From Basidiobolus meristosporus CBS 931.73 (Eukaryota > Basidiobolomycota > Basidiobolomycetes > Basidiobolales > Basidiobolaceae): DNA of 64,000 nt. Location of the stretch: positions 32,655-96,654 of the forward strand of contig MCFE01000317.1 in NCBI GenBank assembly GCA_002104905.1, given 5' to 3'. This document shows positions 1 to 64,000 of the stretch, piece after piece. The translations under genes were made by a program, and so were the position numbers. Within the stretch, counting starts at the first letter, position 1. Each line of letters starts with the position of its first letter. The notes beneath the pieces are model-generated. The model was given only the letters and a program-made list of their open reading frames with translations, did no database searches and was not told the origin of the DNA.

Positions 1-1610
1 TGTGGTGAAATTTGCGTTGAGCTGGGAAGAGGCTGGAAAAATCTCATCAATCCCTTGGTAGCGGCACAAAACTTTGAGTATAAGATGAGCAACATCCTGG
101 ACAAACCACTGGAAAGTGTGTTTGGCTACATTAGTGTACTTCCAGGTGCGTTCTCAGCCTATCGGTATGCCGCACTTAAAAATACCGCTCCTGGAGTCGG
201 CCCTTTGGCTTCGTATTTCAAGGGAGAGACCATGCATGGATCCAATGCCAGCGGAGGAATCTTTGAGGCCAACATGTATCTTGCCGAAGATAGAATATTA
301 TGCTTTGAACTGGTGGCAAAGAAGAACTCGAAATGGGTCCTGAAGTACGTCAAGGTATGTGCTTTCACTGGTGTAACCTCCACTGTCTAAATCTCACACG
401 CATTTACTGGTAAAGTCCGCTAAAGCCGAGACAGATGTCCCGGACTCCTGGCCCGAATTCATTTCTCAACGCCGCCGCTGGTTAAATGGATCACTATTCG
501 CAGCGTTCTTTGCTACTGCTCACTGGTTCCAAATCTTTCGCACGAACCACAGCTCCAGAAGAAAGTTTCTATTCCTTTTGGAATTCGTCTACAACACAGT
601 CGCGTTGCTCTTCAGTTGGTTCTCGATTGTAAGTTTGATTGATCTGGCTGATCTTGAAGATTCCCAACTAAACTGATGATATTTAGGGGAATTTCTACCT
701 GTTTCTCTATTTCCTAACCGAGAAATCGATCGCCAAAGATTCCACTGGAAGGGTGCTTCGAGATTCAAGTAAACCAGATCCATTTTTTGGTGCTTCATGG
801 TTGGTTTACCCGGTGATTCGGGAGATCTTCCTGCTAGGGTTGATCGTCCAATTCATCCTCGCCCTGGGAAACAGACCACAGGGTTCACATTCAGTGTATA
901 TACTGTGCGTGTGCTTGTTCGCCTTTGTCATGTTGATTATGACGTACACTGTGTTCTTCCAGTTAGTGCTGTACCTCAAGAACCCTGCCACTTTGGAGCT
1001 GCTTCGACGTGCGCCGTTCACCGCCGAAAGTGTCAACCTATTCGTAGCCCTGGTTTCCACATATGGAGTCTACTTCATCAGTAGCTTTCTATACTTTGAG
1101 CCGTGGCACATGTTTACCTGCTTCATCCAATACATGCTGATTTTCCCTTCATACGTGAACATCCTGATGGTGTACGCCTTTTGCAATACTCATGATGTAT
1201 CCTGGGGAACCAAAGGAGACAACATCCCAATCTGTGCCGACTCTGTCCATGGGAATGTCACCAGTACAACCAATCAAGCTGGTGTTGAGGTGGCTAAGGT
1301 GCAGGTGCCAACGGAGAAAAGGGATATCAATGGGATTTATGATAAAATGGAGGAAGACCTGAGAATACGGCCCAAGGCTGAGGCACAAAAGCGCGACGCA
1401 AAAACCATCAAGGAAGACTACTACAAGCTGTTTCGTACTCGCGTTGTCTTGTTATGGATTGTTACCAATGCCCTGCTGGCTATCATTGTACAAGGCAAGG
1501 TAGCCAGCGACTGGTATCTCAAATTCCTCTTCTTCGCCATAGCCTCTCTGTCTTCCATCAAATTGATTGGCTGCACAGCTTACCTCATCCTTAGATTGAT
1601 ATTTGGTTGA
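1..1610 (+). CDS. Chitin synthase, C-terminal part (5' end outside window)
   Basis: Family 2 glycosyltransferase that polymerises UDP-GlcNAc into chitin at the plasma membrane. The reading frame is open from base 1, so the N-terminus lies to the left. Three exons are visible: 1-354, 416-628 and 687-1610, joined by GT-AG introns of 61 and 58 bases that keep the frame. Seen in order: the block around [14 protein letters not shown] and [12 protein letters not shown] typical of class I-III enzymes, then LAEDRIL, then the catalytic QRRRWLNGS (QxxRW) at about 460-495, then several hydrophobic membrane spans across exon 3. About 120 residues between the last spans are hydrophilic and lysine-rich, as in the family. 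The strong match to class I-III motifs makes the assignment secure; the exact class cannot be set without the missing part. Confidence 0.93.
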
Positions 1611-1922
1611 TATTTCTTGGATTCCCTCCATCCTTCCACCTCCTCCTTTACTATTGCTGCCATGGGATTACGGAGAAATGGAGATCTAGATAAACTAGAG
1701 TTGTACCTAATAAAATATTTAGATGGCTGGCAATTGCGGACCCAATAGAATCACTGAAGATCTGAATATTATCACGCATACCTATGGGGACTGCGCAAGT
1801 AACGTAAGCAGTCACTCAAAGCCACTCGCACATTATTAAGCCACTTGATATTCCCTCATCTGCAGTGAGTAACCAAACAGCCCAGCAGCACTCCAAAGAG
1901 AAGAGTATAGAGAACGCTAGTC
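1611..1922. other. Intergenic, 312 bases
   Basis: Space between two genes on the same strand. It holds the 3' flank of the chitin synthase (AATAAA-like ataaaatat near 1710) and the upstream region of the next gene. I see no other gene or repeat here. Confidence 0.6.
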
Positions 1923-2993
1923 ATGTCTCAGCCTGCAGTTATTCAATCCAACCGTCTCTTTACTTTTCAATGGAAGTTGAACAATCTGACCAAAGAATTT
2001 GATTCCCAACTAAGTACCCCCACATTTCTGGCCCAGGAAGTCCCTTGGAGACTATTCCTAACCCCTTCACGAGATAAAATCCACATCTCCATTCATCTAC
2101 AGCCAGCCTTACCTCTTTCCGCCCCTAAAGAGGTTGAATTTTGTGTATACCTACGCCGGGAGCCAGGAACCCGACGCCGTTTGAGAAAGTCAACCATGCG
2201 CCATCGCTTCTTCAAAAGAACCAAGGCAGGCTTTGAGCGTTTTTTGGCTCGTTCCGAACTAAGCAAGTATGTTCATAACGGGCAGGTGGTGCTAGGCATT
2301 GAGATGTACTATCAAACAGCTGAGCCAGCAGAGCTCATGGAAGACTTGTTTGCTTCTGAAGAGACCGAAAGCGAAGAAGAATATGACGTGCCGGAGTTCT
2401 TTGAGAAGTTGAACGACCCCAGCTTTAGCGACGTAGAGTTTCTGGTTGACTCACGGGTGATATATGCCTCCAAATTCTTACTCAAAGCGAGAAGCAGATA
2501 CTTTCGGGATCTGTTTGGAACCTCCTCCTTCAGCAGAGATGACCCGTACAAGATACATGTAGACGGATTTCATTTTGAGCCGTTGCTGGCTGTGCTGGCA
2601 TGGATTTATACGGGACGAATTCATCAAGTAGCTGGATATGAAGAGAACCCCATTGGATTTTTGTGTGAAATGTACGCGATTGCTAGGATGTATTCCCTCA
2701 AAGGCCTGGTACTCATTCTTGGAAACCGATTCAACCAAGTGATTGATCTGGAGAACTTCGACCAAATGATGGAGCTGTCAACTTCTTTGGACATCCCCCT
2801 GTTGCTGGCCAAAGTCTGTGCGTTTGCTGCATTGCGATGGAAAGACGTCTGCAATAGTAACGCCCTTTTGAGGTTATTCAAGTCCAAACCGACCTTGTCC
2901 AAATTGCTCTTCAATGGAGTCTTAGCCGCACGAGAGGGAGCTACCGAAGTGGAGCTTATCTCGCTGTTCAAGAAGAAAGAGCATAGCAGGTGA
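1923..2993 (+). CDS. MATH-like plus BTB/POZ domain protein
   Basis: Predicted 356-residue protein from a single exon, ATG at 1923. Residues about 12-135 resemble a MATH/TRAF-like domain (FQWKLNNL, a GF..FLARSEL stretch, then NGQVVLGIEM). Residues about 165-260 are a BTB/POZ fold: NDPSFSDVEFLV, then YASKFLLKARSRYFRDLF, then an HVDGFHFEPLLAVLAWIYTG block. A C-terminal helical region follows, as in BACK-type extensions. In animals and plants MATH-BTB proteins (SPOP, MEL-26, BPM) present substrates to Cullin-3 ubiquitin ligases; this role is inferred from the family. An acidic linker (EETESEEEYD) separates the two domains. The MATH call is weaker than the BTB call. Confidence 0.85.
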   Translation: MSQPAVIQSNRLFTFQWKLNNLTKEFDSQLSTPTFLAQEVPWRLFLTPSRDKIHISIHLQPALPLSAPKEVEFCVYLRREPGTRRRLRKSTMRHRFFKRTKAGFERFLARSELSKYVHNGQVVLGIEMYYQTAEPAELMEDLFASEETESEEEYDVPEFFEKLNDPSFSDVEFLVDSRVIYASKFLLKARSRYFRDLFGTSSFSRDDPYKIHVDGFHFEPLLAVLAWIYTGRIHQVAGYEENPIGFLCEMYAIARMYSLKGLVLILGNRFNQVIDLENFDQMMELSTSLDIPLLLAKVCAFAALRWKDVCNSNALLRLFKSKPTLSKLLFNGVLAAREGATEVELISLFKKKEHSR

Positions 2994-3276
2994 CAAGTAT
3001 CATCCAAGGTAATTCCTGGTATATTCCCATAGTAGGCTAATGATAATTAGTAGTCAGTTAGTGTAAATAATTCCGATTTAATGTAACATTGTTGGTATGT
3101 TAGAGGTGGTTTCTCCGACTATTCTAAAGTAGCAGCCTTTAGAATAACTAGCCACCCACGGCTGAGAACCGATTCTAATGAAATCTGGATATTCGAGTAT
3201 AAAGTTGAAAATAAAGAATGTACATGCTGGTTTATCGAAGTTATTAAATTGGAACGAGCTGGAAACACTCCCTGGC

Positions 3277-6200
3277 TTACTCTAAAGGAGTACAATGACT
3301 AGATGGGAACCAACCAATCTGTCCGCTTTCCATATCCTCTCCATACCACATTGCCCCATATGCCTCCCCACCTTCAGTCTTACTCACCAGAAGAACGGCC
3401 CCAAGGGATAGATCAATCTCGTCCGGGTGCTCTGCTTGGAATGGATATATAACTGTACATTTGAAGATTTTGGTGGTGCTTCTACGCGGCAGAGGGGGAG
3501 ACACAGTGATATTGGTGTTGGATTTTGGTGAGATATCTGGGCTCCAATTTGAATCTGGCTGACTTGAAATCTCTTCAGGTGCCATAAAAGGGTCGTCGAA
3601 GGTTGGGCGACTAGGCGGCTTGAAGTTCAAAGGTGGATTGCCTTGAGACACTATACCGTTAGAAATGCAGGACGGTTAGTTCGACATCGGCTTTGTATTC
3701 TACTATTCGGCTTACCAGATCTGGCCATAGGCTGCTGGACTCGGTTTGCACCAAGCTTTACCGAAAGACTGGGATAACCTGATAAAGAGTTGAATTCTCA
3801 ATAAAGCATGAATAACGAATGATATGAAGTTACGTTGTCTCGATTTGATGCTTTCAGAATCGGTCGACTCGAATCGGCTAGCCACTTCAGAATCAGTAAG
3901 ATACGAAGATTGGCTGAGGGTCCGGCCTAAAGTAATAACCTAGAGATCAGAATCGCTGGCCGCATAAGCATGATAACGCGAATATTACTCAATGGTACGG
4001 AATTAATAGAGCTACTATCCAAAGAAGCGCGACTGGGAGAGGCTATAATGACAGGTCATGATTAATGGTCGTGATCAGATATTCGTTATGCGTCGTCTTG
4101 TGATACATACAAGCATTATCTCGAGTGAGTATCTGAATCTCATTGAGTTGGTGATGGAATCCACCTTCGTTCTCTAGCGATTGATGATAATCCTGAATGA
4201 TGTTTTTCAAATCTCCACTTTGTGAACCGTGGGGAATCAGGAACTGGTGCACATGCTCGAGTTCTTGGGCTAGTCCTTGATAGAAGCTGGCCTGTATACT
4301 TGCGATCACCTGTACGAGAACGTTGAAGTATTGAGTGGTAAGTCCAAAAAATTTCGGAAGTTCATCTTGAAGTTGCGCATTGATGGCAAGATAGTCGTTG
4401 GCGGACTTCTCAAGCGCCGCATCAGGCTTCATAAATAAATCGTTAGCAAACGTGATCCATTCATTCCAACGAAGAGGCTGCTTACTTTATCCCCTCTGGC
4501 CTTGATGCCCCGTGCCCTATCATAATCTAAAAGTTTGTGCTCTCGCTTCTTTATGACAGAATGAGGTTTCTGGAAAAGGGCTAGGAACTCCTCAACCTGG
4601 GGAATAATGAGCGACTTGATACTTGAATCCTGAAAGCACAAGTCAGTTTCTCTGCGGCATAGCTTGGTGTTGAGTGACACTCACCAATCGCCGTTGGGCT
4701 TCCATGTAGATCTTGGTCATTGAGAGGCGATATTCTTTGACCTGGCTTTCAAGTCCCCGCTTAGTTTGGTATCCAAAGCTATCCCCAGCATACATCCTTT
4801 CCATCATTTCAGAAAACTTCATCTGTATATCAAGATATTCTGCAAGAAGGTTAATCGCCACACAACAGCAAAGGGCACAGCTTAGTACCTTGTACTCGGG
4901 ATTTCCAACTTTCAACTTGTGTAACAAGATTCTTGGCTTGGCATTGCTGATGCTCGAATTTGGCTAGGAAGACGTCAAATAACACATCCGTCTAAACACA
5001 CGTAAAATGAGCTCTATAGGTATCCTATAGTAACAGCTAGTGCTCGAAAGTACCGTAGCATCCTGCAATCCAGCCTTCTGCTTGATCTACAAAATCTGCG
5101 CGTTAATGCAATTGTACACATGGATAAAAGCATTCTCAAGACGTACTTGTTGGGTTCTCCGGGAAATTCTCTTGTTGATACCATGGCTAAGTACAACTTC
5201 TTTCTTCTTGATTCCAACGATTGTCTCCACTATATCTTTACGCTTTTTGATCTCATTAATCCGCTCGGCTACCTTCTGAATATCTTGGTTTGCGCTTTTT
5301 AAATGATTGAAATCAGGGTCTGATTCCGGCGTGAGCACCAATATTTGCTGGATAGCTCACTTATTAGCTTTGCATAATAGAAGCACAAATACTAATGCTT
5401 ATTACCTGGAGCAATAGGGGATATTTGAGCACTCTCTGAACCGGCTTGATCAATAACGAACCGAAATCCCAACTAGTAGTCTGCCCTTTCATCTCCTCTT
5501 TACAGCTCTGCCAATTCACATTCGTTTAAGCAAGCCATTAAACAAAGAATCTATTCCAGTAAGCAAACCTCAAAGAAATCTAGAGCGCCCCGGTGGCTCT
5601 GTAATTCATTCAGTCGAATCACTGCTGACTCGTGAGCTTTGCAATAGTTGCAGTAAACAGTCTCCAATGACCCCATCTGAAATGGAATAAGTTACGCCGC
5701 ACGTGTTACAAATCTACACCTTCGACAGAAAACTCACCATCAAGGAGAATGCTTCTCCCACCCATTTAGATGATTTCTCGGTTTCGGCGGAAGGTTCACT
5801 GCAAGCAGCTCGCAAAAGCTCACAAAACTCCTCGGTAAAAACGATTACCTCTGGCAGGTTGCAGAACAGTGTTTTCAAATCCCGTGATTGGAATACATCT
5901 GACTTTTGTGCTTGCTGGTAATAGATCTACAAGATGTTTAAACAACTGCGTCTACTTTAGCGACAGTGAATTCACTCACCTTGTCGAGAATCCTTAGATC
6001 ATTCAGGTATGAAACCTCCGTATCGACTAATTCCTGAATGACTTTCGATCTCTTTTCCTTGTTTTTGTGTTCTTGGTCGCTGACAGCACTGTCCATACTA
6101 GGTAGGGTTGACAGGGATTCGCTCGAATAGCTTCGCGGACGACCAGGAAGTGGGGGGGAGGGCTTGTAGATGGGAGAGGAACTAGCCATAGTAATATCAG

Positions 6201-7258
6201 GAGTAGACTCGCTAAAGGAGGTCGTACGATTACGAAGCAGTTGATTGAGATTCCTAAGAACGTTTTCATCAGCGTTAACTCTGCCGACATTCCCTTGAGT
6301 ATACCCTCTAGGTCTATTCATTCGCGGAGATGCAACAGAAGGGGATGAACTATCATTAGAGCTAGTTCGAGAGAGAGATACGCTGGAGGGATTATTCGAA
6401 ACTGAAGGATTATCTGAATGTGATGCGGATGTAGATCTGTCGGTATTATTTGATCCCATTCTACGCAAAGGTGGCGGAGCTGGCGGCCTTCTTTTGACCG
6501 TAATTGAATTTGTCGGTGGTGGCAGTGATGGAGCATAAGTTTTGATGATGGGTGGTGTGGTCATTTCAGGTTTATTAGGGTAACCCGAATTGCTTGTTTC
6601 GACGTCGGACTCGTTCTCTTCACTCGATTCACACATTTCCTCGTCACTTCCAAGAAAGGGATTTCGTTCAGAGGCCATCTCCTCGTTTGATTCCCCAGGT
6701 GTTTCTACCTCCGAGGTGGTTGGGTGTTGAATATCTTCCGACTTTTTCTGTACTACAGTACTAGGAGCTTTCAGTGGAGCGTACGAACGATAGGGGAAAG
6801 AGTGAGGATTTTGAGGCTTCTATAGAAGAACACAAATCACTTTAGAAAATGCAAAACACTGTTAAAAGCTGAAAGAAGCAACAAGCTACTTTAAACTCGT
6901 TAGCCGCTTGCTGAAATCTAGCTTTGATTTCGCTGTAGGCAAGCGGCGTTTCATCTACTTCGGAATTCTCCTGAATTGATCCTCTTCTAGGAGTAGTGGG
7001 CTTGTTCTGATTAGCAGCAGAAAAATGCTGAGGCCTCGTAGGAGAGGAGTTTGAACGCGCCCTGCTGTCTGAAACTTGCAAGAAATGGTTGTTGTGAGGC
7101 CTCATTTTTGCTTCAAAAGCTTGTGCTAATGAACTAACTCCCCCAGGTTTAGGAGCCGTATCCGAATTGGGAGTTTCCTCCGTAGAGGGAGTCTGGTGAA
7201 CCTCCGCAGGTCTGGGCGCCAAATAGTTGGGCTTTGGCGGTGGTATACGTGAATTCAT
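3277..7258 (-). CDS. DH-BAR-SH3 Rho guanine nucleotide exchange factor (Tuba/Gef1-like)
   Basis: Large gene with about eleven short introns, ATG at 7258, stop at 3277. The first exon (7258-6890) and second exon (6819-5980) encode a proline- and serine-rich N-terminus with many PPP stretches. A Dbl-homology domain starts at KVIQELVDTEVSYLNDL and reaches the signature LLIKPVQRVLKYPLLLQ encoded near 5410-5450. A BAR domain follows, with KKREHKLLDYDRARG near 4510-4555 and the FFGLTTQYFNVL region near 4320-4360. After a short serine-rich linker the protein ends with an SH3 domain (VIYPFQAEHPDEIDL, then GWFPSSHC) in the last exon. DH-BAR-SH3 order matches animal dynamin-binding protein/Tuba, and DH-BAR matches fission yeast Gef1, which activate Cdc42 at membranes. 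The role as a Cdc42 GEF is inferred. Exact borders of the exons between 3660 and 4140 are uncertain. Confidence 0.85.
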
Positions 7259-7768
7259 CGTACCGTGCGTAGAATGAGTCAGGTATGGAAGACTCTAGTA
7301 TGGTAAACACAAGAGCCTGAGCTGGTGTAGCAAATATATATATATAGTGTGGTGTTGATTAATTGACTATAAAAAGCCTCACCAAGAGTGGTATATTCTG
7401 TGACAAATAATTTGATTAATTGATTTTCATAATAATTAGCTTCGACCTAGATAGAATAACTAAATGCTGGTGTTAAAAATGAGGGGCGCCAATAAGACAG
7501 TCAGGCGAATGCATTATTCACCAACGCTCTTCTCCATTATCTCGACCATAGACACTGGCCCATATATTGCATTGCGAGGAAAACATGTATTGATGCAAAG
7601 AGTTAAATGACAGCGTGCATAGCTATGGGAATATATTACATGTTGGAGGATTGACACTGAATAGAGAAATAGAAATCGGAAAATGGTGTTCATGATGATG
7701 AATAGTTCATACAGATTAGAAATATAGAACAGGCTGAGTGGCATGATCGTTAGCATCAATCGAATGGA
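7259..7768. other. Intergenic, about 510 bases
   Basis: Upstream region of the RhoGEF gene (a tatatatata run near 7333-7342 could act as a TATA element) and the 3' flank of the PAS gene. No coding pattern seen. Confidence 0.5.
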
Positions 7769-8758
7769 TTACTCGATATCGGCAGCAAACTCGAGGAGCT
7801 CTGCCTCGCTGGTTGTATCCGTCCCTGAATCCAACAAGAATCGCCAAGGCCTTTGATGAACCTTTGGTTTGTATGAGCGTACTATCAAAAGTAGACTGTC
7901 TTGCGTCGCCCAAAAGACAGCATCCAATTTAACCCAAGTGAATGTTGGAGAAAATAGGTGAAGTACAGTTGTAGAGACGGCTACATCCTCTTGGACCTGT
8001 TTCATTTTCTCCACAAGAGTGGGAAGCTCATCAGGATGCAGGTATGTAGCTAGCTGAGATCCTGTAAGCTCAGTACTTGGAATACCCAACAAAAACTCTG
8101 CCGATGGGGATGCATATATGATTGCTGGACGCTCGCTACCTCGTTCAAGAACAAAGCACACACGTGGTTCGGGGTTGATGGGTATATTAGAGTTGCGTAA
8201 TAGTCGCTGCTGTAAACCATTCAAAAGCATTTCATGGCTTTGCCTCCAATTCTGTTTGACACGGAAATCAGACGTAAATATCAAGCAAAATAGCATAATG
8301 TTCGACGTTTACCTTAGCTGAAACGTCTCCGTGCAAACTGAACTCAAACCACTCGTCAACTTTCTTGTGAGGCTCTTCAAAAACCCATTTAGAAATCGGC
8401 CAAAATACCAGTACAACCATAAAAGATACGTACTGATTTGATTCACCGGTACGAATCTGATTACTCGCTTTGTATAGCAACAACATCCCATCGCATCAAC
8501 ATTCACCCAGGACCCATTCTTGTGCTTGATATGAAAGGTAAAGCCAGAAAGGAAGATGTCGCGAACTAACGTATACACAGAAAAAAGGTGCATAGAGGCT
8601 GCCTGATCAGGATGGCAATAGTCTAGGAATTTCTGGCCGACTAGCTCATCTGGGCGATATCCGAGCAGTTCAGTAACTCCGTTGGAGATGTATATAAAGC
8701 GTGGCTCCATATTTTGCTCAATGAAGGCAAAAAAATCCGGTACCTTTGCTGTGGCCAT
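7769..8758 (-). CDS. Protein with two PAS domains
   Basis: Three exons on the minus strand (about 8758-8432, 8377-8317, 8258-7769). The first PAS domain is near the N-terminus: EPRFIYISNGVTELLGYRPDELVG, broken here by its own turn at YISNGV, followed by FLDYCHPDQ and FTFHIKHKNGSWVNVDA. The second includes AIIYASPSAEFLLGIPSTEL and YLHPDELPTLVEKM. These patterns are like the PAS repeats of white-collar and related fungal sensors. I see neither the GxNCRFLQ flavin-cysteine motif of LOV domains nor a GATA zinc finger, so a photoreceptor function is not supported. The ATG at 8758 starts a tidy PAS protein; an upstream exon is possible because the frame stays open further upstream. Confidence 0.75.
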
Positions 8759-9372
8759 TGAGATATCGAAGGGGACTTTTTCGTTTGGAATACAATAGGA
8801 AATGAGGGGTGAAGGAACAACAAGGTTTGCTTGACCGAAAATGAGGATGTTACAATAATACGAAATGTACAGGAGATATAGATAACTTAATAAACACTCA
8901 GAGATAGACCAAGACTTTAAGTGATAAGCATAGAGTGCAGTTTGCCAGGATGGGAAGTACAATATATACCTGAGTACGTTAGTTCCCAACAATATCTATC
9001 TGGAAAGTCCCATATGATAAAAGCAAGATCCTAAACTTTAATCAGCTCTATGCATGCTACAGCACTAGGAATTGTTCTGTGGAAACTTATTGGCTCTGTG
9101 TCATCCAACACTACTGGAGTACCCATATATCAGGTTCAATAATTAAATCATTGTGAATTGCCCACGATGAACGAATAATTGTTAGATAATTGTCGTTGAT
9201 TGATAGAGACCAACGGATTGTAGTGGTACAATAGCAACTATACAATCGTTCCATATCTCTGGTCTATGTTGAGTTGTTGCAATAGAACAATTTTAGTTAT
9301 TGCGAGGGAATCTTTATATGATGCATTGGTTGTGGGGTAAACAGCTACGTTCTAGTGCGTACAATAAACCTT
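8759..9372. other. Intergenic, about 610 bases
   Basis: AT-rich sequence between two minus-strand genes. I see no gene, repeat or RNA in it. Confidence 0.5.
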
Positions 9373-9732
9373 TCAATCCGAGTATCCATAGGAATCTTCC
9401 GAATCCGAAGAGTCATCATACGCAGCAGCATCACTCTGAAGCTGCTGGAAACATTTCATGCAGCAGGCATTCTCTTTGCTCTTACGTTGTTTCTTCGAAA
9501 ACTCCGAGGAAAGTTTCAATTTATCGCATAGTTTGCAGGTGAGTTGTGTGGTTGAGGAGGCAGTACATTTCTTACAAGTGGGTCTGTGTTGACGCACATA
9601 GGAGCCTTTGTATACTTGGGATTCGAGGGCCTTTTTGAACTGGGATTGGGAGAAATCTTGTGCGTACTTGCTTTGCTTGCAAGCGAAGCAATAAACTAAA
9701 TTATGGTTTTCGTGGTCGACTTGAGCGTTCAT
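9373..9732 (-). CDS. Stc1-domain cysteine-rich protein
   Basis: A 119-residue protein with ATG at 9732. It has four CxxC pairs: YCFACKQSKYAQDFS, PTCKKCT, LTCKLCDK and a CCMKCF block, spaced as in the Stc1 domain, and an acidic serine tail (DDSSDSEDS). In fission yeast Stc1 is a LIM-like zinc protein that links the RNAi complex RITS/Ago1 to the CLRC histone H3K9 methyltransferase, so the family is associated with heterochromatin. In other fungi the domain occurs in small proteins of unknown role. The domain call rests on the cysteine spacing and FS-K motifs; a heterochromatin role is inference. Confidence 0.72.
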   Translation of the reverse strand: MNAQVDHENHNLVYCFACKQSKYAQDFSQSQFKKALESQVYKGSYVRQHRPTCKKCTASSTTQLTCKLCDKLKLSSEFSKKQRKSKENACCMKCFQQLQSDAAAYDDSSDSEDSYGYSD

Positions 9733-10350
9733 TTGGACTTGTTCTTTCAACGGAGGGAGCGCCAGCTTTCCTAGAATCGGTTCAATCAGCAGAATTCAGA
9801 AAATTGGCTCATTTACCAGAGTCAGATGATGTAATTGGCTATATTTCATCGAAACTAATGGTAGGAGAAGTTTTTATGCAAATGCAGGATTTCTAAGCCC
9901 CAAGGGAGCACCACTAATGTCAAGATAGGCAGTTCTCTGAAGTGGAAATATGGGAAGTCTCACTGCAGCAGAAAAACTAGATCCGATACAAGCTTCTGGT
10001 TCTCTATAATCAAATCAATACTAAGGTTACAAACTGGTTGGGGCTTGCTGTGATCCAATGCAATTGATAACATGGCTGAGCAGACAAGCAGTAAATTTAA
10101 TAGGTGATTACCGAAGCTTAAAATCACTCACCATGAGATGGAACCAATCAGCTCAGCATAAAGGACTTGTTACATGCCATATTAATTATCGTCAAATAAG
10201 GAATTGTGTGGAATTGTGTGGAATTGACGTTAATGGTTACTGTATCATCAAGAATAGCAGATACGATGGCCAATTGTTTTGTGCAAAGGATTCATTTAAA
10301 GACGAGTGATTCCATTCAGGATTCCTTGTTTTCTGTACGGTAAACCCTCC
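9733..10350. other. Intergenic, about 620 bases
   Basis: Shared upstream region of two divergent genes, the Stc1-domain gene on the minus strand and the cyclin gene on the plus strand. A short direct repeat of gtgtggaatt occurs near 10205-10225. No gene seen. Confidence 0.5.
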
Positions 10351-11409
10351 ATGCCTGACCTCTCAAAATTAAACAGTAAATATGGTGACTATGTTGAATG
10401 CTTAGTTGGTGTGTATTCCTTTGTTTGCTGAGTAGGATTCCCTTTGTAACATTCCTACTTTATAGATGCGGTCGAATATACCATTGAGAATATTTGGTAT
10501 GCTGAAACGTCCTTGTCACGCACCAAGAGGCTGCTATTGAGAGCCTTTGTTCGTGAAACTATCAAAAGTTCCCGTGTGTTTTACTCTACGGTGATGATTT
10601 CTTTACTCTATCTTTATCGTATCAAACGGTTGATTGGTTTGGATTCGTCGCTCGTAATCTCACAGATTCTTGATAGTCGCCACTTACCAAAGCTTCTCTT
10701 TGACATTGATTATTTCAGCGAAGACCTCTCTACACCTCTATTTATCAGCAGCGGCCAGCCTACAGACGCCTCATTCTCATGCAACTCCGAAGCTCGTTAC
10801 AATAGCGCCCGTTCCTTCTTTATCGGTGCTATTATCGCTGCCTCGAAGTTTCATCAGGAGCGTTCCCCCACAAACTATGAGTGGGCACGTTTTTCGAAGA
10901 TGAGCGTGCACGAAGTAGGTCTGACCGAGGTCACCTTTTTACAATGTTTAAATTATCAACTGTTTGTTCCTGTCCACGAATATGAGTTGTGGTCTGAGCA
11001 GTTGATGCGTGAAGTTCGTACCTATAAGGTCAATTCAAGTCTTCCAGTAAGAGAGCGATCCATTGGCTATACCAAGCTCCATTCAAGCCGGAGCGTTGTC
11101 TCAGCCAATCTTTCAAGTTCCTTACCTGTACGGTGCCCCTATCCCTCACAGGTTTCCAGCCCATCCCTTTCGGATAAACGAGTGTCTCGGCGATTTAAAC
11201 AACCGCTCAGAGGTGCCCATTTACTTTACAGCTGTAATCAGCGTTCACAAGAGAAGCTTGAGACGTTGTCGGATCATGGTACACCACTGCCTCGGGATTA
11301 CGACCCAAAAGTCCTTTATACATCGAGAACTCCGGAGTGTTACAATCGATCACTTCGCCTGCACTCGTATCGCACTCAGCTCATCCATGATTTATCCGCC
11401 TCATATTAA
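10351..11409 (+). CDS. PHO80/PCL-type cyclin
   Basis: Two exons, 10351-10408 and 10466-11409, joined by a 57-base intron (gtgtgt...tatag), give 333 residues in one frame starting at ATG 10351. The central part carries the cyclin box of the Pho80 family: LLYLYRIKRL, then ARSFFIGAIIAASKF, then NYEWARFSKMSVHEVGLTE and FLQCLNYQLFV. Members bind Pho85/Cdk5-like kinases in control of phosphate response, polarity or cell cycle. The C-terminal third is serine/arginine-rich and low in complexity. The family is clear; the particular partner is not. Confidence 0.85.
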
Positions 11410-11734
11410 CTGAAAATTAGCCGTCTAATACCATCTTTCTGTTTACTTTTCATTCACACTCAAGATATATATTAGCATCCTCGAAGCGCTATTTTTATTA
11501 ATTCTATATTTCACAATATTATGTTAATAGGGAGGACTAGCCGAAGCTGGTCAAGCCTACTCCGCAAATATATTAGATTACGCCATATACAAGCTGGTCA
11601 CTGATCATGTTACTAGGTGGACTTCCATTGCCTTAAAAGCAATGCTCTGCCTACCCTCAGAATCAGACGAAGTCTTGGTGGTTTCTTATGTTACCAGACT
11701 TACTATCAGGATTAACTTCCATATCCACCATATG
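11410..11734. other. Intergenic, about 325 bases
   Basis: Lies between a plus-strand gene and a minus-strand open frame that end towards each other. AT-rich; nothing recognised. Confidence 0.45.
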
Positions 11735-12118
11735 TCAAAGCAATCTCTTTTCATCCTCTATCCAGATTTGTATAGTATGCGATCGAATTAGTTGCTGAAG
11801 TATATTCACATCAACCTTAACCCAAACCACCTGCTTTTCTTGCCTTAACCAGCATCGATAAAAGTATGATTCCAATTGATCTTTGGTGATGTTCTTTGTG
11901 TGGAAGTAGAAATCATTATTGCGCCCAGCAAGCTGATTCCGAGTCCAAATTAGGATTAAGCCATCTGTTATATTCTCTTTGGGTTGATGGTCTGCTCTCT
12001 TGGTTGGTGATGTTGTCTGAGGTTGTCTAGAAATGGCCACTCTGTATGCACTTGCCAAATTCAGTTTGCTGGTGGATATTACGATCATTGAAACAATAGA
12101 TTGGCACCATTGGTCCAT
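11735..12118 (-). CDS. Hypothetical 127-residue protein
   Basis: Open frame from ATG 12118 to a stop at 11735 without introns. The C-terminal half reads like a folded domain rather than random sequence (GLILIWTRNQLAGR, then LESYFYRCWLRQ, then WVKVDVNILQQL). I do not recognise it. It stands back to back with the CHD remodeller gene, whose start is about 180 bases away, so the two may share a promoter region. It could instead be a chance frame. Confidence 0.45.
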   Translation of the reverse strand: MDQWCQSIVSMIVISTSKLNLASAYRVAISRQPQTTSPTKRADHQPKENITDGLILIWTRNQLAGRNNDFYFHTKNITKDQLESYFYRCWLRQEKQVVWVKVDVNILQQLIRSHTIQIWIEDEKRLL

Positions 12119-12299
12119 TGTGCTGGTGGTGAATCGTTATTTGTTGACTATCTACAAGCCAATCACTCCCCAATGTCTCCTACCCTCACAAGATGTGTAA
12201 ATTACTACAAAGTTAATTCAATCCAGAAATATATGAACCAAATAAATCCGCTAAATTTACATTTCTTGATGCATCAGTAACGCGAGTTTCGTTTGCAGC

Positions 12300-15200
12300 A
12301 TGCGGAAGGATTCGGTTTCCGAAGGCCCATCATTTTCAACGACACCAAGCATACTGAGCAACCGGATTCCACATAGCGCGGAGACACTTCTATCGAAACG
12401 CAACAAGCCTGAAGGTTTATATTATTTGGTGAAATGGCAGAATTGCCCAACTGAGAAATCGACCTGGGAACATGAATCGCAGTTGCCGCATTATTTCTCT
12501 TCCTTGAGCCAAGTTCAAGAAGAGGAGAACCTTTTGAACAAATCTCCATTCTTGTATACATTCGACAAGATCGAGACTGCTTGTAATCTAACCCTTGAAC
12601 AAAAAGTCTTTGCCTCTCTTGAAATGCAGATTGGCTTGCTTACAAGAACCACGCGATATTATCAAGAGCTCTTTGAAAAACTAATTTCCCCCAATGTCTC
12701 TACACAGGTCAAAGATAGCGTGTTATTGTTCTGCCTCGATTTATTCGAACCGAACGATGCTGATGACTCCTTTCTTGGCTTTGAGAGTGCCCCCTCAGCT
12801 ATTGCTCCATCCTACATCGAAAAGGTGACATCGGAAGATGAGAGTACAACGGCCGCAGAATCTGGCAATTCTGAATCAGATTCCCTATTTTCTTCTTCAC
12901 AGCACGACATCGAAGAAAGATCCTTGTTTGAGACTAGTACTCGTCGAAAAATTCGAAGACTACATAAAAATTCCAATATTCAACAGGACGATTCGGTGAA
13001 AGCATTGAGAGTTCTTGCTCGAAGTAAGACTAAAGGTGGAAAAGTAAAATTTCAATTGTACTGGAGTAATGGCACAACATCTTGGGTAGGTTAGGAGTGA
13101 ATTTCATGAACTCGGAGTCTATTCTATCAATTGATGTTGGTATTTACGTGTGTGTTGTTGCAGGTACCTATCTCGAAACTTGATCAGTTCATGCATCTGG
13201 TTGAAGAATATGAACATTTGGAGTTCAGTAAATACGATATGAGGTCACCTAAATCCACCAGAAGAAGGAGAACCTCACAACACAAGCAACGCTCTAATCA
13301 TCGGCATAGAGCAGACCCAAGTGTAGGCACCTTCAGCGACATTATTGCTGAATCGGATTGGTCTGAAGTGGAAACAGGAATATTGGATGCTAACTTTAAG
13401 CTATATCGTTCAAGCTGTAACTATTATTTGTATATACCATTGAATGATATTCGACACTAAAGGCTAATAATTCGAATATAGGTACCAATAATGCTAACCG
13501 GCTTACTCGAAGTCCAGAAGACAAAGAACGTTTATCGCACTCTCGCAAATCACCCTTACCTATAGTAAATCAGTTGTCAGATATGCGACATACCAATCGT
13601 ACAAAAGCCTCCATAAACTATTCTGATATGGGTTATTCTACTACTGACGAGAGTAGCTCGGATCTGGAGCCACCTATTTCCAGTGGACATGTTCAACCAC
13701 GCAATGTACATAACAAGGAATACATTATTTCTAATACGTCTCTAAAGACCCCTAATTCTTCGCCTATTGCACCGAAATACCCACAACGTACTTCTCTACC
13801 ACCTGAGCAAGAGCATGATGATCCTTGTATTTTGCAAGGAAAACCAAAATCCCAGACATACGAGAAGCCGTTCAAGCGCACTATAAATGCTCAGGGTAGT
13901 GCGCTTAAAAGTAGAAATTCCGGCACTACTGATGAAGAATTGCAAATATCCTCGAATTCTATAAATCCACACACAGAAAATATGCCAAAAGCCACCTTTT
14001 ACGCACAGAGCCACGATGCCGATACGAGGAAAGAAAGCACTATGAGCAACGAACAAGCACCTCCTGAAGCCAAGAGAGGTACAAAGACGTCTATCCAGAC
14101 TTTGCCTAAACACTTCCAAATACGCCTACCGAGCACAAAAATTTCACAGCACAGCTGTTGGAGAGAGGTGATGTGAACGAAGCTGATATCGCTCACATGC
14201 AGCATTATGAAAAGGAGGACATAGAGCTTAAACGTTGCTATATATGTGGAGATAATGGCGCTATTGGTGACATCTCGAATTTTCCGGATATAGATACCGT
14301 GCTAGATGATACACTTCTATCGTGTGATAGATGTTCGTTTATTGCCCACAAAAAATGCATTTGCTCAGCACTTGGAACTATCACACTTGAAAATGGAATT
14401 TGCCAGCGAGTGCTGCTGCATAGCGATAGCAGTGATGTGGAATCAGAATTGGCAAGCACCAGTACGATCACCGTATGGCACTGTGACAACTGTATAAAAT
14501 GGCCCAACGATATTGAGAGGATATTAACTTATCGTAAAAGCCAGGGTATCACAGAGTTTCAAGAGAGCCCAAAGAAGAAAACGAAAGCCACCAACAACCT
14601 TGGTTCTGAGACGGTTAGAGAGTACTTGGTGAAATTCAAAGGCTTATCCTACCATCAACTCGCGTGGGTTCCCTCGAGGTGGCTTCGTCATATTGCCCCT
14701 ATTCGCTATCGGAATTTTGAGAGGAAAGATATCGAGCCTCAAACGGTAGCCGACGTTGTTAAAGACCAGTGGTATTATGTAGATGAAATCCTAGACGCCC
14801 AATTATGCAAACCTGTAGTTGCTGCCTCTCCACAGGATGTATTAAGAATATACGCCAAATGGAAAGATCTACCTTACGAAGAGTCTACTTGGGATGATCC
14901 GCCAAAACCAGAATCCGTGTTTTACACCGCTTATGTCCAAGCTTTCAATCGGTACCTAGAATCGATGAAAATGGAAGCGTACACTTCAACGGATGTCAAA
15001 TCGCTGAGTTTTAAGGAGTTGCATTCCCAGCCGCCATTTATAAATAATGGAAAGCTAATGAAACATCAACTTGACGGTTTGAATTGGCTTCTTTATAAAT
15101 GGAAGAACCGTTGTTCTTGTATCCTAGCTGATGATATGGGCCTGGGGAAAACAATTCAAATCATATCATTTTTATCTGTACTTTATAATGCTCATGCTGT

Positions 15201-18200
15201 CCGTAATTTCCTGTTGGTGGTTCCGAACTCTGTAACCTCCAACTGGTTGAAAGAGCTTCTGAAATGGGCTCCGAATCTGATCGTTACCCCGTACTATGGA
15301 ACAAACACGAACCGCGATGTACTGCGTCGACACAAACTGTTCAAAAACAATGACGACAGGCCTGCTCAACTTAAGTGCCACGCAGTAGTAACTACCTACG
15401 AATCTATGATATCCGATGCAGACATCCTTTCCCGTATAGTACCATGGGAAGTGCTTGTTGTAGATGAAGGCCATCGACTGAAAAATGAAAGCAGCCGTTT
15501 ATTCGTTCAACTGAATAAGTTGACTGTCAGACACAAAATATTGTTAACTGGAACACCTCTGCAGAACGATATGAATGAGCTTTTTAACCTGATGAGTTTC
15601 GTTGATCCGAAGATATTCGCTCAAAAAGAAAAAATGGCAGTTGAATACCAGAAGTTGACTAAGGCGCGAGTCGAGGAATTGCACAGCATGCTAAAGCCAT
15701 ACTTCTTAAGGAGAACTAAAGAAGAAGTACTACAGTCCTTGCCTAAGAAGATTGAAGTTATCGTCCCAATAGGCATGAGTGCCGTACAGAAGGAGCTGTA
15801 CAAGGGAATCTTAAGCCAAAACCACGATCTGCTCAAATCTATTCTTGGTGTTGGGAAAGCCTCAGGCCCAATTCGTAAAACAACTCTTGTGAACACTCTG
15901 GTAGAGCTCCGAAAATGCCTCAATCATCCGTACTTGTTGGATGGAGTTGAAGAAACGGATGAATCTGCTGAGCTTGTTCAAGAAAGACTGGTCGCTGCCT
16001 CCGCGAAACTATCTCTTCTCCATCTGCTATTACCACGGCTTAAACAAGAGGGTCACAGAGTTCTTATATTCTCACAAATGACTCGAATGTTAGATATACT
16101 CGAAGACTATTTAACCTACGAAGGTTACAAATACTGTAGGCTTGACGGTGGTACTCCAAACGACTTGAGACAACAGCTTGTAGATGCTTACAATGAGCCT
16201 AATTCCGACCTTTTCATATTTCTACTTTCCACTCGAGCTGGTGGAGTTGGATTAAATCTGGCTACTGCTGATACCGTTATTATTTATGACCCCGATTTCA
16301 ATCCGCACGCCGATCTACAAGCTCTGAGTCGAGCGCATCGTATCGGACAGGAGAAGCGAGTGCTTGTTCTTAAACTTGTAACACGAAACTCTGCTGAGGA
16401 GCGCATTCTACAAGTCGGAAAGAAGAAATTGGTCATGGATCACCTGGTAATTGAGCGAATGGATAATAAAGATATGAAAAACTCGGAGGTCGACAGCATC
16501 CTAAGGTTTGGTGCAAAGGCTCTTTTTGCCGAGGATGTTGAGCCTGCCCAGACTACCATCAAGTACGACGAGAGCGCTATCACATCACTTCTGTCAAGAG
16601 TCGCAGAAGGTCCCGAAGCTGATCAAATCAGCATGGAGTCCGGTTCAAATGGATTCGGGTTTGCAAAAATCTGGTCCGGAGACGCCGCCGTTTTACAAGA
16701 AAATGACGAAGACTACTGGATACGAATCCTCCACAATAGGCTAGCCAAAACTGAGAAAAAGGAAGCCCCTCAATATGGCCGCGGCTCAAGGAAAAGAGTA
16801 AAGGTATGTACTTGTTCGGTCATTAACTGACGTTGCGATCTAAGAATTTGAACTATGTAGACAACTCGGGTACCTGATATGGCCATCGATACAGGTGAAG
16901 ACTCTTCTTCGTATATGGACGACGATGAGGAATCGAATACCTTGGATACTGAATATCCTGGAATAGCGGACAAATCCAAGCTTCAAAGTAAGCAAAGAAT
17001 GAAACCAAAAAGTGCAAGAAAAGTATTTAGCCCAGTATCAAAGCCGCCTTCTCTGGCACCAATATCAAGTGTTGGAGCGCAATCTGCTCGTACTGTAGTA
17101 GAAACTGCTTTGCTGAAAACCGACACAAATTTACAAACGTCGAGGCCTGAAGTTGGAATCATCGATCCTCGATCCAGGCCAAATTCACAACTGCCTGGAA
17201 CAAATATACCTCTCGACACACCTATCCGTTCCAATGCGGTTAGAACGCCTTCAACTTTCAACGCGATGACCCCTCGATATCTATCGTTCAATCCAACTCC
17301 TGCAAACCAGCCATTACTTAGTCGTGAAGAGATATTCCTGCATTTGACTTCGATTGGGGCTTACGATCCTTACACTAAACAATCTCTTGTAACCCCTTTC
17401 GTAATGCCCAACGGTGAGATCAAATATTTTGCACATGGTGCTGGCTATATGAACATGCAGCAAATGTTGATGTATGTTCGCCAAGTCAAGAATCGACTTC
17501 TTGGCCATGCTCGCACACCTCTCCCAAGTATTCAATCTCATGCGATATCCAATAGTGTTGGAAATGTCAGCGTGAACCATAACGTGTACAACAGGGGTAA
17601 TTCCCAACCAGCCACATATTCACGCACTGGTGCAGACTCATACCGTGGCGTAAATTCAACCACAAACCAGGCCTTGGACTTTCGCTTGAACTCGGCCTCA
17701 CATACGAATCTACCGTCTACCTCCAATATGCCTCTAGCTCTAAGCAGCCACCGAAGTCAACATGTTGACTCGCAAACCTATCGAGGTTCAACTTCAAACT
17801 CGGGCTATCCTTCTGTGGCTACCCCTACACAGCGAATCACAGGAAAACAGACTGTCTGTATGCTATGCTTTCTCCCTAACCATACGGATACAACGTGTCC
17901 ATATCGTCAAGATCTTGCTTGGCTTACTCGCCAATTCTCCGTAATCATAAATATCAAGCCAGCTGAGCTCCCTCGGAAGACCCTGGTTCTGAATCTTCTG
18001 AAGTATTATATATCCTTGGAAAGGCAGAAACAACTTCAAGGAACGAATCAGTCTGAATTGTCAGTTTGTGGATCAGCCAACCAATGTGGGCAAGCACAAT
18101 CGTCCAGACGCAGCACAGTCTCTGTAGGTTATCTCGATCAAAGCGCCAAGACATCGACACAAGCTCCCCCACGACTTCATTCGAATACTGTCGTGTTAGA

Positions 18201-18762
18201 TGATGATAGTCAACCCATAGGAATATATGCTCAGCTGGAATGCAAAATAACGAGCCCCTCGAATGAAGAGACAGTCGATCATCCAGTGTCTACCGCCACA
18301 ACTTCGAGTCAACCGGACATCAAAAATAGACGAGGATCAGGTGTAGCGGCAAAAGTTCAACCACAAACCACCTCTTCTGAACCGAATCTCGGTCCAAGAG
18401 ATGCATCACAACCGCTTGTAGCGTTAGATGATAAGATTGATTCGAACTCCGAGTCACAACCGACTATCGTATGTGAACAGCAAAAGTATCCAGAGTACGT
18501 CGACACTGCATCTACTTCAGAACATCAGGCCAATCCACCCACCCTTCCAGATAAACGAATAGAGCCACCCTTGTCACCAAGCAACTCATCGGTATCTATA
18601 CCTTCATCACATCGTTCGCTCTCACCTGATAGCAATCTTGGTGTCAATCCTCCACTGAAAAGGTCACTACAATCCGGAGTCTGTAAGTCACCGAAAAAAA
18701 GAGGAATCATCATTCCGATCCCGACCAACCGACCCCGAAAAGGGACTCCCTTCAATCTATAA
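12300..18762 (+). CDS. CHD-type chromatin remodelling ATPase (Mi-2/Mit1-like)
   Basis: Five exons fit GT-AG rules and keep one frame: 12300-13085, 13164-13416, 13482-14078, 14150-16803, 16861-18762, giving 2063 residues. In order: an N-terminal chromodomain (LYYLVKWQNCPTEKSTWE); a second weak chromo-like strand set (KFQLYWSNGTTSW); a PHD finger (RCYICGDNG, LLSCDRCSFIAHKKC, WHCDNC) near 14233-14510; two tandem chromodomains (REYLVKFKGLSYHQLAW; RIYAKWKDLPYEESTWDD); the SNF2 ATPase with Walker A DDMGLGKT, box II DEGH and helicase motif VI QALSRAHRIGQ; then a long disordered tail holding a CCHC knuckle (CMLCFLPNHTDTTC) near 17860. This order resembles fission yeast Mit1 of the SHREC complex and animal Mi-2, which slide nucleosomes in silenced chromatin. 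The ATG at 12300 is the first in frame; an upstream exon is not excluded. Confidence 0.9.
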
Positions 18763-18974
18763 TCAAGTGTAGAAATCCCAGCTTCTTGCTTTGCAAAACC
18801 TTGGAAGCCACGTTCACTGGGTAAAACTACGCCAAGCAAATCTCAAATTATCCTAATTTTATTGACACTGTATAGTATATTATAATATTGATAGATCTCT
18901 ACTGGACGTTACATTGTTACTTTTCTAAAATAAACCTGACGTTAATGGCTCCAAAAGCGAAATCCTCTGTAAGG

Positions 18975-20699
18975 CTAGTCTTTGTTTGGCTTTGCGTCCA
19001 TGGAGACCCTAGAGAGTCTACGGGTACGCATTTTGCCTGTTCTGTCTTCGAATGCATGCAGCTCGTGTCTGGCCTCCGCGGTTTCGGAGTCTGATAGCTT
19101 TTCTTTTATCTCATCTTCGGAAGTCAACTCCTCCAGCTTGATATTGTTACCAAGATTAGAGTTTACAGTCATGGTGGAAGACCCCGAAGCTGCCCCGGGA
19201 GTCATGATGACGGCTGGCTCGTCAAGTACATCGAGGTGGCTCTTTTCGAAGAGCTTGGGTAAGACAAATTGCTTGACTGGTACCAGTAACAATATGAAGA
19301 CTGGGAACGAGATGGCGGCAGGGGATTCGGTGATGTAAAAGATCAAGGCGAGCAGTAACACTTGAACGATGGTAAACTTGGCCACAACCTTGTAGGGAAC
19401 ACTCACTGTCGCCCACAGCGGAGGGGTTAGCTTCTTATCAGTAAATATCAGCTTGACTCGGTTGGCAAGAGTATTGTCAACAAAGGACTCTAGGCCCATA
19501 TACAGGAAAAGCCCAGCAAGAACAGCACGTGGGATCAACCCAAGAACATGCAATATGGGCGGAAGAAGAGTGAGGCCAATTAAGAGGGATTGGAAGAGAC
19601 CAGACACGCGCTGCTCACAGACGTGGTCCACAAACTCAATTCCTTTGTCTTCGCTGCGCTTAATTTTGGATAGGGAGCGAACGTGAAGAGGCGCCTGTGG
19701 AATCAACCCATTTGGAGCTGGGATGCCAAGTATTCCAGAGATTAGGGTGCATATACCCAACATGAGAAAGTCGAAGTGGAACGCTGGCCCTTTGCGAAGG
19801 TGGAACTCCGGTCTTTGGGATAGAAGAGAGGATACATTGTGATCGAAGAAGAAGAGAACGGTCAACACGATGGCGGGAAGGATGGACGCAAATACCGCCC
19901 ACAATGGAAGCTCCCAGAAAGGCACCAACCAAGGTCGACCAGTCGTTGTCTGGAATGTATCTGGAACAGGAAGACGTGCGATCTCCAAGTTGGTGAGCTT
20001 TGGAAGATACGGAAGGGCGGTGAAAAGAACAATGGCAAAAGCGGCGGCGTAGTCGGCAATGATCCCCCGAATACCTTTCTTGAACAACGTCCACTTTCTG
20101 GCGCTTGCCAGATTGGTGGCAACGTAGAAAGTCCCAAGAGCCAACAACAGAGATAACAGGGCCTGGGCCATGGGACCGCCAGTGAAGTAGCTGACAATTT
20201 CCTGGACGGCTTTGACCACATAAATAACTGCTATCAAACAGCCGAATATCTCGCAGCTAAACTTGGTAATGTACTTCAGGAAGTTGCAACTATTGCAAAT
20301 AGCCAGAATGACATGAAACAAGGTGGCCCAAATGCTTGCCCAGGCCATAAATGGTAGAAACGCCACGTCCAACTGCTTACAGATATCAAAAACGGTCGCA
20401 GAGAAAATGGACACCGGGCCGGTAACGCCCATTATCACCAGCGGTTGTCCGGCAAAGATTGCAAATATTACGCCGCCCATGGCAGTTGAAAGAATTACCT
20501 CCACCACGCCATAGTTATTTTCTGTACTTTTGGATAGATCTGCTGCGAAGGTGATTGAAGGCAAAATGCTACAGAAGAACATAAATATTATTGACGCCAG
20601 AACCTTCGTCTGTAGGCCCTCTCTCCAGTCCGACCAATACAAGGGAAGCCTTCTCTTCAAATCACCCCGAATCCCCTCAAACAGATTGATTTTGTACAT
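18975..20699 (-). CDS. BOR1: Bor1-type borate/anion exporter (SLC4 family)
   Basis: Single-exon 574-residue membrane protein, ATG at 20699. The N-terminus (LFEGIRGDLKRRLPLYWSDW followed by TKVLASIIFMFF) and the segments VIMGVTGPVSIF and PAPNGLIPQAPLHVRSL are typical of Bor1/SLC4 exchangers, with a dozen or so hydrophobic spans and a short hydrophilic C-terminus rich in acidic residues. Yeast Bor1 exports boric acid across the plasma membrane. It converges with the CHD gene, with about 210 bases between stops. Confidence 0.93.
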   Translation of the reverse strand: MYKINLFEGIRGDLKRRLPLYWSDWREGLQTKVLASIIFMFFCSILPSITFAADLSKSTENNYGVVEVILSTAMGGVIFAIFAGQPLVIMGVTGPVSIFSATVFDICKQLDVAFLPFMAWASIWATLFHVILAICNSCNFLKYITKFSCEIFGCLIAVIYVVKAVQEIVSYFTGGPMAQALLSLLLALGTFYVATNLASARKWTLFKKGIRGIIADYAAAFAIVLFTALPYLPKLTNLEIARLPVPDTFQTTTGRPWLVPFWELPLWAVFASILPAIVLTVLFFFDHNVSSLLSQRPEFHLRKGPAFHFDFLMLGICTLISGILGIPAPNGLIPQAPLHVRSLSKIKRSEDKGIEFVDHVCEQRVSGLFQSLLIGLTLLPPILHVLGLIPRAVLAGLFLYMGLESFVDNTLANRVKLIFTDKKLTPPLWATVSVPYKVVAKFTIVQVLLLALIFYITESPAAISFPVFILLLVPVKQFVLPKLFEKSHLDVLDEPAVIMTPGAASGSSTMTVNSNLGNNIKLEELTSEDEIKEKLSDSETAEARHELHAFEDRTGKMRTRRLSRVSMDAKPNKD

Positions 20700-20972
20700 T
20701 TCTTGTGAAGGGTAGAGTTGCGGTTCAATATACTATCAAGGCCTCTGTTGTAGAAGCGGCTAAGGCCCAGTGGGCTATCTCAGCCATTGGTTTTATGATC
20801 ATCATACAACTCTAAACCAATTCAGCAAAAGGGATATTCCAAAACGAGAATATTTTGAAGGATTTTATTATGACTATTTGGTATATCAATACCAAATTGG
20901 AATGGAAAAAAACCGAAATTGCCAGCGGCAAAGCCGATCGATTGCTGATGGGGAGATGAGTGGAGCAGGCAT

Positions 20973-21469
20973 CTAAACACCATATCGGGATTCATAGCAT
21001 TTCTTCGAGTAATAGCCAGCACCCAAAACACCAATAGTCCCTAGTGCCAATGGAAGAGGCTTGCGTGTGCGGATGCCACGAGGAAGCATGGCACCTGTAA
21101 GGAGGACAGAGGTTGCTAAGAGCATAAAGTGTTGAGAAAGGAATACTCGAGAGAGGTGAAGATTTCCCATGTACCTGCAGCAAGCTCCTCGCCATATTCA
21201 CGATTCTCTTTGAGTAAATATCTGAGCAAATTATGTCAGCATGTAAGCCATCCCGATCAAGGTAAAAACGCTATTACGTGGATACACCGAAGAGAGTGCC
21301 GAAGGTTAAACCGGCAATTAAGGAAGGCTTCGAGCGTCCTTTAAAATAACCAACGATTCCACCGATGGCACCTAGGAAACACCAAATAGTAAGAAAATGC
21401 TTTCCACGAGTACACAGAAGAGAGAGCACTACAGAGTCCGGCAAGAGTAGCAGTAGTATGGTGAGACAT
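20973..21469 (-). CDS. TMEM14-family small membrane protein
   Basis: Short gene with four exons and small introns, ATG at 21469, stop at 20973. Assembled reading: an N-terminal span with GAIGGIVGYFKGRSKPSLIAG, a loop KENREYGEELAA, then SVLLTGAMLPRG and ALGTIGVLGAGYY. The GGIxGYxKxxSxPSLxAG motif is the hallmark of TMEM14/UPF0136 proteins, which have three or four spans and act in mitochondrial or ER membranes (TMEM14C in porphyrin transport). The substrate here is unknown. The first intron (about 61 bases, gtagtg...cctag) was chosen because it keeps the motif in frame. Confidence 0.8.
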
Positions 21470-21930
21470 GGTTCGATGGATGTGGGGAAAGCATTTGGCA
21501 TGTATATATACACCTTGCCTATAGACAACCGAGGGGAGATGAGGATATTTTTTGCTAGGAATATTATCAAGTACTACCTAGCATCGCTATTTAGAGCGTT
21601 CCGCAATATCGTCGGCAAGGGTAGTTACGGGTGGGTAATTAGTGGGCATTTCGTTAGGCTCACTGTAGCTCATTGGTTTCCTAATGGTGGAAGCGGAACC
21701 CATATATATTCTTTGGTAGTCCCATTGATGTCAAAACGTGATTGATTAGTCATCTTGGTTGCCTTTTTTTTGTGAGGAAGATTGGAAATTGATTAAACTA
21801 ACTCTTGATTATTCATAACGAGGGTAAAAGTTTTAGAATGAGCTTCTGCGATTTCTCTGCTGGAAACCACAACACTATATTAATCTTTATTTAAGCTTGG
21901 TTCGTGACCTTTCTGCTTCGCGTAGTCGTA
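21470..21930. other. Intergenic, about 460 bases
   Basis: Divergent promoter region between the TMEM14 gene (minus) and MMS19 (plus). No gene seen. Confidence 0.5.
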
Positions 21931-24900
21931 ATGGAAGGGAGACTAGTAAGAAACTACATAGTGAATCTTGGGGAGACCTCAGGAGAGGCTTCTTCTGTTC
22001 TGAAGGAGATCATCGAAGGTGCAATATTCCTGTGAATGGTTCTGCCTAGAGCTATGATGTCTAAACCATATTAATACACAGGCATCGATCTCGGCCAAAC
22101 GACACTGTTAAATCTTGTCCAGGCCTTAGAGGAATTTTTGACCAACGATGACAACTCTTTAAGAGCTAAAGGTGTGTATGCAGCCCGGAACTTTCCTCGA
22201 TGCGCCGCCTAATTTGATTTCAACCGTGCAACCCAGGAACAAACCTTCTCTCCACTGTTTTGGCCGCTTGCTCGAAGGAACAAGTAAACAGTAAAGCTGG
22301 TACTTAGGAATGTCAAAACACCTTATCGACGTTCACTCCTAATAGAAACCCTCTAGTCTCGGTTTTGCTAGGCTTCTATAGCGATAGATTGACCGATGCC
22401 AGTTGTCTTCACGAGCTGCTTAAAGGCTTGTTGGCATTGCAAAGGTTTAAGTGGTTTGGTTCCAGTGCCTCCGTCAAAAGCGCTGAAAGGTATGCGGTCT
22501 CTGTTTCTAGGTGGCATCGCAACAATAGTTTGACACAGTTGATAGCATCTTTGCTTCAGTCGACATGAATACTTTAACCCAAGCAACACGCCACGTCGTT
22601 TTCCAAATTCTTTACGGATTGCTGGAGAATCATATCACTAGTACTGTATAGATGCGTCCATATCTTGAACCGCAAAAGGTCGAAAACTTACGGCGCTTGA
22701 TATAGGCATCAAAACTATGAAGGAGCAGTTTGTCACTGGGTACTTGAATATTATGGACGGAGAAAAAGATCCACGGAACCTGATATTGGCATTCAAATCA
22801 GTCAAAATAATTATTGACAACTTCGATATCACCAACCAGGTCGAGGTGGGGGATCGGTGTTGCGTCAATCGCGGATGCTCTAGTGTAGCTAACATCATCC
22901 CATTATGTAGAGTCTCTTTGAAGTCACCTTCTGTTACTTCCCAATCACCTTCAAGCCACCTCCAGGTGACCCATACGGCATCACTGCAAGCGATTTGAAG
23001 TTAGCTTTGAGGTTAGCATCTCGGTCGACAGTTCTGTCGATATGTAACACCCACTAATGACCCTGTTTAGACAATGTTTGGCTGCAACACCTCTTTTCGC
23101 CAAACACAGTATGCCCCTTTTGTTGGATAAGTTGATGTCCACCTCTGGAAATGCTCAGGTTGGGAACATGTGCAACATAAAGTTTAACGACCATGGTATT
23201 CATGCTGGCGTTTGTAGTTGGATTCTCTGGAAACGCTCGCTCAGTGTATTCCTGTTTATGGTGCGGAAAGCATAGAATCTCATGTGTTGGAGCTGCGTGC
23301 GGCTTTGGAGGACGAGGTAAGGGCTCTCTTGATCCGGTGCCATTTGGACGAAAGTCTCAATGAGACTGTCTTTTTTAGCTTCTTGAGCTCCCACCTGTAG
23401 AGATGGAGAATATCGTTATGAGCGTGATCATCGTACTTGTCAGAACTCTGGCCAACAGCGAGCAGACTGATAAGCAGGTCTTGATGGAGTTCATCAATCA
23501 GAACATCCAGGATTCGATGGATGCGTTTAATGAGGCCGTCGTTCCTAAACCCAGAGCGGTTGGAAAACTTCTTAGAGCAACCGCAAGTGGTTCCAGTCAG
23601 TATTCTGCTTGCCATTTGCGCACTGCCCAATTGGACTAATCTTTTTATTCGCACCATGATAGCCCTGTCGAACCGCAAGGTCGTTGAAAGTATCGTGCCC
23701 TTTTTGACCGACTTGTACGGTCGCATAGAATTCACTGCCAAAAAGAACATCATTCTCGAAACCTTGCTGGATCTGATCGAAGCCAACAGAGAGCTCTACA
23801 GCATTGGTGACTCTCAGTCCAATCCTGCCGGCGAATCTACCCCGTTGATTGCTTTCAAGGATAAGCTTTTTGAGATATATTCAAGTGCGCTCAAGTCATC
23901 GAACGAACATAACGAATTAAGGTCCGTTGGTCTACGTGGGCTTTGTGCTATGGTTCTAGTGGACCAGCTTCTTTCTGATAATGAGGCTGGAGTTGCTGTT
24001 CAGCACATTGACTCTGCCCTCTTCGACGAGATTAGTCAATCTATTAGCCAAGAGGCACTCGATTCTCTAAATTCTATTGCCCCGTTGCGCCCTTATGTTA
24101 TTCGCAACATCACTTTGCACGATGTACTATCGGTATTGCCAGATACCAACGTGGAGGTTTCTTTGGGACAAAGAAAGAAAATTGAAAAAAGTCTCAAGTA
24201 TATCGAAAGCATTTGCATCGAGCCTGTGCTGTTCGAGGCTGCTACATCCAGCCTATTGCAATACTTTGAGAAATACACCGCCGAAGCTAGGAGCGATGGC
24301 ACACTCCCGTTCTTAGTCCTCTCCACCATTCGTGCAATTCTGAAGACCAAATACTCCAAGGGGCATTCGGATATATCCTTGGTTCTGAACTCCTTGGTTA
24401 CTCACCTGTATTCCATTGCTATTTCGAATGCGATCGAGAATCACCAAAGTCTTCTGGCCGACACGAACATCTTGACGGAGATCGCCAAGATCTCCAACCT
24501 CGTCTTCCGTAGCTTGGACGCACAGGAGCAAACTTTGTTCATCGAGAAAGTTTTCGAAGTGTTTTACAAAGGAAACACCAATTCCGTTGTTTTCAACATT
24601 GCTACACTGGGCGCCACCGAATTTTACCCTCTCAAGCCCTCTTCTTCCCTTGCTCAGACCAACCTCTCAATTCTTTTCACATCGATTCTCTGTTGCTTAC
24701 GAAAGGAGGTAAGACGTAACACACTACTGGTTGACGGCAAGCGTTTAATACGGGAATCCCTCTGATTAGGTTGCAATCCCTGTTGCAGATGTATCCGGAT
24801 TCCTCTCAGAATTGCTGGAGTCTGCAATGAGCAGTGATAATCTGTTTCAGCGACTTTCTCTCGCACAATGTGTTGGTTCGATAGTCAACAAATGGACTTC

Positions 24901-26096
24901 AGGTAAAGCTGGGCTAGCATATCTCTGTCTCCATTGAGGTTCCAATACTTATGTTGGATTTGCCCATAGCCAGTGACTTTGAAGGATTCGTAAAAGGGGA
25001 TATCAACAAGCTTCGCGAGATACTCTTGCATGCCGAGGATATCGCACTTCGTGTCAAGGCGCTTGAAATCCTGCAATGGGTATTGTTCCAATTGATTCGA
25101 TCGATCCTCCCCCAACATTCACTTACTTGCTGGACCCTTAGGTTTCTCGTGCCCTGGTATTAAGGACACATTCAGCAGGTTTCCAGCTCGCTACCGACAT
25201 GTGTGGTTTATTGAATCAAGCCCAGTTAGGCAAACAGGTGGCAAACGGATTCGAAACCCTCATTGGTGACAATGAGTGGGTCCTCGATAAATCCAGTTTC
25301 TGTACCGTCAGAGTGAGTAATTCTCGAGCCATTTATTCAAGGTTGACCATGTTGTTTACATCGCTTGTGTACACTAGCTTTTGCACAAGCAGAGATTCTT
25401 CAATCACTGTCTCCCGATGATTCTCGATGGGTTCACCAATTCTCCTGAAGGTAATAGAAAGCCCCATGCCCGTGGATCCATTGATATCATACTAAAAACC
25501 AGATCTAGGTGTCAAGGAGAATTACCTGATTGCATTATCTCAGATTTTGGTTAGCGTTCCCAAACAAGTGCTTCTGAGCTCGATCTCGTCGGTAAGCCAT
25601 TGATTTGTCCTAACCTGACTTGAGCCGTGCCCAATCCTAATGCGCTGTTACATAAGCTGCTCCCTCTGTTGTTGTCATCCTTGAACTTCCCTGAGGCTGG
25701 TCTCAAGGCATCGACCTTGCATACATTGAGCATATTGATTGAAGAGACCCCTCAACTTGTGACGGAGCATGTATCCACCATATTGCCACTTCTACTCCAG
25801 CTCACACTGCGTGAGAGCAGCAACAGCATGGTACGTTTCTATAAGTTGAGTGAAGGTTGAGGTGTAGCTTGATGACCAAAATTTTTACGAAACCAATGTA
25901 GGTTGTACGCATCAATGCATTGAAGTGCCTCTCACTAGTGGCTGGCAAGATCCCGTACGACGTTCTTCACCCTTACAAATCTCAGATACTGAAGGAGCTT
26001 CTGAAGCCAGTCGACGACACCAAACGTATAGTTCGAAAAGAAGCAGTGATCTGCAGAAACAGGTGGTTCATGCTTACCGGGCCCCCTACCCAATAA
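21931..26096 (+). CDS. MMS19: MMS19 cytosolic iron-sulfur assembly adaptor
   Basis: Long HEAT-repeat protein with about fourteen short introns; ATG at 21931, stop TAA at 26094-26096. Diagnostic segments are GFYSDRLTDASCL, then MDGEKDPRNLILAF near 22755-22795, then FPITFKPPPGDPYGIT near 22945-22985 which precedes a 66-base intron, and the C-terminal HEAT block VRINALKCLSLVAGKIPYDVLHP, interrupted here at SLVAG, ending with VRKEAVICRNRWF. MMS19/Met18 works in the CIA targeting complex, passing Fe-S clusters to DNA polymerases and helicases such as XPD. The largest uninterrupted exon is about 23590-24700. Some internal exon edges were not resolved. Confidence 0.88.
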
Positions 26097-26530
26097 TCGA
26101 ACCCCCCATCCATGAATGATCTCGTTGTTTCTAGAATATATATTTATTGAGTAAAGACTAGTTGGATATTGACCATTTCATGGTGCGGACAAAAGCCAGG
26201 CGTACAAGTGGACCTGGACATTCGCAGGGTTGGCTTTGTTGGTGTGAGCCATTCTCCTGGGAGCGACACGTGATGGTCACCGATACGGATATCAAGTAAC
26301 GTTTATTGGGTACGAATTGTCATGCAAATTAGATTTGGCAGTGAATACAGATAGGAAAAAGCGAGTCATACTTCAGGGAACTAATTTCTAGATGGATCAG
26401 GAGAGTACAAAATCAATGAGAACCCTGCTTGTACATAAATATATACGTGAATGATGATCTATACACTATACAGTGGTATGGTGGGTTGATTTGCGTTCAT
26501 TGGTCCTACTCGATTGGATTTCACCAAGGA
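26097..26530. other. Intergenic, about 430 bases
   Basis: Between the convergent MMS19 and fungalysin genes. It contains tatatatttattgag near 26135, which may serve as MMS19's polyadenylation region. No gene seen. Confidence 0.5.
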
Positions 26531-28501
26531 TTAACAGTCATTGGGGATCAAGAAGCTCTCTTGACGGACACCTCCACCCCATGGAGTACCACCGACTAAT
26601 TTGGCATCCAGCCCCAGGCCGCGCTTAGCGAAGGCTTTCCAGATCTCGCAGTAATTCTCTCCCCCAGTTAGTAGGTCGTCCGCATGGATGATCGCATCTC
26701 GGGCATCCACGAATTTGGGTCGGCATGGCTGTAGCTTCATCCCGTCAAGGACCAGCTGAAGCGCCAAGGTGTTCCCGTGTCTGAGCGAGGCAGAGTACCA
26801 GTCCGAGGTGAAGCCGTACTTGTCAACCAGGTTCCAGTACATCTCATACAGCATCTCAGCCCAAACACCCCCTTTGGCGTGGACGCCCCAGTAGTTGGCC
26901 TTGTCCATGATGGAGTAGGTCTCTGGGTTGGTGATGTTGTTGGTGGAGTACTTGAAGTATCTGATGTTTTTCCCGCCATTGGCGTACTCGCCCATGCCAA
27001 GGTCGAGTCGGCGGTCGTCGTCGGGTCTCATGCGCAGAATGGTTGCGAAGAAATCTCCCCACCCTTCACCCATCCCGCCGGCCTCTCCCCAGCCAAGGCA
27101 TCCGCTGTTGGCAGGGCCGCCAGTCAGTCGAGTGGAGATACCATGGGTGTACTCATGGATCATGATCCCGCTCTCCAGGTCGCCGTCACGATGAGGCTGT
27201 ATAACATTCCAGACGTACATCCTCATCTTGCCTTTCATGCCGTCGGGCGGGGTTGCGAAGTTGGCATTGTTGTAGCCACTGCCGTCCTGCGCATTGGCAA
27301 TCACCGCGTCCCCCGATTCGCCACCGCGGCCGAAATTGTTGTCTTGGAAGTTGCCCGCAGTCTCGGTGAATCCGTACTGATAGCTGAGATCATGCATCAC
27401 GTTGTTCCAATAGAAGAGGTTGGTGATGGAGGAGTCGAGATAGGACTTTGGGTTCCGGTGCAGGTCCAGGGTGAAATCAAAGAGCAGGTGATCTCCTCCG
27501 TGAGGGCGGTAGTTGGTTTCCCATTCATAGCCACCCTCGATGTTCTCATGCGCGGCCACATTGTTTCCAATGGTGGTGGAGAAATTGCGGCGGCCGAGTG
27601 AGTGCCATCCCAGCGGGCTGGCCCGCTTATTTTCGGGGTTGGATACCAAGCGTCTGCTCCCTTCATCAGGATCGTTGATTCCGAGGGGGTAGACATTATA
27701 GTGGGCGTCTGAAACCCAATCAATGAGGGACATGACCTGAGCATTTTCGGCGGAAACATGCGCGTGATACCAATTATCGTTCATCTCCACTTGGAAATCC
27801 CAAACCGGGTGTAGCTCTCCTTCGGACGTCTGGATATAGGCCAATGAAGTGGGCACTTGATTGTTGACGGTAAATGGAACTCCCTGGATCATGTACACCG
27901 AGTCTTTTGCGCTGCCCGAGACCTTCTCTACCTCTAGTGTGGTGACATCGCTGACCTCGATCTTCAAGTGCTCCGCGAGGGCAAGCAGCGCATCGCGAGG
28001 AGGAACAGTAGGCTGTGGTGAGGACTTGAATGAATTTAACTTCCTGAACACGACCTGGCCAAATGGGCTGGCGAAGTTATCCTGGAGCTTGTTCACGGCA
28101 TCAAAGAATTTGTTCGTGGGGGGTATCAATCCTTTGTAGAAGGAATCGCCGTAAGATACTACGCGGCCATACTTGTCAAGATTGATGTTCATGTCTCCAT
28201 TGACTACCTCCAGACCATGGACGATCTGTCGAAGGTACACGTGGGTTGCGCCGTTGTGTTCCGACTGATACATGTTCTTGACAACATAGTCGCTCTCCTT
28301 GAGGCTCAAGGTGTCCTGGATGAACTTTTTGACCACGTTGCTCGGCTCCTCCAAGGAAGAAGGCGTGAATCCCGACTCCGCCGAAGAGACCTGATAGCTG
28401 CTGCTGGAGATTTCAGGGCCAAACGTGGGCTCGTGGATCCGCCCCGCTACCACACTGAGAGACAGCGAGAACAGAAGGGGCAGTACAATACAGTTACGCA
28501 T
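26531..28501 (-). CDS. Fungalysin, secreted M36 metallopeptidase
   Basis: Single exon of 656 residues. The ATG at 28501 is chosen because it starts a clean signal peptide (MRNCIVLPLLFSLSLSVVAG); an in-frame upstream GTG at 28555 is not needed. A propeptide with an FTP-type domain (ATHVYLRQIVHGLEVVNGD) covers roughly residues 60-230. The mature peptidase has the zinc motif HEYTHGIS at about residues 447-454, followed by GGMGEGWGDF with the third zinc ligand, and a C-terminal ARDAIIHADD block. Fungalysins are secreted extracellular elastinolytic/keratinolytic proteases made as zymogens. A TATATAA on the minus strand near 28668-28674 could be its TATA box. Confidence 0.95.
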   Translation of the reverse strand: MRNCIVLPLLFSLSLSVVAGRIHEPTFGPEISSSSYQVSSAESGFTPSSLEEPSNVVKKFIQDTLSLKESDYVVKNMYQSEHNGATHVYLRQIVHGLEVVNGDMNINLDKYGRVVSYGDSFYKGLIPPTNKFFDAVNKLQDNFASPFGQVVFRKLNSFKSSPQPTVPPRDALLALAEHLKIEVSDVTTLEVEKVSGSAKDSVYMIQGVPFTVNNQVPTSLAYIQTSEGELHPVWDFQVEMNDNWYHAHVSAENAQVMSLIDWVSDAHYNVYPLGINDPDEGSRRLVSNPENKRASPLGWHSLGRRNFSTTIGNNVAAHENIEGGYEWETNYRPHGGDHLLFDFTLDLHRNPKSYLDSSITNLFYWNNVMHDLSYQYGFTETAGNFQDNNFGRGGESGDAVIANAQDGSGYNNANFATPPDGMKGKMRMYVWNVIQPHRDGDLESGIMIHEYTHGISTRLTGGPANSGCLGWGEAGGMGEGWGDFFATILRMRPDDDRRLDLGMGEYANGGKNIRYFKYSTNNITNPETYSIMDKANYWGVHAKGGVWAEMLYEMYWNLVDKYGFTSDWYSASLRHGNTLALQLVLDGMKLQPCRPKFVDARDAIIHADDLLTGGENYCEIWKAFAKRGLGLDAKLVGGTPWGGGVRQESFLIPNDC

Positions 28502-28684
28502 GGCCAAAACAAGCGGGGTGGAAGCAAAATTCGGGAGATCAACAAACAAGAGCACTGTCTAGTAAAGGAAAAAGAAGAGAGGATTTGCTCGAATGTTGGT
28601 GGTAAAAGATAAGAGAGGCCCAGATCAGGAGTGTTCTAAATGAGTTGTTAAAAGGTGGATCTTCACGTTATATAGTTGCGGGAT

Positions 28685-29026
28685 TCAACAGGGATGCGGT
28701 ATGCAACCAGTTGATTGGATCAAAACCAACGAAGTAGAACAGGCAAAACTCCAGAGACTGGAATGGTAGATAATCTGCCCTTTTCGATGGATAATTTGCC
28801 AGCTGGATATTGAATTCAATTCATTCACGACAAAGGATTTTTGGTTGCTGTAAGCGGTGTTTAGCTGATGAAGCGACTGGAGAGCCCATTGGCCCGCCTC
28901 AAACAAGCACATGATCGCATCTCGAGGATCGAAGCCCATGATGACAAATGATTCAAGAAACTGTTGGTGGGCAAGGTTTATGCAGAACTGTTCACTTGCA
29001 TTCCAATCTATCACGCGTTCTTTCAT
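28685..29026 (-). CDS. Uncertain open frame with a UBA-like stretch
   Basis: A 113-codon frame from ATG 29026 to 28685. It includes FVIMGFDPRDAIMCLFEAGQ, which resembles a ubiquitin-associated domain helix pattern (MGF..xxA..L...G). The coding frame may continue upstream through introns between 29040 and 29200, but no convincing splice set was found. It could be an exon of an unrecognised gene or chance. Low confidence. Confidence 0.25.
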   Translation of the reverse strand: MKERVIDWNASEQFCINLAHQQFLESFVIMGFDPRDAIMCLFEAGQWALQSLHQLNTAYSNQKSFVVNELNSISSWQIIHRKGQIIYHSSLWSFACSTSLVLIQSTGCIPHPC

Positions 29027-30541
29027 GATCCGATTTCTCTGCACATTTGATATCTACCCTGTGAGGCATGTGACAGACGCCTGATTTGCTTCCCTCGCCA
29101 ATTTGGTATTCAAGAAACTTTCCGCCGAGCTCCTTAATCGCTTTGCAGTGCGAGCCCGTTTCCCAATTCTATTCAGAAACACATTGTAGCGCTATGGTGC
29201 AGATTCCATGGATTTTGCATACGAGAAACAATCCTCTCCTTGGCAGTTTGGAACACCAAAGGTGTGCTGTGACGGTGATCGGATCGGATCCGATATCGAG
29301 GGAAAGTTGGTGTTGCGGTCGGATTGGGCAGCGAGGTAGGCCCTGCGAGTTCGGCTTCGATAGGTTGGAGATACCTGGAATCAACAAGGCGATAGAGGAC
29401 CATTCATTCCACAGGGAAATAATAAGAAATAGGGGCCAGATCATTGGGTTATCCCACTGAGTGAATTATATTAATCTTTCCGAATAAGATAAGTGGTACC
29501 CGAATACAGAGACCTTCCTTAAATCTCCGAGGTTAACTGGGGAGATGGCTATTGTCCATCGTTTGTTCTCGGAAGTATGTAAAAGTTATCGCCCCCTTCA
29601 ACAATGAGAGTTTAGGGGGGAATGCACAAGTTTCGAATACACAAATTGAATGAATGGAATACAGAATCGCCATGCCGAGCTCACAGAATGGCGAATCCTC
29701 GAGTGGCCAGTCGTGTTCCTGATCCCTGGAGCTCCGGAGTTCCTCTCACGATCCCTGATCACTGGACACATGTGGTTAAAGGCTCGGCCAAAGCAGTAAT
29801 AACGACTGTATACCTATACCCAGCCGTCCAATAATTCCCAATTTTATTAGATTACAAATTAGCCATTGTCATACTGACGATGTGTTCATGGCGCTGATTA
29901 GTTGAACATTTGCTGGTTTGTATCGCCGCCCAGTCTCCACGCATAACTCAGATTTGGCAGTCAGGTGTGAGTGGATATACCGTCACTTTAAGCACGGTCG
30001 GGTCGCCAAGATCTGGCCTCCTACATGCTATGTAGTTGCCGTCGTCTTTTCTGAGCAAATTTCCCTGACAATGGGCCGCTTGTAGGGTGTGTTCATCGAA
30101 TTTACGCTGTAGTTGCAACATAACGACAGATATGCCTGTCGATTTGGTTGACGTTTGGAGACTTGCTCATGAAGCGACTATAAAACCCGGCTCGTGATAG
30201 ATATGTCATTACACTTACGAGTGGAGTGGCCTACTTCTAAGCGTGTCAAATATAGTGGAGCTTGCAGTGCAGGCACACATTTCCACTCAGCTGGACTTAT
30301 ATGGTAAAGTCATGTACACCTGGTGAATATGCCAGGTCTCCAGCTACATGGAATCGTACATGACCGAGCTCATCGATGATAATTAATTTACGGATTTACC
30401 GCAGTGTGCATTCCTCCATGACCGTGTAAAAAAATCAATGTGACAGGAAATGACCAATCCCCAGGCTGGATTGCAACCGCCGTGACTGCTATTTATTGTT
30501 ATTTATACGTATACAGCTTGCCACGGATCGCCACTTCAAGA
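29027..30541. other. Intergenic, about 1.5 kb
   Basis: Mostly AT-rich sequence upstream of the MGMT gene. Short open frames occur on both strands (for example near 29090-29460) but none shows a recognisable domain or consistent splicing. No RNA gene seen. Confidence 0.4.
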
Positions 30542-31241
30542 ATGTCATCCAGCGTAATTTCTCCATATTTCTCCAAACCAGCCAGCATAGTCCTGAGCTC
30601 CCATAAAGTGTTGACCACAACGTTAGAAGCCTACAGACACACCGCACCCACTTCTGATTTCCACAAAAAGAAAGAGACCATTGACCACGCTGACAGCGAC
30701 ATTGAGAGTAAGTTTGCTTGACACGTTGGATTTGTTCGTGATGGTAAACCGATCTTCGTTCTTGAACAGCGATTAAACCCTTCCCAACAACCGTCGCAGA
30801 AAGAAAGAACTTCCTTAACTTCAAAACCAACCGTGCCGTCACCGAATTCCAGTTTCGTGTATACGACCTGTGCTCGCAAATCCCCTCTGGCATGTTTTCC
30901 ACATATAAAGTCCTCTCAGACGTATTGAAATCCTCTCCGCGCGCCGTTGGTCAAGCGCTCAGGAATAACCCATTCGCCCCGCTGCCTATCCCTTGCCATA
31001 GAGTACTCCCAGGGACCTACTTTATCGGCGGTTATGACGGGTAGGCATTTTTTACGTGTTCATACAGCTCCACCTATTCAACCGTGTAATCTCATTGAAT
31101 CAATTCAGTGATTGGGGCTCTGGTCACAAGGTCGACTCCAAAAAGGCCAGGTTGGAGAGAGAGGGGTTAAAATTTGACGAGCATCAAGTATTACTTCCCA
31201 TCTTTCAAGAATCGCGACTATTCACCGACTTCAAACTGTGA
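30542..31241 (+). CDS. MGMT: O6-methylguanine-DNA methyltransferase
   Basis: Three exons, 30542-30707, 30770-31040 and 31109-31241, keep frame and give 189 residues. The active site is intact: PIPCHRVLPGTYFIGGY near 30985-31037, where the cysteine accepts the alkyl group. The helix-turn-helix (SSPRAVGQALRNNP) and the entry FRVYDLCSQIPSGMFSTYKVL are typical. This suicidal enzyme repairs O6-alkylguanine in one step. The last exon (WGSGHKVDSKKARLEREG) replaces the usual short KxxLLxxEG tail. Confidence 0.93.
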
Positions 31242-31368
31242 TGGATCTTTTTATATATGCTTGGAAGAGTTCACCCATAGCACCAGATGAGAAGTAAAAA
31301 CCAGGGGTCATTACATTGTGTTTATATAAAATGTTGCAAAAGCTAATATTACATGTGAGTTGGGTCAC

Positions 31369-32192
31369 TTAGACTTCATCATCAAGACGATAGGCCACCA
31401 ATGCATCAATTTTGTGAATATTTGTGGAGAAGGAGCGGAGTTTCACCTGCTCACTGTTTTTCTTGATGTAATGAGGATCCGAATCTATCCAGGTAGTTGG
31501 CACCTCAACATCCTTATCGGCATAGACCAGGATGTTAAATGAGCATTTTTCCTCCAACACAGGAAGGAAAGTGACACTGGCAGTGATCTGGCGTATGATG
31601 GCTTGGATCTCAGCGTGGATCTCTTTTTCAGTCTTTTGCGGTGCTGCTCCGCTATCGAAGGAAAGAAAGGAGGTTAACGAACACCCGACATGGGCATGTT
31701 GCTGTTGGATAGCGTACCTCTTGTTTTCGGTTTGGCCGCCATTCTCGGGACTGACAATCTGAATATCGAATTGCCAACGTTCTAGCACTTCCATGGTCTC
31801 CTTGGAATTGATCACCAGGACCAACTTGCTGATTTTGCCATCCAGCATCCACTCTAACAGAGTATGTGTATTAGCCAGGAGTTATTACCAAAGAAGCAGG
31901 CAACTTACCGTTGAGTTGGGACATGACTTGCTTCAAGTACGTTTGCAGTGCGTCATCTGTAGTGACCAGCATGTTCAGCCCATATTTCTTAACCATCTTG
32001 AAATCTTCAGGAGGGTAAAGGCCTCGCTGGAACAAGATACTGTTTATTGAGTAGTCTGCAGGGGAAAGAAGCCGGTTAGTTAACTATATGCCGAGGACCT
32101 ATGGATTGGTAGACTATACCAAAGAATTCCACAACAATCTGGGTGGAGCCGCGAAGTGTTATGTTACCCTTGGTTAGTTGAGAAGTAGCCAT
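31369..32192 (-). CDS. MAD2: MAD2 spindle checkpoint protein (HORMA domain)
   Basis: Four exons with ATG at 32192 and stop at 31369. The N-terminus (LTKGNITLRGSTQIVVEFF) and the next exon (YSINSILFQRGLYPPEDF, then LQTYLKQVMSQLN) are strongly Mad2-like, followed by WMLDGKISKLVLVINS and a C-terminal safety-belt region (WIDSDPHYI, then VKLRSFSTNIHKIDALVAY). Mad2 binds Cdc20 and blocks the anaphase-promoting complex until kinetochores attach. The intron before SGAAPQKTEKE is about 65 bases. Confidence 0.95.
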
Positions 32193-32623
32193 ATTGAGGA
32201 GTTTGAATGAGTCCGGGTGTTGAGAAAGGTATAACTACGACAACGCTCAGTTGGATGTTTTTATTTTATGGCAGTTATTTTGGCTCATCTCGTAAAGTAT
32301 ACAAACAAATCTCAACTTAGGGTGAGTAAGATGAACCCCATTTTAACTCATCTCACTGAATTATCATTGTTAACTTTAGTCAACGATGCTAGCCCATACG
32401 TTGTGTGATTGCCAACATATATGTCCAATCTGCTGATCGGGTATCGTGTCAAACGTCTCACTCCAAGGCATTTATTTTCGAACATCTGTCGAAGGATGGT
32501 GCTTCAAGATCCCCAGAATAGAACAATCCGTTTATTAATATCGCTGAGAACATGGCTCTATATTCCCATCACTCTCTTTGCCTTGATATGTTAGTGAGAC
32601 ATGGTACTAGCTCAGATCTTAGA
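32193..32623. other. Intergenic, about 430 bases
   Basis: Upstream of MAD2. AT-rich; nothing recognised. Confidence 0.4.
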
Positions 32624-32854
32624 TCACATATCCATTCCGTACAGACTTTGTCTAGGCAACAACGGTCTGTGTTCGTGCATCAGTGCGGCGAATTCAGCAA
32701 ACCAGAAGCAGTGCTTGCAAGTGCCTACTCTTGTGGCTTGCAAATCAGGTACTTGATGGTTGCATAGACTGCACAGCTTCAATATTATCCTCTTGCTCGC
32801 TCGCATATAGCTGCTTCTATCACCTCCAAAGAAGGCTAAATCTTGGGAAACCAT
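32624..32854 (-). CDS. Possible small protein with two CxxC pairs
   Basis: A 76-codon frame with a true ATG at 32854. It has LCSLCNHQ and TCKHCFWF separated by 15 residues, a spacing that could bind one zinc ion. There is no other support such as a clear family or promoter, so it may be chance. Confidence 0.3.
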   Translation of the reverse strand: MVSQDLAFFGGDRSSYMRASKRIILKLCSLCNHQVPDLQATRVGTCKHCFWFAEFAALMHEHRPLLPRQSLYGMDM

Positions 32855-33499
32855 CTTTCCCTCTTGTATGCAGTTTCGGAAATGATGTGGAAATTCTCCT
32901 GATACGGAGCTAGTCAGAATAGGAGAGTGATGCTAGCCACGCTTGACTAAATAACTGGATTCTCCGCTGAGAACCTCGTCAACTTGACCTCGGACCTATT
33001 GATACCAACAGTTTGCTGGGTACTGCCGGCCTTCAGAGTTGTATTGAAATGATAGCCCATCCAGGGTGAAACGTATCCACATTTCTCCCCTCAAACTGCT
33101 CGCAAGATTGAGGGGCAGAAGCTAAATAAGGATATAGGGAATGGGAGTGATGTGTTAAAGTACTAAATTGATATGCAAGGGCATGCAAGGCTTCTTCATA
33201 TAGTGAAAAACGGTGAACAGTGCGTTTAGATGTAAGAACTAATTAAATCCAATAGTCTAGCCACCATGTATAAGGGCTTCTCCTTTCGCAACAAAACAGT
33301 ACATGTGTTTAGTGAGCACTGACCTTCATTTCTGCCATCATGATTGGCCAGGCCCAGCAGGACGACATACCTCAGTGCTGCTTGTGATCCTCCACATCCT
33401 GAGCTCTCTCTTATATAATCCCATTGACCACCCTGACCATAGTCCATCATCACCTCAACATCACTTTAATACAGTTCATAAAGTTACATAGTATCACAC
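32855..33499. other. Intergenic with promoter of the C2H2 gene
   Basis: Upstream region of the zinc finger gene; apart from the TATA box listed separately I see no gene. Confidence 0.45.
33412..33419 (+). promoter_or_regulatory. Putative TATA box of the C2H2 gene
   Basis: TATATAAT lies about 80 bases upstream of the ATG at 33500 in an otherwise less AT-rich stretch. Confidence 0.5.
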
Positions 33500-34087
33500 A
33501 TGTCTGCCCACAACGGAAAACCCATGCAATTTGTCTTTAGTATGAACCCAAAGTCATCCAGGCCGTACCGATGCGATATTTGCTCCAACACATTCAGAAG
33601 AAATGAGCACCTCTCTCGACACCTCCGCACACATACTGGGGAAAAACCCTTTGTGTGCGAGGAACTTGGCTGTGGAAGGAAATTCTCCCGATCAGACGAG
33701 CTCAACAGACACTCAAAGGTGCACACAAGAAACACCGCTCATCGCTCGAAACAAATCTATCAAAAGTACTGCTCGGTTTATCGCACTTCTAGCTGGAATG
33801 AACCAGCCAGATTTCATCAGCGTAGCCCTTCCCAGAAGTCTATCGACTACATGTTTCACCCATATTCGGCTGTACACTCGCATGGAGAGTCCGAGGTCAA
33901 GAAAACCTCGTCCATCTGGAGTTTGCTCAATTCGAGCGAGCTGTACGACGAAACAACATGCAGCTCAGTATCCAGCTCTTCAACTTCATCATGCAACTCG
34001 GACTCTGAAGAGATGTTCGATTCTGCCAATCATACAGAATTGTACTCAAGTCCGAAAGGCTTCAGTTTGGCCAGCATACTGAACTGA
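33500..34087 (+). CDS. C2H2 zinc finger transcription factor (two fingers, Mig1/Msn2-type)
   Basis: A 195-residue single-exon protein. Two adjacent C2H2 fingers lie at residues about 22-78: [19 protein letters not shown], linker RTHTGEKPF, then [19 protein letters not shown]. The RSDEL recognition helix in the second finger and RNEH in the first are those of fungal Mig1/CreA/Msn2-like factors that bind GC-rich or CCCCT-type sites. The C-terminus is serine-rich with an acidic patch ([10 protein letters not shown]), a possible activation region. Binding preference is inferred only from helix residues. Confidence 0.9.
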
Positions 34088-34413
34088 TTTGCGATTGTAT
34101 CGTTGATCGAGATATGAATCCTCTCTTGCTCTGGCTTATCATTGTGGATCAAGCCTCTTTGCTTATGTAAGCTCATGTAAATCATTGTACATACACACCC
34201 ATAGTTATGATAAAGACTGAAGTAATAAACCATTATGCGGCAAATGTTCATGTCCGGCTGGCAGTTTGTGACTCTTGAAAGAAAATCCAACCACGACTTC
34301 TGATTTGGCCAGTATACAAATCGGTCTGCGTCACGTGACCATAGATGAAGTATTCGATTTACCGCTTATGAGTGAACCTCAATCGACTTTGGTGAACACC
34401 CATACAACTCAAC
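34088..34413. other. Intergenic, about 325 bases
   Basis: Between two plus-strand genes. The sequence gtcacgtgac near 34330 contains a CACGTG E-box about 80 bases upstream of EMC6. Confidence 0.5.
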
Positions 34414-34734
34414 ATGAATTCGGAAGCAACCATTTATGTAGAGCCTTTCGTGGCGATGAACACTCGCACCCTCACGTATTGTAGAAGTGGAATTTCTGCT
34501 GTGACCGGTTCTGCTGCCGGAATTTTGGGCCTCACAGGGTATACCGGCTTTGTTTTTTACCTTGTCACTGCCTTCATCTCATCTGGAATCATTTGGGCGT
34601 TGATGACCGACTTCAAACCCGAGCTCTACTTCAAGAAAAGTCGCGACGTGTGGATCGAGGGGGTTTTCGGAGGATTGTTCTCGTACGTACTCTTCTGGAC
34701 TCTGATGTACGGCATCGTCCACGTCTACGAGTAA
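34414..34734 (+). CDS. EMC6: ER membrane protein complex subunit 6
   Basis: A 106-residue single-exon protein with TRTLTYCRSGISAVTGSAAG, then GILGLTGYTGFVFYL, and a second and third hydrophobic span (FISSGIIWAL; FSYVLFWTLMYGIVHV). The RTxxYxRxxxSxxxGxxAGIxGxTGxxGF pattern is diagnostic of EMC6. The EMC inserts tail-anchored and multipass proteins in the ER membrane. Confidence 0.92.
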   Translation: MNSEATIYVEPFVAMNTRTLTYCRSGISAVTGSAAGILGLTGYTGFVFYLVTAFISSGIIWALMTDFKPELYFKKSRDVWIEGVFGGLFSYVLFWTLMYGIVHVYE

Positions 34735-35115
34735 CGTGCACGATTTGTTGGACAAGCCAATGTACAAGGCCGCTTTGTAGAGCTTCATATCACCCGCACC
34801 TCTCATCTACTTACACGACGAAACCTTCCCTGAGAGCAGTTTTCTTTGTAGTAATAAAATCGAATAAAATATGCTGAGTATCGCTCCACCCGTCGCAGTG
34901 GATTTCCCCAATTTTTCTTGTCGCTATTTAGGGGAACAGCATATGCTGGTAGCATTTGTCTCAAAGAATTGGATTTATTGTTTCAAAATAGGAAGCCATT
35001 TGATAACCTCCTTGGCTACTGATCATGAACAAAACTTATCTAGCGCACCGCTCTATGTAACACACAAATGAGATGACTACAGCATCCTGCTGATGGGGAA
35101 TGTTGGTGAATTTGA
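34735..35115. other. Intergenic, about 380 bases
   Basis: Between the convergent EMC6 and SDR genes. AATAAAAT near 34853-34868 fits a polyadenylation signal for EMC6. No gene. Confidence 0.5.
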
Positions 35116-36176
35116 TTAATTGCTGTCTAGCTTCTCATCTACCAATCGCTCTACGAATTCCCAAAGCTTTTCTGCTTCTTTGGGATCTTGAGCAACATTG
35201 GATGGAGTAGCAATAATGCCATATGGCACGAAATACTCCCCATTGAATTCGTTTTCCTCGATCTCAGGAGAGGTAGCGCAATACAAGGTAGTGAGCGCAC
35301 CGGTGTCGGGAGTCTGCGCGGTGTAGTAGAAAAGATTGGAGAAGAATCCTCCAATGTAAGGCAATGATGTCAAATCCTTGAAGAGTTCGGTGTTGACGGT
35401 GCCTGGGTGGACAGCATTAACGTAAACCTGCTTTCCCTCCAGTCTTTTGGCAAAAGCCTTGGCAAGCAAAAGGCTTCCCAGCTTACTCTGACCGTAAGCA
35501 GTACCGATGGTGAAGCCGGTGGAAACACGATCATACTGAATACCACCGGGAAGGATGATGAGGTGAGCAAGACTGGACAAGAACACGATACGAGCAGGGG
35601 CGGATTCCACCACCTTGTCGGCAAGCAAGCGAGTCAGATGGAAATGGCCGCAAACGTTGATGGCAAAGTGCTTTTCAATGCCATCGGCAGTGAAGCTACT
35701 AGCTGCCATTGGGTTGGCCATATATCCGGCATTGAGAATGCTACAAAAGCCAGGCGGTTTAGTCAAGAGGCAACAAGAATAGAGATTGTGCACTAGAAAG
35801 AATAGTTACAGTAAGTGCAAGGGTAAACCCTTGGCCAAGAACTCGTTGGCGGCCTTCTCGACCGACTTAAAGTCAGCTAAATCAAGGGCAATGAACTCTA
35901 CGTTTTGGTTTCCGGTTTCAGCCTTAATCTTTTCACAAGCTTCAAGGGATTTCTTCTCGTCGCGGGATGCCATGAAGACCTTGGCATTCTTTCTGGCCAG
36001 CTCTAGGCAAGTAGAATAGCCGATACCGGTGTTTCCACCAGTGACCAGGGCGACCTGATGATATTCAACTTAGGAATCTCTTGACGAAGAATATGGTAAA
36101 CTGTTCATAATACCTTATTGCTAAGATCCGGGATGGAGTTCACGTCGAAATTGTTCGTAAAAGAGAATAAGCCCAT
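35116..36176 (-). CDS. Short-chain dehydrogenase/reductase (retinol dehydrogenase-like)
   Basis: Three exons, ATG at 36176, stop at 35116. The cofactor loop VALVTGGNTGIGYST near 36030-36055 (TGxxxGIG), an ILNAG motif after the second intron, the catalytic serine in FLSSLAHL and YGQSK (YxxxK) identify a classical NAD(P)-dependent SDR of the RDH/WWOX-like group. The substrate is unknown. A hydrophobic anchor is not obvious. Confidence 0.9.
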
Positions 36177-36776
36177 GATGATGATACCATCCACTAGGTA
36201 CGAGCCACCACCATATAAATATCCCGGCGCAACAAGCATTCATTGGCTCTACCAAATCATGCATCATTGAGGTCAAGCCAGAGATACATTTACCGATTTG
36301 TCACTTGGAAAAGTTCTCGGCTAGTTCCACAAGTCATTTTCACATGGCATACTGTCGACAGCTGCCGGCAAATTATCCTCTTTTGTCGATTGTCAAGTGA
36401 ACTATATATCGCCAAGGTAAATCATACATGCACGTAGACTCGAGATCCATGAATTGCTTGTCTCCGATCGTTAACAAATCATTTAGCCTCATTGTATATA
36501 GCTTATCATGATTCCACTGCCACAACCTAGGTTCTGGTTGTGATTCATTGTGGGATACATGGAATTTCTCGATATCTGATTAAATTTGAACCCGAATTTA
36601 AACCTGAATTTAAACTATCCATCTGGATAGATCCCACCCGGAGGATGAGTTGTTGTCTAGATTACAAGAAAAAAAAACGACCACAATGTTCAGAGTAAAT
36701 ACGTGCTCGGCACGGAGACTTCTTTCGTGTTGGTGTACTGTGGTAGTAAATATCCTTGTAGCGGTAACACTTCAAA
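36177..36776. other. Intergenic, 600 bases
   Basis: Divergent promoter region between the SDR and ETT1 genes. A short repeat (gaacccgaatttaaacctgaatttaaac) is present near 36590-36615. No gene. Confidence 0.5.
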
Positions 36777-38176
36777 ATGACTGGTGAACAAGAAAAGAAG
36801 CAGGTCAAACGCCCAAGAGGCTTGAAGAAGGCTGCTCTTGCAAACAAGAAAGCCAAGGTCGAGGAGCCTGAGGTGGAGACCAACGAAGAAGACATGACTT
36901 TGGTAATGGAGGGTGACGTAGACGAGGTTGAGGAATTGAGACTTATCTACGAAAGTGCCGGCGAGAAATTGGCCGAAGATCAAGACAAGGGCAAACTTCT
37001 GTTGAACGGTACTGTCCACGAAGCTGACCGCCTTTTACGCAACTGGGGAGAGGAGCCTATCCCAAGTAAGCTTTACTTGACTTACGGATCGGCCCTGTTC
37101 GACCTGAGCGAACTACAAGACAAGCCTGAAGACGCAACCGAGTATTTGAACGTGGCGATCGACCGCTTGGACTCCGCTTTGGAGAAGGCCAAGGAAGAAA
37201 ACACCGAGAATAACTGGGAATTGAACTTTGTTGTAGGAAAGGCCTACTTGACCAAGGTAGCTTGACTGTCGTGTTTTTATGGTACCATTTTGGTACGGTT
37301 ACTAACTGGAATCACGGGCGTTCGGTGTAGGCACGTATCACCCGCGAAACCTCCAAGGAAGATGACAGCGAATTGATTGAGAAAGCTTTGAAGCATCTCG
37401 ATGCCGTGTTCGATTCCATCCCAGAGGAAGCCGAGGACGCCGAAACCTCTCGCAAGCTTAATGCACTGAATGTTGCCGCCGAACTTGTTCGCCTTCATAC
37501 CGAGGTGTATGAGGATTGGGAACAAAAAGAAAAATTATATAAATGGGCCGAGGCCAAGTTTGCTGCCCTTCTCAAAGGTAAATTCGAAACAGTACCACCA
37601 CAGCCAGCTCGATTCCAACCTTAACACCATCGTCTCCCTAGTCAATGAGAAGAGCTTCCAAACTTTGGTTAGTCTTGGTGGCTGCTACTTGTCCATGGCT
37701 AACAGCCGTCTGGAAAAACTGGATGAGAACCAGGAGGGCGAAGACGAGGATGAAGAGATCCCTTGTGATGATTTGGCCAAGGAGTACCTTGAGAACGGTA
37801 AATTATTTCCTGACATGGTTCGACCTGTAGCATAATCTAAACCTCTTTTTAGCTGTCAAGTATCTCAAGGATGCTGAGAGCAGAATCGATGGCGGTGGTG
37901 TTGAAGTGTCCAGACTCCTTACTTTGGTAGGCGCTAATGACATGGAAGCCTTTTGTTGATGCGAAATTTACATGCTTTGCTATTTAGCTTGGTGAGGCCC
38001 AAATCAACTTGGGTAACATGGAAGAAAATGAGGAGGCTCAATATGCCTTGTACCAACAAGCAGTAGACAACTTGAAGAAGGCTACCACTGTTGGTGGTGA
38101 AGACTTCACTCTTCCAGAGCAATTCGGCGACTTCCTTGATGAATGGGAAAACGAATTGCAAGACGACAAGGCTTGA
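36777..38176 (+). CDS. ETT1: Ett1/Nro1-like protein (enhancer of translation termination)
   Basis: Five exons (36777-37256, 37331-37577, 37642-37797, 37853-37926, 37988-38176) keep frame, 381 residues. A basic start (KKQVKRPRGLKKAALANKKA) like that of Ett1 is followed by helical TPR-like repeats with an acidic low-complexity loop (ENQEGEDEDEEI). Yeast Ett1 affects stop codon readthrough, and fission yeast Nro1 controls the oxygen sensor Ofd1. The call rests on the start motif, length and TPR-like layout, so it is a good but not certain assignment. Confidence 0.72.
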
Positions 38177-38408
38177 TTGCCTCATCGTTCAATATATAGA
38201 TAAATAAAGCAACTCGTCAATCACGACACTGTACTTATCTTTCCAACAAATCTAGTTGGTGTTTATTTACTTGCAGATGAATTATGGTGAAGAGTTTATG
38301 ATGTGGGAGAATGGTGCATTGATAAGCAATGTTTACTCTTTGGGTCTCCATACGGAAGACTAAACTTGAATGCTTGAACTGTGGGTGAGATTATGCAGGT
38401 ATTTCGAT

Positions 38409-40198
38409 TTAAACGAAAGACTTGACGAAATCAGGAATGACAGTACGAAGCTTCTTGTCAGTGGCTTCGGTGATTTGGCCCTCCTTCTTGATGGCCTCAA
38501 GAATGTCAGCATGGCTGGAGGTCATGTAGGGAAGGAAAGCGGATTCGAATTCGACAATGCGCTTAACATCGACCTTATCCAAGAAACCGTTGACACCGGC
38601 GAAGATGATGGCAACTTGTTGTTCAACAGGGAGGGGCTTGTATTGAGGTTGCTTCAACAATTCGGTGAGACGGGCACCACGGTTAAGCAAGAATTGAGTG
38701 GAGGCATCCAAATCGGAACCGAATTGGGCGAAGGCAGCGACTTCACGGTACTGAGCCAAGAAGAGCTTCAAGGAACCAGCAACTTGCTTCATGGCCTTGG
38801 TTTGAGCGGCGGAACCGACACGGGACACGGAGATACCGACGTTAATGGCAGGACGGATACCCTTGAAGAACAATTCAGCTTCCAAGAAGATTTGGCCATC
38901 GGTAATGGAAATGACGTTGGTAGGAATGTAGGCAGACACATCACCACCTTGGGTTTCAATGATGGGAAGAGCGGTCAAGGAACCAGAGCCGAAGTTCTTG
39001 TTCATCTTGGCAGCACGCTCCAAAAGTCTGGAGTGAAGGTAGAAGACATCACCAGGGTAAGCTTCACGACCAGGAGGACGACGAAGCAAGAGAGACATCT
39101 GACGATAGGCAACAGCTTGCTTGGACAAATCGTCGAAGACAATGAGAGCGTGCTTGCCGTTATCACGGAAATATTCACCCATGGCACATCCGGAGTAAGG
39201 AGCCAAGAACTGAAGGGGAGCAGCCTCGGAGGCAGTGGCGGCAACGACAATAGAGTACTTCATGGCGTCGTTCTCTTCCAAGGTCTTGACGAATTGAGCA
39301 ACAGTGGATCTCTTCTGACCAATGGCAACGTAGACGCAGTACAACTTCTTGGATTCATCATCGGCATCGTTCCACTTCTTCTGGTTGAGAATGGTATCGA
39401 GGGCGACAGCGGTCTTGCCGGTTTGACGATCACCAATAATCAACTCACGCTGACCACGACCGATGGGAAGCATGGAATCGATGGACTTCATACCAGTTTG
39501 CATAGGTTCGTGGACAGATTGACGAGGAATAATACCAGGAGCCTTGACTTGGACACGTTGGCGAGTGGCTCCGGCAATAGGGCCCTTACCGTCGATGGGG
39601 TTACCCAAAGCATCAACGACACGACCGAGCAAGCCCTCACCGGTAGGGACATCGACGATGTTACCAGTACGCTTAACAGTATCACCCTCCTTGATCAAAC
39701 GATCGTTACCGAAGACGACAATACCGACGTTATCGGGCTCCAAGTTAAGAGCCATTCCTTGGACTCCAGAGGAGAACTCAACCATCTCTTCGGCTTGGAC
39801 ATTCTTAAGGCCGTAGACACGGGCAATACCGTCACCAACGGAGAGGACACGTCCGGTTTCGTTGATGTCAGAAGAGTCGGAAAGACCGAGGATACGCTCC
39901 TCGAGAATAGAAGAAACCTCGGAGGTGGCTATCATAGGCAAAGGTAAATAACTAGGTCTGGTGTTAAGTCAGAGGAGCGGAAACTTACTAGGCTTGGCAC
40001 CGGCAAGGTTTACAGAAGCGGTAGACAAGAGTCTAGAAACAGCCCCAGCATTTTTGGCCTTGAAAGTAGATGAAGGTGAATATCTAGGCGCCACTGATGG
40101 GGGTGCACTGGCTCACAGGCGAGCGTACTTACAATGTAAGGAGTCTTGGTAGTAAGGGCTTGACGAGCAGCCAAGCGAAGGACAGTATTTCTAAGCAT
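38409..40198 (-). CDS. ATP1: Mitochondrial ATP synthase subunit alpha
   Basis: Three exons, ATG at 40198, stop at 38409. A mitochondrial presequence rich in R/A/S ([15 protein letters not shown], then the next exon [13 protein letters not shown]) leads to the conserved F1-alpha: [11 protein letters not shown], nucleotide loop [34 protein letters not shown] and the arginine finger region [14 protein letters not shown]. The main exon of about 500 codons is strongly codon-biased, as expected for a highly expressed gene, and this creates a long antisense open frame that should be ignored. The protein forms the alpha3beta3 head of F1. Confidence 0.97.
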
Positions 40199-40558
40199 GC
40201 TTACCAACGTATTGATTAAGAAGAAAGAGGTAGACCTACTTACTTGTTGCTTAATAGGCTCATATTATCATGAATCCACAAGAAATTTTGGACGTGACCC
40301 TGGTCGACCTCACTCTTTCCCCATCACCACAAACTAATCACCCATGCGGTTGATTGTACCATGACCCAATAATAGCTGATTGGACCCAAGTCCCCACTAC
40401 CAACCAAGTTGATGGGGTCAACCCACTTCCACTACAATTTATCCTTTCTGCAAGTACTCATGGGGATTTGCCCAATAATGATCGCATTCAACATATTTCT
40501 AGATGAGCCCTGAAAATTCCATTTCCCCGCTGATTCTAGTTGTCCCGGCCAAACGACA
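40199..40558. other. Intergenic, about 360 bases
   Basis: Divergent promoter region between ATP1 and bL21m. CCAAT-type boxes occur (ccaat near 40366 and caat near 40474). No gene. Confidence 0.5.
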
Positions 40559-41208
40559 ATGTTAAAGTTATGGAGGACTGCTCAAGCTACCGCTCGACCG
40601 GTGGCGAACAGTATCAAACCCAACCTTACGAATAGTACGCAACTACTTTGCTATCCCTCGCCATTCCTCTTTGATAACCTAAACTTTGATCGTAGTTTTC
40701 AGACAATATCATCAGAGCACGCCCGCTTTAGGCAAGTTAAGGAACGCCCGCGTCGCGTTTCCGTATTCTAACCATTCCTAACATTCACACAGGCCCAACC
40801 CAGATCCAGCTGCCGCGCAGCACCTACACCCAGCAAACACAAGGTGCCCTCAGTAAACTTCGCGAGCAACTTCGCTACTACGCAATTGCCGAGATAGCTG
40901 GCCGTCCGTTTTTGGTGACCAAGAATGACGTAGTGGTGGTGGACCATATGAAAGAAGTAGAGCTAGGGGATATACTGAAGCTGAATCGAGTGCGGGAGTT
41001 AGGCTCTAAGGATTACACCATCCAGGGAAAGCCGTATGTTTCGCCAGACTTCTACAGCATTCGCGCCACGGTGATTGAGCAGCCCAAAGGAAAGCAGATC
41101 GAGATCATCAAGAAGAAAAGAAGAAAGGGTTATCAGCGTCGACTCACCCATCGACAGCCTTACACCGTCCTTAGAATTTCTGAGGTCGAGGTGAATAAGT
41201 TAGCCTAA
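40559..41208 (+). CDS. MRPL21: Mitochondrial large ribosomal subunit protein bL21m
   Basis: ATG at 40559. The last exon holds the L21 fold: LREQLRYYAIAEIAGRPFLV, then DVVVVDHMKEVELGDILKLNRV with the conserved GDxLxLxRV, and a basic tail KIIKKKRRKGYQRRLTHRQ-like segment with YTVLRISEV. Exon 1 (MLKLWRTAQATARPVAN) is a typical presequence. Two small introns lie between 40640 and 40820, but the precise borders of the short middle exon are not fixed. It sits head to head with ATP1. Confidence 0.85.
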
Positions 41209-41805
41209 CTCCCACATCCCAGCATCTGCTCCACTTGCACAATGATCATTTACAAATATAAAGTTACTTTCTAGTCCAGATCATGTGATGAGGCTCCGTA
41301 CTCTAATCTTGGATGATGTGGGGAAGTCGGTAGGGCCACGCTTGCGGTATTCCATCCCAATAGGCTTGACAAACCACTTTCTTTTTTCTGATGAGCGTGC
41401 TGAGAATTTGGTGAATTTGTAAAATTACCCCGAAAATCGAGACTTTTACCCCAAAGCTATAACTAAAATTCTTCATGTCACGTGTTTTTCCAACCCTGCA
41501 CTTCACCCTCTGAAGCCCCAAATTTTGATCCCCCAACCAACGGCAAATTAATACCTTCAAGCATCCCGCTTAGTTTACGGTTTGTTGCCGACAATAGTTT
41601 CAAAGGTAGTGTGCTGTTCTGTCGTTGAACGTTATTAAGGATTTCGTTTGTCACTGCTTCTGTACATCCACTATACATACCCCTCTTCTGGTAAAGGCAC
41701 CACACTACATTGTTATCGTACCTTTGACACGAGTTTCTCATTCAATACTGGGATTGGAGCCTTTGAACTAACAAGAATTTCTGACCTTCTATAGAATAAT
41801 TCACT
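41209..41805. other. Intergenic, about 600 bases
   Basis: Between two plus-strand genes. A CACGTG-containing gtcacgtgttt occurs near 41477. No supported gene. Confidence 0.5.
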
Positions 41806-42677
41806 ATGGCCTCGAGATTGACCAGAATCGCTCCCGGTATGTCCATTCTACGTAGCTTGATTCGCACTGTCTGGATACTGATAAATATTCTTTGGTAATT
41901 TACCAGCTCTTAAGACCGTTGCTACTAGCTCCTCTATCAACGCTAGACGCTCCATTGCTTCTACCTGGGCCAGACACTACTCCACTGGCAAAGAGGGTAT
42001 GGTCCATTGGGCAGTTATCTCACGTTGCTTGTCCGTATCTAATGCAAAGTTCGGGGAATTTTCTAGAGAAGCAAGTTGAGCCTCAACAAAAGGCCCAGAG
42101 CATCATTGATGCCCTTCCCGGTAACTCTTTCATCAGCAAGACCGGTTATATCACCGTCGGCGCTGGTCTCATCACCTGGGCTATCTCCAAGGAAATCTAC
42201 GTTTTCAACGAGGAAACCTTGGTTCTCGGTTCCTTCATTGGTATTGTTACTTACCTCATCAAAATCATGAAGCAACCATACAACGAATGGGCTGAAGGCC
42301 ACATCAACCGTGTCCGCGACATCCTCGTCCAAGCTCGTGAAGACCACAAGGTTGCCGTTAAGGAGAGAGTCAATGACGTCAACCAGCTCCAAGACATCGT
42401 TGATGTTACCAAGAACCTCTTCGAGATGTCCAAGGAGATGGCCCGTCTCGAAGCTGAGGCATTCGAGCTCAAGCAAAAGTCAGCAGTCTCCGCTGAATTG
42501 AAGAGCGTCCTTGACTCTTGGGTCAGATACGAGAACTCCGTTCGTGAAAGAGAACAGAAGGAGCTTGCCACTTCAGTTATCGAGTCCGTCAAGGCACAAC
42601 TTCAAGATTCCAAGACCCAAGACCAAATCTTGGCTCAATGTTTCAAGGATGTTGAGAAGATCGCTGCTAGAGCTTAA
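41806..42677 (+). CDS. ATP4: Mitochondrial ATP synthase subunit b (subunit 4)
   Basis: Three exons, 41806-41836, 41907-41996 and 42067-42677, give 243 residues. A presequence (MASRLTRIAPALKTV) leads to KAQSIIDALPG, two hydrophobic spans (TGYITVGAGLITWAISKE and LVLGSFIGIVTYLIKIM) and a long charged helical stalk ending KDVEKIAARA. This is the peripheral stator stalk subunit of F1Fo. It is close to ATP1 and two mitoribosomal genes. Confidence 0.95.
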
Positions 42678-43265
42678 GTTAACCTCACTAAATAACCACG
42701 TATCTTCTCATCCACTACCATTCTCTCATCATATACACCAATGCTGAAGTCTTCTAACCTTTCATTTTGCATCATGTTTGACACTCAGTACTCTACTGCA
42801 ACTTGCAAAACATTAGGAAACCAATTCTCATATCAACCGCAATAAAATCGGATTTTCTGAATTACACTTGATATTTTGCCGGATAAGCCAATCCGTATAT
42901 ACAACACAATCTAGATAGAGAACTATGGTTAATCCAACCCAAAAGGAAGGGCCAGAAATTGGCCGAACAATCATGCAGGCCTAGGGCATTGTAGTTAGCA
43001 TAATGAAACTTTCCGATACGGATGCAATAACCACCATTGTCCCCACCTTCTATCCAGGTTGACCACTGGAGCACAATTATCTTTCGCATCTTAAATACTC
43101 ACGCCGGCAATGGGACCAACCTTATCTACTTGTTTCTCCAACCACTTCCCTGCTCAGTGGATACCATCTTTGCAGTGTAGTGCAACTAAGTAACCCCAGC
43201 CGAAGTGGATAGAGTCTCATAAAGTCCCCTTTCTAGTTTTGCTCTCGTGATTGCATTTTTCCATC
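42678..43265. other. Intergenic, about 590 bases
   Basis: Between two plus-strand genes. AATAAAATCGG near 42842 may be the ATP4 polyadenylation signal. No gene. Confidence 0.5.
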
Positions 43266-43828
43266 ATGGCAGCTAAACTCCCAGATTTGAACGACCTTTT
43301 CAACTCTCTGCCCTCATCGCAAGAGAGACTTCGCTATTCTACCGATTTCACGCAAGAGCTTATCGCCGAGTTTGATACGCAGCGTAGAAAGATGCATCAA
43401 GAACTCGAGGCTCAACGAATAGCCCTGGTAGGTTCTGAAAACATTGCCAGCTGCTTTGGCTCCTAACTCCTTTTACCAATTCATAGGAACGTGGATATCT
43501 TCAATTCAAAGAGCCGGCAGACTCGGGGTCCGCTGAAGCAGATATGCCAGATCCCGATGATCAAGCCAATCCTAGATCCACCTCTCCAGCTAAGCCACGC
43601 AAGGGTGGCAACAATTTCAAGACCTTGCGGAAGAACATCCTTCAAATATGGCGCAACAATGAGGTCACGGGGAAAGGTGAAGCGGTCAACATGCGCCGAG
43701 CGAAGAGCTGGAACACCAAGGAAGATAGTGACAGTTCTAGAGCAATTGCGGACAAAAAGTCCAAATTCAGCACTTGGAAGGGTTTTTCCTTTCCGACCTG
43801 CACTGAGGATACAACCGATGATTCCTAA
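43266..43828 (+). CDS. Hypothetical 167-residue protein
   Basis: Two exons, 43266-43427 and 43487-43828, with a good GT-AG intron of 59 bases that keeps the frame. The N-terminal half is a predicted helix (SSQERLRYSTDFTQELIAEF, then QRRKMHQELEAQRIALE), likely coiled coil. The middle is basic (KPRKGGNNFKTLRKNILQIW) and the tail is serine-rich. I do not recognise the family. Splicing and codon pattern support a real gene. Confidence 0.6.
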
Positions 43829-44276
43829 TGTGCGTAGTAAGTTCTTCGGGTGTTTTGGATATATGTTGAAAGCGAATGTTAGGCCAAATATCTGGTTGAT
43901 GTATGCCCTTCTGCACTGGTTGCAAGGACATCTCATTGTTATTTTACCTATGCTGATGACGGCCTGTGCTCTAGATAATTGTGAACACTTGGATGATCCC
44001 CTTCTATTCGCAACTGTTATAAAAATACTATTGAACTAGATACGAGCTTGTGTTTGATGTAGCTTTTAATCAAGATAAAAGTCATCTAAAGAATGTGTGT
44101 GTATTTGCGTACCTCCCGTGAAGCAACGATTATACACAGAGGAGCCAAGAAACCAAGTATGAGAAATGAATGATGAGTGAAGATAATAAAGATCAATTGA
44201 AGGTTCTAAGTGAAGGTTTTGTAGAATTTGTTGATTGTATTGGTGTGCTTATTCATGTTCTGCAATAGGTTCGCAC
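43829..44276. other. Intergenic, about 450 bases
   Basis: Between convergent genes. Nothing recognised. Confidence 0.45.
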
Positions 44277-44677
44277 TTATGTCTTCTTGTTCTTCATGAA
44301 GTTGGTGGCCTTAATTTGCTCCTTATTTACACGTCTGTAGTAGGCCTTGTCGTTAGGATCGTTTCTACGTGCTTCCCGCTTCTCGGTATCGAGCAATTCC
44401 CACAACCATTCGGGATATTCACTCTCAGCTTTGGCAATTGGATCGCCCTTGCCCTTGGTAAAGTTAATCCCCTTCAACACGGTACCTTCGGGAGCTGAGG
44501 ATGTAGGATATACTTTCTTGGTTTTTCCCTCTGCCTTGGCTAAGTACAAATATTTTTAGGAACGAGCGTGGTCAATATTCGTTTAGTAAAAAGTTTACCA
44601 GCAACGTTAGAGGCGCTGACAGCAGTGGTACGGAAGAGTCGCACCAGAGCTACGTTTCTTAAGAGTAAGCCGGACAT
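44277..44677 (-). CDS. MRPL54: Mitochondrial large ribosomal subunit protein mL54
   Basis: Two exons, ATG at 44677, stop at 44277. A presequence (MSGLLLRNVALVRLFRTTAV) precedes the mL54 core: APEGTVLKGINFTKGKGDPIA interrupted after TKGKG, then SEYPEWLWELLDTE, which carries the diagnostic YPxWLW motif, and a basic C-terminus. Fourth nuclear-encoded mitochondrial protein within about 6 kb. Confidence 0.88.
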
Positions 44678-44890
44678 GACGGGGATTTGCTAAATAGAAG
44701 TAAGGCTCACTTATGCTTCAGGTCGTCAAGTTGACTCCAGCAAAATATTTCGCTACATAAAATTTTTCAAGAGGTTTTCAATGATAGCCCTGTAAACTGA
44801 TCAATCAAATTATATTTGTGCTGAATAAATTATCGGATAATTAACCACGAAAATTGGGTAATTTATCTATGAGCTTGACTTTTATTTTGA

Positions 44891-45814
44891 TTATATCAAA
44901 ATGCCGTAGTATTCTGCTCTCGGGTATGATGTTTGCAGTTCTGGCCATTGAACCAGAAACCTATCTACCCATGGATACAAAATTCTTCCAGTCAAGGAAA
45001 GCGTGTTAACTCTGGCAAAGGATTCGACATATACAATCGTCGCATGATGTATTCCCAGCACCTTCCAGAGTAAAATAATCAGAATTGAAAAAAATATCTT
45101 TTGCAAAGATTAGGTTATACCTTGAGTATGTATAATAGGACGCAGACTGGTACACAGCTTCCAGGTCCATTGCAAACCACCTATGTTGAACAAGAATTTA
45201 TAAATTACTTGTTCACTTGGAGTGAAAAGTGAGAAGCACTTACGAGCTCTGGTCGTTCAGAATACACGAAACTGAAGGAGTAGACGAGTGCCTTAAGGAC
45301 ACTTACTGGTGTGGTGAGCCAAGATTGACCAACTTGACGAGCTCGAGGAATTTTGTATATCCTGTACTGTAGATCGGTATTGTTAGCAACAGTGATGCTT
45401 GGTTATCTCTGCTATCAGCTCGCTATGAAATACCTCTTCTCCTTCTAGACTCTTTACCGTGCTTTCAAATTCCTTAGCTTTCACTTCACTAAGTGCATCA
45501 GAATCAGCACACACATATATCCTTGGCGTATACTTCCTCAACTCAAGGCCTTTGACAAACTGTAACATCTCAGTTGTGTGGCCGCCTATCGTCCAAATGG
45601 GTCATAAAGTTTAAGCACCACAATGGTTGGGTTTTTTTCGGACAATGAAGCAATTAACACCGCCAAACTCCATACCTGAGCCAAGAAAAATTAAAGCTTT
45701 GCATGGAATAGTTCGGCCACTGCCTTTAATGTGTCTGCTACCACGAAGAGACCACACTCTGTAGCCCAGGAATAGGCCTATGCTAGTAATTAGCACAAAG
45801 CAGATATACAACAT
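44891..45814 (-). CDS. ALG14: ALG14, membrane anchor of UDP-GlcNAc transferase
   Basis: Four or five short exons on the minus strand. ATG at 45814 begins an N-terminal membrane anchor (YICFVLITSIGLFLGYRVW). Next come ALIFLGSG joined to GGHTTEMLQFVKGL after an intron of about 115 bases, YTPRIYVCADSDALS, then CNGPGSCVPVCVLLYI and a C-terminal YVESFARVNTLSLTGRILYP with VQWPELQTSYPRAEYYG. All are Alg14 hallmarks. Alg14 recruits the catalytic subunit Alg13 to the ER membrane for the second step of lipid-linked oligosaccharide assembly. Confidence 0.92.
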
Positions 45815-45914
45815 GATCAAATTGGTCCTTGGTTTTTCATACTAAATACGTATGGTTTGTTCAACTCGGGATTTTATTACAGAATTTGAGGCAATCACGA
45901 TCATTTGTATAATT

Positions 45915-46450
45915 CTATTTGGAGAGAGATGAGCCAGAGCAAGATTTATCATTGGTCATGTCTGACTCCCTCATCTTCACTAATAAAGTGCTGATCGAAT
46001 CCCCATGTATTCGCCATAAATCATGATTATCGTGCACAGCTAAGCTAAGCTCCATGGCCATATTCGTAAGGGAGCGCAGGATTCTGCCAAGGTTCCAGAT
46101 ATTACTGGCTATATTTAGCATCGCTGCCTATTATGGCTCCATATGACAGACACCCTTCGTTCCATTGGTTTTGAATCAGGCACCACTACTCCGCAACTAG
46201 AGCAGAGGTAGGACTTTCTGGCCTTTTGCACCTGATCCAATGTCAGTGACAGACAATAAGAGCCAAAGTATGTGAAATTCCTGCAGTGAAACATAGAATT
46301 TAAATGGCTTAAGCTTCTTCTAGTATTCGCTTGGTGCATAGGGTCTTTGACACAAACAATTAGGCCATTGTCATCAAAGTTAATGTTGTGGGTCATAGTA
46401 TCCGATTTAGAAAGACTGTCTTTTGAGGAAAGCGTTGAAAGCTGGGTCAT
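45915..46450 (-). CDS. Hypothetical protein, possibly two exons
   Basis: Two open frames abut: ATG 46450 to 46115 (111 codons, with LCSSCGVVVPDS) and a second frame ending at 45915 (SNIWNLGRILRSL, then MAMELSLAVHDNHDLWRIHG). A GT-AG junction near 46121-46150 could fuse them but the intron would be only about 29 bases. The composition looks coding, yet no family is recognised. It may be one gene, a decayed gene or two chance frames. Confidence 0.35.
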
Positions 46451-46675
46451 TTTAAATGCGGCAATTTGTCCGTTACATCGAACATTGGCATCTATGTAAC
46501 ATGATAATCTTTGACGTAATAGCTATGCAAGATGCCACTTCCTAGTGGATTCTTTCCATTAGAACACTTTCAAGTAGTATGATCGAACAATACTGTACCA
46601 CCGTGTTGAACAAAACGGGTTTTGACATTGTAAATGTGTCTCCATAGCGGTTCCCTGCATGCTTCACCCAGAAAC

Positions 46676-46685
46676 TATATATAAT
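46676..46685 (+). promoter_or_regulatory. Putative TATA box
   Basis: TATATATAAT lies about 54 bases upstream of the ATG at 46739. Confidence 0.5.
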
Positions 46686-46738
46686 CTTAGATGGCCATCT
46701 GGCTTTTGTATCATCACTAAATCTTAACCGCTTTTACC

Positions 46739-47578
46739 ATGTCGAATCTTATGTTGGAAACACAAACCCTCCATACATTCCCTCATTTCACCCACCAGGA
46801 ACACGAAATTGAGCCTGCAACCGTTCCCGTCGAGAGCGTCTCTGAAAAGCCTGACCCACATCAGGAACTCCTTCAATTTGTGAACAACGTCCGTTTGCCA
46901 ACCAAGCAAGAATTCCGTGATATCGTTCAAGACAAGCAGAAGTCTACGGAATTGTACTCCACCCTACTTGATACTTGCGAACAATTGGACAAGTTAACCA
47001 AGGATAGCCAAACCGAAGCTCCTGCCTGCATCGATGACCTTCCTCAATATTGGACCGTCCTAGGCTCGCCTTACTATCAGAAAGCACGCACCATGGCTTT
47101 GAGACAGTTCCATTCTCCTCAATCATCCTACTTCCTCCCTAACAGTGATGAGATGATTTTTGAGATTGTAAAGAGCTGGAACGTATTCCCTAGCAGCATC
47201 CTCAAGAGCCAGCATGGGCGTGAGCGTGTATTGGCATGGATTAAGACATTCTATGCCCTCGAAAGAGCTGCAGTTCGTAACAAGGTGGTCGGAGTCCGTA
47301 TGAGCGTTCGCAATCACCGCAAGCTGGATGGTAAAGCATTGACTCAAAGCATCTTACCTGAAGGTTATCCAGTTACACATCAAATGGTCAAGCGCGCGGT
47401 GTTGATGAGAGACACTAGCAAGCGCAGAGGCTCTTGGTCGAATATGGACAAGGAAAGAGAATTCTGGAACCATTACCAGGAAGCACTCGTTGACTTGCGT
47501 GATATGTCACGCCATGAGGCTGAATCACATCTTACTAGCCTTGTAAAGAAGGATCAGGAGCACCACGGAAAATTCTAA
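46739..47578 (+). CDS. Hypothetical 279-residue protein
   Basis: Single open frame from ATG 46739 to 47578 with good codon pattern and a TATA box upstream. The sequence is soluble and largely helical (LPTKQEFRDIVQDKQKS, then YYQKARTMALRQF, then ALERAAVRNKVVGVRM and WNHYQEALVDLRDM). No domain is recognised and there is no signal peptide or membrane span. Confidence 0.65.
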   Translation: MSNLMLETQTLHTFPHFTHQEHEIEPATVPVESVSEKPDPHQELLQFVNNVRLPTKQEFRDIVQDKQKSTELYSTLLDTCEQLDKLTKDSQTEAPACIDDLPQYWTVLGSPYYQKARTMALRQFHSPQSSYFLPNSDEMIFEIVKSWNVFPSSILKSQHGRERVLAWIKTFYALERAAVRNKVVGVRMSVRNHRKLDGKALTQSILPEGYPVTHQMVKRAVLMRDTSKRRGSWSNMDKEREFWNHYQEALVDLRDMSRHEAESHLTSLVKKDQEHHGKF

Positions 47579-48549
47579 GTACTCTCCACCGAATGCGCTG
47601 TCCATGTATTTCTCCATAATTTTTGTATTTGTGTCTTGAAGTTACAGCCAAGCAATGGTGTATATTTGGTGGATGTCAGATAGCAGTCGATTCATATATT
47701 TTATTTCCTGGCTTGTTGAAATTAGTATCGTAGTTATAAAGAATTTTTAAAACCACTAAATAACTGTGTTGCCCCCATCACTACAAAGCCATATAAAATT
47801 TCCTACTGAAATATCCGTTTGCTCCATTAACATTATTACAAAGCCATACAAACTTCTCTACTGACATACCCGTTGGCTGCATTTAGTCCAAAAATGCTAA
47901 AGATTCATGAGTATAGGCCTAGTGCTCATATACCTGGGCCACTCTATGTTCAGTGTAAGTACCAATCAATCGTACTTCTCACAAGTGCTGGATGGCAGTA
48001 AGAATTATATATATAACACAAGTACCGAATGATCGTAATTAGCATAAATACTGGATAGTCGTTAGCGTTATTGATCAATTATAACATAGTTCCAAAACTT
48101 CATGTAGTAATATTGTCGGATAATATATATCTTCTATATCTTATGCATGCTAAAGATACATTGGACAATGTTACTACGCAAGACGCACCCACTAGTACAT
48201 ATCAGAATCAACATCGGAGCGCCACATGCTATCAAGCAGTCATACAGCACTGATCTTTATTACTAATTGTAGTATGGGATTGCCAGGATTTCCTATTGTG
48301 ACCCAAGCGCTAAGATTGCAAACTAGTCGATCAGCTTATCGCATAGTAATCTTGAACAATCCCAGCAGAATAACTATTCTCTCTGATGGTTGACCTATCA
48401 TGTGCTTTTTAATATTTGCAAGAAACATGCATTCGCTAGTTAAGACACTGCATACAACCTCAATTTACTATAAAACCCATTTCTGCTCTCGTATTGCTTT
48501 TGCTTTCCTTCCTGTTTTCGATTTTGTGTATATAATCGTCTATGTTGTA
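47579..48549. other. Intergenic, about 970 bases
   Basis: AT-rich. A near-repeat of 'ccatataaaatttcctactgaaatatccgtttgctcc' in diverged form occurs twice near 47788 and 47843 (both share 'acaaagccatacaaa-ttct-tactga'). It also holds a TATA box for the next gene. No other gene seen. Confidence 0.45.
48469..48475 (+). promoter_or_regulatory. Putative TATA box of the glycosyltransferase gene
   Basis: TATAAAA about 75 bases upstream of the ATG at 48550. Its position argues for that start over the in-frame ATG at 48400, which lies upstream of it. Confidence 0.5.
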
Positions 48550-49737
48550 ATGTTTTCGGATGCACGTCCAACCTTGCCGTTCTATTCCTCAGAAAATATA
48601 AACAGTCAATTGACAAATCAAGTCCTACCCGTGATAGCATTCCTCAAATGGTCCCGGCGAATAAAGCTAGCCATCCTTGCAATATTCTTGTTCTTCACGC
48701 TCTGTACCTTGAGGATACTAGACTTTATAAGTCCACCGCAAGTAAAATTCGGCATACACAGACAGCCTCAAGATCCTCGGATGGCGATTTTCGTTCTTAC
48801 CTCATCGAAGACATTCTACGATCGAGGACGCGCGGTTATTGATACCTGGGGAAGAGTAGCCGAGGAGCGTGGCATTCCAGTGTACTTTGCTTCTTCTGTT
48901 GTTCCCGCTGAGAAATACGGCTTCCTCACACTCGACATTCCAGAAACAGACTACGAACATATTTACCAAAGAACCTTCCTCGCACTGGAGCATTTCCACA
49001 AGCTGAACCACTACGATTGGATCATGAAAGTGGACGATGATACTTACGTGAATGTTGATCAATTATTAAAGGCAATAACGGAGGAAGATCCCAACCAACT
49101 CCGATTACTGGGTCACATGGACTCAGGCCCTGCAGCACCTATTCACTCATGTTTCGGTGGCCCTGGATACATCCTAAGCAAAAAGCTCCTGAATGCCGTT
49201 GGCCCTTATCTTGCGAAATGTCGGCATTCTGCAAGCGAGGGGGCTGAGGATGTACTTTTAGCCGAGTGTATTGGTCGCCACAAACCTCAGTGGTTTGATG
49301 GTTGCTTACCTTTTAGGAGTGACGTCAAGGATGTGGTCGAGGATTTAACGGGAATGCCCGTCAATGGATATGAAACTGTAGACCAGTTAATGCAGCCCAT
49401 TGGGAATGTAAGTTGGATGCATTTGATTGCTTCTGATGCATTAAGTGGTGTTCTCCCTCCTCCACCAGAGAGGGTTGTTCAACCACTTGGTAAGAATGTT
49501 GCACAATCAATAACGGCGTTTAGCCCGCGATTATCCCAATATCTACATGCTCCACTGCTGGAGCGTTTTGTTGGTTTGCCTGATGAAAGTATCATCCTCT
49601 CGAGTCGATACACTCAGCGCTATTGGCACACTTACTATTATAGGTATTGGTCATTAGCAGAAGCGTATACGTTCCACAAGGTGTTGCCAAGGGGAATGTA
49701 CAAACTACATCGCATCTATCAAGGAATGTTGACTTAA
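48550..49737 (+). CDS. Fringe/C1GalT-like type II membrane glycosyltransferase (GT31-type)
   Basis: From ATG 48550 the protein has 395 residues: a cytosolic tail, one membrane span (IKLAILAIFLFFTLCTL) and a lumenal catalytic domain. Motifs: FVLTSSKTFYDRGRAVIDTW, WIMKVDDDTYVNVDQL with the DDD metal site, and CFGGPGYILSKKLL followed by EGAEDVLLAECIG. These match core-1 beta-1,3-galactosyltransferase/fringe-like enzymes of family GT31. The sugar and acceptor are unknown. A longer form from ATG 48400 would add another hydrophobic stretch and is considered less likely. Confidence 0.85.
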   Translation: MFSDARPTLPFYSSENINSQLTNQVLPVIAFLKWSRRIKLAILAIFLFFTLCTLRILDFISPPQVKFGIHRQPQDPRMAIFVLTSSKTFYDRGRAVIDTWGRVAEERGIPVYFASSVVPAEKYGFLTLDIPETDYEHIYQRTFLALEHFHKLNHYDWIMKVDDDTYVNVDQLLKAITEEDPNQLRLLGHMDSGPAAPIHSCFGGPGYILSKKLLNAVGPYLAKCRHSASEGAEDVLLAECIGRHKPQWFDGCLPFRSDVKDVVEDLTGMPVNGYETVDQLMQPIGNVSWMHLIASDALSGVLPPPPERVVQPLGKNVAQSITAFSPRLSQYLHAPLLERFVGLPDESIILSSRYTQRYWHTYYYRYWSLAEAYTFHKVLPRGMYKLHRIYQGMLT

Positions 49738-51170
49738 TATTGCTCTATTTATAATAACATTAGATTACAGTGGTGTTCATATTTGTCACTATCGTTGGAC
49801 TATCACGCACTAGACTCCTGATTTTTTTAATAAAGTAGCTTCAACAATATATCTTGCTTTGGATGAAGTCCATCTTGAGAGAGATTTAAAATATATAATT
49901 CTCCTTGCTGTTGGGACCCTCCTCGAAATACTCCTATCATTACTTTTACACTCAGAAGTATGAACAAATATGTGAAGACCACGCTTTCTTTCGAAATACT
50001 CCAAACTACCTCTAGGTTCCCACAGTCACATTCAACCAGATCTGCATTAAAATGCTTTGATACACCGCAAATATAAAGTCGGAATAATCAGCTAAAATCT
50101 TGCATTTCCCATGCCACTCAAATATCAAAGATAAGCAGAGGACGGAGATAAGCTCCTTGGTGACTCGAAGGGAAAGAGTGTCCATAAGAGATTACTGATA
50201 GTTACCAAAAAGTACAACTACCCATCAGGAACATAAATGCATAAACTTGGAAGCGGCGTTATTGATGTCTATTGAATCGAACGCTGGTGACACGATACAC
50301 ATTGTATGCAGGCAATATACATGGGTCTTCAAATAATGTGCCCAAGCTCGGGTAGGAAATATTCTTGAAGGCGATTCCAAGGATATAGAGGTGGTAAGAG
50401 TATCCAGCTATTCATATACGCTAGCTCTTGTAACTCCTGGGAACCAACTGACCAGCCGATACAGATTTATCTGGATGCGAGATCTCAAGGCGCGGGAACA
50501 ATCCGAACCCCATCCAGAACCCGAAACACTTTTCAATGAATACAATTAATTAAACCGAATTATAGGTTTGCAATTCGCTTCTTGACAATCAACCTTTGGG
50601 AAGTCCACTATATAATGTATTGCAACCTATCAATGTTGTATGTCAACATTGTGCTGATAACGAGTACTTGCGTAAATATACCTCATCATCAATAACTCGG
50701 GTCTTGTTACTGTGGCTACTAGAGTTCGCACGTTGGTTTAAAGATTGCATACCTTGACACATTGGTACTAATCTTTCATGTGCTAGAGCCGAACATAAAC
50801 AAAATGTATTGTGCATATGATAGATCAGGGGTTTGTGACAGATTAGACTTCAAGGCATTCTAGAGTCATAGAGACGTTTTGAGAAGTAAGCTAGGTTACA
50901 TTTCCTCATCAAAGGGTCCAAATTTGCAAAGTAATTTCCTGCTTCTGCCAGAGAAAATTGTTAAATGTGGTACAGAGCACAAGAGGCTTGTCAGCTTGCA
51001 TTGTGGAATATTTTCGCCTTCCAATGCTTCAAATTCAGAAGCAGTGACTGCTAACTAATAAGAAAATAGCCGAGAATTTGCTGGCAAGTAGCGTCCCCAT
51101 CAGCAAGTGAAATCCGATGTGTAGGTATAAATAAACTCTGAAGTGCATCCATCAATACATCCAGTTCAAC
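49738..51170. other. Intergenic, about 1.4 kb
   Basis: AT-rich, gene-poor sequence between the last ordinary gene and the small secreted protein. No open frame with recognisable features, no RNA gene, no repeat shared with the retroelement array. Confidence 0.45.
51126..51133 (+). promoter_or_regulatory. Putative TATA box of the secreted cysteine-rich gene
   Basis: TATAAATA about 40 bases upstream of the ATG at 51171. Confidence 0.55.
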
Positions 51171-51371
51171 ATGAAACTCTCTCCGATCCGCTTTATCTTG
51201 GCCATCTTTGCTATTGCCGTTGCCGTTGAAGCACAGAATGCCTGCAGGGATGCTTGTTCCCGTGAGGCCAACGCCTGTTTAGCCAGGTGCAAAGGCACCC
51301 CCATGCAATACAACTGTAACTTGGGATGTATCCAACGTTCTCAAGCCTGCCGCGACAAGTGCCCTCAATGA
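51171..51371 (+). CDS. Small secreted protein with eight cysteines
   Basis: A 66-residue protein with a clear signal peptide (MKLSPIRFILAIFAIAVAVEA) and a mature part of about 45 residues. Its eight cysteines follow C-X3-C-X6-C-X3-C-X8-C-X3-C-X6-C-X3-C, two identical halves, so each half likely forms a helix pair cross-linked by disulfides. A TATA box sits at a proper distance. The size and cysteine content are those of secreted effector- or defensin-like fungal peptides, but no family is recognised and no function is claimed. It is the last gene before the retroelement array. Confidence 0.72.
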   Translation: MKLSPIRFILAIFAIAVAVEAQNACRDACSREANACLARCKGTPMQYNCNLGCIQRSQACRDKCPQ

Positions 51372-51734
51372 CATGATATAGCCACAAAACAGCAGTCTGA
51401 CGACTAATCAAATCATCTGATGCATTATTTAAAGTAGTGCGAAGTTCATCAATTTAATCATTAAAGGGGCTTTAATTATGATCCTTCAGTATGTCTCCAG
51501 TACTTCTTAATTTACTCTTGGTGTAAAATGTCATCATTAAGCATCAGGAATCGAATAGATATCAAATGTGTATAAATGGAAGGTGGCGGACAATGAACAC
51601 TGGCGAGATTGGTACTTGGATTTTTTTGGTTAACATTTAATAGCAAAATCTGATTTTTATAATGTGTTATAGAGTAGAGATGAATTTGGCTGCTAATAAC
51701 CATACAAATTGGCATCAATAATTCAATGGTTAAG
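51372..51734. other. Flank between last gene and retroelement array
   Basis: AT-rich, without genes. The array begins where ttaagcaggggggg appears near 51731. Confidence 0.5.
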
Positions 51735-51796
51735 CAGGGGGGGTCACAATCACCAACAGATAAAATCTTTATTTCAGTAACTCAAAATAAAGCATT
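51735..51796 (-). mobile_element. Unit 1: degraded retroelement 3' end
   Basis: About 60 bases that keep only the shared 3' module. A run of seven G is followed on the plus strand by a decayed caccaacagat hairpin and a sound CTTTATTT/AAATAAAG stem. It ends where the next unit's TTAGGG begins. It is the oldest-looking unit of the array. Confidence 0.6.
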
Positions 51797-51836
51797 GGGG
51801 TTAGGGTGGATGAAAGGCACCAAGTGATGAAATCAT
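51797..51836 (-). mobile_element. Unit 2: very short degraded 3' end
   Basis: Begins with ggggttaggg and holds a worn copy of the terminal hairpin (caccaagtgatgaaatc), then is cut by the next G-rich junction. About 40 bases. Confidence 0.5.
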
Positions 51837-52288
51837 AGGGGGAGGGAATGCTTGGGGAGACAGTCACCAACAGGTGAAATCTTTATTTCAGTTGAAACAA
51901 AGAAGCCAGCACTACTGTTGTAGCTTTGTTACAAGAGCATGTAGCTGAGGGGAATTTGTAGGTAAGTTTACAGGAAGTGATGATGGTTCTTCAGTGCTCA
52001 AGACACTGTTCAGTGGGAAGGGGGGTAGCAAGAGGGGTAAGAATGATTTGTGAGCAACATTAATGAGGGGAATATGATAAGGATTGATATTCATCATAAA
52101 GGGAGTGTGCTGCTGCAGATATTGCTGCCAAAAGTCTGTCAAGTACTTCAGGTAGGCCAGCTTGGGTTTTTCTGACTGCAGAATATAGTGAGCAAACTTC
52201 TTGACTTCAAGATCTCTAAGTATAGTTCTCCAGCAGGAGCCAGGTGTAGTGTGGTGTGTTCTCTTCCAGGTCTTGAATAGTGGATTGT
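51837..52288 (-). mobile_element. Unit 3: LINE family A, 5'-truncated
   Basis: Has the family A 3' end (agacagtcaccaacaggtg on the plus strand) and then the last part of ORF2 (about 125 codons from near 52288 to the stop at 51912, starting at LFKTWKRTHHTTPGSCW). Identity with units 7 and 9 stops at ggattgttt where TTAGGGTTAGGGG of the next unit starts, so the 5' part was never copied or was lost. Confidence 0.85.
51912..52285 (-). pseudogene. LINE-A ORF2 C-terminal fragment
   Basis: Open frame encoding only the region after the reverse transcriptase domain, with the conserved HHTTPGSCWRTIL and HTPFMMNINPYHIPL blocks. The frame runs on upstream through the TTAGGG junction into the neighbouring unit, giving a meaningless leader. 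Confidence 0.8.
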
Positions 52289-52777
52289 TTAGGGTTAGGG
52301 GAGGGAAAGTCACCAAGGTAGGTGAAATAATTATTTGATTTCAGACAAGTCTAACTACAAATAAAGAAGCCAGCTGGGAATAGAAGATTCCCAAAGTGAA
52401 CACTAAGTTGAATATGAATAAATCTAGCTAAAGTTAAGGCAGTATCCCAAAGTACACTGGAGCTCAGGTTCATGGGGGAGTGAAGTAGATAAGCTTGAGA
52501 GATATAATAGTCTTTGAGGAAGTGGGTAACAGCAGGTGAAGGGGAGTTTTTGATAAGTGAAGTGAATTTTGAGAGCAGAGATTCCTCTAATGAGAAGGTC
52601 TTGTAAACTGGAGAATCAGGAAACTCTTTAAAGGCATGGTCAGTAGGTTCCCAGTAAAGCTGGTCCAAGACATTTTGAGAGAATTGTTTAGCAATACTTT
52701 TGTCAAGTACTACCTCTAGAGTGTGATGGTAGATAAATCTCATGTTAACAATCTTGGATAAATTGTAACCTTGTTGC
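52289..52777 (-). mobile_element. Unit 4: ORF1-only retroelement (family D), 5'-truncated
   Basis: About 490 bases: a 3' module whose sense-strand hairpin is TTATTTG/CAAATAA with an inner AGAC/GTCT stem, and an ORF1-like C-terminal coding part (stop at 52351). No reverse transcriptase lies between the ORF1 part and the 3' end. Junction sequences on both sides carry TTAGGGTTAGGG. Confidence 0.75.
52351..52775 (-). pseudogene. ORF1-like fragment of unit 4
   Basis: About 140 codons related to the ORF1 of unit 12: TLEVVLDKSIAKQF, FSLEESLLSKFTSL, NSPSPAVTHFLKDYY and LLHSPMNL are shared in pattern. The stop falls inside the 3' module. The N-terminal coiled coil is missing. Confidence 0.7.
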
Positions 52778-54631
52778 TTAGGGTTAGGGGGAGGGAAAGT
52801 CACCAAGTTGGTGAAATCTTTATTTAAGAACTAATCTAAGTACAAATAAAGAAGCCAATTAAGAGGTCTAGAACCTCTCTAATAAGTAATCTAATTTATG
52901 TTTTGTTTCATCTCTAATGTTTGTTTCAATAAAGTAAAGCTCATCAGGGGTAAATATAAAATTCAGGGGTTTTGGGGGAAGTACAAATTGTAGATGTTTC
53001 TGATCAATATAATCCAAGACTGGAACCCAGCCTGGGATTAGGTGTAGTAGGAAAGGTGTGTGGACTTGTAAGTAGCTCTGCCACATAGATCTTAGATGGT
53101 CCTGAGCCAGTAGTCTTGGTTTCTCAGCTTTTTGAAGTTTTGAAGCAAGCTCTGTTACTACAGCAGAGCCAACCAGGGTGTGCCAGCAAGAAGATTTCAG
53201 GGAGGAGTTAGATTGAAGCCATTGTTTGATGGAGGGGCTATGTGATTTCTGAAGTTTGACTAGGAAGGAAGCCCGGAGATAGATCATTTGGATTTGGTAT
53301 GGGTAGAACCCAAAGGCTCCATTAGTTGCATGGATATAGGGAGATACTGGAAGATAAGGTACCAAGGATCTGATACACTGATGGAGAAATTTATCCAGGC
53401 GGTGAAGTTCTCTGGAGGTTAGGGGTATAATGTGGAGACCAAATTCAAGTACCAGCAGTACATACTGCTTCAGAAGTATAGGGATCTTTTGAATTGGAGT
53501 GTCTGGAGTGACTACTACCAGAAGCTTTTTGAGAGCCTGTTGGGCAAGATGGATCCTATTATTCAGGTGGAGCTTTGAGTCAATCCCATGTTGACAATAC
53601 GGCAGACCTAGATATATTGCAGTTTGTTGTGGCAGAATGCTAGTGTTCTGTATAGTTGTAGTGCATCCAATTGGGACTGTCTTGGAAATTGAGAGTGAGA
53701 GGTTGTTGGCAGCCAAGTACTTCTCAATGATGGCAGTGTCTGCTATGGGATTAGGAGTAGCAATCTTGATATCATCCGCATAGAGAGTTAGTAGTGGATA
53801 GGGAGAGTCTGGTGAGGGGCCTTTTGGAAATAAAGGAAAGTCATGTAGGAATATCACAAATAGTAAGGGACCTAGTACAGATCCTTGGACTACTCCATTT
53901 GGAACCTCATAAGTCTCTGATGTACAACTTGGATGCAAAATTTTGGCTGAGTTCTCACAAAATAGAGAACATACAGGAAGGGTCATTGGTAGTGTGGTAA
54001 CTGCTAATAGCTTTCTCCAAAGCAGAGCTCTGTCCACAGAGTCAAAGGCTTTAGTAACGTCAAACAGAATGGTTGGCAATGAGAATTGAAGTGAATGATC
54101 ATGGCTTAGCACTACAGCCATATCCAAGGAGAGTTTGGGCAAGAAGCCAAACTGAGAAGGATGGAATGGATATAGTTAAGATTGCAAGGATCTTGCTATT
54201 ATAAGCTCAAAGATTTTCCAGCAGGTTGGTAGGAGTGAAACTGGCCGGTAAGAGCCTGGGAGTGAGTGTTTCCCCTTCCCTTTGTATAAGGGTATTACAT
54301 TTGCCTGTGACCAGGCCTTTGGGGTAGTCAATTGTTGGGCACAGATAGAGTAGAATGGGAGAAGTAAGTGACTCATTTTGGAGTAGCACACCCGGAGTAG
54401 ATTGTAGTTAATCAAGTCATGTCCAGGTGCAGTATTTGCAGGAAGCTTCTTTAAAATTTTCTCCAGAAGCTTTGCTGAAACCAAAATTGGAGATGTTGGA
54501 CTGCTAGATATGCTACCAGTATGGTAGAAAGGAGGAGTGGGATGTACGGTTGAATCAAAGAATATAGGGGCCAGTTTGTCTGGTGATGGTATACTCCTTG
54601 CTTGGGGTCTCATGGCTTAGTATACTCTTGA
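52778..54631 (-). mobile_element. Unit 5: LINE family C, 5'-truncated
   Basis: About 1.85 kb, with the 3' module (TCACC/GGTGA hairpin and a nine-pair TCTTTATTT stem in the sense strand) and the reverse transcriptase half of ORF2. The endonuclease and ORF1 are missing because the unit is cut near 54625 by the next TTAGGGTTAGGGGG junction. Confidence 0.85.
52868..54613 (-). pseudogene. LINE-C ORF2, reverse transcriptase part, with one internal stop
   Basis: The frame runs from about 54613 to a stop at 52868 and is broken only by one TAA near 54173-54175 in the same frame. Motifs: TAPGHDLINYNLL, YRPVSLLPTCWKIFELI, LFDVTKAFDSVDRALLW, VPNGVVQGSVLGP, the catalytic YADDIKIATP and YLGLPYCQHG. It is clearly different in sequence from family A, so several LINE lineages share this array. 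Confidence 0.85.
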
Positions 54632-55144
54632 TTTAGGGTTAGGGGGAGGAAAGTCACCAAGTGGTGAAATCTTTATTTACTTATGACAAGTATCTAAAGA
54701 AGCCAAGTTAATCTGAAGTTATTCCTAGAAAGCTAGGTCTGAGAGATATCTTCCTTGTAAGCCAGGTCTGAGAGTTAAGAGGCTGAGTGGTACTGTATTT
54801 CCTAATTAGCTAGGTCTGAGAGAGGTTTCCTGGAAAGCCAGGCCTGAGAAGTGAGAATCTGAATATATCTGAGTAAAGTTAACTGGTTTGCGGTAGCTGA
54901 ATTGTGGCCGGAATGGCCAGTAGACTGGGGGAACTGAGAGGAATTTCTGGGTGATCACTGGCCAAATTTACTAGGACAAATCTGGCCAATTAGCATTTCA
55001 AGGATTTCAGCCAATCAGAGCCTTTACTTTGCCCAATGGTTGATCAAGCCATCTCCCAATGAGCACACATCAACTTATTAATCAAATTTTGCTGGATCCA
55101 GGATTTGAACCCACAACCATGGGTATGGAAGGGTTAGGGATAAC
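54632..55144 (-). mobile_element. Unit 6: tRNA-derived SINE (family B), slightly 5'-truncated
   Basis: About 510 bases without coding capacity. Reading in the sense (minus) direction: a tRNA-like head with the B box GGTTCAAATCC near 55100-55112, a body, four loose repeats of AGCYAGGYCTGAGAG (in plus-strand sense), and the shared 3' module with TCTTTA/TAAAGA and ACTT/AAGT stems. Compared with unit 10 it lacks the A box because it is cut at gggataac by the next junction. Confidence 0.8.
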
Positions 55145-57915
55145 TTAGGGGGGGGGGGGAGACAGTCACCAACAGGTGAAATCTTTATTTCAGTTGAAAC
55201 AAAGAAGCCAGCGACTACTGTTGTAGCTTTGATACAAGAGTGTGTAGCTGAGGGGAATTTGTAGGTAAGTTAATAAGAAGTGATGATAGCTCTTCAGTGC
55301 TCAAGACACTGTTCAGTGGGAAGGGGGGTAGCAAGAGAGGTAAGAATGACTTGTGAACAACATTAATGAGGGGAATGTGATAAGGATTGATATTCATCAT
55401 AAAGGGAGTGTGCTGCTGCAGATATTGCTGCCAAAGGTCTGTCAAGTACTTCAGGTAGGCCAGCTTGGGTTTTTCTGACTGCAGAATAAATTCAGCAAAC
55501 TTCTTGACTTCAGGATCTCCAAGTATAGTTCTCCAGCAGGAGCCAGGTGTTGTGTGGTGTGTTCTCTTCCAGGCCTTAATCAGTGGGTTGTTGCAGTTGT
55601 GAAGTCTGAGGTATAATCTGGTTCTAAGGTAGAGAAGTCTGATCTTATAGGGCATAAACCCAAAAGCACCAAGAATAGCATGTCTGTAGGGGCATTCAGG
55701 CAAATGAGGCACCAAGGAGGTAATGCACCATACTGCAAACTTGTCAAGCTTAGTGCAGTCTCTAGAAGTAAGAGAGAGAAGTGGTAAGCCAAATTCCAGG
55801 ACAGGGAAGACAAACTGCTTGAGTAGAAGGAGGCAGCTGGGAGCTGAAGTTGTAGGAGGAGTAACAGCCAGTAGCTTGTGGAGTGCCTGTCTTGCCAGGA
55901 TAATTCTCTTCTTCAGGTGTGCTCCAGAGTCTAGTCCAGTAGGAAGGAAAGGAAAGCCAAGATATGTAGCAGAAACCTGAGCAGGTAGAGTGGAGTTCTC
56001 CAAGTTGATGGGAGAGCCCAAAGGTACTGTCTTTGCAATGGAAAGCTGGAGATTATTCTTCTGCAGATACTGGTGGATGGTCTGGGAGTCTTGTTGCACA
56101 TTGGAGGAGGATATTCTGATGTCATCAGCAAAGAGAGTAACCAGGCAGTCAGCTGAGAGTCTTGGGAAATCATTCAGGAAGATGGCAAACAGTATAGGAC
56201 CAAGCACAGAGCCTTGAACCACTCCATTAGGAACTGAGAACACAGCTGATTGCTCACTTGGGTGCAGAATTCTTGCTTGTGGATCCAGAAACAGAGACCT
56301 GACAAGGAGGGTGAGAGAGGTACTGGAGAAGCATTGCAACTTGGACCAAAGCAGATTTCTGTCAACTGAATCAAAGGCCTTAGTAATATCAAACAGAACT
56401 GAGGGATACTTGCACTGGAGAGAGTGATCTTGGCTAAGTATGACTGCATATTCCAAGGAGAGGCCAGGAACAAAGCCAAACTGTGCAGGATGAAACTTGA
56501 GGGAGTCAGAGTAGAGCTCCTGAGCAAGCAGAAGCTCAAACACCTTTCTGCAGGTGGGCAGCAGAGATATTGGCCTGTAGGAGCTAGGATCCAGGTGCTT
56601 TCCTTTACCCTTGTACAGTGGCAGAACATTTGCAAAGGACCATTCCTCAGGAGTAGAAAGCTGGGCTGAGCATTGCTGAAACAGTGGAAGCAGAAGTGCA
56701 GACATGGCCTTGGTACTAGTCTTCAGAAGCTCATAGGAGATTGTGTCCACACCTGGAGCAGTAGAGTTGGGAAGCCTCTTGAGCACATTATGGATTCTCC
56801 TTTGATCAAGTGCAAGTGGGATGGGCAGAGTCTTGAAGTCAGGATGAAAGCCAGGAGTTGAGTACTGCTTTGTAGAGAAGAAGATGTTAGCCAGCTGTTC
56901 TGTTGAAGGTAACTTCCTGGAAGAGGGCCTCATTGCCCTGTAGAGTCTTGATACTGTTCTTGTTATAGAGTTGGAAGATTGCAGAGGCAAGGAACTCATA
57001 ATATGATCCCAGAGCTGAGTATGCAGAGTGTGGTGAATTGCCTTGGAGTGGTGTATTGCTGTCAGGAGGAGTTTCTCTGTTTTTGGGTTAGGGAAACTCA
57101 GGTAGCTTTGTTGCAGGGCTGAAACAATGGATTCCCATTTTCTTGAGGTAACAGCAGTAGTCTTGCATGGCAGTGAGAGGGAGGCAGACACCAGAATCAG
57201 ATGCTTCACAAAGAGCCAGGCATAGTTGAGATCATCTGGCAGAGAAAGTAGCAAACTGGCAAGCTTCAAGTAGTTCCCAAAGTCTTTCTTCTGATTCTTG
57301 GTAGCTTTGTGGGTGAGCACAGTAAGTTTTGGCAGCTTCTTCTTCACAACTGGTTGCATAGAAAGGGACCAGGCTGGGTGGTCAGAGGCTCTCAAGGATC
57401 CTAGCTCAGCTCCAGAGAATTGCTTAACTTCATTCACAAAGTAGAGGGCAGCAGCAGAAGGGCAGATCCAGTCAACACATCTTTTCTCAGATTGAGCACC
57501 CAGTGCTAGCAGATGGCTTTCTCTCAGGAAGTTCAGTAGGAATGTAGACCTTGGCTTCATTCTTGCAGTCAGAGTAGTCTTGTTCTCAGGATGGGGAATG
57601 TTGAGATCTCCAAGCAAGATAACAGGTGTTGATATAGATTGCTGGTATTGCTGAACTTCTGGCATATAACTTGCACTTCCTGAAGGGCAAGACTTGGAGG
57701 CAGATAGCAGAGCACCAGACTGATAGTTGGCAACTGGAGAGCAGCACAGTAAGGGAGTAAAGAGGAACACAGAGCTGAGGAGTATTGATGGTAGAAGAGA
57801 TGAAGCAGATAGAGGAGGTATTCTTTGTTCTAGGAGTAGAAAAGCAATATAGATTAGTCAAAAGTATAGAGGGTAGCTGGACATCAATCAAACACAGGAG
57901 GAAATCTGAAGAGTC
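55145..57915 (-). mobile_element. Unit 7: LINE family A, missing ORF1 and the first ORF2 codons
   Basis: About 2.77 kb and nearly identical to the matching part of unit 9. Its 3' end joins TTAG plus twelve G, the longest G run in the array. The 5' cut lies some 20 codons into ORF2 near 57900, where cttaggg of the next unit begins. Confidence 0.92.
55215..57891 (-). pseudogene. LINE-A ORF2 of unit 7 (endonuclease plus reverse transcriptase, frameshifted)
   Basis: The frame is open for about 830 codons from near 57700 to the stop at 55215 and covers the rest of the endonuclease (VILLGDLNIPHPENK, VDWICPSAA, RASDHPAWSLS) and the whole reverse transcriptase (STAPGVDTISYELL, YRPISLLPTCRKVFELL, LFDITKAFDSVDRNLLW, VPNGVVQGSVLGP, LFADDIRISSSN). 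Two one-base differences from unit 9, near 57655 and 57748, put the endonuclease N-terminus in another frame. Confidence 0.88.
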
Positions 57916-57970
57916 TTAGGGAAAGTCACCAAGTGTGAATCTTATTGAGTTAAGAACATCTAGGTACAAA
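57916..57970 (-). mobile_element. Unit 8: 55-base 3' stub
   Basis: TTAGGG, then gaaagtcaccaagtgtgaatc and about 30 further bases of a family C-like 3' end, then the next GGGTTAGGGG. It shows a copy that stopped within the first 55 bases from its 3' end. Confidence 0.7.
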
Positions 57971-58036
57971 GGGTTAGGGGGGAGACAGTCACCAACAGGT
58001 GAAATCTTTATTTCAGTTGAAACAAAGAAGCCAGCG

Positions 58037-60791
58037 CTACTGTTGTAGCTTTGATACAAGAGTGTGTAGCTGAGGGGAATTTGTAGGTAAGTTAATAAGA
58101 AGTGATGATAGTTCTTCAGTGCTCAAGACACTGTTCAGTGGGAAGGGGGGTAGCAAGAGAGGTAAGAATGACTTGTGAACAACATTAATGAGGGGAATGT
58201 GATAAGGATTGATATTCATCATAAAGGGAGTGTGCTGCTGCAGATATTGCTGCCAAAGGTCTGTCAAGTACTTCAGGTAGGCCAGCTTGGGTTTTTCTGA
58301 CTGCAGAATAAATTCAGCAAACTTCTTGACTTCAGGATCTCCAAGTATAGTTCTCCAGCAGGAGCCAGGTGTTGTGTGGTGTGTTCTCTTCCAGGCCTTA
58401 ATCAGTGGGTTGTTGCAGTTGTGAAGTCTGAGGTATAATCTGGTTCTAAGGTAGAGAAGTCTGATCTTATAGGGCATAAACCCAAAAGCACCAAGAATAG
58501 CATGTCTGTAGGGGCATTCAGGCAAATGAGGCACCAAGGAGGTAATGCACCATACTGCAAACTTGTCAAGCTTAGTGCAGTCTCTAGAAGTAAGAGAGAG
58601 AAGTGGTAAGCCAAATTCCAGGACAGGGAAGACAAACTGCTTGAGTAGAAGGAAGGCAGCTGGGAGCTGAAGTTGTAGGAGGAGTAACAGCCAGTAGCTT
58701 GTGGAGTGCCTGTCTTGCCAGGATAATTCTCTTCTTCAGGTGTGCTCCAGAGTCTAGTCCAGTAGGAAGGAAAGGAAAGCCAAGATATGTAGCAGAAACC
58801 TGAGCAGGTAGAGTGGAGTTCTCCAAGTTGATGGGAGAGCCCAAAGGTACTGTCTTTGCAATGGAAAGCTGGAGATTATTCTTCTGCAGATACTGGTGGA
58901 TGGTCTGGGAGTCTTGTTGCACATTGGAGGAGGATATTCTGATGTCATCAGCAAAGAGAGTAACCAGGCAGTCAGCTGAGAGTCTTGGGAAATCATTCAG
59001 GAAGATGGCAAACAGTATAGGACCAAGCACAGAGCCTTGAACCACTCCATTAGGAACTGAGAACACAGCTGATTGCTCACTTGGGTGCAGAATTCTTGCT
59101 TGTGGATCCAGAAACAGAGACCTGACAAGGAGGGTGAGAGAGGTACTGGAGAAGCATTGCAACTTGGACCAAAGCAGATTTCTGTCAACTGAATCAAAGG
59201 CCTTAGTAATATCAAACAGAACAGAGGGATACTTGCACTGGAGAGAGTGATCTTGGCTAAGTATGACTGCATATTCCAAGGAGAGGCCAGGAACAAAGCC
59301 AAACTGTGCAGGATGAAACTTGAGGGAGTCAGAGTAGAGCTCCTGAGCAAGCAGAAGCTCAAACACCTTTCTGCAGGTGGGCAGCAGAGATATTGGCCTG
59401 TAGGAGCTAGGATCCAGGTGCTTTCCTTTACCCTTGTACAGTGGCAGAACATTTGCAAAGGACCATTCCTCAGGAGTAGAAAGCTGGGCTGAGCATTGCT
59501 GAAACAGTGGAAGCAGAAGTGCAGACATGGCCTTGGTACTAGTCTTCAGAAGCTCATAGGAGATTGTGTCCACACCTGGAGCAGTAGAGTTGGGAAGCCT
59601 CTTGAGCACATTATGGATTCTCCTTTGATCAAGTGCAAGTGGGATGGGCAGAGTCTTGAAGTCAGGATGAAAGCCAGGAGTTGAGTACTGCTTTGTAGAG
59701 AAGAAGATGTTAGCCAGCTGTTCTGTTGAAGGTAACTTCCTGGAAGAGGGCCTCATTGCCCTGTAGAGTCTTGATACTGTTCTTGTTATAGAGTTGGAAG
59801 ATTGCAGAGGCAAGGAACTCATAATATGATCCCAGAGCTGAGTATGCAGAGTGTGGTGAATTGCCTTGGAGTGGTGTATTGCTGTCAGGAGGAGTTTCTC
59901 TGTTTTTGGGTTAGGGAAACTCAGGTAGCTTTGTTGCAGGGCTGAAACAATGGATTCCCATTTTCTTGAGGTAACAGCAGTAGTCTTGCATGGCAGTGAG
60001 AGGGAGGCAGACACCAGAATCAGATGCTTCACAAAGAGCCAGGCATAGTTGAGATCATCTGGCAGAGAAAGTAGCAAACTGGCAAGCTTCAAGTAGTTCC
60101 CAAAGTCTTTCTTCTGATTCTTGGTAGCTTTGTGGGTGAGCACAGTAAGTTTTGGCAGCTTCTTCTTCACAACTGGTTGCATAGAAAGGGACCAGGCTGG
60201 GTGGTCAGAGGCTCTCAAGGATCCTAGCTCAGCTCCAGAGAATTGCTTAACTTCATTCACAAAGTAGAGGGCAGCAGCAGAAGGGCAGATCCAGTCAACA
60301 CATCTTTTCTCAGATTGAGCACCTAGTGCTAGCAGATGGCTTTCTCTCAGGAAGTTCAGTAGGAATGTAGACCTTGGCTTCATTCTTGCAGTCAGAGTAG
60401 TCTTGTTCTCAGGATGGGGAATGTTGAGATCTCCAAGCAAGATAACAGGTGTTGATATAGATTGCTGGTATTGCTGAACTTTCTGGCATATAACTTGCAC
60501 TTCCTGAAGGGCAAGACTTGGAGGCAGATAGCAGAGCACCAGACTGATAGTTGGCAACTGGAGAGCAGCACAGTAAGGGGAGTAAAGAGGAACACAGAGC
60601 TGAGGAGTATTGATGGTAGAAGAGATGAAGCAGATAGAGGAGGTATTCTTTGTTCTAGGAGTAGAAAAGCAATATAGATTAGTCAAAAGTATAGAGGGTA
60701 GCTGGACATCAATCAAACACAGGAGGGAAAATCTTGAAAGAAGTCTCTCTAGAGTTGGTCTTGATGGCTGTATGCTGTTGCAGTTAAGCAA
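58037..60791 (-). pseudogene. LINE-A ORF2 of unit 9 (APE endonuclease and reverse transcriptase, one frameshift near the end)
   Basis: About 918 codons. The endonuclease begins with LNCNSI only eight codons after the ORF1 stop, has GDLN at about residues 120-123, VDWICPS and RASDHPAWSLS; the usual glutamate (QET-type) motif is not seen, the matching place reading LCLIDVQLPS. Reverse transcriptase motifs are all present, with FADD as catalytic site. No RNase H domain is evident. One extra base near 58651 relative to unit 7 puts the last 205 codons out of frame. No ATG occurs before the endonuclease core. Confidence 0.9.
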
Positions 60792-60806
60792 CAGAACTTC
60801 AGGTAG

Positions 60807-62000
60807 TCAGGCAGAGGTTGTAGCTTCTTCAGAGGCAGCATTGACAATGTGACCTGCAGAGTCCCAGAGCTCTTCAAATGGTGCATCACTTAAGTCAGCA
60901 AGGAGGGAAATGGCATGATTCTTGAGGAAGTATGCCACATCATAGGAGGGGGCTTGTCTCTTGATGGCAGCAAAGAAAGACAGAATGGCAACATGGGCTG
61001 GAGGCTTGTTGAACAGTAGAGAGTCAGAGGATTCAGATTCTTCAGGCACTATCTTGAAGTCAGTTTTCAGCCAGTTAAGGTTCTTCTCCACAAAGGCAAC
61101 AAATGGGTCAGCAATGTTTTGGTCTAGGATAACCTCCAGAATCTTCCCTTTTCTCCAGGCCAGGTTGACAATTCTTGAGAGCTGAATATTGCATGCCTTG
61201 AGTGCTTTCCTGATGTTGGAAATGGGAGTCCAGGGAACTTGCTTCAAGTACACCACAGTCCAGGTAGAAGCTGGTGGTAGGTTTGCTGGGGGCTTGTAAG
61301 TCCTTCTGTGTTGCAATGGAGCTGCAGTAGTCAGATTGGAGTCCACATTCTCAGTAGAGGGTTTTCTTGATGTGTCTTGCTGAATGGTACTGGAGCTGGA
61401 TGTGCTGATAATTCTTGCTAGAACCTTGCCTGCATAAGTCTGAGGTATAGCTGAGGTGACTGTAGAGGTGGTGGCAGCTGGTGCAGGTGGAGAGGCAGAA
61501 ACTGAAGCAGGAACTGAGGTCACCTGGGAGAAGGCAGTAGAAGCAGGTTTTCTGGGAGGAACAGAGTTCACTATCCAGTTGTTCTGTAAAACACTGGAGT
61601 AGCTTTTCTGTGGAACAGGATCTTGCTCTTGAACAGGAACAGAAGCAGGAGGCTGGGGCTGAGCAGTAGTGGTAAGGCAGTGGCACTCCAAGGAAGCTTT
61701 TTGCAAGGCATCTCTGGCAGTTTTCAGGGCAGTATTGGCTTCATTCTTGAGCTTCTTGCATTGGGCATCCAGTCTCTTGTTTTCAATAGCCAGGGCAGTA
61801 TTGGCAGCCTCTAAATCAGCAATTCTCTTCTCAATTGCAAGGAATCTCTGAAGAAATGCATCAGTAGAAGTGCTGGCATCTGGGAGAGCAGTGGCAGGAA
61901 TAGAGTCCATTGACAGTGGGCTTCTTGGAGGCAAGGAAAGTGGACTGGCAGATTCAGGCACAAAAGGAGATATCCTGGCAGGAGGAGAAGGAGTATCCAA
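60807..62000 (-). CDS. LINE-A ORF1 (coiled coil plus RRM-like RNA-binding protein)
   Basis: About 397 codons open. Proline- and serine-rich start, then a coiled coil (FLAIEKRIADLEAANTALAI, ENKRLDAQCKKL), a low-complexity middle, and a C-terminal domain with WTVVYLKQVPW, ALKACNIQLSRIVNLAW and KILEVILDQNI, resembling an RRM-like fold. No CCHC knuckle is visible. The first ATG in frame is near 61910 (MDSIPATALPD). It ends with TGA at 60809-60807 followed by CTA, in the same frame as ORF2. Confidence 0.82.
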   Translation of the reverse strand: MDTPSPPARISPFVPESASPLSLPPRSPLSMDSIPATALPDASTSTDAFLQRFLAIEKRIADLEAANTALAIENKRLDAQCKKLKNEANTALKTARDALQKASLECHCLTTTAQPQPPASVPVQEQDPVPQKSYSSVLQNNWIVNSVPPRKPASTAFSQVTSVPASVSASPPAPAATTSTVTSAIPQTYAGKVLARIISTSSSSTIQQDTSRKPSTENVDSNLTTAAPLQHRRTYKPPANLPPASTWTVVYLKQVPWTPISNIRKALKACNIQLSRIVNLAWRKGKILEVILDQNIADPFVAFVEKNLNWLKTDFKIVPEESESSDSLLFNKPPAHVAILSFFAAIKRQAPSYDVAYFLKNHAISLLADLSDAPFEELWDSAGHIVNAASEEATTSA

Positions 62001-62099
62001 GGCAGTAACAGAGGCAATTCTTGTTGGTGAAGCAGCAGCAGGGGAGGCAAGCCTGTTCAGAAACTGGCAGGAGAGAGTGCTTGAGGAGAGGAGTCTTCA

Positions 62100-62631
62100 G
62101 GGTTAGGGGGAGGAAAGTCACCAAGTGGTGAAATCTTTATTTACTTATGACAAGTATCTAAAGAAGCCATGTTAATCTGAAGTTATTCCTAGAAAGCTAG
62201 GTCTGAGAGATATCTTCCTGGTAAGCCAGGTCTGAGAGTTGAGAAGCTGAGTGGTACTATATTTCCTAGTTAGCTAGGTCTGAGAGAGGTTTCCTGGAAA
62301 GCCAGGCCTGAGAAGTGAGAATCTGAATATATCTGAGCTAAGTTATACTGGTTTGCGGTAGCTGAATTGTGGCCGGAATGGCCAGTAGACTGGGGGAACT
62401 GAGATGAATTTCTGGGCGATCACTGGCCAAATTTACTAGGCAAATCTGTCCAATTAGCATTTCAAGGATTTCAGCCAATCAGAGCCTTTACTTTGCCCAA
62501 TGGTTGATCAAGCCATCTCCCAATGAGCACACATCAATTTATTGATCAAATTTTGCTGGATCCAGGATTTGAACCCACAACCATGGGTATGGAAGGGTTA
62601 GGGATAACCACAAGGCTAAGTGTTCTTGGTT
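62100..62631 (-). mobile_element. Unit 10: tRNA-derived SINE (family B), most complete copy
   Basis: About 530 bases. In the sense direction the head carries an A-box-like TAGCCTTGTGG (plus-strand 62608-62619) and a B box GGTTCAAATCC (62565-62575), the spacing of a tRNA-type RNA polymerase III promoter. The A box has one mismatch to consensus. The head includes CCCTAACCC between the boxes. The body matches unit 6 at nearly every base, and the 3' module is shared with the LINEs. Confidence 0.82.
62565..62620 (-). promoter_or_regulatory. Internal pol III promoter (A and B boxes) of the SINE
   Basis: Read on the minus strand: TAGCCTTGTGG, about 33 bases, then GGTTCAAATCC. These match the tRNA D-arm and T-arm promoter boxes. 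The cloverleaf stems are imperfect, so this is a tRNA relic rather than a tRNA gene. Confidence 0.65.
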
Positions 62632-62913
62632 CTTAGGGGTTAGGGGGAGACAGTCACCAACAGGTGAAATCTTTATTTCAGTTGAAACAAAGAAGCCAGC
62701 GCTACTGTTGTAGCTTTGATACAAGAGTGTGTAGCTGAGGGGAATTTGTAGGTAAGTTAATAAGAAGTGATGATAGTTCTTCAGTGCTCAAGACACTGTT
62801 CAGTGGGAAGGGGGGTAGCAAGAGAGGTAAGAATGACTTGTGAACAACATTAATGAGTGGTGAATGATCAACTAAACATGTTCTGAAGGGGAAGATTGAG
62901 TAGGCTACCTGAT
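62632..62913 (-). mobile_element. Unit 11: LINE family A, 3' 210 bases only
   Basis: Same as the 3' end of unit 9 as far as aacattaatgag near 62857, then about 55 bases of unrelated sequence before the next GGGTTAGGGGGGG. Strongly 5'-truncated. Confidence 0.85.
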
Positions 62914-63793
62914 GGGTTAGGGGGGGATGATAATCACCACAAGGTGAAATCTTTATTTAAATCATAAATAAAGAAGCCAAATTTGAATATGAATAGTTGA
63001 GATGCAGAAAGCCTACAAGATAAACTTGGACTTTGCTGTATCCCAAATATCCTCAATATTGAAGTCTAGAGGAGAATGTAGCAAAACTGCTTGTTCACTG
63101 TAGTATTTCTTGAGGAAGTTTGTGACTTGAAGGGAAGGAGAGTTTTTCAACAAGCTGGTAAACCTTTTGAGGAGTTCTTTTTCCAGAGAGAATGGCACAA
63201 ACAGTGGAATGTCCAAATGATGTCTGAATATATGCTCTGAGAGCTCCCAATCCAGCATATTTTTGACTTCTTCTGTAAAATCTTCAACAATATCTTTGTC
63301 AAGAATAACTTCCAAGAGATCCCTGGCAATGTACTGAATGTTAATAATCTTAGGCATATGAATACCTAGGTCCTTGAGGTAGTTTCTTTGTTCTGAAATT
63401 GGGAGATAGCCAGCATTTCTGAAATAGCAAACAGCCCAATTGGTAGTGGGAGGAGTATCAGGGCTGACAGGGAATCTTCTTCTAGCTTTAGGGTGCACTG
63501 GCTTAGGTGACTGTCTTGTTGAAAGGGCAGCTGGCTTTGGATGAGCTTGAAGTGCTTGGGAGCATGTCTGAGTATGAATGGCAGGAGTTGCTGGTTGCTG
63601 ACAGTGGTCAGATTGACTGGAAGAAGAGCTGGTTGAGGGGTTGCAAGGTAAGGAAGAAGCTGAAAGAGAAGTAGAAAGTGCTGGATGAAGTTCAGAGAGA
63701 GTTTTGAAGAGAACCTGAATCTGAGATTTCAACATTGAGTTTTCAGCTTCAAGAAGAGAAACTCTTTGTTCAAGATAAGAAGTCTGTAAAGAG
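62914..63793 (-). mobile_element. Unit 12: ORF1-only retroelement (family E), 5'-truncated
   Basis: About 880 bases: ORF1 directly followed by about 85 bases of 3' UTR. The 3' module has a perfect ten-pair stem (tctttattta at 62950-62959 with taaataaaga at 62965-62974). The ORF1 frame is intact until its truncated start at the next junction. No ORF2 is present. Confidence 0.8.
63013..63793 (-). CDS. ORF1-like protein of unit 12, N-terminally truncated
   Basis: About 260 codons without any stop or shift. A coiled coil (LEQRVSLLEAENSMLKSQIQ), a serine-rich linker, then the RRM-like WAVCYFRNAGYLPIS, KIINIQYIARDLLEVILDKD, and the tail FSLEKELLKRFTSLLKNSPS. It corresponds to the ORF1 of unit 9 in layout but not closely in sequence. 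The reading continues upstream through the junction of unit 13, which is not part of the original gene. Confidence 0.75.
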
Positions 63794-63943
63794 TTAGGGG
63801 GGAGGAAAGTCACCAAGTGGTGAAATCTTTATTTACTTATGACGAGTATCTAAAGAAGCCAAGTTAATCTGAAGTTACTCCTAGAAAGCTAGGTCTGAGA
63901 GATATCTTCCTGGTAAGCCAGGTATGAGAGTTGAGAAGCTGAG
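63794..63943 (-). mobile_element. Unit 13: SINE family B, 3' 150 bases only
   Basis: Same tail as units 6 and 10, with one change in the hairpin (gacgagtat). Cut after the second ctgagag repeat by the next TTAGGGGGG. Confidence 0.82.
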
Positions 63944-64000
63944 TTAGGGGGGAGGAAAGTCACCAAGTGGTGAAATCTTTATTTACTTATGACAAGTATC
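63944..64000 (-). mobile_element. Unit 14: SINE family B 3' end, continues beyond the window
   Basis: TTAGGGGGG and the family B 3' module run into the right edge, so the array goes on to the right. Confidence 0.75.

Follow-up and report, generated by a model that had tools for sequence, protein, structure and literature searches.

The right end of contig C555 of Basidiobolus meristosporus raises the question of whether, and how, retroelements have been added to the chromosome ends of this fungus. The window (the whole stretch of 64,000 nt that was analysed) shares its final base with that of the contig (96654 nt), so that the array at its right side stops at the end of the assembly, without a cap. 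The preliminary description had claimed at least 14 units in one orientation; 14 were found between 51731 and 64000, arranged head-to-tail with every 3' end to the left, and all the telomeric stub boundaries listed there are present within a few bases. In detail, the array is composed as follows:

51731..51794, minus strand: innermost unit, 64 nt, with a degenerate 3' module; a G-run alone joins it to the leftward DNA
51795..51844, minus strand: degenerate 3'-end fragment, 50 nt, stub TTGGGGTTAGGG
51845..52287, minus strand: 3' fragment of a 5'-truncated LINE-A; the stub is TTGGGG and lacks TTAGGG
52288..52777, minus strand: ORF1-only unit of family B', stub TTTAGGGTTAGGGG; an ORF1-like frame adjoins the 3' module
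52778..54631, minus strand: LINE-B fragment with reverse transcriptase (PF00078, E=5.9e-14), stub TTAGGGTTAGGGGG
54632..55144, minus strand: SINE-like unit with slight 5' truncation, stub TTTAGGGTTAGGGGG
55145..57915, minus strand: LINE-A whose 5' truncation falls within the endonuclease region (PF00078, E=2.5e-25)
57916..57966, minus strand: B-type 3'-end fragment, 51 nt, stub TTAGGG
57967..62095, minus strand: LINE-A, nearly full length; ORF1 at 60807-62096, ORF2 endonuclease and reverse transcriptase within 58037-60806, frame broken
57967..58040, minus strand: example of the shared 3' module within this LINE-A; two predicted hairpins with AATAAAG, a pyrimidine-rich spacer and a C-run joined to the telomeric motif
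62096..62631, minus strand: SINE-like unit, full-length, stub CAGGGTTAGGGGG
62632..62913, minus strand: LINE-A 3' fragment joined to the 5' end of the SINE-like unit, stub TTAGGGGTTAGGGGG
62914..63793, minus strand: ORF1-only unit of family D, stub GGGTTAGGGGGGG; ORF1 homologous to that of LINE-A (E=2e-18)
63794..63943, minus strand: SINE-like 3' fragment, stub TTAGGGGGG
63944..64000, minus strand: SINE-like 3' end, interrupted by the contig end

A TTAGGG motif stands at the start of 12 of the 14 units, the exceptions being those at 51731 (G-run only) and 51845 (TTGGGG only). The core motif of the 3' end has 11 matches on the plus strand of the window, the first at 51865, and none on the minus strand; the units at 51731, 51795 and 52288 carry a deviating 3' module that this motif misses, and complete the 14. 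With at most one mismatch allowed, TTAGGGTTAGGG occurs seven times in the window, always on the plus strand, compared with 0.19 occurrences expected, and none of 100 shuffles reached seven. Five of these occurrences lie at unit boundaries and two (57082 and 59905) within LINE-A. The ORF1-like frame of the B' unit shares 48% identity with the ORF1 of the D unit over 114 aa, and a LINE-A copy of 4.56 kb was found at L039 3549-8108. A relative of ORF1 also exists in B. ranarum.

The same arrangement recurs throughout the assembly, as had been anticipated. Of the 410 exact SINE-like 3' modules, 339 have TTAGGG no more than 6 nt away; for the 653 exact LINE-A modules the corresponding number, at a distance of up to 8 nt, is at most 535, a maximum in which some places are counted twice. 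The 3' module of family D has 96 genomic copies (at most two mismatches), 94 of which are nearer to the contig end they point to. Among the first 100 SINE-like places listed, contigs no shorter than 130 kb (32 contigs, sizes bracketed by rank) bear 49, all within 18.3 kb of the end pointed to. Many copies within unique sequence and in mixed orientation, named beforehand as the contrary pattern, were not seen in the assembly. On C96, five SINE-like units follow one another in succession.

An alignment of 14 sequences and its consensus fold show that the LINE, SINE-like and ORF1-only families have in common a 3' module in which two hairpins are predicted. The consensus fold contains no compensatory changes (covariation term 0), so that the hairpins are a prediction only, and three of five single folds were no better than shuffles. 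Poly(T) on the plus strand at a unit's 3' end, corresponding to a poly(A) tail, was found at none of the 83 junctions listed; the 3' end is a hairpin/C-rich one. The SINE-like RNA would measure about 520 nt. Near the 5' end of this unit lies GGTTCAAATCC, which resembles a tRNA B box; neither ARAGORN nor Rfam detected a tRNA-like head in the unit. The earlier proposal that LINEs, SINEs and ORF1-only units are added to chromosome ends is supported, except that the label "SINE" rests on the B-box-like motif; we speak here of SINE-like units.

The domain preceding the LINE reverse transcriptase matches PF14529/PF03372 below the Pfam cut-off, and this N-terminal domain aligns with APE-type LINE endonucleases. 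When the structure of the LINE protein was modelled, L1 ORF2p and R2 ranked first, with ExoIII/APE entries among the matches. The LINE family combines an APE-like endonuclease domain with an L1/R2-like reverse transcriptase, as judged from alignment and model. Among the Pfam profiles, no restriction-like or other endonuclease was recognised. Three sequences span the region, the window copy and two relatives, and all of them have Asp in the column of the catalytic Glu and lack the GGG and PT motifs; the GDLN and SDH motifs are kept. The idea of a dead endonuclease was dropped, since the Asp aligns with the catalytic Glu.

At 11 of the 13 contig right ends examined, which are not an unbiased sample, the arrays lead into TTAGGG tails, in agreement with the capped arrays expected previously. 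On C21, C52, C77 and C83 the cap begins at the 5' end of a SINE-like unit, and the telomere-bearing contigs C1, C2, C21 and C22 all carry units (4/4 among the matches listed). In addition, a telomerase domain (PF12009, above cut-off) is encoded on C880; it is split into two pieces, and one of them contains an in-frame TAG. At this locus (L071) the list of open reading frames holds only two frames of at least 80 aa. The presence of this domain argues against a Drosophila-like loss of telomerase.

The telomeric stubs have a median length of 12 nt (n=83) and 66 of the 83 measure at most 18 nt, whereas the terminal TTAGGG tails have a median of 196 nt (11 tails). When insertion at random points of the tails was simulated in 5000 sets, the mean number of stubs this short was 8 of 83 and the highest 19. 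At least three repeats are present in 12 of the 83 stubs. At C204:3039, C52:16205 and C204:10513, A or TA plus a G-run follows non-telomeric DNA, with no full repeat. The stubs may come from telomerase or from the element RNA, both of which are compatible with the sequence. Short stubs could also come from the breakage of long interstitial TTAGGG tracts, a point against terminal addition.

In the DNA examined, the remainder of a truncated unit was found beyond the next unit in none of 38 cases. These were drawn from the junctions with a usable reference copy, which 26 of the 83 did not have; ends of complete SINE units were set aside, as were junctions offering less than 40 nt of continuation. 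Eight continuations of truncated units were detected, all from separate copies. At the truncated ends, microhomology with TTAGGG averages 1.55 (n=38) compared with 0.75 expected, the largest of 3000 null means being 1.37; this value derives from 40 junctions, with two values (11 and 15) excluded and negative overlaps set to 0. A mean of 1.85 was discarded as biased, because the farthest-reaching reference had been chosen. Of 209 exact SINE 5' ends, 95 run via a single TTAGGG into the 3' end of the next unit. Some units are so short that they look like products of abortive synthesis: one in the window measures 51 nt, and the core-to-core spacing is as little as 56 nt on C204, 69 nt on C77 and 72 nt on C83. 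An age gradient along the arrays was also considered; no gradient of divergence was found, nearly all copies there being near-identical, and the SINE-like part of this test is biased because the loci were fetched by perfect match.

We consider it probable that the arrays have grown outward from the chromosome ends by retrotransposition, with the natural end as primer and telomerase as the source of the caps. In favour are the terminal position and outward polarity of the units, the short stubs, the caps, the differing left ends, which point to independent events, the microhomology and the hand-over at SINE ends; less favourable are the possible breakage of long tracts, the motif residues kept by the endonuclease, the missing divergence gradient, the hairpins without compensatory changes and the telomerase domain in pieces. 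The LINE reverse transcriptase would recognise the 3' RNA module, with its two hairpins and C-rich end, on LINE, SINE-like and ORF1-only RNAs and align the C-rich RNA end with the G-rich telomeric 3' end (...GGG-OH). Copying of the RNA from its 3' end would extend the G-strand as a TTAGGG stub followed by antisense cDNA, and would frequently stop early. The new end would then receive either the next retroelement or an extension by telomerase, which would yield the TTAGGG cap. The primer would mostly be a natural chromosome end bearing few repeats, instead of a nick made within a telomere of normal length.

Such a nick is the starting point of a rather unlikely alternative, in which the endonuclease cuts the TTAGGG array, target-primed reverse transcription inserts the element into a normal telomere, and the short stubs reflect a preference for proximal repeats or later breakage of the tract. 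TRAS and SART insert into the telomere tract in an endonuclease-dependent manner. The APE-like domain is retained here, and since it keeps several motif residues, among them GDLN and SDH, nicking is possible. Endonuclease-dependent telomere insertion has been proposed for FoTeR (accessible part of PMC12857005). A truncated MoTeR1 that lies one TTAGGG from the telomere/rDNA junction and the reported instability of MoTeR tracts of at least three repeats (accessible part of PMC7367193) would also suit this alternative. It is, however, at odds with the Asp in the catalytic Glu column and the missing GGG and PT motifs, with stubs much shorter than the tails, and with the three joins to non-telomeric DNA that lack a full repeat.

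Recombination from a few founder arrays by break-induced replication, unequal exchange or tandem duplication is documented for MoTeR arrays (accessible part of PMC7367193), and the succession on C96 could be read in this way. As the main mode of spread it is nevertheless very improbable, given that the left ends, full-length SINE ends aside, are all distinct in their last 14 nt (59/59) and that consecutive SINE junctions on C96 carry different stubs. It is hardly conceivable that faulty assembly has produced the arrays, or that they represent a common dispersed LINE/SINE family whose tail is a (CCCTAA)n microsatellite. Contig orientation is oddly one-sided (1107 places forward, 93 reverse), but none of the 11 reverse D-module places is more than 5.8 kb from a left end, C424 has units in reverse orientation on its left and others in forward orientation far to the right, and the arrays lead into TTAGGG tails.

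Outward growth by terminal addition can be taken further, if tentatively: possibly the LINE protein is in effect a second telomerase, rich in templates, that works on the natural 3' end with no need for its divergent endonuclease, while the SINE-like RNA would be an exchangeable template for telomere lengthening. Telomerase and the RNP would then take turns at each end. The SINE-like cDNA appears to end in GGTT, so that under this reading either telomerase or the RNA of the next element could take it over.

The arrays document with unusual clarity how retroelements and telomere repeats probably build the same chromosome tips, and place telomere-building retroelements with an APE-type LINE in an early-diverging fungus. 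The fungal telomeric elements MoTeR1, FoTeR and Cnl1 group with elements of the restriction-like endonuclease (REL) type (accessible part of PMC12857005). As three kinds of RNA carry one 3' signal and have one destination, the rules of 3' recognition and telomere priming may be read from hundreds of junctions. How a retroelement reverse transcriptase and telomerase share a chromosome end thereby becomes testable in one organism, as does the use of a natural DNA end by a LINE without cutting.

Among known systems, TRAS and SART carry an APE-type endonuclease and poly(A) tails joined to the telomeric repeat. The Basidiobolus LINE likewise has an APE-like domain and a LINE reverse transcriptase, but with Asp in the catalytic Glu column, and instead of 3' poly(A) it has the hairpin/C-rich end. 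TRAS and SART of Bombyx and Tribolium are also LINEs in telomeric repeats beside telomerase-type repeats; they are R1 families that are oppositely oriented (accessible part of PMC10088271), whereas only one direction is seen here.

The Basidiobolus arrays differ from those of HeT-A, TART and TAHRE in Drosophila by the telomerase domain, the TTAGGG caps and the telomeric motif at most junctions, and no replacement of telomerase was found. In the Drosophila arrays, gag-only units stand beside gag-pol units, comparable to the ORF1-only families D and B'. Both systems form head-to-tail arrays at chromosome ends with 3' ends toward the centromere (accessible part of PMC10088271). Compared with Athena and Coprina, the reverse transcriptase here matches those of LINEs and is preceded by an APE-like domain, and is not of Penelope type. 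These endonuclease-deficient Penelope-like elements have short telomeric stretches at their 3' junctions, as is the case here. The stringent LINE/SINE pairs UnaL2 and ZfL2 are similar in that both partners have the same 3' stem-loop tail, which the LINE protein recognises (accessible part of PMC4176376); here the fold is predicted and recognition by the protein presumed, while the tail leads into a telomeric repeat and the copies are destined for the chromosome end.

MoTeR1 and MoTeR2 of Magnaporthe oryzae and FoTeR of Fusarium oxysporum are fungal telomere-resident non-LTR elements with truncated copies and short TTAGGG tracts between units; the 5' ends of MoTeR point toward the chromosome end, as here, and MoTeR1 and MoTeR2 have a common 3' sequence (accessible parts of PMC7367193 and PMC12857005). 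Their endonuclease is restriction-like, in contrast to the APE-like N-terminal domain found here, and they cluster with Cnl1, SLACS, CRE and CZAR (same sources). FoTeR 3' ends typically have 3-7 repeats (accessible part of PMC12857005), compared with a median of 12 nt for all stubs in Basidiobolus, where SINE-like and ORF1-only families also take part. A search covering mainly open-access papers found no literature on telomeric retroelements of Basidiobolus or Zoopagomycota. The kind of system is already known from TRAS/SART, MoTeR and FoTeR, whereas its fungal APE-type version with dependants appears to be new.

Direct reading of the window gives 14 units between 51731 and 64000, each with its 3' end to the left, in agreement with the preliminary description, which had reported at least 14 units in a single orientation. 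A script search of the 64-kb window found the 3' core motif 11 times on the plus strand and never on the minus strand; the modules of the units at 51731, 51795 and 52288 deviate from it. The description of a TTAGGG-type stub at nearly every boundary holds for the 12 of 14 units that start with a TTAGGG motif, but not for the unit at 51731 (G-run only) and that at 51845 (TTGGGG only). TTAGGGTTAGGG, with at most one mismatch, occurs at seven places, all on the plus strand, versus 0.19 expected; five of these lie at unit boundaries and two within LINE-A. G over C skew rises from about 0 to 0.2–0.3 from 52 kb onward. As the window corresponds to C555:32655-96654 and 96654 is the last base of this contig, the array runs up to the contig end. 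The protein encoded at 26531-28558 is 100% identical, across 87% of the query, to K493DRAFT_325562 of Basidiobolus meristosporus CBS 931.73. The proposed polarity of cDNA on a TTAGGG strand was also borne out, the antisense strand of the units continuing a TTAGGG strand directed at the chromosome end.

The array contains two LINE families:

57967-62095, LINE-A, nearly full length, with ORF1 (60807-62096) and ORF2
52778-54631, LINE-B, RT fragment

A further LINE-A copy of 4.56 kb is present in L039, a locus on contig C204, where a zinc ribbon-like CPNC...CKC motif was seen at the ORF1 start (L039 6910-7953). LINE-A also carries an internal TTTGGGTTAGGG (window 57082-57093 and 59905-59916). In families D and B' an ORF1-like frame adjoins the 3' module without an intervening ORF2; the D module has 96 copies in the assembly (at most two mismatches). 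With a length of about 520 nt, the SINE-like unit lacks a long frame. Its 5' end is constant, and a 21-nt stretch at this end occurs in 209 exact copies in the assembly (199 forward, 10 reverse); an internal GGGTTAGGG lies near the 5' end (window 62595-62603). A tRNA origin is suggested by a single feature, a motif which we take to be B-box-like; neither ARAGORN nor Rfam found a tRNA in the unit.

The ORF2 of LINE-A matches RVT_1 with E=1.7e-25, and its match to an APE-type endonuclease is weak and under the Pfam cut-off. Its five nearest relatives show 49–85% identity, followed by LINE proteins with 21–38%, and ORF1 has six relatives, including one in Basidiobolus ranarum. When aligned with canonical APE-type LINEs, the window copy and its relatives P0001 and P0002 have Asp in the column of the catalytic Glu; the GGG and PT motifs are absent and YLPP, GDLN, VDW and SDH are kept. 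The AlphaFold model of P0001 (mean pLDDT 82, pTM 0.67) matches human L1 ORF2p best, then R2, with ExoIII/APE entries lower; judged by entry size and the APE alignment, the latter probably match its N-terminal part. The alignment and the matches of the predicted model together indicate that the element is an APE-type LINE with a divergent, putative endonuclease.

The examined loci contain 83 junctions, 75 of them with a full TTAGGG (at least two repeats in 26, at least three in 12); among the eight others, that at window 57916 does have one, which the script assigned to the element. Including the G-run, stubs have a median of 12 nt and a maximum of 44 nt. Stubs of at most 18 nt were seen at 66 of 83 junctions, versus a mean of 8 and a maximum of 19 in 5000 simulated sets with uniform insertion along tails whose lengths were drawn from 11 observed ones. 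Stub length alone is however not decisive, because long interstitial tracts break in MoTeR, as stated in part of PMC7367193. For 57 of the 83 junctions another examined copy extends past the junction. Within the examined DNA, the missing remainder was found past the next unit at none of the 38 truncated junctions tested, the eight continuations encountered being parts of separate copies. Left ends other than full-length SINE ends are all distinct (59/59), and microhomology with the telomeric repeat is about twice that of chance (1.55 vs 0.75). At C204:3039, C52:16205 and C204:10513, A or TA plus a G-run directly follows non-telomeric DNA. A G-run without TTAGGG joins a unit to non-telomeric DNA at C204:3039 (in L039), C52:16205 and window 51731; such joins look like broken ends healed by the element itself.

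In RNA sense, the 3' end common to the families reads TGGCTTCTTT...AAATAAAGATTTCACC(loop)GGTGA, followed by a pyrimidine-rich spacer and a C-run, as aligned from 14 chosen sequences; the unit at 51731, the oldest of these, deviates. The module is predicted to form two hairpins. Single-fold z-scores of pieces of 65–67 nt are strong for two families (LINE-A, -5.1; D, -3.8), while the remaining three give weak values (-0.6, -0.8 and -1.5). As RNAalifold gave no compensatory change in these hairpins, the fold is predicted and not proven. The modal junction G-run is 5 for SINE-like units (19/42), 6 for LINE-A (13/31) and 4 for B and B' pooled (5/8), which fits a telomeric GGG plus two, three and one element-specific bases, respectively; the second hairpin would then lie at a constant 9-nt distance from the junction.

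Throughout the assembly, the exact SINE-like module occurs at 410 places (387 forward, 23 reverse), and TTAGGG lies within 6 nt of 339 of them (322 forward, 17 reverse); with three mismatches allowed, the 28-nt module gives 1107 forward and 93 reverse places. The LINE-A module occurs at 653 places (610 forward, 43 reverse), and TTAGGG lies within 8 nt of it in 535 matches (505 forward, 30 reverse). The latter number is slightly too high, since the first 100 listed include five that repeat a place already counted. The expected succession of 3' module and TTAGGG is thus found genome-wide. For terminal position, sizes of other contigs were bracketed from the contig number, which appears to be a string-sorted size rank; 42 known sizes are monotone in rank. 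Among the first 100 listed of the 410 SINE-like places, 49 lie on 32 contigs of rank 199 or lower, all at most 18.3 kb (upper bound) from the contig end they point toward; the contigs carrying the other 51 measure about 20 kb or less, so that these places are little informative in this respect. The D module, listed in full, agrees with the predicted outward polarity at contig ends, 94 of 96 places being closer to the end they point toward (exceptions on C45, 19 kb, and C1086, 35–42 kb). All 71 places on contigs of 50 kb or more point outward (64 forward, 7 reverse), with an upper bound on the distance to the end of at most 25 kb in 65 and a poorly bracketed contig size in the other six; all 11 reverse copies lie within 5.8 kb of contig left ends. 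On C424 (at least 312 kb), reverse units stand at the left end, at 141 and 669, and forward units far to the right, at 311582 and 312331; this contig could represent an almost complete small chromosome. Contig orientation is oddly one-sided, (TTAGGG)4 occurring 7428 times forward and 81 times reverse in the whole assembly.

A TTAGGG tail of 53–247 nt is present at 11 of 13 contig right ends examined, a biased rate as these were mostly chosen by a match to a unit or TTAGGG; the ends of C95 and C555 fall inside a unit. Units are present on all four contigs (C1, C2, C21, C22) among the (TTAGGG)4 matches listed. On C21, C52, C77 and C83 the cap begins at the 5' end of a SINE-like unit, and 95 of the 209 exact SINE 5' ends reach the next unit, a LINE-A, SINE-like or B-type 3' end, across a single TTAGGG. 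C880 encodes the telomerase RNA-binding domain PF12009 in two neighbouring pieces, which both score above the cut-off; one of them contains an in-frame TAG. The domain lies at C880:173109-173423, and a retroelement unit at C880:190504 is some 17 kb away; the candidate telomerase gene may be subtelomeric.

Polarity, terminal position and the lack of nesting are consistent with reverse transcription that uses the telomeric G-strand as its primer, at either a natural end or a nick. Repeated rounds would build the array, early stops of synthesis would leave units of 50–75 nt, and telomerase would add the cap. Where a stub has several repeats, some of them variant in places, it looks like a product of telomerase; the many hand-overs through a single repeat at SINE ends are compatible with telomerase synthesis and with copying from RNA.

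Our literature search found no paper on telomeric retroelements of Basidiobolus or Zoopagomycota. The word SINE is absent from the main text of PMC10088271 and of the FoTeR paper (PMC12857005), and the passages of PMC4700185 that speak of SINE do not mention a telomere-specific one. The telomeric elements named in part of PMC10088271 are SART/TRAS, GilM/GilT, Zepp1, MoTeR1, Tx1-1_ACar and Athena. Telomere-bound elements are already known from FoTeR, as described in part of PMC12857005, and like-oriented arrays with short TTAGGG tracts from MoTeR, according to the relevant part of PMC7367193.
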